A stretch of DNA of 64,000 nucleotides from Stomorhina lunata (taxonomy: Eukaryota > Arthropoda > Insecta > Diptera > Rhiniidae): NCBI GenBank assembly GCA_933228675.1, contig OW121740.1:155547828-155611827 (forward strand), given 5' to 3'. This document shows, one piece after another, positions 1 through 64,000 of this stretch; the first letter of the stretch is position 1, and the number at the start of each line of letters is the position of its first letter. The translations under genes were made by a program, and so were the position numbers. Below the pieces are notes generated by a model. It was not told where the DNA came from, did not search any database, and saw only the letters and a list, made by a program, of their open reading frames with translations.

Positions 1-410
1 AAAAATTATAAATTGTACTAAAAATTTTAATTTTTATCAAAAATTTTAATTTTTACTAAAAATTCTCAATTTTACTAAAAATTTTCAATTTTACTAAAAA
101 TTCTCAATTTTACTAATAATTCTCAATTTTACTAAAAATTCTCATTTTTACTAAAAATTCTTATTTTTACTAAAAATTCTCAATTTTATTAAAAATTCTG
201 TATATTACTAAAAATTTTAATTTTGACCAAAAATTTTATTTTTTATAAAATTCTCAATTTTACTAAAAATTCTAGTTTTTACTTCAAATTCTAGTTTTTA
301 CTTCAAATTCTCATTTTAATTTAAAATTCTCATTTTTGTTAAAAATTCTCATTTTACTAATTATTTCAAAAATTCATTTTTTAAAAAATTCACTTTTAAA
401 AAAATTTTTT
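1..410. repeat. 19-bp AT-rich minisatellite
   Basis: Degenerate tandem repeat, already running at the left window edge. The unit is about 19 bp, reading TTTACTAAAAATTCTCAAT with small variants. The period was measured between successive TCAATTTTAC steps near positions 67 and 86. The array decays after about 360 and passes into a different repeat. No coding potential is seen. Confidence 0.85.
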
Positions 411-1175
411 TTATAGAATTTAAAAAGAAATACTATTAGGTAATTATAAGGAATTTTTATGAAATTTATTTTTTGTGGGGAATTTTTGAAAAATTTACTT
501 CTTATAGGGATTTTAAAAAAATTCTCTTAGTTTTTTAAATATTCTATAAAAAGTAAATTTTTTAAAATATAAGAAATTTATAGGAAATTTTTCAAAAAAT
601 TTACTTTTTATTGGAATTTTTAAAACAATCCCATTTTTTAGGGAATTTAAAAAAATCAATTTTTATAGGGAATTATTGAAAAATTCACTTCTTATAGGGA
701 ATTTTTGAAATTACATATTCACTTTTTTAGGGACTTTTTGAAAAATTCGCTTTTATAGGGAATGTTTGAACAATTCACTTTTATAGGGAATTTTTGAACA
801 ATTCACTTTTTATAAGGAATTTTTTAAAAATTCACATTTTCTTAGGGAATGTTTCAAAAATTCACTTTTTATAGGGAATTTTTGAAAATTCACTTCTTAT
901 AGGAAATTTTTGAAAAATTCACTTTTTATAGGGAATTTTTGAAAAATTTACTTTTATTGGGAATTTTTGAAAATTCACTTTTTTTAGAGATTTTTTGAAA
1001 ATTTCCCTTTTTTAGGGAATGTTTGAAAAAAATCAGTTTTTATAAGGAATTTTTGAACAATTCATTTTTTATAGATAATTTTTGAAATATTCCCTTTTTC
1101 TTAGGGAATGTTTGAAAAAATAACTTTTATTGGGAATTTTTGAAAAAATCACTTTTTATAAAGAATTTTTAAAAA
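411..1175. repeat. 29-bp AT-rich minisatellite (TATAGGGAATTTTTG type)
   Basis: Degenerate tandem array with a unit of about 29 bp: TATAGGGAATTTTTG followed by AAAAATTCACTTTT. About two dozen units are readable, many with 1-3 bp indels. The TATAGGG core sets it apart from the CTATAG-cored arrays further on. The length and the A/T run layout are the same, so the families may share an origin. Confidence 0.85.
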
Positions 1176-2320
1176 ATTAATTTTTGTAAAAACAAAAATT
1201 ATGAAATTGGAAAATGTATCTCATACTTGAAGGAAACTGCATTTTTAGTAAAAGATTTTTACGTAAAGATTTTATAGATTTTTTTTTATTAAAAATCAAA
1301 GTTTTAGAAAAATCTAAGAAAAATTTAAATTTTTTCCTAAAATTTTTAAATTGTAATTTTCACATTCACATACTTTTTTCAACACCTGTTGTACATTCAT
1401 CAGACTCATTTACATATGAATTAAAAAAACATCAAAAGTAGTTCTTTAAACGAAAATGAACGAAATAAAATCTCTAATTTACATATTCAGATTCTCATTA
1501 GATCAGTCGCTTTAACCTTTTGGCATTTAACTAAAAAAACGAAAATCTGAAACAAAATTAAATGAATTGAAACCAAAAAAACAATAAATGTTTTAGTGAA
1601 TATTAAATAAACTTAATAACCGAATGCGACGGATTCTACTGCCACTAAAATGTACATAAAACCAAAGATAAATACATAAGTAGATATATTACCAAAAGCA
1701 AACTTCAAACAAAAATTTAAAAAAATCGAATAAAAAATGTAAAATAAACCTGAACAATAAAAATAACATAATAAACCTTAATAATGCCGAGAGTATTTAT
1801 GCAGTATCTTATGCTATTTAATTAAAATTTTAGCTGCAATTTCAGGTTTAATTTGTATTAAAAATTATTTTTATTATATATAAATACCGGCATTCTCAGC
1901 AAATTAAATATGAAACACCCAACTTTAAAAAAAAAGTAAATTTAGTGTCTTGAAAATTAGCTAAGAGTTGACCTTCATTCATTTGAGACTGAATCTAAAA
2001 TGCACGAATAAATTTTATTGCTATGGCATATGGAACTTTACAGTGATGACCTTAAAAAGTTTGTTAAAAATTTTAGATCTTATAATTTATTGATGGATTT
2101 ATATGAAGTAAATAATTCTAGTCATAATTTTACCCAAAGAAAAGTGTTTTACTATAAATTCTATCTACTTTAACAAAATTTCTAAACTTAACTATACCTA
2201 AACCATAAGATATTGCCACTAACTAATAAAGACAGTGTATGATTTTTATACACTATTATTTTGTATTAAGAGCTAAGAGAGGCGTAAAGAGAGCAGAGCA
2301 AACAAAAAAACATGGTAGAG
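1176..2320. other. single-copy AT-rich spacer
   Basis: Non-repetitive AT-rich sequence between two arrays. A 75-codon frame at 1214-1441 (+) is dominated by Phe, Leu, Lys and Asn codons. It has no recognisable domain, and I do not regard it as a gene. Nothing else is identifiable. Confidence 0.6.
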
Positions 2321-2324
2321 TTGC

Positions 2325-5300
2325 CATTTTTCCTATCGAAAATTTTTCTATAGAAAAATTTTTCCATCGAAAATTTTTCTATAGAAAAATTTTTCCATCG
2401 AAAATTTTTCTATAGAAAAATTTTTCCATCGAAAATTTTTCTATAGAAAAATTTTTCTATCAAAAATTTTTCTATAGAAAAATTTTTCTATACAAAAATT
2501 TTTCTATCGAAAATATTTCTATAGAAAAATTTTTCTATCGAAAATTTTTCTATAGAAAAATTTTTCGATAGAAATATTTTTCTATAGAAAAATTTTTCTA
2601 TCGAAAATTTTTCTTTAGAAAAATATTTCTATCGAAAATTTTTCTTCAGAAAAATATTTCTATCGAAAATTTTTCTTTAGAAAAATATTTCTATCGAAAA
2701 TTTTTCTTTAGAAAAATATTTCTATCGAAAATTTTTCTTTAGAAAAATATTTCTATCGAAAATTTTTCTTTAGAAAAATATTTCTATCGAAAATTTTTCT
2801 ATAGAAAAATTTTTCTATCGAAAATTTTTCTATAGAAAAATTTTTCTATCGAAAATTTTTCTATAGAAAAATTTTTCTATCGAAAATTTTTCTATAGAAA
2901 AATTTTTCTATCGAAAATTTTTCTATAGAAAAATTTTTCTATCGAAAATTTTTCTATAGAAAAATTTTTCTATCGAAAATTTTTCTATAGAAAAATTTTT
3001 CTATCGAAAATTTTTCTATAGAAAAATTTTTCTATCGAAAATTTTTCTATAGAAAAATTTTTCTATCGAAAATTTTTCTATAGAAAAATTTTTCTATCGA
3101 AAATTTTTCTATACAAAAATTTTTCTATCGAAAATTTTTCTATAGAAAAATTTTTCTATCGAAAATTTTTCTATAGAAAAATTTTTCTATCGAAAATTTT
3201 TCTATAGAAAAATTTTTCTATCGAAAATTTTTCTATAGAAAAATTTTTCTATCGAAAATTTTTCTATAGAAAAATTTTTCTATCGAAAATTTTTCTATAG
3301 AAAAATTTTTCTATCGAAAATTTTTCTATAGAAAAATTTTTCTATCGAAAATTTTTCTATAGAAAAATTTTTCTATCGAAAATTTTTCTATAGAAAAATT
3401 TTTCTATCGAAAATTTTTCTATAGAAAAATTTTTCTATCGAAAATTTTTCTTTAGAAAAATATTTCTATTGAAAATTTTTCTTTAGAAAAATATTTCTAT
3501 CGAAAATTTTTCTTTAGAAAAATATTTCTATCGAAAATTTTTCTTTAGAAAAATATTTCTATCGAAAATTTTTCTTTAGAAAATTTTTCTTTAGAAAAAT
3601 TTTTCCATCGAAAATTTTTCTTTAGAAAAATTTTTCTATCGAAAATTTTTCTTTAGAAAAACATTTCCATCAAAAATTTTTCTTTAGAAAAATATTTCTA
3701 TCGAAAATTTTTCTTTAGAAAAATATTTCCATCGAAAATTTTTCTTTAGAAAAATATTTCCATCGAAAATTTTTCTTCAGAAAAATATTTCTATCGAAAA
3801 TCTTTCCTTAGAAAAATATTTCTATCGAAAATTTTTCTTTAAAAAAACATTTCTATGGAAAATTTTTCTTTAGAAAAATATTTTTTTTTAATTTTTCTAT
3901 CGAAAATTTTTCTATAGAAAAATTTTTCTATCGAAAATTTTTCTATAGAAAAATGTTTCTATCGAAAATTTTTCTATAGAAAAATGTTTCTATCGAAAAT
4001 TTTTCTATAGAAAAATGTTTCTATCGAAAATTTTTCTATAGACAAATTTTTCTATCGAAAATTTTTCTATAGAAAAATTTTTCTATCGAAAATTTTTCTA
4101 TAGAAAAATTTTTCTATCGAAAATTTTTCTATAGAAAAATTTTTCTATCGAAAATTTTTCTATAGAAAAATTTTTCTATCGAAAATTTTTCTATAGAAAA
4201 ATTTTTCTATCGAAAATTTTTCTATAGAAAAATTTTTCTATCGAAAATTTTTCTATAGAAAAATTTTTCTATCGAAAATTTTTCTATAGAAAAATTTTTC
4301 TATCGAAAATTTTTCTATAGAAAAATTTTTCTATCGAAAATTTTTCTATAGAAAAAAGAAAAATTTTTCTATCGAAAATTTTTCTATAGAAAAAAGAAAA
4401 ATTTTTCTATCGAAAATTTTTCTATAGAAAAAAGAAAAATTTTTCTATCGAAAATTTTTCTATAGAAAAATTTTTCTAACGAAAATTTTTCTATAGAAAA
4501 ATTTTTCTATCGAAAATTTTTCTATAGAAAAATTTTTCTATCGATAATTTTTCTATAGAAAAATTTTTCTATCGAAAATTTTTCTATAGAAAAATTTTTC
4601 TATCGAAAATTTTTCTATAGAAAAATTTTTCTATCGAAAATTTTTCTATAGAAAAATTTTTCTATTGAAAATTTTTCTATAGAAAAATTTTTCTATCGAA
4701 AATTTTTCTATAGAAAAATTTTTCTATCGAAAATTTTTCTATAGAAAAATTTTTCTATCGAAAATTTTTCTATAGAAAAATATTTCTACCGAAATGTTTT
4801 CTTAAGAAAAATATTTCTATCGAAAATTTTTCTTTAGAAAAATATTTCTATCGAAAATTTTTCTTTAGAAAAATATTTCTATCGAAAATTTTTCTTTAGA
4901 AGAATATTTCCATTCAAAATTTTTCTTTAGAAAAATATTTCTATCGAAAATTTTTCTATAGAAAAATATTTCTATCGAAAATTTTTCTTTAGAAAAATAT
5001 TTCCATCGAAAATTTTTCTTTAAAAAAATATTTCCATCGAAAATTTTTCTTTAGAAAAATATTTCCATCGAAAATTTTTCTCTAGAAAAATATTTCTATC
5101 GAAATTTTTTCTTTAGAAAAATATATCGAAAATTTTTCTTTAGAAAAATATTTCCATCGAAAATTTTTCTTTAGAAAAATATTTCCATCGAAAATTTTTC
5201 TTTAGAAAAATATTTCTATCGAAAATTTTTCTTTAGAAAAACATTTCTATGGAAAATTTTTCTTCAGAAAAATATTTTTTTTTAATTTTTCTATCGAAAA

Positions 5301-5815
5301 TTTTTCTATAGAAAAATTTTTCTATCGAAAATTTTTCTATAGAATTTTTCTATTGAAAATTTTTCTATATAAAAATATTTCTATCGGAAATTTTTCTTTA
5401 GAAAAATATTTCTATCGAAAATTTTTCTATAGAAAAATTTTTCTATCGAAAATTTTTCTATAGAAAAATTTTTCTATCGAAAACTTTTCTATAGAAAAAT
5501 TTTTCTATCGAAAATTTTTCTATAGAAAAATTTTTCTATCGAAAATTTTTCTATAGAAAAATTTTCTATAGAAAAATTTTTCTATCGAAAATTTTTCTAT
5601 AGAAAAATTTTTCTGTCGAAAATTTTTCTATAGAATTTTTCTATCAAAAATTCTATAGAAAAATGTTTCTATCGAAAATTTTTCTATAGAAAAATGTTTC
5701 TATCGAAAATTTTTCTATAGAAAAATGTTTCTATCGAAAATTTTTCTATAGAAAAATTTTTCTATCGGAAATTTTTCTATAGAAAAATATTTTATCGAAA
5801 ATTTTTCTTTTATGT
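2325..5815. repeat. 31-bp palindrome-rich satellite array
   Basis: Highly regular tandem array of roughly 110 units of 31 bp. Each unit combines CTATCGAAAATTTTT with CTATAGAAAAATTTTT (period measured 3001 to 3032). The half-unit TTTTTCTATAGAAAAA is a perfect 16-bp palindrome. Blocks of a CTTTAG/ATATTT variant alternate with blocks of the CTATAG form. A rare marker, a long T run after ACATTTCTATGG, occurs at about 3847 and again at about 5241, so there is a 1.39-kb higher-order period. A local variant at 4350-4440 adds a few bases (GAAAAAAGAAAAA). Confidence 0.95.
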
Positions 5816-7244
5816 AAAAAATCATATTATTCTAATAAAATAAGTCTTGTGCCTCGATTTTAGTAAAATTCCTTTCACTTAAAATTTAAATAGCTTAAAT
5901 TTTACCCTAAATCCTTGTTACTGTAAATTATAAGGCATTACTTTAAATTTATTGCCCCCATAATCCCACAATATTTTACAGTATCCTTTAACTATCAGCA
6001 AAATAGGATTTTCAATTTCTCTCCATAAATCCTTTTAAAATTTGTTAAATTTATCTGACTCCTCTCCGAACGACAAAATATTTCTCATAGTAATTTGAAA
6101 AAGAAGAAAATCTTTTGACTACTAATCCTTTATTGTAATTGAAAATGATATTCAATTGTGTATTAGGTTTTTCTTTTATTGTTAAAGGCTTAATTTGTTG
6201 CTGCTGCTGCTGCCGTTGCTGTTGCTTCTGGTATTTTGCAACATTTTAAACAGTTTAGAATAATATTCCCCAAGTCGCTTCAAACCCAAGCAACAAAGGA
6301 AAGGCAATGGCTACAACTATTTATTTATGTGTAAAAACGAAGTACAACAACAACAACAAGAAACAAAAAATTAGTTTAATCTCAAAACGGAAATGCAGCA
6401 AAAAGATAATTTTCAAACAGAAAAATTCAATATTACTAGAGAAAACAGCAACAACTATTTAGACTTTAGTCCTAAGACAGCAATGAACCAATAAAACTAG
6501 AAAAATAATGTAAAGTAGTTCAACATCAGCAACAAAAGTTGTTTTTTTTTCTTTCTATGATACAATTTTGTCTCAAACTTAAGAAAAAGAGACAAGGCCA
6601 AGCCCAAACTGGCCCAAAATCCCCTTAAAGCAATTTTCTTCTCAAAAAAAGAAAAAGGCTTTTTTTAGATTGATCAAAGGCCTAACAAAAAATCTAGAAC
6701 TTAAATATTGACTTTTTTCCATGTAACAACGGTAGCCTTTGCACATTCTGATTTCTATACAATCTTAAGTTACCAAATAAATGTATACAAGTTAAAAAGA
6801 TGCCTTCGTCTTTGGCTTCCTGCTGCCTCTACCACCACCACCACCACATCTCCGTGGTCTCTGATAAGTATTTCATGATGGACTAGATGGATGTTTGGTT
6901 GGATGAATGAAGCGCAAATAAAATAGAACAAAGATTAAAAGAAATTATAGTCCACCAAGAAGACATGAAAAGACAGACAAGTCAAAAAAAGACGTAGTAT
7001 AAATAAATGCTTGGTTTAGCTGGGTCCGTCCATTGGCTTTTGCTGGTAAAATTTTTAGAGAAGAAAAAAATCAGATTGATGTTTATAATAGTTACTTGAC
7101 AACAGCAATTATTGGGTAGGATAACAAATTCGAAACAAAGATAATATAATATAAAGATATTTTACTCCATACAATTGTTTTCTGTCAAATATGAAATAAT
7201 GGATAAAAACTATGAACAACTCTTAAACGCTCAAACAAACTTAC
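5816..7244. other. single-copy region with CTG/CAA and CCA microsatellites
   Basis: Mostly unique sequence of higher complexity than its surroundings. It contains an imperfect GCT/GTT trinucleotide run near 6195-6232, CAA repeats near 6344-6360, and a CCA run near 6827-6846 inside a locally GC-richer patch (6800-6870). Such CAG/CAA-type runs are common in fly introns and exons alike. No gene can be supported apart from the weak exon candidate that begins at 7245. Confidence 0.6.
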
Positions 7245-7342
7245 ATTTCATGAGCACGTGTATGTGCCTTAGCTTTCTCCCATTGAATAATCGTCTTCAT
7301 TAGTTTTTTCCGAATTTGAGTAAAAGCGTTGTACTCTCTTTT
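7245..7342 (-). CDS. candidate internal exon, function unknown
   Basis: On the minus strand a 98-nt open frame ends exactly at a perfect donor, AAT|GTAAGT (donor bases 7239-7244). It reads through an unusually protein-like stretch: QIRKKLMKTIIQWEKAKA, then HTRAHEM at the splice point (phase 2). Base composition is clearly less AT-biased than the neighbourhood. Against it: the frame closes upstream at a TAA (7343-7345), the only acceptor choices are AG dinucleotides in a purine-rich run, and there is no good pyrimidine tract. I do not recognise the peptide. An internal ATG (codon 15 of the open frame) could make it an alternative first exon. The strand is opposite to the ratchet site at 16786. 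This could be a real small exon, a relic of a mobile-element gene, or chance. Confidence 0.35.
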
Positions 7343-7464
7343 TTATGGGACTTTTCAAAACGACCCTTTGGCAAATTAATGTATGGAAATGCAATATCTT
7401 TGGTAGAACTAAGATTTAAAAAATTTTGAAAATTAAACTCTATAAAATATAGATTTTTTTAATT

Positions 7465-10400
7465 TCACACAGTAAAAGTCATTTAAAAGTAAAATTTTAC
7501 ATTATGTCAATAATTTTGTAGAATAGTTTATATGATTTGAGATTTTGCCAAAGAAGTTTTATACCATGTAAATAATTTTATAGAATGTTTAACACGATTT
7601 ATTTAATTTCTTAGCTTATTTTACATGATGTAAACAATTATTTTGAATAGTTAACACGATTTAAAAAAAAAAACTCCTTACAACATGTAACACAATTCTA
7701 AAGTTATTTTACATAGTTTAAGTAAATCCTTAGCCTATTTTACATGATGTAAACAAAATTATAGATTATTTTACTTGATCAAATGATTCTTTAGAATATT
7801 TTACACCCTGTAAATAATTCTATAAAATATTTTACACCATGTAAATAATTCTATGGAATAATAATTCTAATATAATTCTAATAATTCAATTCTATAGAAT
7901 TGAGGCGCTATGCTCCACTGGGAGTCAAGGATAACAGAAGAAGAAGAAGAATTCTATAAAATATTTTACATGATGTTAATAGATTTAAATTATTTTTTAC
8001 ACTATCTAAACTATTTTATAGAATATTTTTGCCTATTTTACACGATATAAGCAAAGTTGAAGAATATTTTACATGATCAAAATGATTCTTTACAATATTT
8101 TACACTATGTAAATAATTCTGTAAAATATTTTACATGATTTAACCAGCTCCTTAATATAGTTTACACTATTAAAATAAATATTTTACAAAATTTAATCTA
8201 ATCTATATAACATTTTACACAATGTAAACAATTCTATGAAATATTTTACAAAATGTAAAGAATTAAATAGAATATTTTACATGATTTAAATAGTTCCTTA
8301 ATAAGGTTTTCACTTTGTAAAGAATTCTACAGAATATTTTATATGATTTTAATAGATTCTAAGTATATTTTACACTATTTAAATTATTTTAAAGAATATT
8401 TTACATTATGTAAATAATTCCATAAAATATTTTATACGGTCTAACTAGGCTCTTAGTATAGTTTATACGATTTAAACGATTATATAAAATTTTTTACAAA
8501 ATTGTAATATACCTTTGTCGCATTTTACACGATATAAAGAAATATATAAAATATTTAACACCATGTGTATGTTACACTATGTAAGCGATTCTGTAGAATA
8601 TATAATATAATTTTAAAACACTCTAAGTATATATTACACTATGTAAAACTCTATTGCACTCTTTACAAGATTGAAATATTTCTTTAAAATTTTTTACGTG
8701 ACATAAAGAATTCCAAAAATAGCTAAGATTATTTAAATAGATCCTTATTGTATTTTACATTATGTAAACAATTCTAAAGAATATTTTAAATATTTCCTTA
8801 GCAGATTTACTCGATGTAAATAATTTTAAAGAATATTTTACATAGGTAAAAAGATTTTTTTGTATATTTTAAACGATGAAAACAATTCCATAAAATATTT
8901 TACACTATGTAAATAATTGAATAGAAAATTTTACATTGATTTATAATATATCCTTGGCGTATTCTACATCATATAAATAATGCTATAAAATATTTTACAT
9001 GATTTAATTAGCTCCTTAGTATATTTTACACGATATAAACAATTCTGTAAGATATTTTACAAAATTCAAATAAATCTGTAGCATATTTTACATATTGTAA
9101 ATAATTCTATTAAGTATTTTACAGTATGTAAATAGTTCAATAGAATTTTAAAATGATTTAAACAGTTCCTTAATATGTTTTGCAAATAATTCTATACAAT
9201 ACTTACATGATTTTAGTATATTTTACACTATGTAAACTATTTTGTAGAATATTTTACATCATGTAAATAATTCCAAAAAATATTTTACATGATTTAACTG
9301 TGTCCTTAGTATATTTTACACTATATAAACAATTCTATTGAATATTTTGCAAAATTTCAATTAAACTATAGTATATTTTACACAATGTAAACAATTCTAC
9401 AAAATATTTTACACCATGTAAAATATTGAATAGAGGGTCTTACATGATTTAAATAGTTCCTTAATATATTTTACACTTTTTAAACAATTCTATAGAATAT
9501 TTTACATGATTTAGGTAGCTCCTTGGTATATTTTACACTATGTAAACAATTCAATAGAATATTTTATACGGTTTAAATAGTTCCTTAGTGTAGTTTACAC
9601 GTTGTTAACAATAATAAAAAATATTTCACATCATATAAATAATTCTATAGAATATTTACAATGATTTTAATAATTCCTTAGGTTATTTTACGCATTGTAA
9701 ACAATTCTATAGAGAATTTTACACGAGTTGAAAAACTCTTTTTTATTAAATTTATTTATTCACTTCAAAAAAAGAAATATTTTACAATATTAAAATAAAT
9801 CTTTTGTATATTTAATATAATGTTAACAATTATAAAAAATATTTTACACCATGGAAAAAATATTTTACATGAATTTAATAATTCTTTTGAATATTTTACC
9901 TAATGTAAACAATTTTATGGAATATTTTACATAAGTGAAATAATTTTTTATCATATTTTATACGATGTAAACAATTCTATTAAATTTTTTACGCCATGTA
10001 AATAATTATATAGAATATTTTATATGATTTTAGTAATTCCTTTGAATATTTTAAGCAATTTAGACAATTTTATAGAGTATTTTACATAAGTAAAATAATT
10101 CTTTATCATATTTAATACGATGTAAACAATTCTATAAATAATTTATTAAAATACTTTACATGATTTTACTAATATTTTACACGATGACGACAATTCAATA
10201 GAATAATTTATTTAACAAAACAATTTCTTAGTATATTTTGTAGGATGTAAGCAGGTCTACATAAATATTTAATATTTTATAAATAGATTCTTAGTATGTT
10301 TTACATCATGTAAACAATTCCATAAAATATTTTACAGCATGTACGTAAATTTCAAGAATGTTTTACATGATAACAACAAATCAATAAAATATTTTATGTG

Positions 10401-11375
10401 ATGTAAACAAGTCGCTAGAAATATTTTATATTATATAAATAGATTCTGAGTATGTTTTACACAATGTAAATAATTCTATAAAATATTTTACACTATCTAA
10501 AGAATTATTTAGAGTACTTTATATGAGTAAAATAACTTTTTGTTATATTTTACATGATGAAAACAAGTCTATAGAAATATTTTACATGATTTAAATGGGT
10601 CCTTAATGAATTTAACAGGATGTAAAAAACTATATATAATATTTTACCAGATTTAAATAATTTCTAAGTATGATTTACGCGATTTTTAAAATTTTATAGA
10701 ACAGTTTACGTGATTAAAATAATTTTTAAGTATATTTTACACTATGTTAACAATTTTTTATAATATTTTTTTATAGTGTCAAAATTTCCTTAGCATATTT
10801 TACGCTATGTAAGCAATTTTAAAAATTTATTTTATAAAATTCAAAAATATATTAAGTATATTTTACACGTTGTAAACAATTATATAAAGTATTTTACACG
10901 ATTTAAAAAAATATTTTCTCTATTTTAAATGATTAAGAATAAATCCTTTGTATATTCTAGACCACGTAAACAATTGTATAAAATATTTTACATGATGTAA
11001 ACAATGCTATAGAATTTTTTTCATAACTAAAATAATTCCTTAGCCTATTTGACACAATGTAAACAATTTTAAGAAATTTTTGTTTAATTAAAAATTTGAT
11101 TTAGTATATTTTACACGATGTAAACAATTCTATAAAATATTTTACAACATGTAAAAAATTCTTTTGACTAATTTATATAATTTAGAATAAATTCTTTGTA
11201 TATTCTACACCATGTAAACAATTCTATAAAATGTTTTACACCATGTAAATAATTCCTTAAAATATTTTAGAAGATTTAAATAATAACTAAGGTAATTTTA
11301 CTTGATGTAAACAATTCTGAGGAATATTTTTAGCACAATTTTACACACTTTATCATATTTTACAATAATTTAATA
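7465..11375. repeat. 31/62-bp repeat array built on TTTACATGATGTAAA
   Basis: Long diverged tandem array. The basic step is about 31 bp and alternating types make a 62-bp dimer (9481 to 9543). Typical parts are TTTTACACTATGTAAACA, AATTCTATAGAATATT and the alternate AGCTCCTTAGTATA. Both main blocks are palindromic: ATTCTATAGAAT is perfect, and TTTACATGATGTAAA is perfect around its central base. Unit divergence is much higher than in the 2325-5815 array, so this array is probably older. A short GAA-tailed insertion sits at 7897-7949. Stray units recur at 12346-12540. Confidence 0.92.
7897..7949 (+). mobile_element. short LINE 3'-end-like fragment with GAA tail (copy 1)
   Basis: About 50 bp of sequence alien to the surrounding array: ATTGAGGCGCTATGCTCC, then ACTGGGAGTCAAGGATAAC and a (GAA)n tail. 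It is nearly identical to 54399-54448. It is flanked by AATTCTATA on both sides (7888-7896 and 7950-7958), as expected for a target-site duplication. AATTCTATA is also part of the host repeat, so the duplication is suggestive only. The simple tail suggests an extremely 5'-truncated non-LTR retrotransposon, but no coding part is present to classify it. Confidence 0.6.
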
Positions 11376-12345
11376 AACGTTTTAAACTTCACCCCTAACC
11401 AATAATTCTCCAATCCTTTAGCTACAAATCACCATAATCTTAACACTAATAATGATGTTTTAAACGCGTGTCAGACAAAATGCTAAAACTTTGGACCAAT
11501 TTCCTTTGCCTTAAACTTCTTCAAAAATGTTTTCAAATTTTTGCAATTTGGTTGTGGGTTTTCGCTTTAAACCAGTTAAAGTGTGCCAACATAAATTCTA
11601 GATTTTAGAAATTTTACCAAACAAAAATTTTAAAATTTCTTTAAAAAACAAAAATGCAATTTCAAGCCAAGAAATTTGAAAAACCTTTAAGGTTTTCTTT
11701 TTAGATTTTAGCCAATTAGTTTCCCAAAGTTTGCCACCAATCTAATGAAGATTGACACATGAATAATAGATGTCTAAAGATTTTGTTTGCTGTTTCTTAA
11801 AACAAGTAAAAGACACTTTAATTGAGCTTCTTTTCTACTCGTACTTACTGACACTGAATGAGGTAAAGGCTGACGAACAGCAGCAATATTACAACAGCTT
11901 ACAACGGCAGCAGCAGCAGCAATTGCCAGCATTTATATTGTCTACAGCAATTTTTACTACAACTCATCATTGGTATCATTATTTTAATCATAGTTTAGGG
12001 CTTAACATCGGGGACTAGAATACCTAAAGAGTGGTAGTAAAATACACGTAAATGCTGTGATTGAAGTGTGCTTTAAGCTTTTAGAAAGAGCTCTAAGCTC
12101 TAAAGTTAACTTTCAGTATTTTGTTTGTATTGCTAGTTTATGCCTGTTGCTGTTATATTTTGAATGAATGAATGATTGACTAAATGATTGTTGGAGTAAT
12201 TGCACTACCTGTATATTAATGCCACAAACTCTTTATAAAATAGACAAATAATGGAATAGGGTAAAAACTTGAATGAAGTGTTTGATATTGGTATTATTTT
12301 TTCTTAATAATAAATCGGAATTTATTTGCAGTTAGTAAACAATTT
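11376..12345. other. single-copy spacer with CAG/CAA run
   Basis: Unique sequence. A CAG/CAA trinucleotide run at about 11877-11925 gives a Gln-rich frame (11770-12018, +, 82 codons) on the plus strand. The rest of that frame has no family resemblance, and no splice-site or start context marks it, so I treat it as a repeat by-product. Confidence 0.55.
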
Positions 12346-12545
12346 TGTGGGATATTTTACATGATGTAAAAATTTAGTGGGATATTTTACGTGATGTAAC
12401 AACTTGCATATGATATCTTAAACAACATAAGGAATTTCCAAAATTACTTTTGAAAAAGAAACCAATTCATTAGGATAATGTAATAAATTTAGTAAAAAAT
12501 GCATGTAAACTATTTAATTCTACATTTTATGTGACATAAGCAAGA
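12346..12545. repeat. outlying TTTACATGATGTAAA units
   Basis: Several isolated units of the 7465-11375 family (GATATTTTACATGATGTAAA near 12351, a second near 12382) after about 1 kb of unrelated sequence. They show either a break-up of the older array or seeding of a new one. Confidence 0.7.
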
Positions 12546-12547
12546 GT

Positions 12548-12915
12548 AGGCAGCCCATACCACCAGCAGCCGATGAATTTTTTTAGTTTTCGTAAATACC
12601 ACGACCATTAATAAAACTCGCGAAAATGAGTATTAAATCATTCAGTTGGAATTTGGATGTTAACGGAATTGGTTGGTGCCGCTTTGTTAAAGAAAATACA
12701 AAAACAAAATAGGAAAGAAACAAAATCCAATTTATAGCAACAAAATACATATTACGAGAGAACAAAGAAATATAATCTCGAACATTGTTGCCACGACACT
12801 ATTATTTTTGTAAACATTGGGAATATTTTTGTAAATATTGGGAATATTTTTCAAAACAAAAATAAATTCTAATATTAAACAATTTTAGATTTTTATATTT
12901 TTTAGATATTTTCGA
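12548..12915 (+). mobile_element. dispersed element, copy 1 (inverted copy at 48690-49055)
   Basis: About 370 bp beginning AGGCAGCCCATACCACCAG and ending near TTTAGATATTTTCGAT, where it runs straight into A/T minisatellite. The reverse complement, with scattered substitutions and indels, is present at 48690-49055 and also ends against an A/T minisatellite on the same side. Shared landmarks include the stretches around ATAATCTCGAACATTGTT and TTGGGAATATTTTT. A 60-codon frame on the minus strand (12583-12765) is frameshifted in the second copy, so coding constraint is not supported. The family is not identified. The array may belong to the element. Confidence 0.75.
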
Positions 12916-13135
12916 TCCAAAAAAATTTTCTATAAAAAAAATTTTCATAGAAAAATTTTTGATAAAAAAATTTTCATAGAAAAATTTTTGATAAAAAAAT
13001 TTTCTATAGAAAAATTTTTGACAAAAAATTTTTCAATGAAAAATTTTTGATAAAAAATTTTTTAGAAAAAACTTTTTGATAAAAAATTTTTTATAAAAAA
13101 ATTTTCCATACAAAAATTTGTTTATGAAAAATGCT
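12916..13135. repeat. short A/T minisatellite next to the dispersed element
   Basis: Degenerate units of the form AATTTTCATAGAAAAATTTT, about 28-30 bp, between the dispersed element and the hammerhead-bearing block. Confidence 0.8.
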
Positions 13136-13164
13136 TCACAGCATTCTGCATATAGTAGCCGACG

Positions 13165-13485
13165 GCTTCAGCAAGAATGTGGGAAGTGAAGGTAGATGAA
13201 AGCTGAAAAATGTTTGTTTTTGTTCAGTCGATAATCTACGCTTTTACTTTTGGTTTATGAACATAATTCAAAAAAGTTATGTTTGTAAATTTAGTAATAA
13301 TGCGAGGTTTTTGATCTGTCTAAATTGGGGATAATCCTCCTGAAGAGATGGCTTAACCAACCATCGAAACGCGTCGAAGAATTTGGTTTCCCCGCAAACA
13401 TTTTTTGGCTTTTTATCAATAAATTGGTCTGTTACATTAATAAATAAATGTAACAGATTTGGGATCAAATGCGAATACACTTCTT
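13165..13485 (+). mobile_element. hammerhead-bearing conserved block, copy 1 (Penelope-like/retrozyme candidate)
   Basis: About 320 bp of complex sequence embedded between A/T arrays and repeated at 17958-18240 and 18525-18785. In order it holds: a GTGGGAAGTGAAGG start; the AATAATGCGAGG stretch; a hammerhead ribozyme (13327-13393); and a 10-bp inverted repeat CTGTTACATT...AATGTAACAG. The copies are conserved in the ribozyme but embedded in different repeats. Minus-strand frames here (13277-13480) are shadows of the conserved block. The ribozyme suggests a piece of a Penelope-like retroelement LTR or a related non-autonomous element. No reverse transcriptase or GIY-YIG coding is present in the window. 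Confidence 0.7.
13327..13393 (+). ncRNA. type I hammerhead ribozyme, copy 1
   Basis: All conserved core elements appear in order. Distal stem I is GGGGA (13327-13331), pairing with TCCCC (13389-13393). The CUGANGA box is CTGAAGA (13340-13346). Stem II is GATGG (13347-13351) with CCATC (13361-13365). The GAAA box is 13366-13369, and the cleavage triplet GTC ends at 13375. Stem III is the self-complementary ACGCGT, too short to fold alone. This is the situation described for Penelope-like element hammerheads, which act as dimers. Core-proximal stem I pairs are C-G and T-A, with a mismatch next. RNA activity is inferred, not shown. Confidence 0.75.
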
Positions 13486-13489
13486 TTTG

Positions 13490-15080
13490 AAGAAAAAATT
13501 TTATAAAAAAAATATTCTATAGAAAATTTTTTTAAGAAATTTTATTTGAAAATTTTCTATAGAAAAATTTTATATGAAAAATTTTCTATAGAAAAATTTT
13601 ATATGAAAAATTTTCTATAGAAAATTTTTATATGAAAAATTTTCTATAGAAAATTTTTATATGAAAAGTTTTCTATAGAAAATTTTTATATGAAAAATTT
13701 TCTATAGAAAATTTGTATATGAAAAATTTTCTATAGAAAATTTTTATATGAAAAATTTTCTATAGAAAATTTTTATATGAAAAATTTTCTATAGAAAATT
13801 TTTATATGAAAAATTTTCTATAGAAAATTTTTAAATGAAAAATTTTCTATAGAAAATTTTTATATGAAAAATTTTCTATAGAAAATTTTTATATGAAAAA
13901 TTTTCTATAGAAAATTTTTATATGAAAAATTTTCTATAGAAAATTTTTATATGAAAAATTTTCTATAGAAAATTTTTATATCAAAAATTTTCTATAGAAA
14001 ATTTTTATATGAAAAATTTTCTATAGAAAATTTTTATATGAAAAATTTTCTATAGAAAATTTTTATATGAAAAATTTTCTATAGAAAATTTTCATATGAA
14101 AAATTTTCTATAGAAAATTTTCATATGAAAAATTTTCTATAGAAAATTTTCATATGAAAAATTTTCTATAGAAAATTTTCATATGAAAAATTTTCTATAG
14201 AAAATTTTTATATGAAAAATTTTCTATAGAAAATTTTTATATGAAAAATTTTCTATAGAAAATTTGTATATGAAAAATTTTCTATAGAAAATTTTTATAT
14301 GAAAAATTTTTTATAGAAAATTTTTATATGAAAAATTTTCTATAGAAAATTTTTATATGAAAAATTTTCTATAGAAAATTTTTATATGAAATATTTTCTA
14401 TAGAAAATTTTTATATGAAAAATTTTCTATAGAAAATTTTTATATGAAAAATTTTCTATACAAAACTTTTATATGAAAAATTTTCTATAGAAAATTTTTA
14501 TATGAAAAATTTTCTATAGAAAATTTTTATATGAAAAATTTTCTATAGAAAATTTTTATATGAAAAATTTTCTATAGAAAATTTTTATATGAAAAATTTT
14601 CTATAGAAAATTTTTATATGAAAAATTTTCTATAGAAAATCTTTATATGAAAAATTTTCTATGAAAAATTTTCTATAGAAAAATTTTCTATGAAAAATTT
14701 TCTTTAGAAAAATTTTTTATGAGAGCTTTTCTGTAGAAAATTTTTATATGAAAAGTTTTCAATAGAAAAATTTTATATGAACATTTTCTGCAGAAAAATT
14801 TTATACAAAAAAAATTCTATATAAAAATTGTACTTGCAGAATTTTCTATAAAAAAAATTTTGTATGAAAAATTTTCTGAATAAAATTTACATACGTATGT
14901 AAAGTTTCTAATAAAATATGAAAAATATTCTATAGAAAAATTTTGTATAGAGAAATTGTATATTAAAAATTTTCTATTGAAAAATTTTCTATGAAAATTT
15001 TCTACAGAAAAATTTTGTATGAAAAATTTCCTATAGAAAAATTTTCTATAAAAAAATTGTGTATACAACAATTTTATATG
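13490..15080. repeat. 29-bp A/T satellite array (ATATGAAAAATTTTCTATAG)
   Basis: Homogeneous array of about 45 units of 29 bp: ATATGAAAAATTTTCTATAG plus AAAATTTTT (period measured 13862 to 13891). ATTTTCTATAGAAAAT is a perfect palindrome within each unit. Homogeneity is highest from 13560 to 14640 and falls off at both ends, as expected for unequal exchange. The long minus-strand frame ending in this block (14817-15236) is repeat-derived. Confidence 0.95.
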
Positions 15081-15081
15081 A

Positions 15082-15104
15082 CAGACTGAAAGCCAGACAG
15101 ACAG

Positions 15105-15137
<33 letters not shown>
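15082..15137. repeat. (GACA)n microsatellite
   Basis: Tetranucleotide run of GACA with few interruptions (one GGAC variant) at the junction between the 29-bp array and unique sequence. Its reverse frame gives the meaningless Ser-Val-Cys-Leu repeat peptide. Similar GTCCGTCCGTCTG tracts occur inside the DINE-like elements here, so it may have started from one. Confidence 0.9.
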
Positions 15138-15139
15138 TA

Positions 15140-16760
15140 ACACGGGTAATGCCGGGTTTAGACATCTCTTTTTAAATAAACTTGTTCTTTTAATTTCAAA
15201 TTCAATTAACACATCACAATTTATCACAAAATCCATAATTTTATAATTATTAAATATTGTATTTGAACATAAATGAAATCAGAGTAAACAATTCAAAATT
15301 AAATTGGCTAAAAAACAACAGAAAAAATTAAAACATTTAATAAATATTGCAATAAATGTGAATGTGTAAATAATTTATTAACTATTAACAACAAATACCA
15401 ATAAATAGCAAATACTTATTTAAGCTTAACACTATTAAATATTTAAAATTTATAAATCTCCTCTAGTGAATATTTAAAAAAAAAGTTATATCTGTAAATA
15501 ATTATTTATAATCGAATTTAAAATAAAAAATTCTTATATATATAAAATTATGTAAATATTTATAATATTTAAATAAAATTACAAAAATAATTTACTTTAC
15601 TTTTGTCGATTGAAGAATGAAAAATACACAGGAACTGACCAACAAAAAATATATATATATAAAACATAAAAATAACAATCAAATAAAATCACTAACAAAC
15701 AATAAACGAAAAAAAATATTTATAGAAAAATATAAAATTAAATTTACAACATAATTGCATTTGCATTAATTCTACATAATAAATGAAACATTATTAAATA
15801 TTATTGTGTTCAAGTACACGAATGAATAAATGAATGAGCGAATGAATGAATGAATGAACCAATAAATGAAATGAGCGAATGAATGGATGAATGTATGTTA
15901 AATATTTGTATAAATATTTAAATTATAAATATGAATAACTTTTTCGTAGTAATGCCAAATATTAATAATAATAAAATTAATACAACAAACAACAAAATTT
16001 TCTGCATTAAATATTAAATTATTCATTGTGCATTCAATTACTTTTTGCATTTAAAAAATCATTTTACAAATAATCAACATTCACATCATTATCATCCTCA
16101 TCATCATCATCCTCATCAACAACATCATAATCATCATCATTATACGCATAAACATAAGTAAATAAATGTGTAAATTTAATTTAACATAAAACAGTAATAA
16201 AATTATTACAAAATAAATAATACTTTACTTATGCTCGTATTTAACTATAAATATTTATTTAAACAATAAAAATGTTAAATACCGAAAACCAATAATTAAA
16301 TAAATAATTTAATGCGCGAAAACTTTTTAATTGGCCACAAAAGGGATTTCTGAAATATTTGCATTTTAAAAAATGAAATCAGCCCTATTCCAGAAAGAAC
16401 ATTTCCCTTATCAAGAACCAAATCTACAAAATTCTTTACAACAATAACACAAAAATGACAATGAACTTAAAAGGAATATTTGTTTTATTTAAAATTGTTT
16501 GCTATAATTCTCAAATATCTTTGTTTTTCCTCTCAATGCTGGAATAGAGCTGATTTATTTCCCCAGTTGATCTAAAATAAAATAGAAAACTAAAATTCCT
16601 AAAAAATTTGTATATAAAAAAATACTAAAATTGGAAAGACCCTAAACTGTAGCCGCATTTGTTCATTACACTCACAAATTATATCCTATAATGAAATCAA
16701 AATAAAATTTTAAATCTTAACTCCTAATTGTTATAATTCCTATAAAATCTAATTAAAATT
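15140..16760. other. single-copy AT-rich region before the ratchet site
   Basis: Unique, very AT-rich sequence with two simple repeats: a GAAT/GAGC tetranucleotide run at about 15823-15893 and an ATC trinucleotide run at about 16088-16140. The sequence becomes more complex (16370-16700) on approach to the candidate recursive splice site. No coding exon can be seen. Confidence 0.6.
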
Positions 16761-16792
16761 TAATCTTCTTTTTCTTTCTTTTACAGGTAAGT
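16746..16792 (+). promoter_or_regulatory. candidate recursive splice site (zero-length exon, ratchet point)
   Basis: A pyrimidine tract, CTTCTTTTTCTTTCTTTTA, ends in the acceptor CAG (to 16786). The acceptor is followed without any exon by a perfect donor, GTAAGT (16787-16792). A branch-point-like CTAAT is about 37 bases upstream (near 16750). This fused acceptor-donor is the defining signature of ratchet points in very long fly introns, where the intron is removed in steps. It is the only site in the window with both halves at consensus. If used, it puts this part of the window inside a plus-strand intron. A chance juxtaposition is possible but unlikely at this quality. Confidence 0.7.
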
Positions 16793-16979
16793 TTCGATTT
16801 CTGTAGCATCATAATTTTACAATTATAAACCAGGGCTGGATATGTTTAATAACTTAACAAAAAAAAGGTCTCAAATCAATTCCATAATATGTTTAGGCTA
16901 AGAACAGAATCTCAAGAGAAAACCTCACAGGTAATTTAAAAAGTTTAGAATTAAAAGGGTTAGAATTAAATAAAAGACG

Positions 16980-17950
16980 AAACGATAAAAAATTTTAAAA
17001 ACAAAAATTTCACAAGAAAAATGTCGAATTTCCATATAAAGTTTTTCGATCGTAAAATTTCTCAATAGAATTTTTCTGATCAAAAGTTTTCATAAAAAAT
17101 TTCTAGAGAAAATTTTTCATACAAAAATTGAAAATTTTTCTAAAGGAAATTTTTTATATAAAATTTGTCTATACAAAATTTTTCATATAAAAATTTTTCT
17201 ATAGAAAATTTCTCAATAGAATTTTTCTGATCAAAAGTTTTCATAAAAAATTTCTATAGAAAATTTTTTTAAAAAAGATATCTACAAAAAATTTTCATAC
17301 ACAAATTTTTCTATAGAAAATTTTTCATACAAAAATTGAAAATTTTTCATACAAAAATTGAAAATTTTTCATACAAAAATTGAAAATCTTTCATACAAAA
17401 ACTGAAAATTTTTCATACAAAAATTGAAAATTTTTCATACAAAAATTGAAAATTTTTCATACAAAAATTGAAAATTTTTCATACAAAAATTGAAAATTTT
17501 TCTAAAGAAAATTTTTTATGTAAAATTTGTCTATAGAAAATTTTTCATATAAACATTTTTCTATAGAAAATTTCTCTAAAGAAAATTTTTTATACAAACA
17601 TTTTTTTTATTGAAATTTTCATATTAAAATTTTCTATAGGAAATTTTTCATATGAAATTTTGTTATTCAAAATTTTTTATATAAAACTTTGTCATTAAAA
17701 AATTTTCATTTACAAATTTTTCTGTAGAAAATATTTCATATACAAATTATTCTATAGAAAATTTCTTTATAGAAAATTTTTCTATAGAAATTTTTTTTAT
17801 AAAATTTTTTTTAGAAAAATTTTCATATAAAAAATTTAATATAAAATTTTTCATAGAAAAATTTCCTATAGAAAATTTTTCATAGAAAAATTTCCTATAG
17901 AAAATTTTTAAATTTTCTATAGAAAATTTTTCATAGAAAAATTTGTATAT
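16980..17950. repeat. A/T minisatellite, mixed units
   Basis: Degenerate units of TTTTTCTATAGAAAATTTTT and TTTTTCATACAAAAATTGAA. The second type forms a small homogeneous 23-bp sub-array at about 17310-17500 (TTTTTCATACAAAAATTGAA steps), nested in the longer 28-30-bp repeat. Confidence 0.9.
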
Positions 17951-17957
17951 AGAAAAA

Positions 17958-18240
17958 AATGTGAGAAGTGAAGAAAGATGATCTATGCTTTTACTTATGG
18001 TTTATGAACATAATTCTGAAAGGTTTTGTTTGTAAAATAAGTAATAATGCGAGGTTTTCGATCTGTCTAAATCGGGGATAATCCTCCTGAAGAGATGGTC
18101 TTACCAACCATCGAAACGCGTCGAGAAATTTTGGTTTCTCCGCAAACAATTTTTGGCATTTTATCAATAAATTGGTCAGTTACATTAATAAATAAATGTA
18201 ACAGATTTGGGATCAAATGCGAATAGTCATTCTTTTAGAA
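17958..18240 (+). mobile_element. hammerhead-bearing conserved block, copy 2
   Basis: Same block as at 13165-13485, lacking a little of its left part. It keeps the ribozyme and the CAGTTACATT...AATGTAACAG inverted repeat (about 18177-18204). It is part of the 588-bp tandem duplication with copy 3. Confidence 0.7.
18074..18141 (+). ncRNA. type I hammerhead ribozyme, copy 2
   Basis: Distal stem I is GGGGA (18074-18078) with TCTCC (18137-18141, one G-U pair). Proximal stem I is CTC/GAG. CTGAAGA is at 18087-18093. Stem II is GATGGT (18094-18099) with ACCATC (18107-18112), a perfect 6 bp. GAAA is at 18113-18116 and the GTC cleavage triplet ends at 18122. This is the best-paired of the three copies. 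Against copy 1 the loop and distal stem sequences vary while pairing is kept, as expected if structure was selected. Confidence 0.78.
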
Positions 18241-18524
18241 AACTTTTTATATACATTTTTTTGGGAATTAATTAAATTTTTTTATATAAAATTTTTCTGT
18301 AGATTTTTTATAAAAATTTTTCGTACAAAAATTTTTCTATAGGAAAATTTTCATTTAAAATTCTTATATAGAAAAGTTTTCTATCGAAAATTTTTCATAT
18401 AAATAAATATAATATAAATAAAATTTTTCTATGGAAAATTTTTCATATAAAAATTTCCTATGAAAAATTTCTAAATTTTCTATAGAAAATTTTTCATACA
18501 AAAATTTTTATATAGAAAAAAATG
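18241..18524. repeat. A/T minisatellite between hammerhead blocks
   Basis: Degenerate ATATAAAATTTTTCTGTAGA-type units. They belong to the 588-bp duplicated segment. Confidence 0.8.
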
Positions 18525-18785
18525 TGGGATGTGAAGGAAGATGAAAACTGAAAATTGTTTGTATTTTGTCATACGCTTTTACTTATGGTTTATGAACATA
18601 ATTCTGAAAGGTTTTGTTTGTAAAATAAGTAATAATGCGAGGTTTTCGATCTGTCTAAATCGGGGATAATCCTCCTGAAGAGATGGTCTTACCAACCATT
18701 GAAACGCGTCGAGAAATTTTGGTTTCTCCGCCAACAATTTTTGGCTTTTTATCAATAAATTGGTCAAATGCGAATAGTCATTCTT
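18525..18785 (+). mobile_element. hammerhead-bearing conserved block, copy 3 (38-bp deletion)
   Basis: Third copy of the block. Compared with copy 2 it lacks the segment holding the TTACATT...AATGTAA inverted repeat. The deletion ends lie at a TCA shared by GGTCA and GGATCA, so the loss looks like slippage or microhomology repair across a hairpin. The minus-strand frame 18579-18767 and plus-strand frame 18683-18892 are shadows. Confidence 0.7.
18662..18729 (+). ncRNA. type I hammerhead ribozyme, copy 3
   Basis: CTGAAGA is at 18675-18681. Stem II is GATGGT (18682-18687) with ACCATT (18695-18700), whose closing pair is now G-U. GAAA is at 18701-18704 and GTC ends at 18710. Distal stem I GGGGA (18662-18666) again faces TCTCC. 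The core is intact, with stem II slightly weakened compared with copy 2. Confidence 0.72.
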
Positions 18786-18789
18786 TTAG

Positions 18790-21400
18790 AAAACTTTTTA
18801 TATACATTTTTTGGGAATTAATTAAATTTTTTTATATAAAATTTTTCTGTAGATTTTTTATAAAAATTTTTCGTACAAAAATTTTTCTATAGGAAAATTT
18901 TCATTTAAAATTCTTATACAGAAAAGTTTTCTATAGAAAATTCTTCATATCAAATTTTTCTATATTTCATAGAAAATTTTTCTATAGAAAATATTTCATA
19001 GAAAATGGTTCTATAGAAAATTTTTCGTATAAAATTGTTCCATAGAAATTTTTTTATATAAAAGTTTTATATAGAAAATTATTTATCTAAAAGTTTTTTT
19101 CAGAAAATTTTACATAAAAGTTTTTTCTAAAATTTTTAATATAAAAGTTTTCTACAGAAAATTTTTCGTATAAAGTTTTCTACAGAAAATTTTTCATATA
19201 CAAGTTTTTACAGAAAGTTTTTCATACAAAAATTTTCCGAAAACTATTTATTTATATAAATATTTTTCTATAAAAACTTTTTCATATAAAAATTTTTCTG
19301 CAAAAAATTTGTAATATAACAATTTTTCTATAGAAAATTTTTTCATTGTTCATTTAAATATTTTACTTAAGAAAATTTTTCATATAAAGTTTTTTTTTTA
19401 GAAAATTTGTTACTTACACTAAAATTTTTATTTAGAAAATTTTTCATATAAAAATATAAATTTTTCTTTGGAAAATTTTTCATATAAAAAATTTTCATTA
19501 GAAAATAAAAATTTTTGTAAATAGAAAATTTTTCATATAAATTTGTCTATATAAAATTTTTTGTCTACAGAAAATTTTTCATGTAAAAATTTTCTACAGA
19601 AAATTTTTCATAAAAAAATTTTATACCGAAATTTTTTGTAAAAAAATTTTCTACCGAAAATTTTTCATTGATTATACAAAATTTTTCATAAAAAAATTTT
19701 CATACAAAAATTTTCATATAAATTTTTTCTATAGAAAATGTTTAAACAAAATTTTTCTAGAAAATTTTTCATATAAAAAAGTTTCTATAAAAAATTTTTC
19801 ATATAAAAATTTTTCTGTAGAAATTTGTTTATTTTAAAAATTTTCTATAGATAATTATTTATATAAAAATTTTTGTAAATAAAATTTTTCATATAAAAAT
19901 TTGTCTATAGAAAATTTTTCATACAAAAATTTTTCTTTAGAAAATTTTTCATATTAAATATGTCTATACAAAATTGTTCATACAAAAATTTTTCTATAGA
20001 AATTTTTTCATATAAAAGTTTTCCACAGAAATTTGTCTACCGAAAATTTTTCATAAAAAAAAGTTTATACAGAAATTTTTTGTAAAAATTTTTCTACCGA
20101 AAATTTTTCATATAAAATTGATTATACAAAATTTTTCATACAAAATTTTCCATATAACATTTTTCTTTAAAATTGTTTAAATAAATTTTTTCTAAAAAAA
20201 TTGTTTATAGAAAATTTTTCATATAAAAATTTTTCTATAAAAAATATTTCATATAAAAATTTTTCTATAAAAAATTTTTCATATAAAATTTTTTTATTTT
20301 AAAAATTTTCTATGGATAATTTTTTATATAAAAATTTTTGTAAATCAAATTTTTCATATAAAAATTTGTCTATAGAAAATTTTTCATACAAAAATTTGTC
20401 TATAGAAAATTTTTCATACAAAAATGTTTCTTTAGAAAATTTTTCATATAAAATTTTTCTATAGAAAATTTTTCATGTAAAATTTTTCTATAGAAAATTT
20501 TTCATTTAAAATTTTTCATATAAAATTTTTCTCAAAAAATTTTGCATATAAAATTTTTCTATAGAAAATTTTTCATATAAAATTTTTCTATAGAAAATTT
20601 TTCGTATAAAATTTTTCTATAGAAAATGATTCATATAAATAGTTTTGTAGATAAAAACAAATTTGTCTATAGAAAATTGTTCATATAAAAATTTGTCTAT
20701 ATAAAATTTTTCGTACAAAAATTTTTCTATAGAAATTTTTTCATATAAAAAAAAATTCATTTAAAAATTTTCCACAGAAATTTGTCTACAGAAAATTTTT
20801 CATAAAAAAATTTTATACAGAAAATTTTTTATATAAAATTTTTTTAAAGACAATTTTTCATATAAAATTGTTCATATAAAATTTTTTATATAAAATTTTT
20901 CATAAAAAATTTTTTATATAAAATTTTTCTATAAAAAAATTTTCATATAAAATTCTTCATACAAAATTTTTCTTAAAAAAAAATTTTTATAGAAAATTTT
21001 TCATATAAAAATTTTTCTATTAAAATGTTTCATATAAAAATTTTTCTGTAGAAAATTCTTTTATATGAAAAATTTTCTATAGATAATTTTTTGAATAAAA
21101 ATTTTTGTAAATAAAATTTTTCATATAAAAATTTATCTATGGAAAATTTTTCATAAAAAAAATTTTTCTATAGAAAATTTTTTATAAAAAAATTTTTCTA
21201 TAGAAAATTTTTCTGTAAAATTTTTCAATCAAAAATTTTTCATATAAAATTTTTCTTTAAAAAATTTTTCAAAGAAAATTTTTCATTCAAAATTTGTTAA
21301 TAGAAATTTTTCATACAAAATTTTTCTATATAAAATTTTTCTCTAGAAAAGTTTTCTATAGAAATTTATCCATATAAAATGTTGGACAGAAAATCTTAAT
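18790..21400. repeat. degenerate A/T minisatellite (TTTTTCATATAAAAATTTTT)
   Basis: Long array of about 28-30-bp units, TTTTTCATATAAAA with ATTTTTCTATAGAAAA. Divergence is much greater than in the 13.5-kb array. Short internal direct repeats of several units (for example near 19600-19760 and 20040-20160) suggest past block duplications. Confidence 0.9.
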
Positions 21401-22592
21401 AGAGAAATTGTTGCTTTCAAATTTTTATATTAAATGTTATGTTAAATGTTGTCTGGGTATACGCCTCAATCTTTTCATTCGCTGGATCCAATTTTGGAAA
21501 ACTCTATTTATAATATATTGGCAGGTATCTCACGAAAAAAATTCTTCAATATTGACTTCCAGTGCTAGCTAGTTCCTATAGACATCAACAAAAAAGTCTA
21601 CAAAAATTCCATTGGTGGCCATTTCACTTTATTATATTACTCGTATATTTTTGACTACAAATTCAACTTTCACCATAGCCATCTTAAGCTTTAGTAGGCA
21701 TTGTCTTTAACTATAGTATATTGGATTTAACTATAGTATATTATGACTATAGTAGACTTTAGCTACAGTCGATTGGATCTAAAGTTAACATTGCCTATAG
21801 TCGAAATTGAAATATGTAGCCGACTTTAACTAACTTAATTCAGACATATTCTACCATAAAAAAAACTGTACCATAGTCCGTCTAATTTGATATTTCCCTA
21901 CATTGACTGTAGTAAATTTTTACTTAAGCTGACATCCCTATAGCCATTTAAAATATATGTATATGACATTGTTTGTTACATAACATTAATATGGTCGGAT
22001 ATGTCCAATTTGACTAGTTTCGATTAAGACTCAAATTAAGACAATAATCGATTTGGAAATAGTCTACTTTGACTTTCAACAAATTTGACTATAGACGACT
22101 CTAGTCGTTTTAAACTTTTATTCCTTGCTAAAAACGACATACCTAACCTATTCTTCTTTGACTATAGTCGTCTTCACTTAAACCAGCTTTTAACGGAAAT
22201 TTAAGGAACTTTTGACTCCTCTTTTTTAACAACGAAAACTATGTAATATTTTGTTAAAAGTTTCAAAAAATGTCGCTTTATTTTGAACTTTTGCTACACC
22301 TAAAGTACAAATTTAAAAAATTACAAATTTAATTCAAACATAAAAATATTATTAAAATAACAAATATTTTACTAATTTTAAATAATTCTCTCAAGACGCC
22401 CTCATAAATTATAAAAACAAATATAAAAAACATTAAACTTTATTACAGAAAAGTATTATGACGACATATGTTTATGAATTTGTTTAAATAAACTAACGAA
22501 ACCCGCAAAAAATTATATAGAAAAAAATTCGCAAAAAATAAAAACTAAATTGTAACAAAGTCATTTTTAATAAAAACTATGATGTCAGTCGG
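21401..22592. other. spacer with scattered GACTATAG motifs
   Basis: Unique sequence from 21430 to 21640, unidentified but of good complexity. Then comes a region to about 22190 peppered with decayed GACTATAGTCGA-type motifs related to the 27-kb array, and then unique AT-rich sequence. Confidence 0.6.
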
Positions 22593-22599
22593 TATAAAA
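22593..22599 (+). promoter_or_regulatory. TATA-box-like TATAAAA
   Basis: TATAAAA about 155 bp before the candidate start codon at 22754, in a region (22560-23000) of higher complexity. No convincing initiator is seen 25-30 bp downstream. TATA-like words are frequent in such AT-rich DNA, so this is weak. Confidence 0.15.
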
Positions 22600-22753
22600 T
22601 TTCAGAGACTATTTTTAATGACATAAACAAGCCTGCCTGCGTTTATAATTCGAACAAACAGCCAAACTGACAGCAGCAACAATTGCTATTGCTGCTACAG
22701 CAGCAGCAGCTCTATTTAGTTAGTAATAAAAACAAAGTAGACGACAACGCAAA

Positions 22754-22844
22754 ATGCCACCACCACAGCAGCAACATCTGAAAAAAACCTCACGTTTGTC
22801 ATTTGTACTCGTAGTTGTAGCATGTTGTTGTTTTGTTGTTGGTT
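22754..22844 (+). CDS. candidate first coding exon with signal-peptide-like N-terminus
   Basis: ATG in the fly-like start context CAAAATG opens MPPPQQQHLKKTSRLSF, followed by a hydrophobic run (VLVVVACCCFVVG), so it resembles a signal peptide with a basic n-region. The frame reaches a perfect donor GTAAGT at 22845-22850, 91 nt after the start (phase 1). A CAG/CAA-rich stretch upstream (22670-22710) would be 5' UTR. Past the donor the frame stays open to 22993 but becomes a Thr-rich microsatellite by-product. Against it: the hydrophobic run comes partly from a GTT/TGT trinucleotide run, and the opposite strand is open too (22720-22995). It has the same strand as the ratchet site at 16786. No family is recognised. 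Confidence 0.3.
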
Positions 22845-22850
22845 GTAAGT

Positions 22851-23350
22851 TTAACTTGATACTACGAGTCAGTAAAACTATGCAACACGTCATCGCCACC
22901 TCCAACTTTAAAACATCAGCAGCAAAAGTAGCAACAACCACAACAACAATAACTAAATATTTACAGAACGATGTAGCAATAGCAGAAAGCCACAACGTCT
23001 ATAAGTGGTAGATAGCAAAAAAAAAACATCTTTGTACAATTTAACTGCTGCTTAACAACTTTATGCCATATTAGAATAAGGTCATTGTAGCCAGTGCATA
23101 AAATCTGATTTAATGCGAAATACGACTATACTCTAGTAATAATGCTGTTTTCTTAATAACCCAGCGAACAGTTGCAATAAACTTTAGTAATGTAACCTAA
23201 CTACATAATCTAACATTAAACTTGTTACAATCAGATTCGACCACAGTCAAAGTTAATATAGTCAAAGTCAACTATTTCCACTGTTGGCTAATGTCAATGT
23301 TGATTATAGTAAAAATCATCTAGTGTCAAAGATTAGTCGACTCAAGTCAA
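22851..23350. other. spacer with CAA repeats, decayed GACTATAG motifs and an orphan MITE end
   Basis: CAA/CAG-rich to about 22990, then unique sequence. ACCCAGCGAACAG at about 23159 resembles the MITE end found at 57417. From 23225 there are decayed GTCAAAGTC/GACTATAG motifs. Confidence 0.55.
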
Positions 23351-25810
23351 AATTTTCTCTAGAAAAATGTTATATGAAAAATTTTCTCTAGAAAAATTTT
23401 ATATGAAAAATTGTCTATAGTAAAATTATGTATGAAAAATTTTCTATAGAAAAATTTTCTAAAAAAAAATTTTGGATATAAATATTTCTATGAAAAAATT
23501 TTATTTATCTATAGAAACATTGCATATGAAAAATTTTCTATAGAAAATTTTTATATAAAAAAAAATATTTATTGAAAATTTTTCTAGAAAAAAAAATTTA
23601 TATGAAAACTTTTCTACAGAATATTTTTTTATATGAGAAATTTTTTATAGAAAAATTTTTATATGGAAAATTTTCTATAGAAAAAGTTTTAAATGAAAAA
23701 TTTTTATATGAAAAATTTGTATATGAAAAATTTGTATATGAAAAATATTCTACAGAAAAATTTTTATATGAAAAATATTCTGCAGAAAAATTTTCTGTAG
23801 AAATATTTGTATATGAAAAATTTTATATAGAAAATTTTCTATAAAAATATTTTTATAACGAAAATTTTCTCTAGAAACATTTTTATATGAAAAATTTTCT
23901 ATAGAAAAATTTGTACATGAAAAATTTTCTATCAAAAAATTTTATATTAAAATTGTCTACAGTAATATTTTATATTAAAAATTTTCTATACAAAAATTTT
24001 GTATATAAAAATTTCTATCAACAAATTTTGTATGCAAAATTATCTTTAGAAAAATTGTATATGAAAAATTTTGTATAGAAAATTTTTATATAAAAAAAAT
24101 TTTTGTAGAAAATTTTTCTATAAAAAAATTTTATACGAAAAATGTTCTAGAAAAAAAATTTATGTGAAAAAAAATTTATGTGAAAAAAAATTTATGTAGA
24201 AGATTTTTTATAAAAAAATTTTTATATGGAAAAATTTCTAAAGAAAAATATATAGAGAAAAATTTTTATGTAAAAAATGTTCTATAGAAAAATTTTTATA
24301 TGAAAATTTTATTTGAAAAAATTTTTATATGGAAAATTTTCTATAGAAACATTTTTATATAAAAAATTTTATATAGAAAAAATGTTTATGTGAAAAATTT
24401 TCTATAGAAAAATTTTCATCTGAAAAATTTTTATATGGAAAATTTTCTATAAAAAAATTTATACAAAAAATTTTTTACAGAAAAATTTTATTGAAAAATT
24501 TCTATAGAAAAATTTTATATGAAAAATTTTATATGAAAAATTTATATGAAAAATATTCTATAGAAAAATTTTATATGAAAAATTTTCTATAGAAAAATTT
24601 TATATGAAAAATTTCCTATAGAGAAATTTTATATGAATTTTTTTTTTTTTAATTTATATGAAAAATTTTTTATAGAAAAATTTATATTGAAAATTTTTTA
24701 TGTGAAAAATGTGCTATAGAAAATTTTATATAGAAAAAATTTTTATATGGATAATTTTCTATAGAAACATTTTTATATGAAAAATTTTTATGTTAAAAAT
24801 TTTCTGTAGAAAAATTTTTATCTGAAAAATTTTTATATGGAAAATTTTTTATGAAAAAATTTATACGAAAAATTTTTTTTTTTTGTTATTTTTTGAAAAA
24901 TTTTATATGAAAAATTTCTATAGAAAAATTTTATATTGAAAATTTTCTATAGAAAGATTTTATATAAAAAATTGTTTGTAGAAAAATTTTATATGAAAAA
25001 TTTTCTTTAAAAAAAATTTATATAAAAAATTTTCTATAGAAAAATTTTCTGTAGAAAAATTTTATATGAATTTTTTTGTTTAAATTTATATGAAAAATTT
25101 TTAATAGAAAAATTTTATATGAAAAATTTTCTATATGAAAAATTTTCTTTAAAAAAATTTATATAAAAAATTTTCTATAGAAAAATTTCATATGAAAAAT
25201 TTTCTATCTAAAAATTTTTTATAGAAAAATTGTATATGATAATTTTCTTTAGAAAAATTCTATATGAAAAATTGTCTATAAAAAAATTTTATATGAAAAA
25301 TTTTTTATTGACAAATTTAATATGAATAATTTATTATAGAAAAATTGTATATTAAAAATTTTTCTATAAAAAATTTACTATAGAAAAATTTTATGTGAAA
25401 AATATTCTATAGAAAAATTTTATATGAAAAAATTTATTTGAAAAATTTTATTTGGAAAATTTTATTTGAAAAATTTTCAAATATAAATCTTTTCTAGAGA
25501 AAAAATTTATATGAAGAATTTTCTATAGAAATTTTTTTTAAATGAAAATTTTTTATAGAAAATTTTTATGGAAATATAATTTTATGTAAAATTTTCTATT
25601 GAAAAATTTTTATATGTAAAATTTCCTATATGAAAAAATTGTCTGTAGAAAAATTTTTCTTACGCAAAATATTCTATAGGAAAATTTTATATATTAATTT
25701 TTCTATAGAAAATTTCTCATATGAAAATCTTCGATATTAAAATTTTTGTATAAAAAATTTCTAGAAAAAAAAATTTATATGAAAAATTTTTAAATGAAGA
25801 ATTTTTATAC
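23350..25810. repeat. A/T minisatellite (ATATGAAAAATTTTCTATAG, diverged)
   Basis: Diverged array with 28-30-bp units of the 13.5-kb family (ATATGAAAAATTTTCTATAG). It includes two similar interruptions by T-runs (about 24638 and 24867). The frames 23572-23844 (+) and 23750-23935 (-) give YEKF/IENF peptide repeats purely from the 29-30-bp period. Confidence 0.9.
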
Positions 25811-26100
25811 CTTGGACCAGAATCAGAATGACTGTAGTTAGAAAAGACGAAAATTAAAATCTACTATAGTCAGAATCGACTATATTTAGAATCTGCAATA
25901 GTCAAAAACGACTACAATCAAAATTGACTACAGTCAGAATAGACTCCAAACAAAATCGACTTTTGTAGGAGTACATTCAGAGTCGACTGGAGTCAAAGTC
26001 ATCTATAGATTTCACTATAGTCAGAGTCGCTTATTGTGAAAGCTGACTATAGTCAAAACCAACTCTAGTCCAAGTCAATATGTTTCATCACAGAAAATGT
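25811..26100. repeat. decayed GACTATAGTC-type repeats
   Basis: Irregular units around GACTATAGTCAGAATCGAC with no fixed register. An outlier of the 27-33-kb 16-bp family. Confidence 0.75.
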
Positions 26101-27110
26101 TTATTGGGTTTCACTCTCCGATAGACGTAGAGTCGTAAAAGTCACTTGTACATAAATCCGACAGCATTACTAAGTAGTAAATATCAGTACATAGCAATTT
26201 TAAGTAAGGAGCAGAATAGAACTACGATTAGTTATAGTCATAATTGTTGGGCCTTTAAAAAGTTGTTGTAATTGTAGTTGTGATCATTGTCATTGTTAAT
26301 AAAACAACAACAATTAAGACGCCTCGATAACCATATAAAGTCATAAACACACAAAATATCTGTGTATAGTACCCCCAAAACAAAAATACTAAATACTAAA
26401 AATTATACATTAAAGATTGTTTTCATATCTTAAGTTAAATTTAATGTTTCTTTAAGAGCTTAACAACAACAACAATAAAAACCTTTAAAATCTACTAAAA
26501 CATATGGTGGATTCAGAAGTACTTCGGACCATATGACAAAAGACCAAACAACGACTAAATGGATTTCAGTTGAAATTGTCATTTATTAATGTTTCTGATA
26601 TCTCATGCTAATCACGCTTGTTCCAATTTTATTTTATTTCAACTTTTTTTTAATTCAGTTTTTAAAACACTCACACTTTATTGTTTAAAAAAGCATTTGC
26701 AAAAAAAAGTTAGTTAAAACTATCAGTAGCTATAAAAATTTTTCATGGATTTTTATGGTGCCGATGATGATGACAATGATGATGCGTTGGTGGTGGGGTC
26801 AATTTGGTTAAATATCATTTAGAGTTGGGGCTTATTTTTCGTTTATTTGTTCAACATTCATGCAACTCCTTTTATTACATAAAATTTGTTGTTTTATCGT
26901 GTTTCATTGAGTTGATTGTTGTTGGTTGGTTGTTTATGTTCGTTGGCTTTTTGCTTAAAATTTTGGGTGCAATTTTCATGTCGATTTCGATATCATGTTA
27001 ATGAAGTCAAGGAGATTTTGAAATGAGGTCTTTTTTCGAAGTGAGTTTTTTTTTCATTTTTCTTTATTACGATTTTATTGTCATTTTGTCTTAATTGAAT
27101 TAAAGAATGA
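26101..27110. other. single-copy spacer with GAT and CAA microsatellites
   Basis: Unique sequence with CAA repeats (about 26462-26476) and an imperfect GAT/GGT run (about 26760-26800). The 65-codon frame at 26804-27001 is rich in hydrophobic residues but lacks start context, splice sites or similarity that I recognise. Confidence 0.55.
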
Positions 27111-29100
27111 GGCACTCTATAGTTGGCTTATTACTACGACTATAGTTATCTCCAACGATATTCGACTCTGCCTATAGTCGAATCTGTCTAAAGTCGACTC
27201 TAACTATAGTCGACTCTGACTATAGTCGACTTTGACTACAGCTGACTCTGAATATAGTCGACTCTGACTGTAGCCGACCCCGACCATGGTCGACTCTGAT
27301 TATAGCCGACTCTGACTATAGTCGACTATGACTATAGTCGACACTGACTATAGTCGACTCTGACTATAGTCGACTCTGACTATAGTCGACTCTGACTATA
27401 GTCGGCTCTGACTATAGTCGACTCTGACTATAGTCGACTCTGACTATAGTCGACTCTGACTATAGTCAACTCTGACCATAGTCGACTCTGACCATAGTCG
27501 ACTTTGACTATAGTCGACATTGACTATAGTCGACTCTGACTATAGTCGACTCTGACTATAGTCGACTCAGACTATAGTCGACTCAGACTATAGTAAACTT
27601 TGACTATAGTCGACTTTGGCGACAGTCGATTCTAACTATAGTTGACTCTGACTAAAGTCGACTCTGACTATAGTCGACTCTGACTATAGTTGACTCTGAC
27701 CATAGTTGACTCTGACTATAGTCGACTCTGACTATAGTCGACTCTGACTATAGTCGACTCAGACTATAGTCAACTTTGACTATAGTCGACTTTGACGACA
27801 GTCGACTCTAACTATAGTTGACTCTGACTTTTGTCGAGTCTGACTATAGCCGACTCTGACTATAGCCGACTCTGACTATAGTCGACTCTGACTATAGTCG
27901 ACTCAGACTATTGTCGACTATGACTATAGTCAACTCTGACTATAGTCGACTTTGACTACAGTCGACTCTGACTGTAGTTGACTCCGACTATACTCGACTT
28001 TGACTATAGCCGACTCTGACTATAGTCGACTCTGACTATAGTCGACTGTGACTGCAGTCGACTCCGACTACAGTCGACTCTGACTATATTCGACTCTGAC
28101 TATAATCGACTCTGACTAAAGTCTATTTTCGACCATACTCGACATTGATAAAATCGACTCTGACTATAGTCGACTCTGACTATAGTCGACTCTGACTATA
28201 ATCGACTCTGACTATAGTCTATTTTCGACCATACTCGACATTGACTATAGTCGACTCTGACTATAGTCGACTCTGACTATAGTCGAATCTTACTTAAATC
28301 GACTCTTACTATAGCCTACTATAGTCTATAGGCTACAGACTATGATTATATTGTTCTTTAACTCTGTTAATTCTGACTTTAGTCGAGTGTGACTATAGAC
28401 AACTTTTACTATAATTTACTCTGCTCAAAAGTTGGCTTCGACTATAGTCTAATCTTACTATATTCTACTCTGACTATAGGCGGAGCATACTGTAGTTAAC
28501 TCTGAATTTGGCAAATTCTGATAGTCAACTCTTTTGATTATGACTAAAGTCGACCCTGATTATCTACTGACTGTAGTCGATATTGACTATAGTCGATATT
28601 CACTATAGTCGATATTGACTATATTCGATATTGACTATAGTCGATACTGACTATAGTCGACACTGACTATAGTCGATACTGATTATAGTCTATACTGACT
28701 ATAGTCGTTACTGACTATAGTCGATAATGACTATATAGTCGACACTGACCATAGTCGATACTGACTATATTCGATACTGACTATAGTCGATACCGATTAT
28801 AGTCGATACAGACTATAGTCGATACTGAATTTAGTCGATATTGGCTATGGTCGATACTGACTATAGTCGATACTGACTAAAGTCGATACCAACTTTAGTC
28901 GATACTGACTATAGTCGATACTGAATATAGTCGATACTGACTATAGTCGTTACTGACTATAGTCGATACTGACTATAGTCGATACTGACTATAGTCAATA
29001 CTGATTATATTCCAGACTGACTATAAATTATACTGACTTCAGTCGACTTTAAATATAGTATACTCTGACTATAGGCGATTCTGACTATTACAATTGACCC
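27111..29100. repeat. 16-bp SalI-site-rich satellite (CGACTCTGACTATAGT)
   Basis: Array of the 16-bp unit CGACTCTGACTATAGT with more than 100 units. Each unit carries the perfect 10-bp palindrome GACTATAGTC overlapping AGTCGACT, so GTCGAC (SalI) occurs at very high density. From about 28565 the array switches sharply to a second subfamily, CGATACTGACTATAGT, which runs to about 29000. Transition zones are rich in variants. Confidence 0.95.
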
Positions 29101-30295
29101 CTCCGACTATTCCTATTATAACGTCCGTCTGTCTGCACAAGTAGAGTATGTAAGAGTCGTTTTCACTTCTTCATTTTTCCAATTAAAACTAACATTAATT
29201 TGCATATAACTCGGTCATAATATAGAGTGAGTGTGTAAGTGCATGCCTGTTTGCTAAGTAGTTGATTATTTTTTTGTTCACAACTTTTGGCCTGTGATTT
29301 GTGGGAGTTGAGCTGTCAGAGATTTAAGATTTAAATTAATTTGTTGTTTATTTGCTAATTTTAAAGGCCTTTTTTGCGAGTTATCATTAACATTTAAACA
29401 CGAAAAACCAAAAACAGACAAAATCCAAAATGTTGCATGTTCAAATAAGTTTTTAAGCCTGCAACATAGCTAAGACAAACCACCAACATGTGTAAACTTA
29501 AACTTTAAAATTTAAACTAGATAATGATAAATGAAATGAGTAAATAACAAGATTTACATTTTTCTACAAAAACACAAAGAACTTTAACTGGGTGCAGTGT
29601 CATTCTTTGAAAAAAAAAAGATATTGATTCTCTTTATAACATTTTTCCACTGACTTTAAAATATTTCAAGTTTAACATTTTAACTATGCAGTTGACCTGA
29701 AACTAAGGCAAAAAAAATATTTCAACATTATTTGATTTGGAATTGTCAACTAAATGCAGGGACTAAAGTTCATTTCAACAGATAACTGAGGGAGTAACCA
29801 TAGTGTAATAATGAAAGTGATATCAAGAGCCCAGCTGATGAATTCGCCTTGAAATTTTACATACAAAAATTTGACAAAATGTAAGCAAAACTACAAGAAC
29901 AACATGGGGTTTCATTTTGTCATGTTGTATTTGTTGTATTCTTGCCACCACCTGTAATGAATTCGCCTTGGGAGTAACAAGGTTTTAGGTTTTTAATTTT
30001 TTTTGAGCTGTAATCGTTTTTCAATTGAATTCAATTTACATGAAAATATTCGAAAACTATGGGGACGTTTTCATGTTAAGTCAATTTTACACCAAAAAGC
30101 ATGTGTAGATCCTTTTTTTAGTTTTTGTTGTAACAACGTTAAGTGAATTTTATTTTTTAACAATTGAAGCCAATTTTTATAAAAAATGTCATTTTTATTA
30201 GGTTCTATTAAAACATTTTTGTGCGGGAGTTTAAGGCAATTTGAGAATGTAATTTAAAATTTAAAGAAGCTGAAAAGTCAGAGATTTGTTTAAAA
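29101..30295. other. single-copy spacer between two halves of the 16-bp array
   Basis: Unique sequence dividing the 16-bp arrays. It begins near a GTCCGTCTGTCTG tract (29110) and contains the insertion-like block at 29791-29978. No coding evidence is seen. Confidence 0.6.
29791..29978. mobile_element. small insertion flanked by 8-bp GGAGTAAC duplication
   Basis: GGAGTAAC occurs at 29791-29798 and 29971-29978, enclosing 172 bp. The enclosed piece ends in ATGAATTCGCCTTG, a word also present internally near 29837. It contains an imperfect inverted repeat, CAAGAACAACATG...CATGTTG...TTCTTG. The outer ends (CATAGTGTAAT and, inverted, CAAGGCGAATT) are only weakly alike. An 8-bp target duplication fits a hAT-type non-autonomous element, but the poor terminal repeats leave it uncertain. 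Confidence 0.45.
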
Positions 30296-33175
30296 GACTA
30301 AGGTCGACGTTGTCTAAATCGATTATCGAATCTGACTATTGATGACTCTATTATCTAGTCGACTTTGACTACAAATAATTGTAGTCGAAGTCTACTTTAA
30401 ACAAAGCTTCTGGCTATAGTCGACTCTGACAACTGTCGATTCTGACTATATTCGACTTTGACTGTATTTGATTCTAACTGAAGTCTACTCTGACCAAAGA
30501 AGAATCTGACTATAGTCGATTCGGATTATATTCAACACTGACTTAGTCTACTCCAACTACAGTAGACTCCGACTATAGTCGACACTATCTATTGTCGATT
30601 TTGACTATATTGGACTGTGTCTATAGTATACTCTAACTACAGTCGACTATAGTCTATTCTAACTACAGTCAACTCTATCAACAGTAGAATCTGACTATAG
30701 TCGACTTTGACTATAGTCGACTCTGACTATAGCTGACTCTGGCTATAATCGACTCTGACTATAGTCGACTCTGAATATAATAGACTCTGACTACAGTTTA
30801 ATCTGACTACAGTCGACTTTGATTATAGTCCACTCTGACTATAGTCGGCTCTGACTATAGTCGATTCTGACTATAGTCGACTCTGGATTTAGGCGAATCA
30901 GACTATAGTCGACTCTGACGGTAATCGACTCTGACTCTAGTCGACTCTGACTATAGTTGTCTTGGACTATATTCGACTCTAACTAAAGTTGACGCTGACT
31001 TTAGCGTACTCTGTCGATTCTGACTATAGTCAACTCTGACTATAGTCGACTCTGACTATAGTCGACTCTGACTATAGGCGACTCTGACTATAGGCGACTC
31101 TGACTATAGTCGATTCTGACTACAGTAGACTCTGACTATAGTCCACTCTGACTATAGTCAACTCTATCAATAGTAGACTCAGACAATAGTCTACTCTGAC
31201 CATAGTCGACTCTTACTATAGTCGACACCTACTGTAGTCGAATCTGACTGCAGTAGATTCTGACTATAGTCGACACTAACTATAGTCTAATTTGAATATA
31301 GTCTACTCTGACTAAAGTCGTCTCTGACTTTAGTCGACTCAGACTGTAGTCGACTCTGATTATAGTAGACCCTGACTACAGTTTAATCTGACAACAGTCG
31401 ACTTTGATTATAGTCGACTCTGACTATAGTCGACTCTGACCATAGTCGATTCTGACTATAGTCGACTCTGACTTTAGCCGACTCTGACTACAGTCGAATC
31501 CTACTGTAGTCGACTCTGACTACAGTAGACTCTGACTATAGTCGACACTGGCTATAGTCGACTCCTACTGTAGTCGAATCTGACTATAGTCTGACTATAG
31601 TCGACTCTCACTCTAGTCGAATTTGAATTTAGTCGACGTTGACTAAAGTCGTCTCTGACTATAGTCGACTCTGACTACAGTCGAATCCTACTGTAGTCGA
31701 CTCTGACTTTAGCCGACTCTGACTACAGTCGACTCTGACTACAGTAGACTCTGGCTATAGTCGACACTGGCTATAGTCGACTCCTACTGTAGTCGAATCT
31801 GACTATAGTCTGACTATAGTCGACTCTCACTCTAGTCGAATTTGAATATACTCGACGTTGACTAAAGTCGTCTCTGACTATAGTCGACTCTGACTACAGT
31901 CGAATCCTACTGTAGTCGACTCTGACTTTAGCCGACTCTGACTACAGTCGAATCCTACTGTAGTCGACTCTGACTATAGTCAACTCTATCAATAGTAGAC
32001 TCAGACAATAGTCTACTCTGGTCATAGTCGACTCTGACTATAATCGACTCTGACTTTAGTAGACTCTGACTACAATTTAATCTGACTATAGTTGACTTTG
32101 ATTATAGTCGACTCTGACTATAGTCGATTCTAACTGCAGTCTACTCTGACTTTAGTCGACTCTTACAATAGGCGACTCTTACTATAGTCGACTCCTACTG
32201 TAGTCGAATCTGACTGCAGTAGATTCTGGCAATAGTCGACACTAACTATAGTCGAATTTGAATATAGTATACTCTGACTAAAGTCGTCTCTGACTTTAGT
32301 CGACTCAGACTGTAGTCGACTCTGATTATAGTAGACCCTGACTACAATTTAATCTGACAACAGTCGACTTTGATTATAGTCGACTCTGACTATAGTCGAC
32401 TCTGACCATAGTCGATTTTGACTATAGTCGACTCTGACTTTAGCCGACTCTGACTACAGTCGAATACTACTGTAGTCGACTCTGACTACAGTAGACTCTG
32501 ACTATAGTCGACACTGGCTATAGTCGACTCCTACTGTAGTCGAATCTGACTATAGTCTGACTATAGACGACTCTCACTCTAGTCGAATTTGAATATAGTC
32601 GACGTTGACTAAAGTCGTCTCTGACTATAGTCGACTCTGACTACAGTCGAATCCTACTGTAGTCTACTTTGACTACAGTAGACTCTGACTATAGTCGACT
32701 CTGGATATTTTCGAATCTGACTATAGTCGAATCTGACTATAGTCGACTCCTACTGTAGACGAATCTGACTGCAGTAGACTCTGACCATAGTCGACTCTCA
32801 CTCTAGTCGAATATGAATATAGTCGACTTTGACTAAATTCGTCTCTGGCTATAGTCGACTCTGACTATACTCTACTCTGACTATAGTAGACTCTGTCTTT
32901 AGTAGACTCTGACTACAGTCGAATCCTACTGTAGGCGACTCTGACAACAGTAGACTCTGACTAAAATCGACTCCGGATATTTACGAATCTGACTATAGTC
33001 GACTTTTAATATAGTAGATATTGACTATAGTTGACTCTGACTATAGTCGACTATGTCTATAGTCGATTCTGTCTATTGTCGACTCTGGTTATAGTCGACT
33101 CTGACTACAGTAGACTCTGACTATAGTAGACCTTGACTATAATCGACTCTGACTAAAGTCGATTTTGTGCTAGTA
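30296..33175. repeat. 16-bp SalI-rich satellite, second block with higher-order repeat
   Basis: The same 16-bp family, more varied. From about 31210 a higher-order unit of 966 bp is repeated: ACTAAAGTCGTCTC starts at 31311 and 32277, and GTCGACGTTGACTAAAG recurs at the same offset. A 219-bp sub-duplication lies inside the first unit (31634 to 31853). Variants such as CCTACTGTAGTCGAAT and TAGTAGACCCTGAC mark the register. Confidence 0.93.
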
Positions 33176-34555
33176 GTCTCCAACATAATTTGACTTATAT
33201 CAAAGTTAATTTTTAATTTTTCTTAAATTTTGTTTCAAGAAATCTTTTCAATTTGTGTCCGCCTTACAAAAAGCACATTCCAGTTGCTCCCTTAAAAATA
33301 CTCAAAAATATGCTTTTATTCATTTACTATTTTTCACCCCAAAAAGCATAAAGTAAATCTGAAACTCTTGAACATTTTTAAACGTTTCAACACCTTAATT
33401 AAATAAGATAATTATTAAATATTTTTTTTTATATGCCCCCAAAAAAATGTAAAATAAAAACAACAAAAAATCCCCAAAACCTGTAAAGGATCTTCAAAAA
33501 GAGAAACGGAAAACAAATATTATAAAGTGTTAAAAAGTTAAAACCACTTTTGAATAAGATTATAAGCATTTAGTAGCTGTGAAATGAAAAAAGATTTTTT
33601 CAAGAATTTTTCAGTTTTTATTTTTGTTAAACGAAAGGGAATACTTAAAGTAAGGCAAAGAAAGAAAGAAACAAAAAAAAAATGGTGTAGTAACTTAGTG
33701 CTACTAACTAGTGGCTTGTTATATAACTGGAGGGAAAACCAGACCCTAGAGATGAAAAACAAACAACAGCACAAACAAACAAAAAATATTTAAACTAATA
33801 TTAGACAAAAGACAAAGTTCGGGGAGATCTAAATAGATGCAACACAACATAGAAAACTTTAAGCAAAAATCCCCAAAAAAAAAAGTTATAAACATTCAAC
33901 AAAAGTAACAGGACCAAACAATTTTTAAAGCACGCACAGGGAAATTATTAAATAATTGAAAGAACAACTGAATTTGACTTGGAAGTTTTTGCTGCTCCGT
34001 AGAGTTACTTCTAAAGAGGAAATGGAAATTGGATAATTTTTGTTAGAAAAAAAAACAACGTTTTCTCAAAAAACTCAAACCGGAATTGTATTGTATAAAA
34101 GGCTAAACAGTAGCTGGTAGAGCTTTATATGTACTTTTCTTTCCTTCGAACAAATGTTTTCATTTAACCAGAAATAAAAATTAAGGCAGAGTTCAGAGTT
34201 ATTATATATGGGAGTAAATTTCCAAGTGCAGATAGTTTACTTTTTTAAAGTATTTTAGGTACTTGTTGAAAGCCTTTTTCAAATGCCGCATAGTTCGCTA
34301 AGTATAAAAACACCCAAAATTTTAAATAACAAGAATATATATTTTTTTTTAATTTTTCCTTTAATTTAGGTTATTTGAAGATGGTTGTTCTATTTTGTAT
34401 ACCGTATCTTAGAAACGACTTATCCAATTTTATTGAATAAGACATCAATGGATTAAAACAAAAATTACCTCTAAGACGTGCTAACACAAGTTTTTTGTGT
34501 TATCAACGGTTTTAAAGTTATTTATATCGCAACGTAATATTTTTTTTTTTTTTTT
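33176..34555. other. single-copy AT-rich spacer
   Basis: Unique sequence with poly-T/A runs. The paired frames 33538-33774 (-) and 33584-33793 (+) overlap and are low-complexity (Lys/Asn or Phe/Leu). No splice sites or domains are seen. The last part (from about 34380) may belong to the diverged DINE-like copy that follows. Confidence 0.55.
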
Positions 34556-35190
34556 AAATCAAACAAAAAAATATTTCCGGAGTCTTATTTTCCCCAAAGC
34601 CACAAATTTTGCTTTTATCTTTGTGAAATAGAACAAAACATTTTTTCTGCAGTGGGACCTATTCCATTGAAATTAGCCAAAATCTGAAAATTATTTCGTG
34701 TTTCTACCATAGGCCGGATTTCCCGAAATAGTGATTTTGGCCACGAATTTTTATGAAATTGTAAAGAAACATTGCTTAAATAAGCAAGAATCACTGTAGC
34801 AAAGTTTTTTGAAGTCGATACATATTTTACCATAGCTCCTCATACAAGACCTTTTAAAAAAATCCCTTGAAATGCGACAAAATTCACAAAAACGCTCCTA
34901 AATCTTAAGATAATAAGAATTTTATGTTTATTTCTTGCACACATATTGTTTTTATAAACTGTAATGAAATTGCTAAATTTCGAGTAATTCGGTTTATATG
35001 TGACCCATTTTCCATATAAGTCCCAATGGCAAAAATGGCTTAAATCTATAAATCTTGAGAAAACGTTTGTTTAATGTCAAAATTTAGAAACTTAGGTCTT
35101 TATGCAAGCAAAAGAAAAATATTTTACTACAATTGTTAAGGATATTATATAGTCGACTAGCTCGACCGACTTTTTGGGTTAAGTCCGACT
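34556..35190 (+). mobile_element. DINE/Helentron-like element, diverged copy
   Basis: Collinear with 36450-37105 over about 600 bp, with many substitutions: GTGGGACCTATTCCATTGAA, CATAGGCCGGATTTCCCG, TTTTGGCCACGAAT, ACCATAGCTCCTCATACA, and near the end GATATTATATAGTCGACTAG with a GTCGA...TCGAC-type hairpin. The 5' hairpin and GTCCGTCCGTCTG tract are missing or too diverged. This is the oldest of the four copies, or a different subfamily. The frame 34615-34833 (-) is a by-product. Confidence 0.75.
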
Positions 35191-36266
35191 TTCTTACTTA
35201 TTTTTAGGTATTTTCACTCATTATATTGTAAATAAGATCACCATTTATTGATGGATTTTCGGGAAATAGGACTTGTTTTATTAAAAATATTCCCATTTTT
35301 ATGATGTAATTCGATTTTTCAGGAATTTAAAAAAAATAAAAAATGTAAATTTTTTATAACAAAAATATTTTTCAGTTTGAAGTTCAAATAACTCAGAATT
35401 CTTTAAACACATGAAAAATTTGTTTGAAAACGACTTTAAGATAATTTTATTCGCTATTATATTATATGACTTTCAACAAAATCGAGCAACCCGTTTCAAA
35501 GATATGACTAAATCAATGGATCAGCCTTTTTTAGCACTGTCAAGTTTTGTATAAACAAATTTTAGAAATCACCAATTCCAAAAAAATTAAATTTTTACCC
35601 TTTTTTACGAGTATGTGCAAATTTGTATGTTTTGTTCTGCTATTGACTTCCTACACTCTACTCTAACTATATTTGGTTCTGACTATAGTTAGCTCTAAGT
35701 ATAGTCGACTCTGACTACGGTCGACACTAAAAATAGTCGATACTAACTATATAGAGTCAACACTAACTACTTATTGTCTACCCTGATTAAATTCTACTCT
35801 GGCTATGGTCGTTTTTGAATATAGTCAACTGTGACTTAAGCTAAATCTGACTTTAGTCAGATCTCACCTTAGTCGATTATACTCCACTCTGACAATATTT
35901 AGTTTAGACTATAGTCAGCTCTGACTACAGTCAGCTTTGAGTATAGTCGAATATAGTCGACTCTGACTATGGTCTTCATTGACTTTATTCTTTTTTGACT
36001 AAAGTCTTCTTCAACTATGACTTTAGACAAATCTGAATTTAGTCATATATGACCTTAGTCGACTCTGACTAAAGTCGTATCCAACTTTTTTCGACTATGG
36101 AAATAGTCAAATATATTATTTTTGCATTTTTTTTTATGGATTTTTTTATTTCGTTAAAACTTATAAGCTTAATATGCAAATATAAGCAAATGATTTATAT
36201 GTCGCTATAAAGCTGAAACATTGGTCTTTTAAAAAAGATAACATTTACTTCAAGCGTTCCAATTTG
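35191..36266. other. spacer with decayed GACTATAGTC array (35640-36105)
   Basis: AT-rich sequence, then about 460 bp of decayed 16-bp-family motifs (GACTATAGTCGACTCTGAC and variants) without stable register, then unique sequence up to the DINE-like element. PyTTTTTAG|GTATTT near 35206 looks like a weak acceptor-donor pair but lies in the DINE-like 3' flank. Confidence 0.65.
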
Positions 36267-37110
36267 TATACACTTCAACACCATAGGTGGAAAGGGTATT
36301 ATAAGTTTGTGCTGATGTATGTAACGCATAGAAATATTTGTCTTAGACCTTTTAGTATACCAATAGGCTTAGAATCACTTTCTCAGTCGATTTAGCGATG
36401 TCCGACCGTCCTTCCGTCCGTCTGGCTGGCTGGACCCCCATGTAAACCTTGTAATCAAACTACAGGTCGCAATTCTAAAGATAATTTGATGAAATATGGC
36501 ACAGATCATTTTTTTGATGATGGAACCATGGCTATTGAAATTGGTCAAAATCGGTATATTATTTATGGTACCTCCCATAGGTCCCACTTCCCGGAATTGA
36601 CATATTGGCCACAAATGGTACCTCCCATAGGTCCCACTTCCCGGAATTGACATATTGGCCACAAATATCAATATTTTTTTCATGAAATTTAAAACAAATA
36701 CTGCTTATATAAACTTAAATCACTGTACCAAATTTCGTTGAAATCGGTCCACATTTGACCATAGCTCCCATACAAACTCTTCTTTAAAGACGCACTAATT
36801 GAGACAAAAAAAATCGCTAAAACGCTCGTTAATCTAAAGATAATGAAAATTTTGAGTTTATTTTTTGCATACATAATTTTTGTAACAACTGTAATCAATT
36901 TGTCATCGGTCCACATTTGACCCTAGCTCTCATATAAGTCCAAATGACGGAAACAGGTTAAATATGTAAGTTTTCAGAAAATGTTTGTATGATGGCAAAA
37001 TTTAGCAAATATTTGTCTTTATACAGGAAAAATAATACCTTTGACCTTAGTGGTGAAGGGTATCGTATGGTCGGGCTTGACCGACTATAGCGCTTTCTTT
37101 TTTTGTTTTT
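36267..37110 (+). mobile_element. DINE/Helentron-like non-autonomous element, near-complete copy
   Basis: It starts with a hairpin, CACCATAGGTGGAAAGGGTA. Then come TGTATGTAACGC, the AGTCGATTTAGCGATGTCCG tract with GTCCGTCTGGCTGGCTGGAC, and an AT-rich body. The end is GTGGTGAAGGGTATC, followed by the 3' hairpin GTCGG-GCTTGA-CCGAC (37070-37085) and a T-rich stretch. Subterminal inverted repeats (ATACCCTTCACCAC in copy 2) plus a 3'-terminal hairpin are the known layout of DINE-1/Helentron-associated elements. The family assignment is inferred from structure. A perfect 50-bp tandem duplication lies inside (36567-36666). Minus-strand frames 36375-36683 and 36689-36916 are by-products. Confidence 0.75.
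36567..36666. repeat. perfect 50-bp tandem duplication inside the DINE-like copy
   Basis: The 50-bp unit beginning GGTACCTCCCATAGGTCCC and ending TATTGGCCACAAAT is present twice with no difference (36567-36616 and 36617-36666). The related copies at 47.2 and 54.3 kb have one unit or part of one. The duplication is therefore private to this copy and recent, or an assembly error. Confidence 0.95.
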
Positions 37111-37836
37111 TGTGAGTTTTTGTTAAACACAAATTTTCTGATGGATTTACCTACAAAGTCCTTTATCTTTATTACATGTAAATATTTATATTTACTTCTT
37201 CTCTTAAAAAAAAACATCTAAAGTCCTTAAGTAAATCTTAACTGCTGCAGTCAGCTCTTCATTTCCACATTTCAGGTTTCAAACAATTAAATTTTGAATA
37301 AAAAACAGAAAGAAAAATCTCTTTATTTTGTTATGGCAATTATTATATGGCGATAATATTTTTTTTTTGTAAATTCTGCTGCACTTTTGCTTTATGTTAA
37401 CTAGATAAACAATTTTTAAATTCTACCAACAACATTTTTACTGCTTATCCTTTAGAGAACATAGTAGCATTTACTGTTTTATATGAAAAATCCTTGCTTT
37501 AACTTTAGTTAAAACATTGTAGCTCATTGCCAAGTGAAAATCTTTTATGTTGAAATTTTTTTACTTATTTTTCTTTTTTTTTTTTTTTTTTGTGTGTAAT
37601 TTTGTTTTTATTAAGGATCGTAATAAAGATGTAATTTTGTTTATTATGGCTAAGATTATCCCAGCTTTTAAATTATGTTGTATATCGCCACAAAAAAGCA
37701 ACAAAAAGTGAAACAAGAGAAAATGGAAATTGTGGCAATGTTAAGACTGTAATGTAATACTTTTTTAAGTTCATTGACAAGCCGCAAGAGAATTAAAACA
37801 TTTAAATAGGCAGAAAAGAGTTTGGAAGAGGAAAGA
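37111..37836. other. single-copy AT-rich spacer
   Basis: Unique AT-rich sequence. The minus-strand frame 37668-37883 is hydrophobic low-complexity and overlaps the start of the following repeat. It is not supported as a gene. Confidence 0.55.
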
Positions 37837-40690
37837 TATGGGAAGAATAATGTTAAAGAAGTATCAAAGATATTTTTGAACATAAAGTGGCCCTATATTG
37901 GCCAATTTATAAGCTATGGGAAGAATAATGTTAAATAAGTATCAAAGATATTTTTGAACATAAAGTGTCCCTATATTGGCCAATTTATAAGCTCTGGTAT
38001 TCTTCATATTCTTTTATTTAAAATAAATTAAAAAAATGATTTATGTTTAGTTTGAATATAACTTTTTTGGCTTGGAAAGTTATTTTAAAAAATCTATATC
38101 AATTTAAAGGCTAGAGTCTTAGCTTTACAATGGTATATAAATTATGTGCATATTTTTGCATATTTTGAGATAAGTCAGTACAACTTTTTTAATTTTTTTT
38201 TTATTTTTCTTTTTTAAACTTGATAAAGCTTTTTTAAGTATTATAGCTTTTATTACATTAATTTTTATACCCTACACAACTATATATGAAAATAATGCTT
38301 AATGTGAATTTTGGGTTGGGAAGAATGATTTTTAAGAAGTATCAAAGATATTTTTGAATATTAAGGGGCCCTACATTGCTCAATTGTTAATAGCTGGTAT
38401 AAAAAGTCTTCATATTCTTTAATATCAAATAAATCAAAATATTGATTTATGTTTACTTTGGATATAACTTTTTTCCCTTAGAAAGTTTATTGAAAATAGT
38501 ATTAGAATAATAACACGAAGTTATTATATTCAAAGCAGAAAAAGAACTAAGAAAATTTTATTATAAAATTTTCATACAATGATTAAAATACAAAACATAT
38601 TTGATTTGAATAATATAAAGTATAAAATAACAAGTTCATTTTCAACATTATTTAAAAAAAACTATATCAATTTAAAGGCTAAAGTCTTAGCTTTACAATG
38701 ATATATAAATTATGTGCATACTTTTGCATATTATGAGATATAAGATAGATAAGTCAGTACAACTTTTTAAATTTTTTTGAACTTGATAAAGCTTTATCAA
38801 GTATTTTTGAGAATCATTTTTGGTGTGAATTTTGGGTTGGGGCGTTATCGGTCTATATTGCTTCGAGATCAACTGAAAGGCCATAGCATACAATGCCGTG
38901 TGCTATAGCTCGAATTATGCTTTAGGTGTTACTTATCCCGATTCATGACTTATATTAGTTTGTCTTTGAGACAAATTAAAATTAACGTTCATCTAGATAT
39001 AAAAATTTAGAACGAAATTTATTTCAAATTATTAACTGAAGTCCAAGCTTTCTAATAATATATAAATCATCTGCATATAATTGCATATTTTCGTGAAAAG
39101 AGTTATAATTCAAACATATTTTTTATACTTAAAATATTTGGAAAATTTACACAAGTTTTGATGATGATATTACATTTTCAAATTAAACTCATGTCAAACA
39201 AAATGTACAACGAACTAAAGTATATAGTTTGGGCTTTATAACGATATATAAATCATGTGCATATTTTTGCATATTTAGTCAAAAATTGATAAAGAGTGAT
39301 ATTGTCAAATTTAGAAAATATAATTTTCGGTTTTATTAATTGAATATTTTCATTTTAGTTCAAATAACGAAAGTTCTTATAGTCAACATAGGCCATGTCA
39401 AAGGTATTATTTAGCCTAGTTCAAATAGGAATTTATACAAAAAATTTATATGAAATTAGTAACTGAAGTCTATGCTTTGTAAAAATATATAAATAATGTG
39501 CATATATTTGCATATTTTTAAGGAAAATTTTATAACTAACTATATTAAAATTTACACTAGTTTTGATGATATATCACTTTTTTAAATTAAACCTATTTTA
39601 AACAAAATGTACAACAAACAAAGGTCTATAGTCTTAGCTTTGCAATGGTATATAAATCGTGTGCATATTTTTGCATATTTAGTCAAAAATCAGTAAAGAG
39701 TGATAGAATCAAATTTGAAGAATGCGAAAGAACCATCATTTTCCGTTCTTTGCATTAAATATGTTTTTCCATTTCAATTTAAAGCACGAAAGCCAAATAG
39801 ACCATGCTATAGGTATTAATTAGCCTAATAAATTATGATATACATTTTACAAATAGAAACCTAACACAACAAAATTTTTTGTGAAATTAATAACTGAAGT
39901 CCAAGCTTTATAAAAATATATAAATCATGTGCATATATTTGCATATTTTTAAGAAAACTGTTTTAATTCAAAACTATTTTATATAATTTAAAAAAATTTT
40001 AAAAATTTACACTAGTTTTTTAAATTAAACCCATTTCAAACAAAATGTACAGCAAACAAATGCCCGTAGTCTTAGCTTTGCAATGGTATATAAATTATGT
40101 GCATATATTTGCATATTTAGTCAAAAATCGGTAAATATGATCAGATTAAAAAAATACTTATATACAAAATAACATAAGTTTCCGTACTTTTAAGTAAATA
40201 TTTACATTATAATTTAATGAACGAGAGTCCTTAAAGACAACATCGCCCATGCCATCGGTATATGGTATATTATAAGCCAACTTAGTTATGATATGATATT
40301 AATTTTCAACAAAACTTATATATATATAAAATATACAACATTTCTTACAACAAAATTTTTATAAAATTAATGACTGAAGTCTAGTTTTTGTAAAAATATA
40401 TATGTTATGTGCATATTTTAGCATATTTTTAAGAAAAATGTTATAATTTTAAAACTTATTATATAATTCAAAAAATTTAACCAAGTTTTGCTGAGATATA
40501 ACTTTTTTAAATTAAAAATATTTGAAACAAAACATACAACAAACTAAAGTCCACAGTCTTAGCTTTACAATGGTATATAAATCATTTGCATATATTTGCA
40601 TATTTAGTCAAAAATCAGTAAAAAGTGATATGATCTAATCTGAATTTTAGAAAAGAACCATATTTCTTAATACTTTGAATTAAATATTTT
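37837..40690. repeat. 430-480-bp dimeric tandem repeat with GCATATTTTTGCATATTT motifs
   Basis: Degenerate large-unit tandem repeat. The landmark AACTGAAGTC recurs at 39034, 39461 and 39892, and as GACTGAAGTC at 40372 (steps of 427, 431 and 480 bp). Each unit holds two half-units, each centred on TATATAAATCATGTGCATAT and a following TTTGCATATTT, spaced alternately about 170-190 and 240-310 bp. A 78-bp perfect-period duplication starts the array (37837-37914, 37915-37992), and a related piece lies at about 38320-38490. Many half-units contain ATTTGCAT, the POU/octamer word. The frame 38693-38893 is a by-product. Confidence 0.85.
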
Positions 40691-41980
40691 CATTTTTTTC
40701 CTTTATTTTAAAAATAACCAAAGCTAACTGCTCTACTTTTGTAAATACTCCCTACAATAAAAAGTCATTAAAGGTGAACAAGTTGCTTGAGGTCAAACCA
40801 AAAAATACCAAAAACAGGCAGCCAAAAAAATCAAAATCAAAATTGTAAAGCAAAACTTAAAGCTCAGAATAAAACAAAAACCCATTGATCTAATGATTAA
40901 AAGCAAAAGATTAAATTTTCTATTCGCTAAGCAAACAAACATATATCACTTTAAGAAAAATTATGCAATAAAAACAAAACCAACAATAATAAAAAAATCC
41001 CCCCAACTTAAAGCCGGTCAAAACCATAAAACCATAATGCAAGTACAAACAAGTAATAATAACTGCAGTAATAATATTATGGCCAAGTTTTTCTGGCAAC
41101 TTCGTTGTAAACTTTTGGCCCAAAGTAGCTAAAAAGTATCAAAAGAACGAACATATGGTCAAAAATCAAAAAATCATAATACATTTTTATATGTGTGCAT
41201 GTATTTTGCTTGCAACGCCATGTGCAACCAATAAACTAACATGCAACAGCAGAAAAACACATCAAATTTTCTATAGATTTTTTTGTTTTCTTGGCTTTCA
41301 TGTGTAAGGTCTCCCTCCTTTGACTGATACTCTTGCAGAAACTACAACAAGTTAGTGGCATGGAGCCGTGTTTTTCATTGTTGGTGTTTTTCATTGTTGC
41401 ACGGTCTCAAAAGTTCGTTGGATATCATAGACGACGACAAGAAATAAACATCATTCATAGATGCCAGTGGCAAATTCTACTATTTATGTTTTTGTTTTTT
41501 TGTAAAGTTTTTGATTTTTTTTTTTTTGCTGCGCTCTAGACAAATTTTATTAGTTGGGTGAATTTTTTGTACTTCTAGTCAAAAGTGCAACCATGTAACC
41601 TGCTATTATTATTAGTGGCCACTAAATATGGCAACAACCTTCGGTGCAACAGATTATTTGAACACGTTATCATCGAATATTTTTATTAATGTGAGTCCTA
41701 CTATAGCTTTTGCGTATGTGAGTCCCGCTAGCTGGTATGTGTTAGCTTCATTGTCATGTCTTCACTACACACTCACAGAGACATAGTTTTGTTCTAAAAG
41801 TGAAATAGAATCAAATGTGTACTTGCTGTTGGAGTTAGCTTAAAACCACCAAACACCCAAAATTTTACAGTTTTTGAAGATAAACTGAATTTAACAAAAA
41901 CTTTAACTGCGAATAGTCAGGTTAATATTTTGATTACTAAAAAAGTACTCCTTTAAGGGCCATTTAAAGGTGTATCGTCT
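40691..41980. other. single-copy region of higher complexity
   Basis: The most complex unique stretch of the window's right half. It includes a good acceptor-like sequence at 41309-41338 (CTCCCTCCTTTGACTGATAC then TCTTGCAG). Downstream of it the plus-strand frame 41362-41539 starts MEPCFSLLVFFIVARSQ and ends in a Phe-rich tail. No matching donor within the frame gives a sensible exon, so I do not call a CDS. Regulatory function is possible but unsupported. Confidence 0.45.
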
Positions 41981-44900
41981 TTTTTTCTTTCCTAAAGTAC
42001 AAATTTTGTATCAATAATTTTGCTAAAGAAAAAAATTTTGTATATCAAAAAAGAAATTTTATATCAAAATTACAAGTGCAAGAAATACTTTTTTTGAACA
42101 AATTTGTATATAAAATTTTTCGATATAAAAATTTTTATTGAAAACTTTTCAATACAAAAATTTTTATTGAAAATTTTTCAAATATAAAATTTTTATTAAA
42201 AATTTTTTAATATAAAATTTTTTGTATTTTTAAAAAAAAAATTTTCGAAAAAAAATTTATAGAAAAGTTTTTTAATAAGAAAATTTTTATATTATAACAA
42301 AAGTCTTAAAGATTTTATTTTTCGATATAAAAATTTTTGACAAAAAATTTTTTGATATAAAAATTTTTATAGTCTAATTTCCTAATATAAAATTTTTATA
42401 AAGAAATTTTTCAATTTAAACATTTTTATAGACAAATTTTTCGATAAAAATATTTTTAATTTAAAAAGTTTTGTAAACAAATTTTTCGATTTAAAAGTTT
42501 TTTTAATTTTAAAATTTTTATAGAAAATTTTTTTTATATAACAATTTTGGAAGAAAATTATTCGATAAACAAATGTTTATAGATTTTTTTTCTAAAGAAA
42601 AAATTCTGTACATCAAAAAATTAATTTTATATTAAATTTTAAAGTCCAAAAAAATATTTTCTTTTTACAAATTTTTACAGAAAATTTTACGATGTACAAT
42701 TTTCCGATATAAAAAAGTTCAAAACAATTTTCCGATATAAAAGTTTTCCCGATATTAAAATGTTTACAAAAAATTTTTATGGAAATGTTTCTCAATGTAA
42801 AAATTTTTGTAGAAAATTTTTCGGTATAAAAATTTTTATAGAAAATTTTTCGATATAAAATTTTTTTTAGAAAATTTTTCGATATTAAAATTTTTATTGA
42901 ATTTTTTTGATATACAAATTTTTATTGAAATTTTTCGATATAAAAATTTTTATAGAGAATTTTTTTTTATAGGAAGTTTTCAGATATCAAACAGTTCAAA
43001 ACAATTTTTCGATATAAAAATGTTTGTGGAAAATTTTTCTATATAAAAATTGTTATAGAAAATTTTTCGATATAAAAATTTTTATAGAAAATTATTTGAT
43101 ATAGAAATTTTTATAGAAACTTTTTCGAAATTTGATAGAAAATTTTTTGGTATAAACATTTTTTTAGAAATTTTTTCGATATAAAATTTTTATAGAAATT
43201 TTTTCGATATAAAATTTTTATAGAAATTTTTTCGATATAAAAATTTTAAAGAAATTTTTGCTGTATAAAAATTGTATAGAATTTTTTTTTTATAATGCAA
43301 ACTTTTCGATAAAAAATTTGTATAGAAAAAAAATTTTATAAAAATGTTTAAACAAAATTTTACGATATAAAAATGTTTAAAGAAAATTTTACGATATAAA
43401 AGTTTTTATAGGAAATTTTTCGATATGTAAATATTTTACACAAAGTTTTTCGATATAAAAAAGTTCAAAACAATTTTCCAATATAAAGGTTTTCTCGATA
43501 TTAAAATGTTTATAAAAAATTTTTATGGAATTGTTTCTCAATGTAAACATTTTTGTAGAAAATTTTTCGGTATAAAAATTTTTATAGAAAATTTTTCGAT
43601 ATAAAATTTTTTTTAGAAAATTTTTCGATATAAAAATTTTTATAGAGAATTTTTAGTTATAAAAATTTTTATAGAAAATTTTTCGATATAAAAGTTTTTA
43701 TAGGAAGTTTTCAGATATCAAACAGTTCAAAACAATTTTTCGATATAAAAATGTTTGTGGAAAATTTTTCTATATAAAAATTGTTATAGAAAATTTTTCG
43801 ATATAAAAGTTTTTATAGAAAATTATTTGATATAGAAATTTTTATAGAAACTTTTTCGAAATTTGATAGAAAATTTTTTGGTATAAACATTTTTTTAGAA
43901 ATTTTTTCGATATAAAATTTTTACAGAAATTTTTTCGATATAAAATTTTTATAGAAATTTTTTCGATATATAAATTTTAAAGAAATTTTTGCTGTATAAA
44001 AATTGTATAGAATTTTTTTTTTATAATGCAAACTTTTCGATAAAAAATTTGTATAGAAAAAAAATTTTATAAAAATGTTTAAACAAAATTTTACGATATA
44101 AAAATGTTTAAAAAATATAAAAGATATAAAAGTTTTTATAGGAAATTTTTCGATATGTAAATATTTTACACAAAGTTTTTCGATATAAGAAAGTTCAAAA
44201 CAATTTTGCGATATAAAAGTTTTTTCAATATTAAAATGTTTATAAACAAATTTTATGGAAATGTTTCTCAATGTAAAAAATTCTTATAGAAAATTTTTCG
44301 GTATAAAAATTTTTATAGAAAATTTTTCGATATAAAATTTTTATAGAAATTTTTTCGATATAAAATCTTTTATAGAAAATTTTTCGAATTAAAAATTTTT
44401 ATAGAAATTTTTTCGATATAAAAATTTTATAGAAATGTTTGCTATATAAAAATTGTATACATTTTTTTTTATAATGTAAACTTTTCGATAAAAAATTTGT
44501 TTAGAAAAAAATTTTCAATAAAAAAATTTTTCGATATAAAAATTTTTAACGAAAATTTTAAGATATAAACATTTTTAAGGAAAATTTTACGATATAAAAG
44601 TTTTTTAGGAAATTTTTCGATATGTAAATATTTTATAGAAAATTTTTCGATATAAAAAAAGTTCAAAACAATTTTCCGATATAAAAGTTTTTTTCGATAT
44701 AAAAATTTTTTATAAACATTTTAAGTTTATAAAAAAATTTTATGGAAATGGTTTTCAATGTAAAAATTTTTGTAGAAAATTTTTCGATATAAAAATTTTT
44801 ATAGAAAATTTTTCGATATAAAAGTGTTTTATAGAAAATTTTTCAATTTACAAATTTTTATAGAATTTTTTTTTTTTTCAATATAAAAATTTTTATAGAA

Positions 44901-45900
44901 AAATTTTCGATAAAAAAATTTTATTAACAACTTTTCAATATAAAAATTTTTTATAAAAAATTTTTCGATAGTAAATTTTTTATAGAAAATATTTCAATAT
45001 AAAAATTTTATGATACAAAATTTTTCGTTATAAAAACTTTTTAGAGAACATTTTTCGGTATACAAATTTTCAACGACAATTCTTTAGATTTAAAATTTTT
45101 TATAGAATTAGAAAAAAAATTCAAAACTTTTTCGATATTAAAATTTTTGTGGAAAAATTTTTCCATATAAAATTTTTTATAGAAATTTTTCCATAAAAGA
45201 ATTTTTATAATTAATTTTCAATAAAAAAATTTTATCGAATTTTTTATGTTTAAGCCTTTTGAAAGAATATTTTATGATTTCAATATTTTGATAAAAAAAA
45301 AATTTTTCGATATAAAAATTTTTATAGACAAATTTTCGATATTCAAATCTTAGTGCCAAAATTTTTAGTATAAAAATTTTTATTTTAAATTTTTCGATAT
45401 AAAAATTGTTGTAGAATTTTTTTATTTCAAAATTTTTGTAAAAAACTTTTCGATACAATAATTTTTGCAGAAAATTTATTGGATATAAAAATTTTTATAG
45501 AAAGCTTTTTCGATTAAAACTTTCAATCGAAAATTTTCTCAACTAAAAAATTTTATGGAATTTTTTAGTTTAAACATTTTTATAGAAAATTTTTTCATAT
45601 AAAAACTTTTGCAGAAAATTTTTTCATATAAAAACTTTTGCAGAAAATTGTTTCTATATAAAAACATATAAAGAAAATTTGTATGATATCAAAATTTTCT
45701 CAACTAAAAAATTTTATGGAATTTTTTGGTTTAAACATTTTTATAGAAAATTTTTTCATATAAAAACTTTTGCAGAAAATTTTTTCATATAAAAGCTTTT
45801 GCAGAAAATTTTTTCTATATAAAAACATATAAAGAAAATTTGTATGATATCAAAATTTTTTTACAAAATATTTTTAACTCAAAAATTTTGATTAACTTTT
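41980..45900. repeat. 29-bp A/T satellite (CGATATAAAAATTTTTATAG) with 731-bp higher-order repeat
   Basis: Array of about 29-bp units, CGATATAAAAATTTTTATAG plus AAAATTTTT. Superimposed is a higher-order repeat of about 731 bp: AGGAAGTTTTCAGATATC at 42971 and 43702, and AAAATGTTTAAACAAA at 43341 and 44072. A partial third unit follows (44220-44900). A smaller block duplication begins TCTCAACTAAAAAATTTTA at about 45536 and 45696. Minus-strand frames at 42613, 43921, 44469 and 45177 give IEKF-type peptide repeats and are by-products. Confidence 0.93.
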
Positions 45901-46974
45901 TATTTTTTAACTTAAAATTTTTCATAATGATTGATTTAAAAATTAAATGGAAATATTTCATATCTCACTTAAATGGAAATATTTCATATCTCACTTCGTT
46001 GGGCTGACTTTTTTTGCAACTCTAAACAAATTTTGAGAAAGTTTAGACCCAAGCCGATTTTCTTTCTTCGTAAATAAAAGAATTGAAGACTTTATATTTG
46101 TAAAGAATAGAAGAGCCCCCATACCCATGACATCATTATTGGGGAGGAAGGTACTATATGTAACTTTCTGAATTAAAATCTGCAGTTGTAAAGATTATTT
46201 AATAAAATTTGGCAGTATCAACTATATTAGAGCCATTTTGGAAAACGTATATATATATAGCTTATTATAACTGACCCTTGAACAAAAAAAAATCTTGATC
46301 GCACTTTTCGAGCCATAAAAAAATCCCTAAAACCATATTGTGACACACATTTGTATAATTTTGACCTGCAACGATTTTCTAAAACTGTTAAGCCAAAATT
46401 TTAGATGTATTCTCTTAGTATTTGTAACGTTTTATATGAAATAGTAAATACGATAACTATGTACATATGAATAAAAGAGCTACATTTATGTACATTTTTG
46501 CAACTAAGTATTAAACAATTTTTAGAAGTTTTTTTTTTTTTGTAAACTTTACATTTTGAGGGTTTAAATGGCAGACAACAACCGGGAAAACATTTACAAG
46601 ATAAATATTATTTTGTTGCAGTTTTTTTGGTGTGTCTTTCAGTGGATGTTTTGTGAATGTATAATGTTATGTTTTAGTGTGCGTTCTTCTCTTTACATAC
46701 ATATGTATGTGTAAGTACAGGAATGAGTTGTAATCATTTCATGGTTTTTAGCTTTACTTGTTGTAATTGTTTAATAGTTGTTTTAAAATTGTATTTTATA
46801 CTCGAAAATTGGTCAAACTAACGCTTAGTTTATAGATTCTAATGTAAATGTCCCAGCACTTGTTGTAATGGAGAGTTGCCTTTATGACTAAATTTTTGGA
46901 AATAGTGTAAAAGTAGTACAAATCTATACTGACATGGAAAATATAAATTTTTACTCCAATTTACCCCGAATTTT
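45901..46974. other. single-copy spacer with a 26-bp duplication
   Basis: A 26-bp perfect tandem pair (TTAAATGGAAATATTTCATA and six more bases, 45943-45994) marks the array edge. From 46000 to 46450 the sequence has a complexity reminiscent of old mobile-element sequence (AGACCCAAGCCGATTTTC, ACTGACCCTTGAACAAA), unidentified. A short stretch near 46694 has the palindrome ACATACATATGTATGT. Confidence 0.55.
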
Positions 46975-47757
46975 AATACCCTTCACCACCATGGGTGGAA
47001 AGGGTATTATAAGGATGTGCTGATGTATGTATATAACACATCAAAATATTTGTCTTAGACCAATAGACTTAGAATCAGTTTCTGAGTTGATTTAGCGATG
47101 TCAGTCCGCCCATCTGTCCCTCTGGCTGGCTGGACCCCCATGTAATTAAAGTACAGGTCTCAATTCTAAAGATAATTTGATTAAATTTGGCAAATATATT
47201 TTTTTTTAATAGTAAGGCCACGGCTATTGAAAATCCTAAAAATCGGTCCATTATTTATGGTACTTACCATAGGTGCTACTTCCCGGAATTTATATTTTGG
47301 CCACAAATATCAGTATTTTTTAATGAAATTTAAATTTGAATAATGCTTATGTAAACCAAAACCGCTGTAACAAATTTCGTTGAAATCGGTCTACATTTGA
47401 CCATAGCACCCATATAAACTCTTCTGTCAAAACGCACTAAATGAGACAAAAATCACTAAAACGTTCGTAAATCTGAAGTAGTGAGAATTTTAAGTTGATT
47501 TTCTGCATACATAATTTTTTTAAACTGTAATCTAAGTGAAAAATTCAGGGTTAATCGGTCCATATTTGACCCTAGCTCTCATATAAGTCCAAATGACGGA
47601 TACAGCTTATAAATATATAAGTTTTGAGAAAATGTTTGTATGATGGCAAAATTTAGCAAATGTTTGTCTTTATACAGGAAATCGAACACCTTTGACCTTA
47701 GTGGTGAATGGTATCGTATGGTCGGGCTTGACCGTCTATAGCTCTTTCTTACTTGTT
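46975..47757 (+). mobile_element. DINE/Helentron-like element, copy 2
   Basis: It begins with a near-perfect hairpin, AATACCCTTCACCACC-ATG-GGTGGAAAGGGTATT (46975-47008). It contains the AGTTGATTTAGCGATGTC tract with CTGGCTGGCTGGACCCCC, and ends GTGGTGAATGGTATCGTATG with the terminal hairpin GTCGGGCTTGACCGTC and GCTCTTTCTTACTTG. It is collinear with 36267-37110 apart from small indels and the 50-bp duplication. This copy shows the subterminal inverted repeat ATACCCTTCACCAC/GTGGTGAA best. A 132-bp tandem array starts immediately at its 3' end. Confidence 0.8.
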
Positions 47758-48210
47758 TTGAATAACTTTGGAAATTGGTCATTTCAACGTAGAAGCCTCC
47801 GTCGACTTATGAGCAACAAATTTGCTAAAGATCAGAGCATAATAAAATGCAAGTTAACGGTTTAATTTATTTTGATTTATTTTCAGTGTAGCCACCTGGT
47901 GGAAATTGTTTGTACCAACTAACAAACCTTCGTCAGCTCATGCGCAAAAACTTTGCTAAAGATCATAGCACGATCAAATGCATAGTTTACTATTAAATTC
48001 ATTTTGAGTAGTTTTAAGTAGCGCCACCTATCGGTAATTGGTCATACCAACTTGGAAACCTTCGTCGGCTCGTGCGCAACCAATTTGTTAAAGATCATAG
48101 CATGACCAAATAAACAGTTCAGGATTTAGTTAATTTTGAGTAATTTTCAGTGGCGCCACCTGTCGGAAATTAGTCGGCTCATGCGCAACAACTTTGCTAA
48201 AATGCATAAA
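47757..48210. repeat. 132-bp tandem repeat with conserved GCCACCT / CATGCGCAAC blocks
   Basis: Three and a half units with constant 132-bp spacing (GCCACC at 47891, 48023 and 48155). Conserved blocks are GCGCCACCTATCGG, AATTGGTCATACCAAC, CCTTCGTCGGCTC, ATGCGCAACAACTTTGCTAA and AGATCATAGCATGA. Units differ by substitutions but hardly by indels. GC content is far above that of the A/T satellites. A partial stray unit lies at about 49525-49590 (CCTATCGGGCACATGCGCAA). Confidence 0.9.
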
Positions 48211-48229
48211 ACGAAAACGTGTTCTACTC

Positions 48230-48690
48230 CATTTTTTAAATTTTTTTTATCAAAAATTTTGCTATGGAAAATTTTTTTATCAAAAATTTTGCAATAGAAA
48301 ATTTTTCTACAAATTTTTTTTTTTTATCAAAAATTTTCTATAAAATTTTTTTTATCAATTTTTCAATATAGAAAATTTTTTTATCAAAAATTTTTCTATA
48401 TAATATTTTTTATCAAAAATTTTCTATAGAAAATTATTTTATCAAAAATTTTTCTAGTAAAAATTTTTTATCAAAAATTTTTCTATAGAAAATTTTTTCA
48501 TCAAAATTTTTTTTATCAATTTTTCAAAAAAAGATTTGAACATTTTTGATATAAAAATATTTCTATGGAAAATTTTTACAGAAAAATATTTTTATCGAAA
48601 AATTTTCTATAAAATCTAATTTTAATCGAACAATTTTCTAAAGAAAACTTTTTTTATATTAAAAATTTTTCTATAAAAAATGTTTGAATC
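48230..48690. repeat. A/T minisatellite (TTTTATCAAAAATTTTTCTA)
   Basis: Degenerate units of TTTTTTATCAAAAATTTT and CTATAGAAAA. It adjoins the inverted dispersed element in the same relative position as at 12.9 kb. Confidence 0.88.
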
Positions 48691-49060
48691 GAAAATATCT
48701 AAAAAAAAATATAAAAATCTAAAATTGTTTAATATTAGAATTTATTTCTGTTTTGAAAATTATTCGCAAAATTTAAAAAAATATTCCCAATGTTTACAAA
48801 AATGATAATGTCGTGGTAACAATGTTCGAGATTATATTTCTTTGTTCTCTCGAACCATGCATTTTGTTGTTATAAATTGGATTTTGATTCGTTTCTTGCC
48901 TATTTTGTTTTTGTCTTTTCTATAAAAAATCGGCACCAACCAGCTCTTTTAACATCCAAATTCCAATTGAATGATTTTAATACTCATTTTCACGAGTTTT
49001 ATTAATGATCGTAGTATTTACGAAAATTTCAAATACACATTGGCTACTGGTGGTATGGAC
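48690..49060 (-). mobile_element. dispersed element, inverted copy 2 with partial tandem copy
   Basis: Reverse complement of 12548-12915 with scattered differences: AACAATGTTCGAGATTATAT, GGCACCAACCAGCTC, CGAGTTTTATTAATGATCG, ending TGGTGGTATGGACTGCCT. A partial direct duplicate of its outer end follows at 49069-49172 (CACGAGTTTTATTCATGATC ... GGTGGTATGTGCTGCCT). Both main copies abut A/T minisatellite on their inner side. Confidence 0.78.
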
Positions 49061-49172
49061 TGCCTACAAATTCCAACTAAATGATTTTAATACTCTTATT
49101 CACGAGTTTTATTCATGATCGTGATATTTACGAAAATTTAAAGAATTCGGCTACTGGTGGTATGTGCTGCCT

Positions 49173-49865
49173 ACTCCTGGTTATAATGTTACCAATTTGT
49201 ATCTTTTTTCTCCCCTAATTTCAAAAACTGTCGTATGCATATTTGGTACTTTTTTGGCACCAATTGAATTCGTTACATTTTTTTTGTACGCAGTTAACAT
49301 ATTGTTCCTATTCGTATTACTTTATGAGAAGTTAAGTTATAATTTTATACCTTTTTTGCCCATTTTATCAGCCAAAATTAAAAAAGTACTAAATATGTGT
49401 TGAATATTTTTTCACATTTATTGACTGCAGTACAAAGTTTCCTTCTATATTCATTGGTTCAAAATATAACAATGGGTTAAAAGTAGTACCAAAAAAACTA
49501 TTTTCACCATTTTTCTCCCCCTATCGGGCACATGCGCAACAACTTTGCTAAAAAGCATAATATGATCAAACGCTTAGTTTACTATTCTATAAAGGACATA
49601 TCTTTTACTTTAAAAGTTATTATGTTATCAATTTTCCCTCTTTTATCAGCTAATTTCAAAAATGTCCATATACATATTTGGTACTTCTTTGGTACCAATT
49701 GAATGCGGTACATTCTATTCAAAAGCAGTAAACAAATTGTTAACATTCATATTACTTTATGAGATGTTAAGTTATTATTTTATCCCTTTTTTGTCCATTT
49801 TGGCAGCCGAAATCAAAAAAAGTACCAAGTACGTGTCAAATAATTTGTTCACATTTAAAAATTTT
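49173..49865. repeat. pair of about 235-bp direct repeats (TTTGGTACTT...CACCAATTGAAT)
   Basis: Segments 49185-49425 and 49630-49860 are diverged direct copies: ATATTTGGTACTTTTTTGGC / ATATTTGGTACTTCTTTGG, ATTACTTTATGAGAAGTTAA / ATTACTTTATGAGATGTTAA, CCCTTTTTTGTCCATTTT. Between them lie a GGTTCAAAATATAACAATGG block, repeated again at about 50460-50520, and a stray 132-bp-repeat unit. The plus-strand frames 49164-49403 and 49662-49883 correspond to each other but differ by indels and have no recognised domain. Unclassified repetitive DNA. Confidence 0.7.
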
Positions 49866-50405
49866 TGTAGAATTTTTTTCTAAAAGAAAACATTTTGTAT
49901 AATAAAAAGAAATTTTATATAAACATTTTAAGTGCAAAAATACTTTCTTCGAACAAATTTTTATATAAAATTTTTCGATACAAAAATTTTTATAGAAAAT
50001 ATTTTCGATACAAAAATTTTTATAGAAATTTTCTTCGATACAAAAGTTTTTATAGAAAATTCTCTTTGATAGAAAAATTTGTGTAACAATTTTTTTTTAT
50101 AAGTTTTAATTTTATAATTTTTTTATATAAAAATTTAATAGAATTTTTTTTTTGTATTTAAAATTTTTATAGAAAATTTTTAGACAAAAAATTTGTACAG
50201 AAAAAAAAATTTTATATAAGAATTTTTGTACATTTTTTTTTTTTTTAACATTTTTTGATATAAAAATTTTTCGATGTATAGAAAATTTTTCAATATAAAA
50301 TTTGTATAGAAAATTTTTCATTATAAACATTTTTATAGAAAAATTTTCAATATAAAAATTTTTATAGAAAATTTTTCCATATAAAAATTTTTAAAGGAAA
50401 GTTTT
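49866..50405. repeat. A/T minisatellite of the 42-46-kb type
   Basis: About 29-bp units, CGATACAAAAATTTTTATAG and variants, similar to the 41980-45900 array and inserted between copies of the TTTGGTACTT repeat. The two frames called across it (49895-50086 + and 50112-50330 -) are YRKF/IEKF by-products. Confidence 0.9.
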
Positions 50406-50724
50406 TATATATATTTTATTTCATATTGAAGTATATACAAAGTTTCTTTTTACACTCTTTGGTTCAAAAGATAACAGTGGGTTAAAAATAGTACCAAAAA
50501 AACTATGTTCACCCTTTTTCACCCCCAATCGGTCATAGTTTCAAAAAAGTACCAAACACCTGTCTACTTATTTTTATAGCTGTTTACCCAAGGAGATATT
50601 ACGTTTTCAATTTTTCCCCTTTTTAACCCCCTTAAAGGCAACAAAAAAGTCCCTTCTTACTTTTATCAAAATCGTTAGAGCAGTTTTCGAGATAGCTATT
50701 CTATATACAATATATATGTGACCC
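50406..50724. repeat. third partial copy of the GGTACTTTTTT-type dispersed repeat
   Basis: GAAGTATATACAAAGTTTC, GGTTCAAAAGATAACAGTGG and TAGTACCAAAAAAACTATG match 49425-49515. The rest (GCAACAAAAAAGTCCCTTC, CGTTAGAGCAGTTTTCGAG) resembles the AGGGGTAAAA/GTACTTTTT sequence at 52.6-54 kb. Confidence 0.65.
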
Positions 50725-50818
50725 GGTCTATGAAAAGGGAAAAGGTTTCTTATGACTCAAAAACAAAATTAGCTAATTTTTCGAAATTTCGTTTGAGTCA
50801 TAAGCCTCTTCATAGACA
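50725..50818. mobile_element. small foldback element (GTCTATGA...TCATAGAC)
   Basis: The inverted arms have an outer part, GTCTATGA (50726-50733) with TCATAGAC (50810-50817), and an inner part, CTTATGACTCAAA (50749-50761) with TTTGAGTCATAAG (50792-50804). Between the left parts is a short AGGGAAAAGG insertion. The loop contains AATTAGCTAATT, itself palindromic. This looks like a MITE or foldback element. No clear target duplication is seen. Confidence 0.6.
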
Positions 50819-52599
50819 GCCGCTTGCCGCGTGCATTGGCCTTCTACCTTTCAAGATATAAGATTTATACAATATATTCTGGTATAAATCTGTACCTTTA
50901 AGGTCTGTATTATGAACTTGCCCATCCCTGGATATCTGTTAAGGTGTTTGTATAACTGTTTAAAGTTCTCTACAAAAAGCCGGTCAAAATGCCAACAAGA
51001 GCAGATTACTTGAATTTTTAAAATGTTTATAAATGTAACTACGAGAACATAAAGCCTTAAATTGCCGATGCTATTGGTTAGTTGTAGTAGATGATGTTGG
51101 TGCTGCTGCTTTCTGGTGATGATGATGATGATGGTGGCAACATACAAACAATTATTGACCAAAAATAGTCAGCCAAGTTAAAATGTGTACTAAGAGTAAT
51201 GTATACATGTGTGTCTGATTAAATGTTATTGGCCAAATTTACCTTTAGCTGTTATTTTTATCCAAAAAGCATTTATATGTCTGTCTGTCCGACGTCATAT
51301 AACTTTATTTAATGTTTAACTTTAAATACTAAATATGGCTAGTTTCTAGCGGTTTGAAGTATTTTTCTATGTATTTCTAACAGTTTAAATGTTTATGTGT
51401 TTGTTAATGGTTCCAAACTAGGTATCAAACTCATACAAAACCATTCTTACAACCATAAGTCCATAAGTCCGTCCTTTTTAATGTCTGTCATTCTGTCTTC
51501 TAGTCTAAATATCACCAAATACCTAAGAGGTACTGCAAAGCAAACATAAATGTTCAGAGCCCAGTTTGCACTTGCGCAAACCTCAATAACAAGTAACAAG
51601 CGCTGGAATAAAGGTCTCAAGACAGGTTACTCTGGCTTTTTTTTTAGTTTGTTTTCAAAGCCTGTAGAGATTTATCCATTTCATTGTTTTTGTTGTTGTA
51701 GTGGTTCGGCTTGTTTTCCTCACTTAAAGCTTTTCGCGTCTATTGTCAGTTGTAACAAAATTTGATATTACAAATATTATAACAGATTTTCTATTTTTTG
51801 CTTTGATATTTTCTAACGCTGAGACTTTAATTAAAATTTTGATTGCATTTGATGGGGTTTATGTTTGTTTCTGGGTTTCAGAATTTTTTTTTTCTGCTTT
51901 TTGTAATTATTTTTACTGCGTGTGGCTTTTATGGCGTTTTCCTTAATAATTTTAAATTTTCCATAAAACAGGTTAACATTTTTATGGGTGTAGTAATTTG
52001 CCTTAACGGTCAAACAAATTAGGAATTTTTTATAAGTAAATTGATTTTTTATTATTTCTTTGTAAAAAAGGAAAGGCATGTTAGAATTTTGTAACATGCA
52101 GGTGGTTTTTTTAATGAGACCTTATGAAAAATAATTGAAAGGAAACTGCAGGAAATTAAACAGCTTTATATAGTATAATTTAACTAAGGAATTTAATTTC
52201 TCGAGTTTGATATAAAATTCTGTTTAAGAAACGTCATATCACCAAATGTCAAATCAGTCTACATATAACCAAAATTTTAACCACAGTTCTTTATGGCCAA
52301 AATTTTAATCAAATAATAACAAAAATTCATTTTATATTTCCCTATAATTAAAATCGCGTAAAGTCATCAATTTTTCTTTATGTCGAGAGCCTATATTCAA
52401 TACCGACAATGAACCAAATAGAATATTTTTAATGAGTGGCGAAAAACTGTTTAATGTCCAAAATATTTGAATAGAAGTAAATATTTCTTTAACAATACAT
52501 TTAAGACAAAGTTCTAAAATAGAACTATTTTCCATGATTTTTATTACAAAAGATGTAACTAGTTTCCGAATAAAAAGTGATTTTGAAAAAAAATTATTT
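50819..52599. other. single-copy spacer with GAT microsatellite
   Basis: Unique sequence with a GAT trinucleotide run (about 51114-51135), a GTCTGTCTGTCCG tract near 51280 and a GTCCGTCC tract near 51470. Frames of 60-100 codons on both strands (50851, 51550, 51743, 51831, 52332) overlap one another and show no domains. Nothing is supported as a gene. Confidence 0.5.
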
Positions 52600-54060
52600 C
52601 ATAGACGGTATTGAATATAGGATCTCAATATATAAAATTTTAACATGACTGACTGATCAATCATCACCCAGATCAAACGGCTAAAGCTATAGAGCTGAAA
52701 TCTTGACAGGGAGTACATTTTTGATGTATAGATACGCTGAGAAAGAATTTTTGGAAATTCGGAAAGAATCAGTAACGCTGTATCTCTGGAAGCAAACTCG
52801 ACATGATCAAAATTGAAATTACTTACTTTTTGGAAAATAGAATGAATAGGAGGTATAAACAAATTTGGTACTTCTTTTACCCGTGTGTATCTTCTGAACC
52901 TATAAATAAATATAGAATCAATAGTTGTACATGAAAAACTTTAAATTATTTAGGAGAAAAGCTATAATTCTTATCTTTGTATATAAATAAAATTAATATA
53001 AAATTAAAATAAAATTTAAAATTTTATAGAAAAGTCGATTGTGAGGCACAAAATATCAAATATCAAACACATGTTTAGTACTTTTTTTCAATTTAGAGGG
53101 TAAAAATCGGTAACATTATATCTTTTCTAATGAAAAGAAACAGAAACAAAAATGAAATAGATTAAAAATTATTAGTAAAAAGTAAGGTACTTTTTTAAAA
53201 ATTCGGCCCCTTAGGAGGTAAAACAGGATTGAGATTGAGCCTTTTATCTCTGAAACTAACAAAGATACAAACAAAATTGAAATTAAATTTGGATCAGCTA
53301 CAAAACTAAGTGTTTGGTCATTTTTTTTTAAATAGGACTAAAAATTGTTCGTACTTTTTTAACAAATACGTATCTTTTGGGCCAATAAACATAGAGACAC
53401 AGCTTTTGTACTTTTACTATTAAAGGGATAAAAAGGGTAAAAATCTGCTTTTTGTTTTTAAGCTTTGCATATCTTTTAATCCAAAGAAAGCCAGAAATAT
53501 AATTTATAGACGGGTCGATTGATATTTAAAAAATATAAAGTATTTGCTATTTTTTTTTTCAATTTTAAAAAACCAAATTGGTCTTATATTATCAATAAAA
53601 TGGTACGTGTTCGTTCGGTACTTTTTGGAAAACTTTCTATTCAGAGGATAAAACAAGGTATAAATTTAAGAAAAAAAAAATTAGTAAGATTATATCTCCA
53701 AAATCAAAAGCGATAGAAGCACAAGAGAAATTGAGTTTGGATCAGCTACGAAGAAGGAGACATTTTTAATACTTTTGTATTAATGCTACCAATAGAAGGT
53801 ATCTTTAGAACCCATACATATAAATATAAAATGTATACTGGAATCGATAAACATTAATCAGTTGAATGGGTATAACGGAAAACGGGTTTAAGCAGGAAAA
53901 AACGTCTTTTGAACTAATAAAACGTATTGGGGTCCTTTTTAATTAAGGGGTAGAAAGGGGTAAATGAACACTGTCCATTAAAAGCTTGTTATCAAAATAC
54001 CGGTTTTAATATATGTATATTTTAATGGGACTATCGCTTTTGAATTTAGTCAAAATCAGA
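52600..54060. repeat. degenerate dispersed repeat with GACTGACTGAT start and GTACTTTTTT blocks
   Basis: GACTGACTGATCAATCATCA, CAAACGGCTAAAGCTATAGA, GCTGAAATCTTGACAGGGAG and GAAAGAATTTTTGGAAATTC at 52647-52770 closely resemble a motif chain that I know from dispersed non-coding repeats in many insect genomes. After it, blocks of GGTACTTTTT, AGGGGTAAAA, ATATCTTTT and TTTGGATCAGCTAC (53292 and 53735) recur irregularly to about 54000. Old, nested copies are the likely explanation. The frames 52599-52862 (-) and 53519-53716 (+) are by-products. Confidence 0.6.
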
Positions 54061-54063
54061 TGA

Positions 54064-54102
54064 TTTCAAATACCTGTCATTTCAGATGACAGGTATTTGA
54101 AA
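54064..54102. repeat. perfect 17-bp inverted repeat, 5-nt loop
   Basis: TTTCAAATACCTGTCAT (54064-54080), TTCAG spacer, then ATGACAGGTATTTGAAA (54086-54102): 17 of 17 pairs. It sits just before the DINE-like copy 3, whose own 5' hairpin is missing. Confidence 0.95.
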
Positions 54103-54398
54103 CTTATTAATAGGACATACATTGGTGTAAGACCTACCTTCAAGTATAGCAAAAGATTTAGAATCACTTCCCGAGTCGATTTAACGATGTCGATCCGTCC
54201 GTCTGGCTGGCTGGACCCCGATGTAAGCCTTGTAATCAAAGAACACGCAATTTGATGAAATTTAGCTCAGATAATTTTTTTGATAGTGGGACTATGGCTA
54301 TGAAATTGGTAAAAATCTGCCTATTATTTGTGGTACCTCCCAAAATATCAATATTTTTTTTATGAAATTTAGAACAGATATTGCTTTTGTAAACCGAA

Positions 54399-54448
54399 AT
54401 TGAGGCCCTATGCTCCACTGGGAGTCAAGGATAATAGAAGAAGAAGAA
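54399..54448 (+). mobile_element. short LINE 3'-end-like fragment with GAA tail (copy 2)
   Basis: ATTGAGGCCCTATGCTCCAC, TGGGAGTCAAGGATAATAG and (GAA)n are almost identical to 7897-7949. It interrupts the DINE-like copy. The empty site is visible in copy 2 (GTAAACCAAAACCGCTGTAA, about 47351). Flanks AAACCGAA (54391-54398) and AAACCAAA (54447-54454) form an 8-bp target duplication with one mismatch. This makes it a genuine short insertion rather than a duplicated fragment. Confidence 0.75.
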
Positions 54449-54554
54449 ACCAAAATCACTGTAACAAATTTCGTTGAATTGGCCCATATTTGAACATTGC
54501 TTCAATACAAACTCTTCTGACAAAAAGCACTAAACGAGACAAATGTCACTAAAA

Positions 54555-54724
<170 letters not shown>

Positions 54725-54884
54725 TCGGTTCAAATTAAAACGTAGCTCACACATAAAATCAACTGTAGGGAATCAGTTAAATAAACATACAAATTATAGT
54801 TTTACTTGGCAATAAGTCAACATTTACCATATACTAGTATAGGGTATCATCGATTAGAGATGGACCGACTGTAGTTTGTTTTCC

Positions 54885-55006
54885 ATGCTCATGTTTTTTT
54901 AAACAAAATTAGCTTGTAAAATTCACGTTAAAAATTTTAACAAATTTCATTTCATAATTCTTACATTTTTAACATTTCAATGATCTCTATAGTCAACAGG
55001 TTGTAC
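54885..55006. other. short spacer
   Basis: AT-rich unique sequence between the DINE-like copy and the left TIR. Confidence 0.5.
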
Positions 55007-55235
55007 ACTCAGAAAAAAATCGTTGCAAAATTATTACAAAATCGAATTAACCCTTAATATTACTGATTTTCTTTATAAGCATTTCATGTTAATATAAAAT
55101 AATTTTTAAATAAAACGAAAGAAAATTAAATTATAAAAAAAGAATTATATTGAAAAACAGTTGAATATCAAGAGGATTGTCATATAAAAATGATATGTTA
55201 GTTTTTATTAATTTAAGTATTTAGATACCAATATT

Positions 55236-56064
55236 GAATAAATATTTTCACGAATTTTAAAGTTATCCGCCCCATTGTGCAAAGTTCGTTACGTTTAATA
55301 CTTTCCCTAGTTTTCTACAATGTTTCTGTTGATGTTGTTGTTATTCTATATATAACCAGAGCAACATGTTTCTCTTATTTGCTGTAAAGAGTATAGCAAC
55401 AGTTTTAACTGAGACGCGTATAAGAGAACAGTGTGACTAAGAATATTTGTAAAGCGGTTTTGTGAAGTTTATTTACAGTTTTTGTGAAAGAGTGTTTAAA
55501 GTGTTTAACTCTAAAGTTAATAAAAACATAACTTTTTAAAACTACATAAAGTGTTTTAATTTTGATTTCGGTTGTTTGCAAAAAGAATTTATTCCACGTT
55601 TTTAAAGGAAAAACGTAACAATATTCAATTCAATTGATAGTTTTTTCAGAATAAATATTTTCACGAATTTTTAAGTAATCCGCCCCATTGTGCAAAGTTC
55701 ACTTCGTTTAATTCTTCATCTAGTCTTCTAGAATGTTTCTGTTGATGTTGTTGTTATTCTGTATATAAGCAGAGCAACATGTTTCTCTTATTTGCTGTAA
55801 AGAGTATAGCAACAGTTTTAATTGAGACGCGTATAACAGAACATTATGACTAAGAATATTTGTAAAGCGGTTTTGTGAAGTTTATTTACAGTTTTTGTGA
55901 AAGAGTGTTTAAAGTGTTTAACTCTAAAGTTAATAAAAACATAACTTTGTAAAACTACATAAAGTGTTTTAATTTTGTTTTCGGTTGTTTGCAAAAAGAA
56001 TTTTTTCCACGTTTTTAAAGGAAAAACGTAACAATATTCAATTCAATTGAAAGTTTTTTTAGAA
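55236..56064. repeat. 413-bp tandem duplication with TATA-like boxes inside the TIR element
   Basis: Two direct copies, 55236-55648 and 55649-56064, are offset by exactly 413 bp from start (GAATAAATATTTTCACG) to end (AACGTAACAATATTCAATTC) and differ at a few per cent of sites. Each has CCGCCCCATTGTGCAAAGTT, a TATATAA box (55347-55355; second copy TGTATATAAGCAGAGCAAC), GAGACGCGTATAA, the AATAAAAACATAAC stretch, and an 8-bp inverted repeat ACGTTTTT/AAAAACGT. The layout of TATA, unique leader, AATAAA-like word resembles an LTR or a small Pol II unit. The constant offset argues for one duplication event. Confidence 0.85.
55347..55355 (+). promoter_or_regulatory. TATA-box-like element in 413-bp unit 1
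   Basis: TATATATAA, followed about 30 bp later by AGTATAGCAACAGTTTTAAC. The corresponding word in unit 2 (TATATAAGC, near 55762) is conserved, while neighbouring bases vary. Promoter function is inferred only. Confidence 0.3.
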
Positions 56065-56134
56065 AATTTTACTTTAGTTAAAGTTAACATCTTCCTATGT
56101 TAATTTAGTAATAAAAATATCTTTTTTCTCTGTG

Positions 56135-57416
56135 TACAAGCAACAAGTATTTTTCTGTCAGTACTTACATTTATCACATTTTTGTTTATGCTCTTAGTTA
56201 TCAATATCATCATTATCGTCATCATATTTTCATTGTCATCATTTTCATGTCTGCAGCCTGTCATAACAATTCAATATCCTGTGGAGCTCCTCTTGTTATT
56301 GAATTCATTGTCTGATTCTTCATTTTTCGCATTCTCTAGGTATGAAATGTCTATAATGCGAATTTTTTCTCGATTTTTTTTTTCGTAGTATTTTATTCAA
56401 TTTCGAAAATGACATAAATTTTCAAGTGATTGTAATGTGGGCAGATTGTGGTAGTTAAATGCATTTTTTTGGGATTAAAAGGTGATAACTTTTAAATCAA
56501 ATTTTATTTAGTGTAATTGACATATGAAAAAAATATCATAAAAATGTTTGAAATTAAAGTGGTTTATTAGTAGAACAATTTAAGAGTTTTCTTTTTTGTG
56601 ATATTTTTTTGCTTTGTGATAAAATATTACAAATTTAGACAGATATTAGTTGACAGGGTTAGTAGAGGGATAAAACAACTTTTTGAACTGCCCTCAAAAA
56701 TATGCAACCATGAGATTATTTCATTTTAAATATTGAACTCAAAGTTTTTCTTAAATTTCGACAAATTCCTTGCTTTGTCAAAATTTTGGTAATTAGACCG
56801 CAACGTCTAAATATATAAAGAAAGTCTTTCTATTATAAGTTTTCTTTTCAAAAATTATTATACTTTTTTAATTAATTTATCATCTGCATCTCTTTAGATA
56901 TAAATTGCATAATAAATTTTATTAAAAAAAAATTAATTAAAGTTATAAAAAAGTAATAAAAAAGCAAATAAATAAATAAATAATATTTTAATTCAACTTG
57001 AACTCAATTTAAACAAGTTACAAGTAGCAAAAAAAATAACAAACTACAACTTTTGCAGTAGAAAAAAAATGGAAATTGACATTTAACACCAACTAAATGC
57101 ATAAACACAGATACAAATTTAAATACTATGACATACAAATACATTGAAAGAAAAACTCATACAAGTGTTTTATAATAACATATTTATAAAGAGCTATTGC
57201 AGAAATAGAGTCATAAATCAAAAAGTTTGAAATGAGTATAATCTTAATATATTCAAGATGTTAGAAGACAGTTTTAGTTATTATTTGACTCGTATTAAAT
57301 TCTAGATTTGTATGAACTATATAAAAGCATGACAAATTTGAAAAGTTATAATAACTAACTACAAAGTAAAACACTTTGAGATTTTGTTATATATGAATGA
57401 ATAAATAAATGAATTA
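56135..57416. other. single-copy spacer with possible second ratchet-like site
   Basis: Unique AT-rich sequence with an AAAT run near 56968-56990. TTCTTCATTTTTCGCATTCT-CTAG|GTATGA at about 56316-56345 combines a fair pyrimidine tract and acceptor with a mediocre donor. The plus-strand frame 56182-56388 covers it without recognisable domains. Confidence 0.45.
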
Positions 57417-57570
57417 ACCCAGCAAACAGTATTGATGTCAAGAATCAGGAGGTTCTTTAAATCGCAATTGTTTGAAAAAAATTCAACAGAATTTATTTTT
57501 TAAATTGATTTAAATTTTTATTTTATTGAATGTATCTGAATATATATTCAAATCCCAATGTTTGCTGGGT
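57417..57570. mobile_element. 154-bp MITE with ACCCAGCAAACA termini
   Basis: Terminal inverted repeats ACCCAGCAAACA (57417-57428) and TGTTTGCTGGGT (57559-57570) match in all 12 positions. The interior is AT-rich and non-coding. No certain target duplication is seen. A similar end, ACCCAGCGAACAG, stands alone at about 23159. Confidence 0.7.
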
Positions 57571-58124
57571 CATATGTAAACACTACAACTTTATATTGAA
57601 TAATATTTACAAATTGTGTTCACAGCTTTAAGGATTCCCCCACCCCAATCCTCAAAGTCTTACACATGGTTACAATTATTTGTATACCGTTACAAATACA
57701 GTCGTTACTAATACATTTACATACAAAAAATACTACCCAGTTCTTCTCGTTCGAATCCTGTCGTTATGCCAACTCTATATTTCCATAAGTCTTTAGAGAC
57801 CACCACATCATGATTGTAGCAGGAGTCGAATATAATTTAGATCAGGTACAAAACCTACCTTATCCAGGTCGCCATATTTACAACTACTGTTATGTTGCCT
57901 TGTAACAAAAGCAACAAAAATGAAATGGAAATTTTTATAGGAAAAATTCAAAAACAAAATCTATAGAATTGCTATAAACGATTTTCAATATATGGGATAA
58001 TTGAAGACACTTGGGTATAAATAGAAAAAAAAGGGCAATAAATGAACAGATGTAGTAACATACGTATATTGGTAATTAAGTTATAAATGCAGATAAAAGT
58101 CAATGGATGTAAATAAATAAAAAA
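57571..58124. other. single-copy spacer
   Basis: Unique sequence with a slightly GC-richer part (57620-57900). CGTTCGAATCC at about 57749 resembles a tRNA B box, but no A box or cloverleaf can be built around it. Confidence 0.5.
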
Positions 58125-58185
58125 CTACAAAAAAGTATAAAGTTGGTCAAGCCAGACTTTGTGATACCCTACACCCTAAATTTTT
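58125..58185 (-). mobile_element. 3' end of a DINE/Helentron-like element, inverted
   Basis: AGTTGGTCAAGCCAGACTTT followed by GTGATACCCTACACC reads on the minus strand as GGGTATCACAAAG plus a CTGG...CCA-type hairpin and TTTATACTTT. This is the same end structure as 37050-37100. The rest of the element is replaced by the A/T array that begins at 58190. Confidence 0.6.
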
Positions 58186-58189
58186 AGCA

Positions 58190-61100
58190 TACGCTAAAAA
58201 TCTTTATTAAAAAATTTTCGGTATAAAATTTTTTATAGAAAAATTTTGGTTCAATATTTTTTATAGAAAAATTTTGGTTCAAAATTTTTTATCGATAATT
58301 TTCGGTATAAAATTTTTATAGAAAATTTTCGGCATAAAATTTTTTTATAGAAAATTTTCATTATAAGTCCTTTTTACAAAATTTTCGGTATAAAAATTTT
58401 TTATATCAAAATTTTTGGTATAAACATTTTTTTTTATAAAATTTTCGGTATAAAAATTTTTTATAAAAAGTTTTTGGTATAAAAATTTTTTATAGAAAAT
58501 TTTCGGCTTAAAAATTTGTTATAGAAAATTTTTGGTATCAAAATTTTAGGCATAAACATTTTTTATAGACAGTTTTTCGTATACAATTTTTTATAGAATA
58601 TTTTTTTTGTAGAAAATTTTCCTTATAAAATGTTTTATAGAAAATTTTCGGTATAAAATTTTTTCATAAAAAAATTTTATGGAAAATTTTCTATAGAAAA
58701 TTTTTTATAGAAAATTATCGATATCAAATTTTCTATAGAAAGTTTTCGATATAAAATTTTCTGTATAAAATTTTCTTTAAAAAATTTCAATAGAAAATTT
58801 TCTAAAGAAAATTTTCAATTTAAAACTTTTTGCAGAAGATTTTCAATATAAAATTCTTTATAGAAAATTTTCGATATTAAATTTTTTATAAAAAATTTTC
58901 GATATTAAATTTTTTATAGAAAATTTTCGATATAATAATTTTCAAGACAATTTTTTATATAAAAATTTTTATAGAAAACTTTAGGTGTACAAATTTTTAT
59001 AGAAAATTTTGGGTATAAACATTTTTACAAAAATTTTTTATAGAAAATTTTGGGTATAAACATTTTTACAGAAATTTTTTATCAAACATTTTTGGTATAA
59101 AAATTTTTTATAGAAAATTTTCGCTATAAAAATTTTTTATAGAAAATTTTTAGTATAAACATTTTTCGGTATAAAATTTTTTATAGAAAATTTTCGGTAT
59201 ACAATTTTTTATAGAAAATTTTCGGTATAAAATTTTTTATAGAAAATTTTTGGTATAAAATTTTTTATAGAAAATTTTTGGTATAAAATTTTTTATAGAA
59301 AATTTTCGGTATAAAATTTTTTATAGAAAATTTTCGGTACAAAAATTTTTTATAGAAAATTTTCGGTATAAAGTTTTTATAAGAAATTTTTGGTACAAAA
59401 ATTTTTTATAGAAAATTTTCGGTACAATAATTTTTTATAGAAAATTTTCGGTACAATAATTTTTTATAGAAAATTTTTGGTAAACAAACTTTTTATAGAA
59501 AATTTTCGGTATAAAATTTTTTATAGAAAATTTTCGGTATAAAATTTTTTATAGAAAATTTTCGGTATAAAATTTTTTATAGAAAATTTTCGGTATAAAA
59601 TTTTTTATAGAAAATTTTCGGTATAAAATTTTTTATAGAAAATTTTTGGTATAAAATTTTTTATAGAAAATTTTTGGTATAAAATTTTTTATAGAAAATT
59701 TTCGGTACAAAAATTTTTTATAGAAAATTTTCGGTACAAAAATTTTTTATAGAAAATTTTCGGTACAAAAATTTTTTATAGAAAATTTTCGGTACAAAAA
59801 TTTTTTATAGAAAATTTTCGGTATAAAAGTTTTTATAAGAAATTTTTGGTACAAAAATTTTTTATAGAAAATTTTCGGTACAATAATTTTTTATAGAAAA
59901 TTTTCGGTACAATAATTTTTTATAGAAAATTTTTGGTAAAAAAACTTTTTATAGAAAATTTTTGGTATAAAATTTTTTTATAGAAAATTTTCGGTACAAA
60001 AATTTTTTACAGAAAAATTTTTATATAAAATTTTTTATAGAAAATTATCAATATCAAATTTTTTTTTTTTTTGGAAAAATTTCCACAGAAAATTTTTTTA
60101 AAGAAAATTTTCGGTATGCAAATTATTTATAAAAAATTTTCGGTAAAAAAAAATAATAGAAAATTTTTTATTAAATTTTGACAAAATAAAAATATAAAAA
60201 AAATTTTTGGTATAAAAGTATTATTTTTAGTGTAAAAATTTTTATAGAAAATTTTCAATTGAAAATTAAAAAAAAAAATTTAAAGACAATTTTTAATAAA
60301 AGATTTTTAAGAAAATGTTTCAAATAAGAATTATTCAAGTAGAAATTCTTATAGAAAATTTTTAGAAATTAAATTTTGTAATATCAAAATATAAAATTTT
60401 GGGTATAAAAATTATTAATAGAAAATTTTTCCCTGACAAATTTTTTGAACAGAAATTCTTTAGTATGGAAAATTCTTCAGTATAGAAATTTTTTTATGTA
60501 AAAATTGTTATACATTTTTTATACGAAATGTTTTATGGAAAATTTTCGATATAAAAATTTTTGAGATAAAATTTTTTTAAAAAAAAATTTTCGGTAAAAA
60601 AAAATTGTTATAGAAAATTTTTGTTAATTTTTATTTTTATAGAAAATTTTTGATATAAAAATATTTTATAGAAAACTTTTGCAATATAAATATTTTATTT
60701 TATTCGATGAGAAATATTTTGTGAGAAATTTTGGATGTAAAAATTTTTATAGTGAAGTTTCAATGTAAAACTTTTATTATAAAATTTTAGAGAAAAATTT
60801 CAATGAAAAAAATTTAAGAAAATTTTCTAAATAAAATTTTTTGATATTAAAAAATTCTATAGACAATGTTGGATGTAAAAATTGTTCATGAAAAAATTTT
60901 TATCGAAAATTTTCAGTGTAAAAATTTTACAATACAAATTTATATAAAAAATTTTTAATCAAACAGTTTTGTAAAAAAATTTTCACGAAAAAAATTTTTT
61001 AGAAAAGTTTCGCTAAATAAAAAATTTTAGAAAATTGTCGATGAAAAAAATATTTTTAAAAAATTATCGAAGGATACATTTTTATAGAAAATTTTCATAA

Positions 61101-61200
61101 TTGGTATTGAAATTTAAATATTTAATACAAAAATGTGTTTTTAATAATTTGTGATAAAAAATTTTATAAAGAAAATTTCGGTTACCAAATTTTCTTTATA
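58190..61200. repeat. 28-bp A/T satellite (CGGTATAAAATTTTTTATAG)
   Basis: Array of the 28-bp unit CGGTATAAAATTTTTTATAG plus AAAATTTT (period measured 59535 to 59563). It is most homogeneous from 59160 to 60010, where an internal block is itself repeated: runs of the TACAAAAA form, then TAAGAAATTTTTGG, at 59320-59480 and 59700-59960. The array becomes very degenerate after 60100. Confidence 0.93.
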
Positions 61201-62094
61201 AAATTATTTTAATTAATGGTACAACACTTTTAAAATTTCTATATATTTCTTCACTTTTTTATTACCTTTTATCGCCCACTGTGTTACCAGTAATTTGATA
61301 TCATATTAATACCTATATCATATAAATGATAATGCCTTTAACCACATTCTTCAATAAATAACTTAAATCTTAATAACTTTATTTACAAATCTCTACACCT
61401 CAAATATAAACATCAATTAATTATTAAATTATCATCATTATTTACATACTTTGTATTTTACAAATATTCATTTGAATGAGCTTATAAGATTCAGCCGGAC
61501 ATTTTCCATATTATTTATAAATTTAATTTTAACACATATTTTTTTCTATTAGCAAAAATCACAATTAATTTATATTTATAACCCCATTAATAGCAAAAGC
61601 CAACAATTAATAAAAACCATAAATTAACTACAAAACTAAACAGCAACAAAAGCAGCAATTACAACAACAGTAGCAATACCAACAACAATAACATAGCTCA
61701 ATGCACATTAACTGACACTTAAACTACAGCAACAAAAACTAACAACAATGAACGAATGAATGAATGAAAACTGAAACTTAACAAAAAAATAACTAAACAA
61801 TAAATAAAAAACAAAATGTTGAGGAAAAATGCACATAATTATTGGCGCCTCCGATGCGATATGTTCTGCTTTGTAAGCATAAGACACCACCGGCACCAGC
61901 AACAACGATAACAGCAGCAACAGCTTAACTGCAGTTAAAATATGTATTATCATCAACAACATAACTAACAGCAACCTCAACAACAACAATAGAGCACATT
62001 AACTACATACACGTTTTATCAGTCATCGTTAGTATTTTTTTTAAAGACACGGGTGATGTTAAAGGCATTTAAGCTTTAGTTAAAGTAATAACCA
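61201..62094. other. single-copy spacer with CAA/CAG repeats
   Basis: Unique sequence with imperfect CAA/CAG runs (61635-61700, 61895-61925, 61970-61990) and a GAAT run near 61750. It contains the weak exon candidate 61816-61872. The 93-codon minus-strand frame 61708-61989 is a Leu-rich by-product of the CAA runs. Confidence 0.5.
61816..61872 (+). CDS. very weak candidate first exon
   Basis: ATG in CAAAATG context opens 19 codons (MLRKNAHNYWRLRCDMFCF), then a donor-like GTAAGC (61873-61878), phase 0. Local GC is higher than its surroundings (GGCGCCTCCGATGCGATATG). There is no support beyond start context, donor and composition. The peptide is not recognised and is short enough to be chance. 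Confidence 0.15.
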
Positions 62095-64000
62095 AAAATT
62101 CAATTTAAAAAATCTTTTATATAAAAATTTTTATAAAAAAATTTTTTACAGAAAAATTTTTCATATAAAAATTTTTTATAGAAAAATTTTCATATAAAAA
62201 TTTTTTATAGAAAAATTGTTCATTTAAAAATTTTTATAGAAAATTGTTCATACAAAATATTTTAAAGAAAATCTTTCATATAAAATTTTTTATAGAAAAT
62301 ATTTCATATAAAAATGTTTTATCGAAAATTTTTCATATAAAATTTTTTTAAAGAAAATTTTTCATATAAAATTTTTTTAAAGAAAATTTTTCATATAAAA
62401 TTTTTTTAAAGAAAATTTTTCATATAAATATTTTTTAAAGAAAATTTTTCATATAAACATTTTTACAAAAAATTTTTCATACAAAAATTTTTATAGACAA
62501 TTTTTATAGAAATTTTTTCATACAAAAATTTTTATAGAAATTTTTTCATACAAAAATTTTTATAGAAAATTTTTCATATAGAAAATTTTTATAGAAATTT
62601 TTTATATAAAAATTTTTACAGAAAATTTTTCATATATAAATTATTATAGAAAATTTTTCAAATAAAAAATTTTCATATAAAAATTTTTTAACCTAAAATT
62701 TTTTATAGAAAATTTTTCTAGAAAATTTTTCTAGAAAATTTTTCATATAAAAATTTTAATAAAACATGTTTCATATAAAAATTTTTGTATAAAATTTTTC
62801 ATATATAAACTTCTATAGAAAATTTTTCTAATAAAAATATTTCATATACAAATTTCTTTATAAAATTTTTCATATAAATATTTTTAAAGAAAATTTTTTA
62901 AAGAAAATTTTTTATTGAACAATTTTTTATAGAAAATTTTTCATAAAAAAATTTTTTATACACAATTTTTCATATAAAAAATTTTTCATCCAAAAATTTT
63001 TATAGAAATTTTTTCATACAAAAATTTTTATAGAAAATTTTTATATAAAAATTTTTATAGAAAATTTTTCATATATAAATTTTTATTGAAAATCTTTCAA
63101 ATAAAAAATTTTCATATAAAAATTTTTTACCCACAAATTTTTTATAGAAAATTTTTCATATAAAAATTTTTATATAAAATTTTTCATATAAAAACTTTTA
63201 TAGAAAATTTTTCATATAAAAAATTTATTTATAAAATTTTTCGTACAAAATTTTTTATAGAATATTTTTCATATAAATATTTCTAAAGAAAATTTTTTAT
63301 AGAAAATTTTTTATTGAAAAATTTTTTATAGAAAATTTTTCATAAAAAAAATTTTTATACACAACTTTTCACATAAAATTTTTATAGAAAATTTTTCATA
63401 TAAAAGTTTTTATAGAAAATTTTTCATATAAAGGGTTTAAAAATTTTTATCGAAAAATTTTTATAGAATTTTTCATATAAAAAATTTTTATAGAAAATTT
63501 TTTGATACAAAATTTTTCATATAAAAAATTTTTATACAAAATTTTTGATTAAAAAGTTTTTAAAGAAAAATTTTCATTTTAAAAAAATTAAAATTTTTCA
63601 TAAAAAATTTGTCATATACAAATTTTTTATAAAAAATTTTTTATATACAAATTTTTTATATGAAAAATGTTTTATAGAAAATTTTTATACGACAAATTTT
63701 CTATTAAAAATTTTTATATGAAAAATTTTTTATAAAAATTTTCTATTAAAATTTTTATACCGAAAAATTGCTATAAATAATTTTTATCTGTTAAAAATAC
63801 CGAAAATTATTATAAAAAAATGTTAACCAGAAAATTTTTTATAAAAAATGTTTATACCAAAAATTTTCTAATAAAAAAAAAATATATTAAAAATATAAAA
63901 TTTCCGATATTAATTTTTTTATAAAAAATTTGCTGTATAAAATTTTTTAAAGAAGATTTTCAGTATACAATTTTTTATAGAAAATTGTCGGTATAACATT
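62095..64000. repeat. 28-29-bp A/T satellite (TTTTTCATATAAAAATTTTT)
   Basis: Array of TTTTTCATATAAAAATTTTT plus ATAGAAAA units running to the window edge, with block duplication (62460-62720 resembles 62980-63200). In the last 300 bp it drifts back to the CGGTATAA type of the 58-61-kb array, so the two families grade into each other. Confidence 0.92.

Follow-up and report, generated by a model that had tools for sequence, protein, structure and literature searches.

Which kind of element carries the three hammerhead motifs predicted in a 64,000-nucleotide stretch of the Stomorhina lunata genome (the window, contig OW121740.1), and which machinery moves it? The motifs and their predicted cuts are located as follows.

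13327 to 13393, plus strand: type I hammerhead of copy 1, with CUGAAGA, a 5-bp stem II, GAAA and ACGCGU
13375 to 13376, plus strand: predicted cleavage site of copy 1 (GUC^G), computed position
18074 to 18141, plus strand: type I hammerhead of copy 2
18122 to 18123, plus strand: predicted cleavage site of copy 2, computed position
18662 to 18729, plus strand: type I hammerhead of copy 3
18710 to 18711, plus strand: predicted cleavage site of copy 3, computed position

All three predicted motif positions were confirmed exactly, and the nucleotides after which cleavage had been expected (13375, 18122 and 18710) are the ends of GAAACGCGTC in copies 1, 2 and 3. The blocks have the order of a type I hammerhead, i.e., CUGANGA, stem II, GAAA, a stem III ending in UH and a stem I open at both ends, and stem III is in each of them the self-complementary ACGCGU. 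GGGGATAATCCTCCTGAAGAGATGG was matched three times in the window (at most three mismatches) and never in 100 shuffles. A strict descriptor (CUGANGA, stem II of at least 4 bp, GAAA, stem III ending in UH, stem I of at least 3 contiguous bp) picked up copies 2 and 3 and no site in 100 dinucleotide shuffles, copy 1 being missed because of a mismatch in stem I. The claim of intact cores holds for the cores proper but not for the proximal stem I, in which every window copy has lost one pair, because GAAGA (copy 1) or GAGAA (copies 2 and 3) replaces the GAGGA of the family majority, GUC^GAGGA pairing with UCCUC. Stem I of copy 1 consists of the distal GGGGA/UCCCC and the proximal UCCUC/GAAGA with its one mismatch, and copy 3 has a further G-U pair at the base of stem II (CCATT). 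All three are genuine type I hammerheads, predicted to cut their own RNA, and belong to copies of a small mobile element that is very abundant.

This element, designated F1, is represented in the window by three copies that lie beside AT-rich minisatellites.

12919 to 13132, no strand: AT-rich 15/29-bp minisatellite left of copy 1
13134 to 13491, plus strand: F1 retrozyme copy 1, a near-complete unit that matches positions 1-364 of the F1 unit at 92%
13494 to 15081, no strand: AT-rich 29-bp minisatellite, starting where copy 1 stops
17131 to 17956, no strand: AT-rich minisatellite, stopping where copy 2 starts
17958 to 18240, plus strand: F1 retrozyme copy 2, 5'-truncated with a small internal deletion, matching positions 89-348 of the F1 unit at 96.9%
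18518 to 18791, plus strand: F1 retrozyme copy 3, a duplicate of copy 2 that matches positions 33-289 of the F1 unit at 91.4%
18823 to 19496, no strand: AT-rich minisatellite after copy 3

Copy 1 extends from the CTTCACAGCATTCTG 5' region to the 3' end at site A (TTCTTTTTGAA), copy 2 ends near site A according to the alignment, and the GTTACATTAATAAATAAATGTAAC hairpin segment is missing from copy 3. The three window motifs are not independent: copy 3 lies 588 bp from copy 2, and the two form a local duplication that takes in flanking minisatellite. The original prediction that a repeated fly retroelement carries a type I hammerhead whose stem III is of the dimer type is borne out, but its picture of a conserved ribozyme amid decayed flanks is not: each block is a unit that is near-complete or truncated at its 5' side, with insertion ends beside AT minisatellite as its edges, and the stems showed no covariation above shuffles among 53 distinct copies, mostly of F1. 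As for the suggested origin from a Penelope-like element (PLE) or a retrozyme, the retrozyme option fits, whereas the 10 open frames close to the blocks, none of which has a Pfam match at threshold, yielded no PLE coding piece. Pfam gave nothing above threshold for 20 open frames of the window either, and no frame of 100 aa runs over the window copies.

In the 728-Mb source genome, the intact-core pattern has 3,524 exact matches (1764 + 1760), compared with 0 + 0 for its reversed control. Narrower pattern scans of viral and prokaryote contigs had no match, and a broad scan of viral contigs returned at least 120 unspecific stretches. F1 is a non-coding unit of ~466 bp with a G+C content of 33%. 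A sister family, F2, has a unit of 488 bp and 31% G+C, and its 40 scored places are without exception 99-100% identical over 161 bases, with a tandem arrangement in 11. Ribozyme spacing in tandems was 466 bp (L177), 469 bp (L184) and 488 bp (L185, L186), and 16 of the 38 F1 copies read 5'-ward continue for at least 91 nt, via a linker into the tail of another copy. One tandem cluster has a spacing of ~185 bp, and some F2 copies have flanks in common. The longest stop-free frames over tandem units comprise 62 aa (F1 reference) and 85 aa (F2), and neither LTR, primer binding site nor polypurine tract was seen by eye in the units. A tRNA-type SINE was rejected, no box A/B being visible by eye. 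Size, tandems, low G+C and the absence of a long frame fit the non-LTR retrozymes of animals.

The identity of F1 and F2 is 85.7% in the hammerhead and 92.3% in the core segment, but 70.7% upstream and 67.9% downstream; judged from these sequences, it is only between the two families that the ribozyme is better conserved than its surroundings. The F2 core is the canonical CUGAUGA, which differs at the sole free position of CUGANGA.

Two of the checks proposed for the ribozymes, a covariance-model match and covariation in the stems, gave no positive result. There was no match at Rfam gathering thresholds in the window. Short stretches scored below them, i.e., 18.5 bits for copy 1 (best match Hammerhead_1, RF00163, threshold 34), 18.4 bits for copy 2 (Hammerhead_3, threshold 48.5) and 22.0 bits for the F2 locus L187 (Hammerhead_1, full model 1-45, threshold 34), and an e-value scan of 8 kb of the window listed no hammerhead, its output being swamped by AT-rich microRNA matches. 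The window cores probably miss the threshold because stem III carries a loop in the type I model, and the low scores may thus reflect a limit of the model for sequences in which this loop is absent. A type III hammerhead was rejected: its Rfam match uses a local GGGGAUAAUCCUC hairpin, but by eye the bases that follow GAAA form no pairs with those that precede it. The predicted monomer folds are not hammerheads, the constrained fold (computed without stem III or tertiary contacts) being 1.7-5.0 kcal/mol less stable in four sequences. The missing threshold match, the stem I pair lost in each window copy and the alternative monomer fold would all suit a chance likeness or a dead relic without RNA function. 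This explanation is nevertheless highly improbable in view of the absence of shuffled sites, the thousands of exact cores, the variation between families at the free core position and a core that is better kept than its flanks.

How these units insert can be read from their ends. Two alternative 3' ends, ~40 nt apart, create an optional "tail" in F1 and F2 insertions. Among the 74 F1 3' ends read from 90 pieces, 33 lie at site A and 26 at site B, while 7 run onward into a tandem and 8 end elsewhere; the 19 F2 copies end at A (12) or B (7) and nowhere else. Inverted F1 neighbours were joined 5'-5' in 23 of 60 sources (59 independent loci) and 3'-3' in none, and the corresponding F2 numbers are 5/19 head-to-head and 0/19 tail-to-tail. 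The F1 composites readable at both ends (15 of 25) bear the tail on one end (9) or on neither (6), never on both, although one-tailed composites are not significantly more frequent than expected under independence. Truncation at the 5' side is graded, with one cluster of 5' ends just downstream of a C-tract, and a series of 5' ends set by the ribozyme was rejected on these grounds. The target duplication expected of a PLE is 8-10 bp or none; among 11 F2 copies, such signal as there was stems from minisatellite targets.

Ordinary tandem satellite DNA with a hammerhead-like sequence, spread via DNA recombination, would account for the tandem arrays including the ~185-bp cluster, the duplication of window copies 2 and 3 and the common F2 flanks. 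Copies scattered over many contigs, two sharp 3' ends, graded 5' truncation and a strict orientation bias make it scarcely credible. LINE-type retrotransposons as movers, with twin priming as the source of inverted neighbours, would agree with the 5' truncation, which is common in LINE-type insertion. Twin priming leaves one 3' end, however, and each of the 15 composites readable on both sides shows an outer 3' end (A or B) on either side and therefore two separate synthesis starts. LINEs are named beside PLEs as possible drivers in the cited part of the metazoan retrozyme account (PMC7229834), but a pair of fixed start sites separated by 30-40 nt is characteristic of PLEs (PMC11167929), and the LINE explanation is very unlikely.

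The F1 and F2 insertions indeed bear the signature of PLEs, i.e., two start sites 30-40 nt apart with an optional tail, and inverted copies that are head-to-head rather than tail-to-tail, which is new relative to the published case for PLE drivers. In the described anatomy of PLEs, pLTRs are inverted head-to-head with an optional tail of ~31 bp at one of them (PMC3846280, in part), and the enzyme uses two reverse transcription start sites 30-40 nt apart and cleaves both strands (PMC11167929). The same genome has 150 matches to the PLE endonuclease domain, some of them within frames of >800 aa; some copies hold frames of ~830 to 865 aa, and RVT_1 was found in one copy (L198). Named relatives of the PLE protein occur in Musca, Haematobia, Lucilia, Eurosta and Drosophila among the best 120 of 301 matches. 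PLE neighbours within 6 kb (36 pairs) were head-to-head in 25 cases, direct in 11 and tail-to-tail in none. PLE copies have minimal hammerheads of their own (L188/L190, L193, L194, L197), whose types differ in stems I and II and still pair (one representative each, without a statistic).

The units might be seen as solo pLTRs or internally deleted descendants of an autonomous PLE, i.e., the terminal repeat of an ORF-less, non-autonomous PLE rather than a separate retrozyme. The shared insertion anatomy, the type I hammerhead near the 3' end and the solo pLTRs on record (PMC3846280, in part) favor this view. Still, it appears unlikely, since the F1/F2 hammerhead has an extended stem I with an internal loop and ACGCGU as stem III instead of the AUAU or ACGU of the parsed PLEs, the units have no extended similarity to nine sampled PLE 3' ends, and they build their own tandems of near-fixed length. 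A common RNA signal was not found between the retrozymes and these nine 3' ends; such matches as there were are short, and the two strongest fall within tail-like remnants in minisatellite DNA. Without a frame for reverse transcriptase and GIY-YIG (maximum 85 aa), F1 and F2 are not PLEs, but their insertion mode is PLE-like.

We favor, as the probable explanation, that the three blocks are copies of the non-coding non-LTR retrozyme F1, with a dimer-type hammerhead and a PLE-driven cycle. Head-to-tail tandem copies would be transcribed, and two hammerheads, whose stem III (ACGCGU) would be fully formed only between two ribozymes, would join through the palindrome and cleave the transcript after GUC. 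The template taken up by the reverse transcriptase/endonuclease of a PLE of the same genome would be linear or circular RNA of unit length, or else the uncut tandem RNA. This enzyme would cut both strands of an AT-rich target and begin cDNA synthesis at either of two internal sites lying ~118 and ~158 nt downstream of the predicted cut, giving rise to 5'-truncated copies, partial tandems and head-to-head pairs with outward 3' ends. Two published results count against this model: no difference in PLE start site was reported between the strands, and PLE insertion in vitro had no need of ribozyme cleavage (PMC11167929). In the sample read, the PLE fingerprint consists of internal start sites ~40 nt apart, 5'-5' pairs attributed to priming from both strands and a tail on at most one end; since it marks two retrozyme families of one fly genome with thousands of copies, it seems fairly likely that PLE machinery mobilizes animal retrozymes and that their RNA naturally serves the co-existing long-frame PLE proteins as a parasite template.

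PLEs have been called a "strong candidate" for retrozyme drivers on account of shared type I hammerheads, tandems and co-existence (PMC7229834, in the part cited). The F1/F2 junctions add anatomical evidence, which turns this idea into a specific, testable claim. The source genome combines abundant retrozymes, near-identical (young) copies and long-frame PLEs, and F1/F2 RNA could be used in the PLE assay in vitro of PMC11167929 as a short template of natural origin.

With respect to known systems, PLEs with minimal type I hammerheads resemble F1 and F2 in their 3' ends, tail, head-to-head pairs and AT-rich surroundings; unlike them, F1 and F2 lack a long frame, and stem I of their hammerhead is longer, with an internal loop. 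The non-LTR retrozymes of metazoans (Cervera and de la Peña 2020, PMC7229834) are also short low-G+C tandems with a type I hammerhead, and in the sections cited, those of amphibians have a weak palindromic stem III and act as dimers, and insects are mentioned as carriers. The F1/F2 unit of 466-488 bp is slightly above the 150-450 bp given there, and its insertion ends are resolved with PLE features, a topic absent from those sections. In the satellite hammerheads of newt and axolotl, helix III is described as one base pair closed by a palindromic tetraloop, and the dimer is more active (PMC7229834, same sections); the ACGCGU of F1 fits this description, whereas host and unit sequence differ. 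The "... aegypti" hammerheads have a dimer-type stem III like that of F1 and F2, and their host, which we take to be the mosquito Aedes, would then belong to the same insect order. They differ in that their palindromic stem III and loop III form a 10-bp stem in the dimer, according to the portion of the source cited here (PMC3088659).

The three hammerhead motifs of the window are real and lie at their predicted locations.

13327-13393, plus strand: hammerhead motif, copy 1 (from sequence)
18074-18141, plus strand: hammerhead motif, copy 2 (from sequence)
18662-18729, plus strand: hammerhead motif, copy 3 (from sequence)

The window has three occurrences of the 25-base motif head and 100 shuffles have none; a strict hammerhead descriptor matched copies 2 and 3 (0 in 100 shuffles), missing copy 1 because of a stem I mismatch. 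The Rfam covariance-model match that the original prediction had proposed as a check did not appear, since nothing reached the gathering threshold across the window; scans of short stretches gave 18.5 bits for copy 1 (Hammerhead_1) and 18.4 bits for copy 2 (Hammerhead_3). The best predicted monomer fold was not a hammerhead, and the constrained hammerhead, computed without stem III and tertiary contacts, was 1.7 to 5.0 kcal/mol weaker both for the window copies (-11.6 versus -16.6, -13.2 versus -16.7, and -11.4 versus -14.2 kcal/mol) and for genomic locus L147 of their family, F1 (-14.4 versus -16.1 kcal/mol), which argues that a dimer is the more likely active form. Elsewhere in the window, positions 27160-29100 and 30300-33180 carry extended arrays in which a 16-bp unit resembling GACTATAGTCGACTCT is repeated in diverged form; where measured, identity at one period is 75 to 83%, and the G+C content is far above that of the rest of the window.

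In the source genome (728 Mb, 104 contigs), a query of 121 bases around copy 2 gave 1393 first-look candidates, of which 40 were scored, with 43 matches, and a second query with the 5' region of this family, F1, gave 1542 candidates. The pattern CCTCCTGANGA..GAAACGCGTCGAG fits 1764 + 1760 places genome-wide (reversed control, 0 + 0). An alignment of 29 F1 loci, from which L122 was left out as overlapping L121, showed copies truncated to varying degrees on the 5' side and ending sharply on the 3' side. Of the 38 copies read at the 5' side, 16 continue for at least 91 nt, crossing a linker and entering the 3' portion of a further copy. F1 is thus arranged head to tail in units of about 466 bp, with ribozyme-to-ribozyme spacings of 466 bp (L177) and 469 bp (L184), a G+C content of 33%, and a longest stop-free frame of 62 aa. 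Its reference unit is organized as follows.

186-255: ribozyme
234: predicted cut after this position
352: 3' site A
392: 3' site B

The 5' ends of 16 of 38 copies fall 0 to 15 nt upstream of GCATTCTG, immediately downstream of a C-tract (e.g., L132, L163, L166, L164, and window position 13134), as if synthesis stalled or transcription started at that point. Six intact hammerheads are clustered at C1:9582584-9584094, where three of five gaps measure 185 bp; this is a shorter, satellite-like arrangement.

A sister family, F2, was reached through a divergent neighbor in L170. Its genome query gave 1147 candidates, and all 40 scored were 99 to 100% identical over 161 bases, 11 of them being tandems spaced 486 to 489 bp apart. 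The 74-base ribozyme stretch, with the core CUGAUGA and a complete stem I (UCCUC/GAGGA), was identical in 16 of 19 small stretches fetched and differed by one base in 2, while in the remaining one the ribozyme runs beyond the fetched piece. The scan of L185 to L187 gave no Rfam match at gathering; against RF00163, the L187 ribozyme reached 22.0 bits with the whole model covered. Four F2 copies (L187, L201, L210, and L214) share their flanks at different places and appear to be one insertion multiplied inside another repeat. F1 and F2 are 85.7% identical in the ribozyme and 92.3% identical in its 39-base core segment, versus 70.7% over the 150 bases upstream and 67.9% downstream. Covariation among genomic copies did not exceed that of shuffles in 53 distinct rows (mostly F1, with five divergent copies), in which 94.1% of stem cells were paired. 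The F1-dominated copies seem to decay, with ribozyme constraint visible only between families.

Most 3' ends of F1 lie at one of two positions. Among 74 readable 3' ends of 90 F1 pieces, site A accounts for 33 and site B for 26, while 7 run into a tandem and 8 lie elsewhere (the single locus L121/W2 being entered twice); F2 ends at A in 12 of 19 and at B in 7 of 19. The two sites are about 40 nt apart in F1 and F2 alike, and in F2 both terminate in CTTTTTAA. Inverted F1 neighbors are joined 5'-5' in 23 of 60 sources (59 independent loci) and 3'-3' in 0 of 60, and direct neighbors occur in 20 of 60. Both outer ends were read in 15 of 25 inverted composites, giving A/B in 9, A/A in 6, and B/B in 0; the tail probe matched 46 of 2400 random pieces. 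F2 is head-to-head in 5 of 19 stretches and has an inverted piece on the 3' side in 0 of 19, the stretches spanning only 601 bp. Many edges adjoin AT-rich minisatellite.

Penelope-like elements (PLEs) are present in the same genome. A PF01541 search reduced 14 candidates to two matches, L189, known from Pfam alone, and L188, whose 143-aa GIY-YIG frame (29.3 bits; cutoff, 22.6) is followed by a minimal hammerhead. As a query, this frame gave 206 candidates, of which 150 were scored, with 150 matches, several within open frames of 830 to 865 aa. The 831-aa frame of L198 contains RVT_1 (38.8 bits; cutoff, 29.6), GIY-YIG being absent from its Pfam matches at an E value of ≤0.1, and its end is one of the 150 matches (66%). 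Among the relatives listed (120 of 301), the named ones are fly proteins, including one of Drosophila virilis with 48% identity. Neighboring PLE endonuclease hits within 6 kb are head-to-head in 25 cases, direct in 11, and tail-to-tail in 0. Minimal hammerheads occur in L188/L190, L193, L194, and L197, and that of L195 looks defective by eye. L191 and L192/L196, belonging to PLEs with 831- and 864-aa frames, carry UUGAAAA and retain stems I, II, and III; the C3-G8 pair of the CUGANGA core is replaced by U3-A8, an exchange already described in natural hammerheads (PMC3088659). The L192 type fits 20 places exactly (reversed control, 0). Stem III is palindromic (AUAU or ACGU) in the six types parsed. 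Downstream of the PLE in L191, positions 396-436 and 522-569 within AT minisatellite hold two tail-like F1 remnants (ATCCCGACAATTTT), perhaps extremely truncated retrozyme insertions.

The window motifs belong to a fly retrozyme family that is new but of a kind already known, for which the evidence on the insertion mechanism is unusually clear. Among the titles and abstract openings listed, no publication described a PLE signature at retrozyme junctions, and other papers may do so; the excerpted text of PMC12910113 on D. virilis transposons mentions neither hammerhead, ribozyme, nor retrozyme. Palindromic stems III were reported for "... aegypti" hammerheads (PMC3088659); the literature consulted also included PMC7761336, PMC6155905, and PMC8490949. 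According to PMC7229834, PLEs are a strong candidate driver of animal retrozymes. In EN-containing PLEs, the terminal repeats (pLTRs) are direct or inverted, most commonly head-to-head, an optional 31-bp tail is found at one inverted pLTR, target duplications measure 8 to 10 bp or are missing, and pLTR sequences suffice for integration in trans (PMC3846280). The tail has been explained by two internal reverse transcription start sites, whose use does not differ between the strands; insertion involves cleavage and extension of both strands at AT-rich targets and, in vitro, does not require ribozyme cleavage (PMC11167929).
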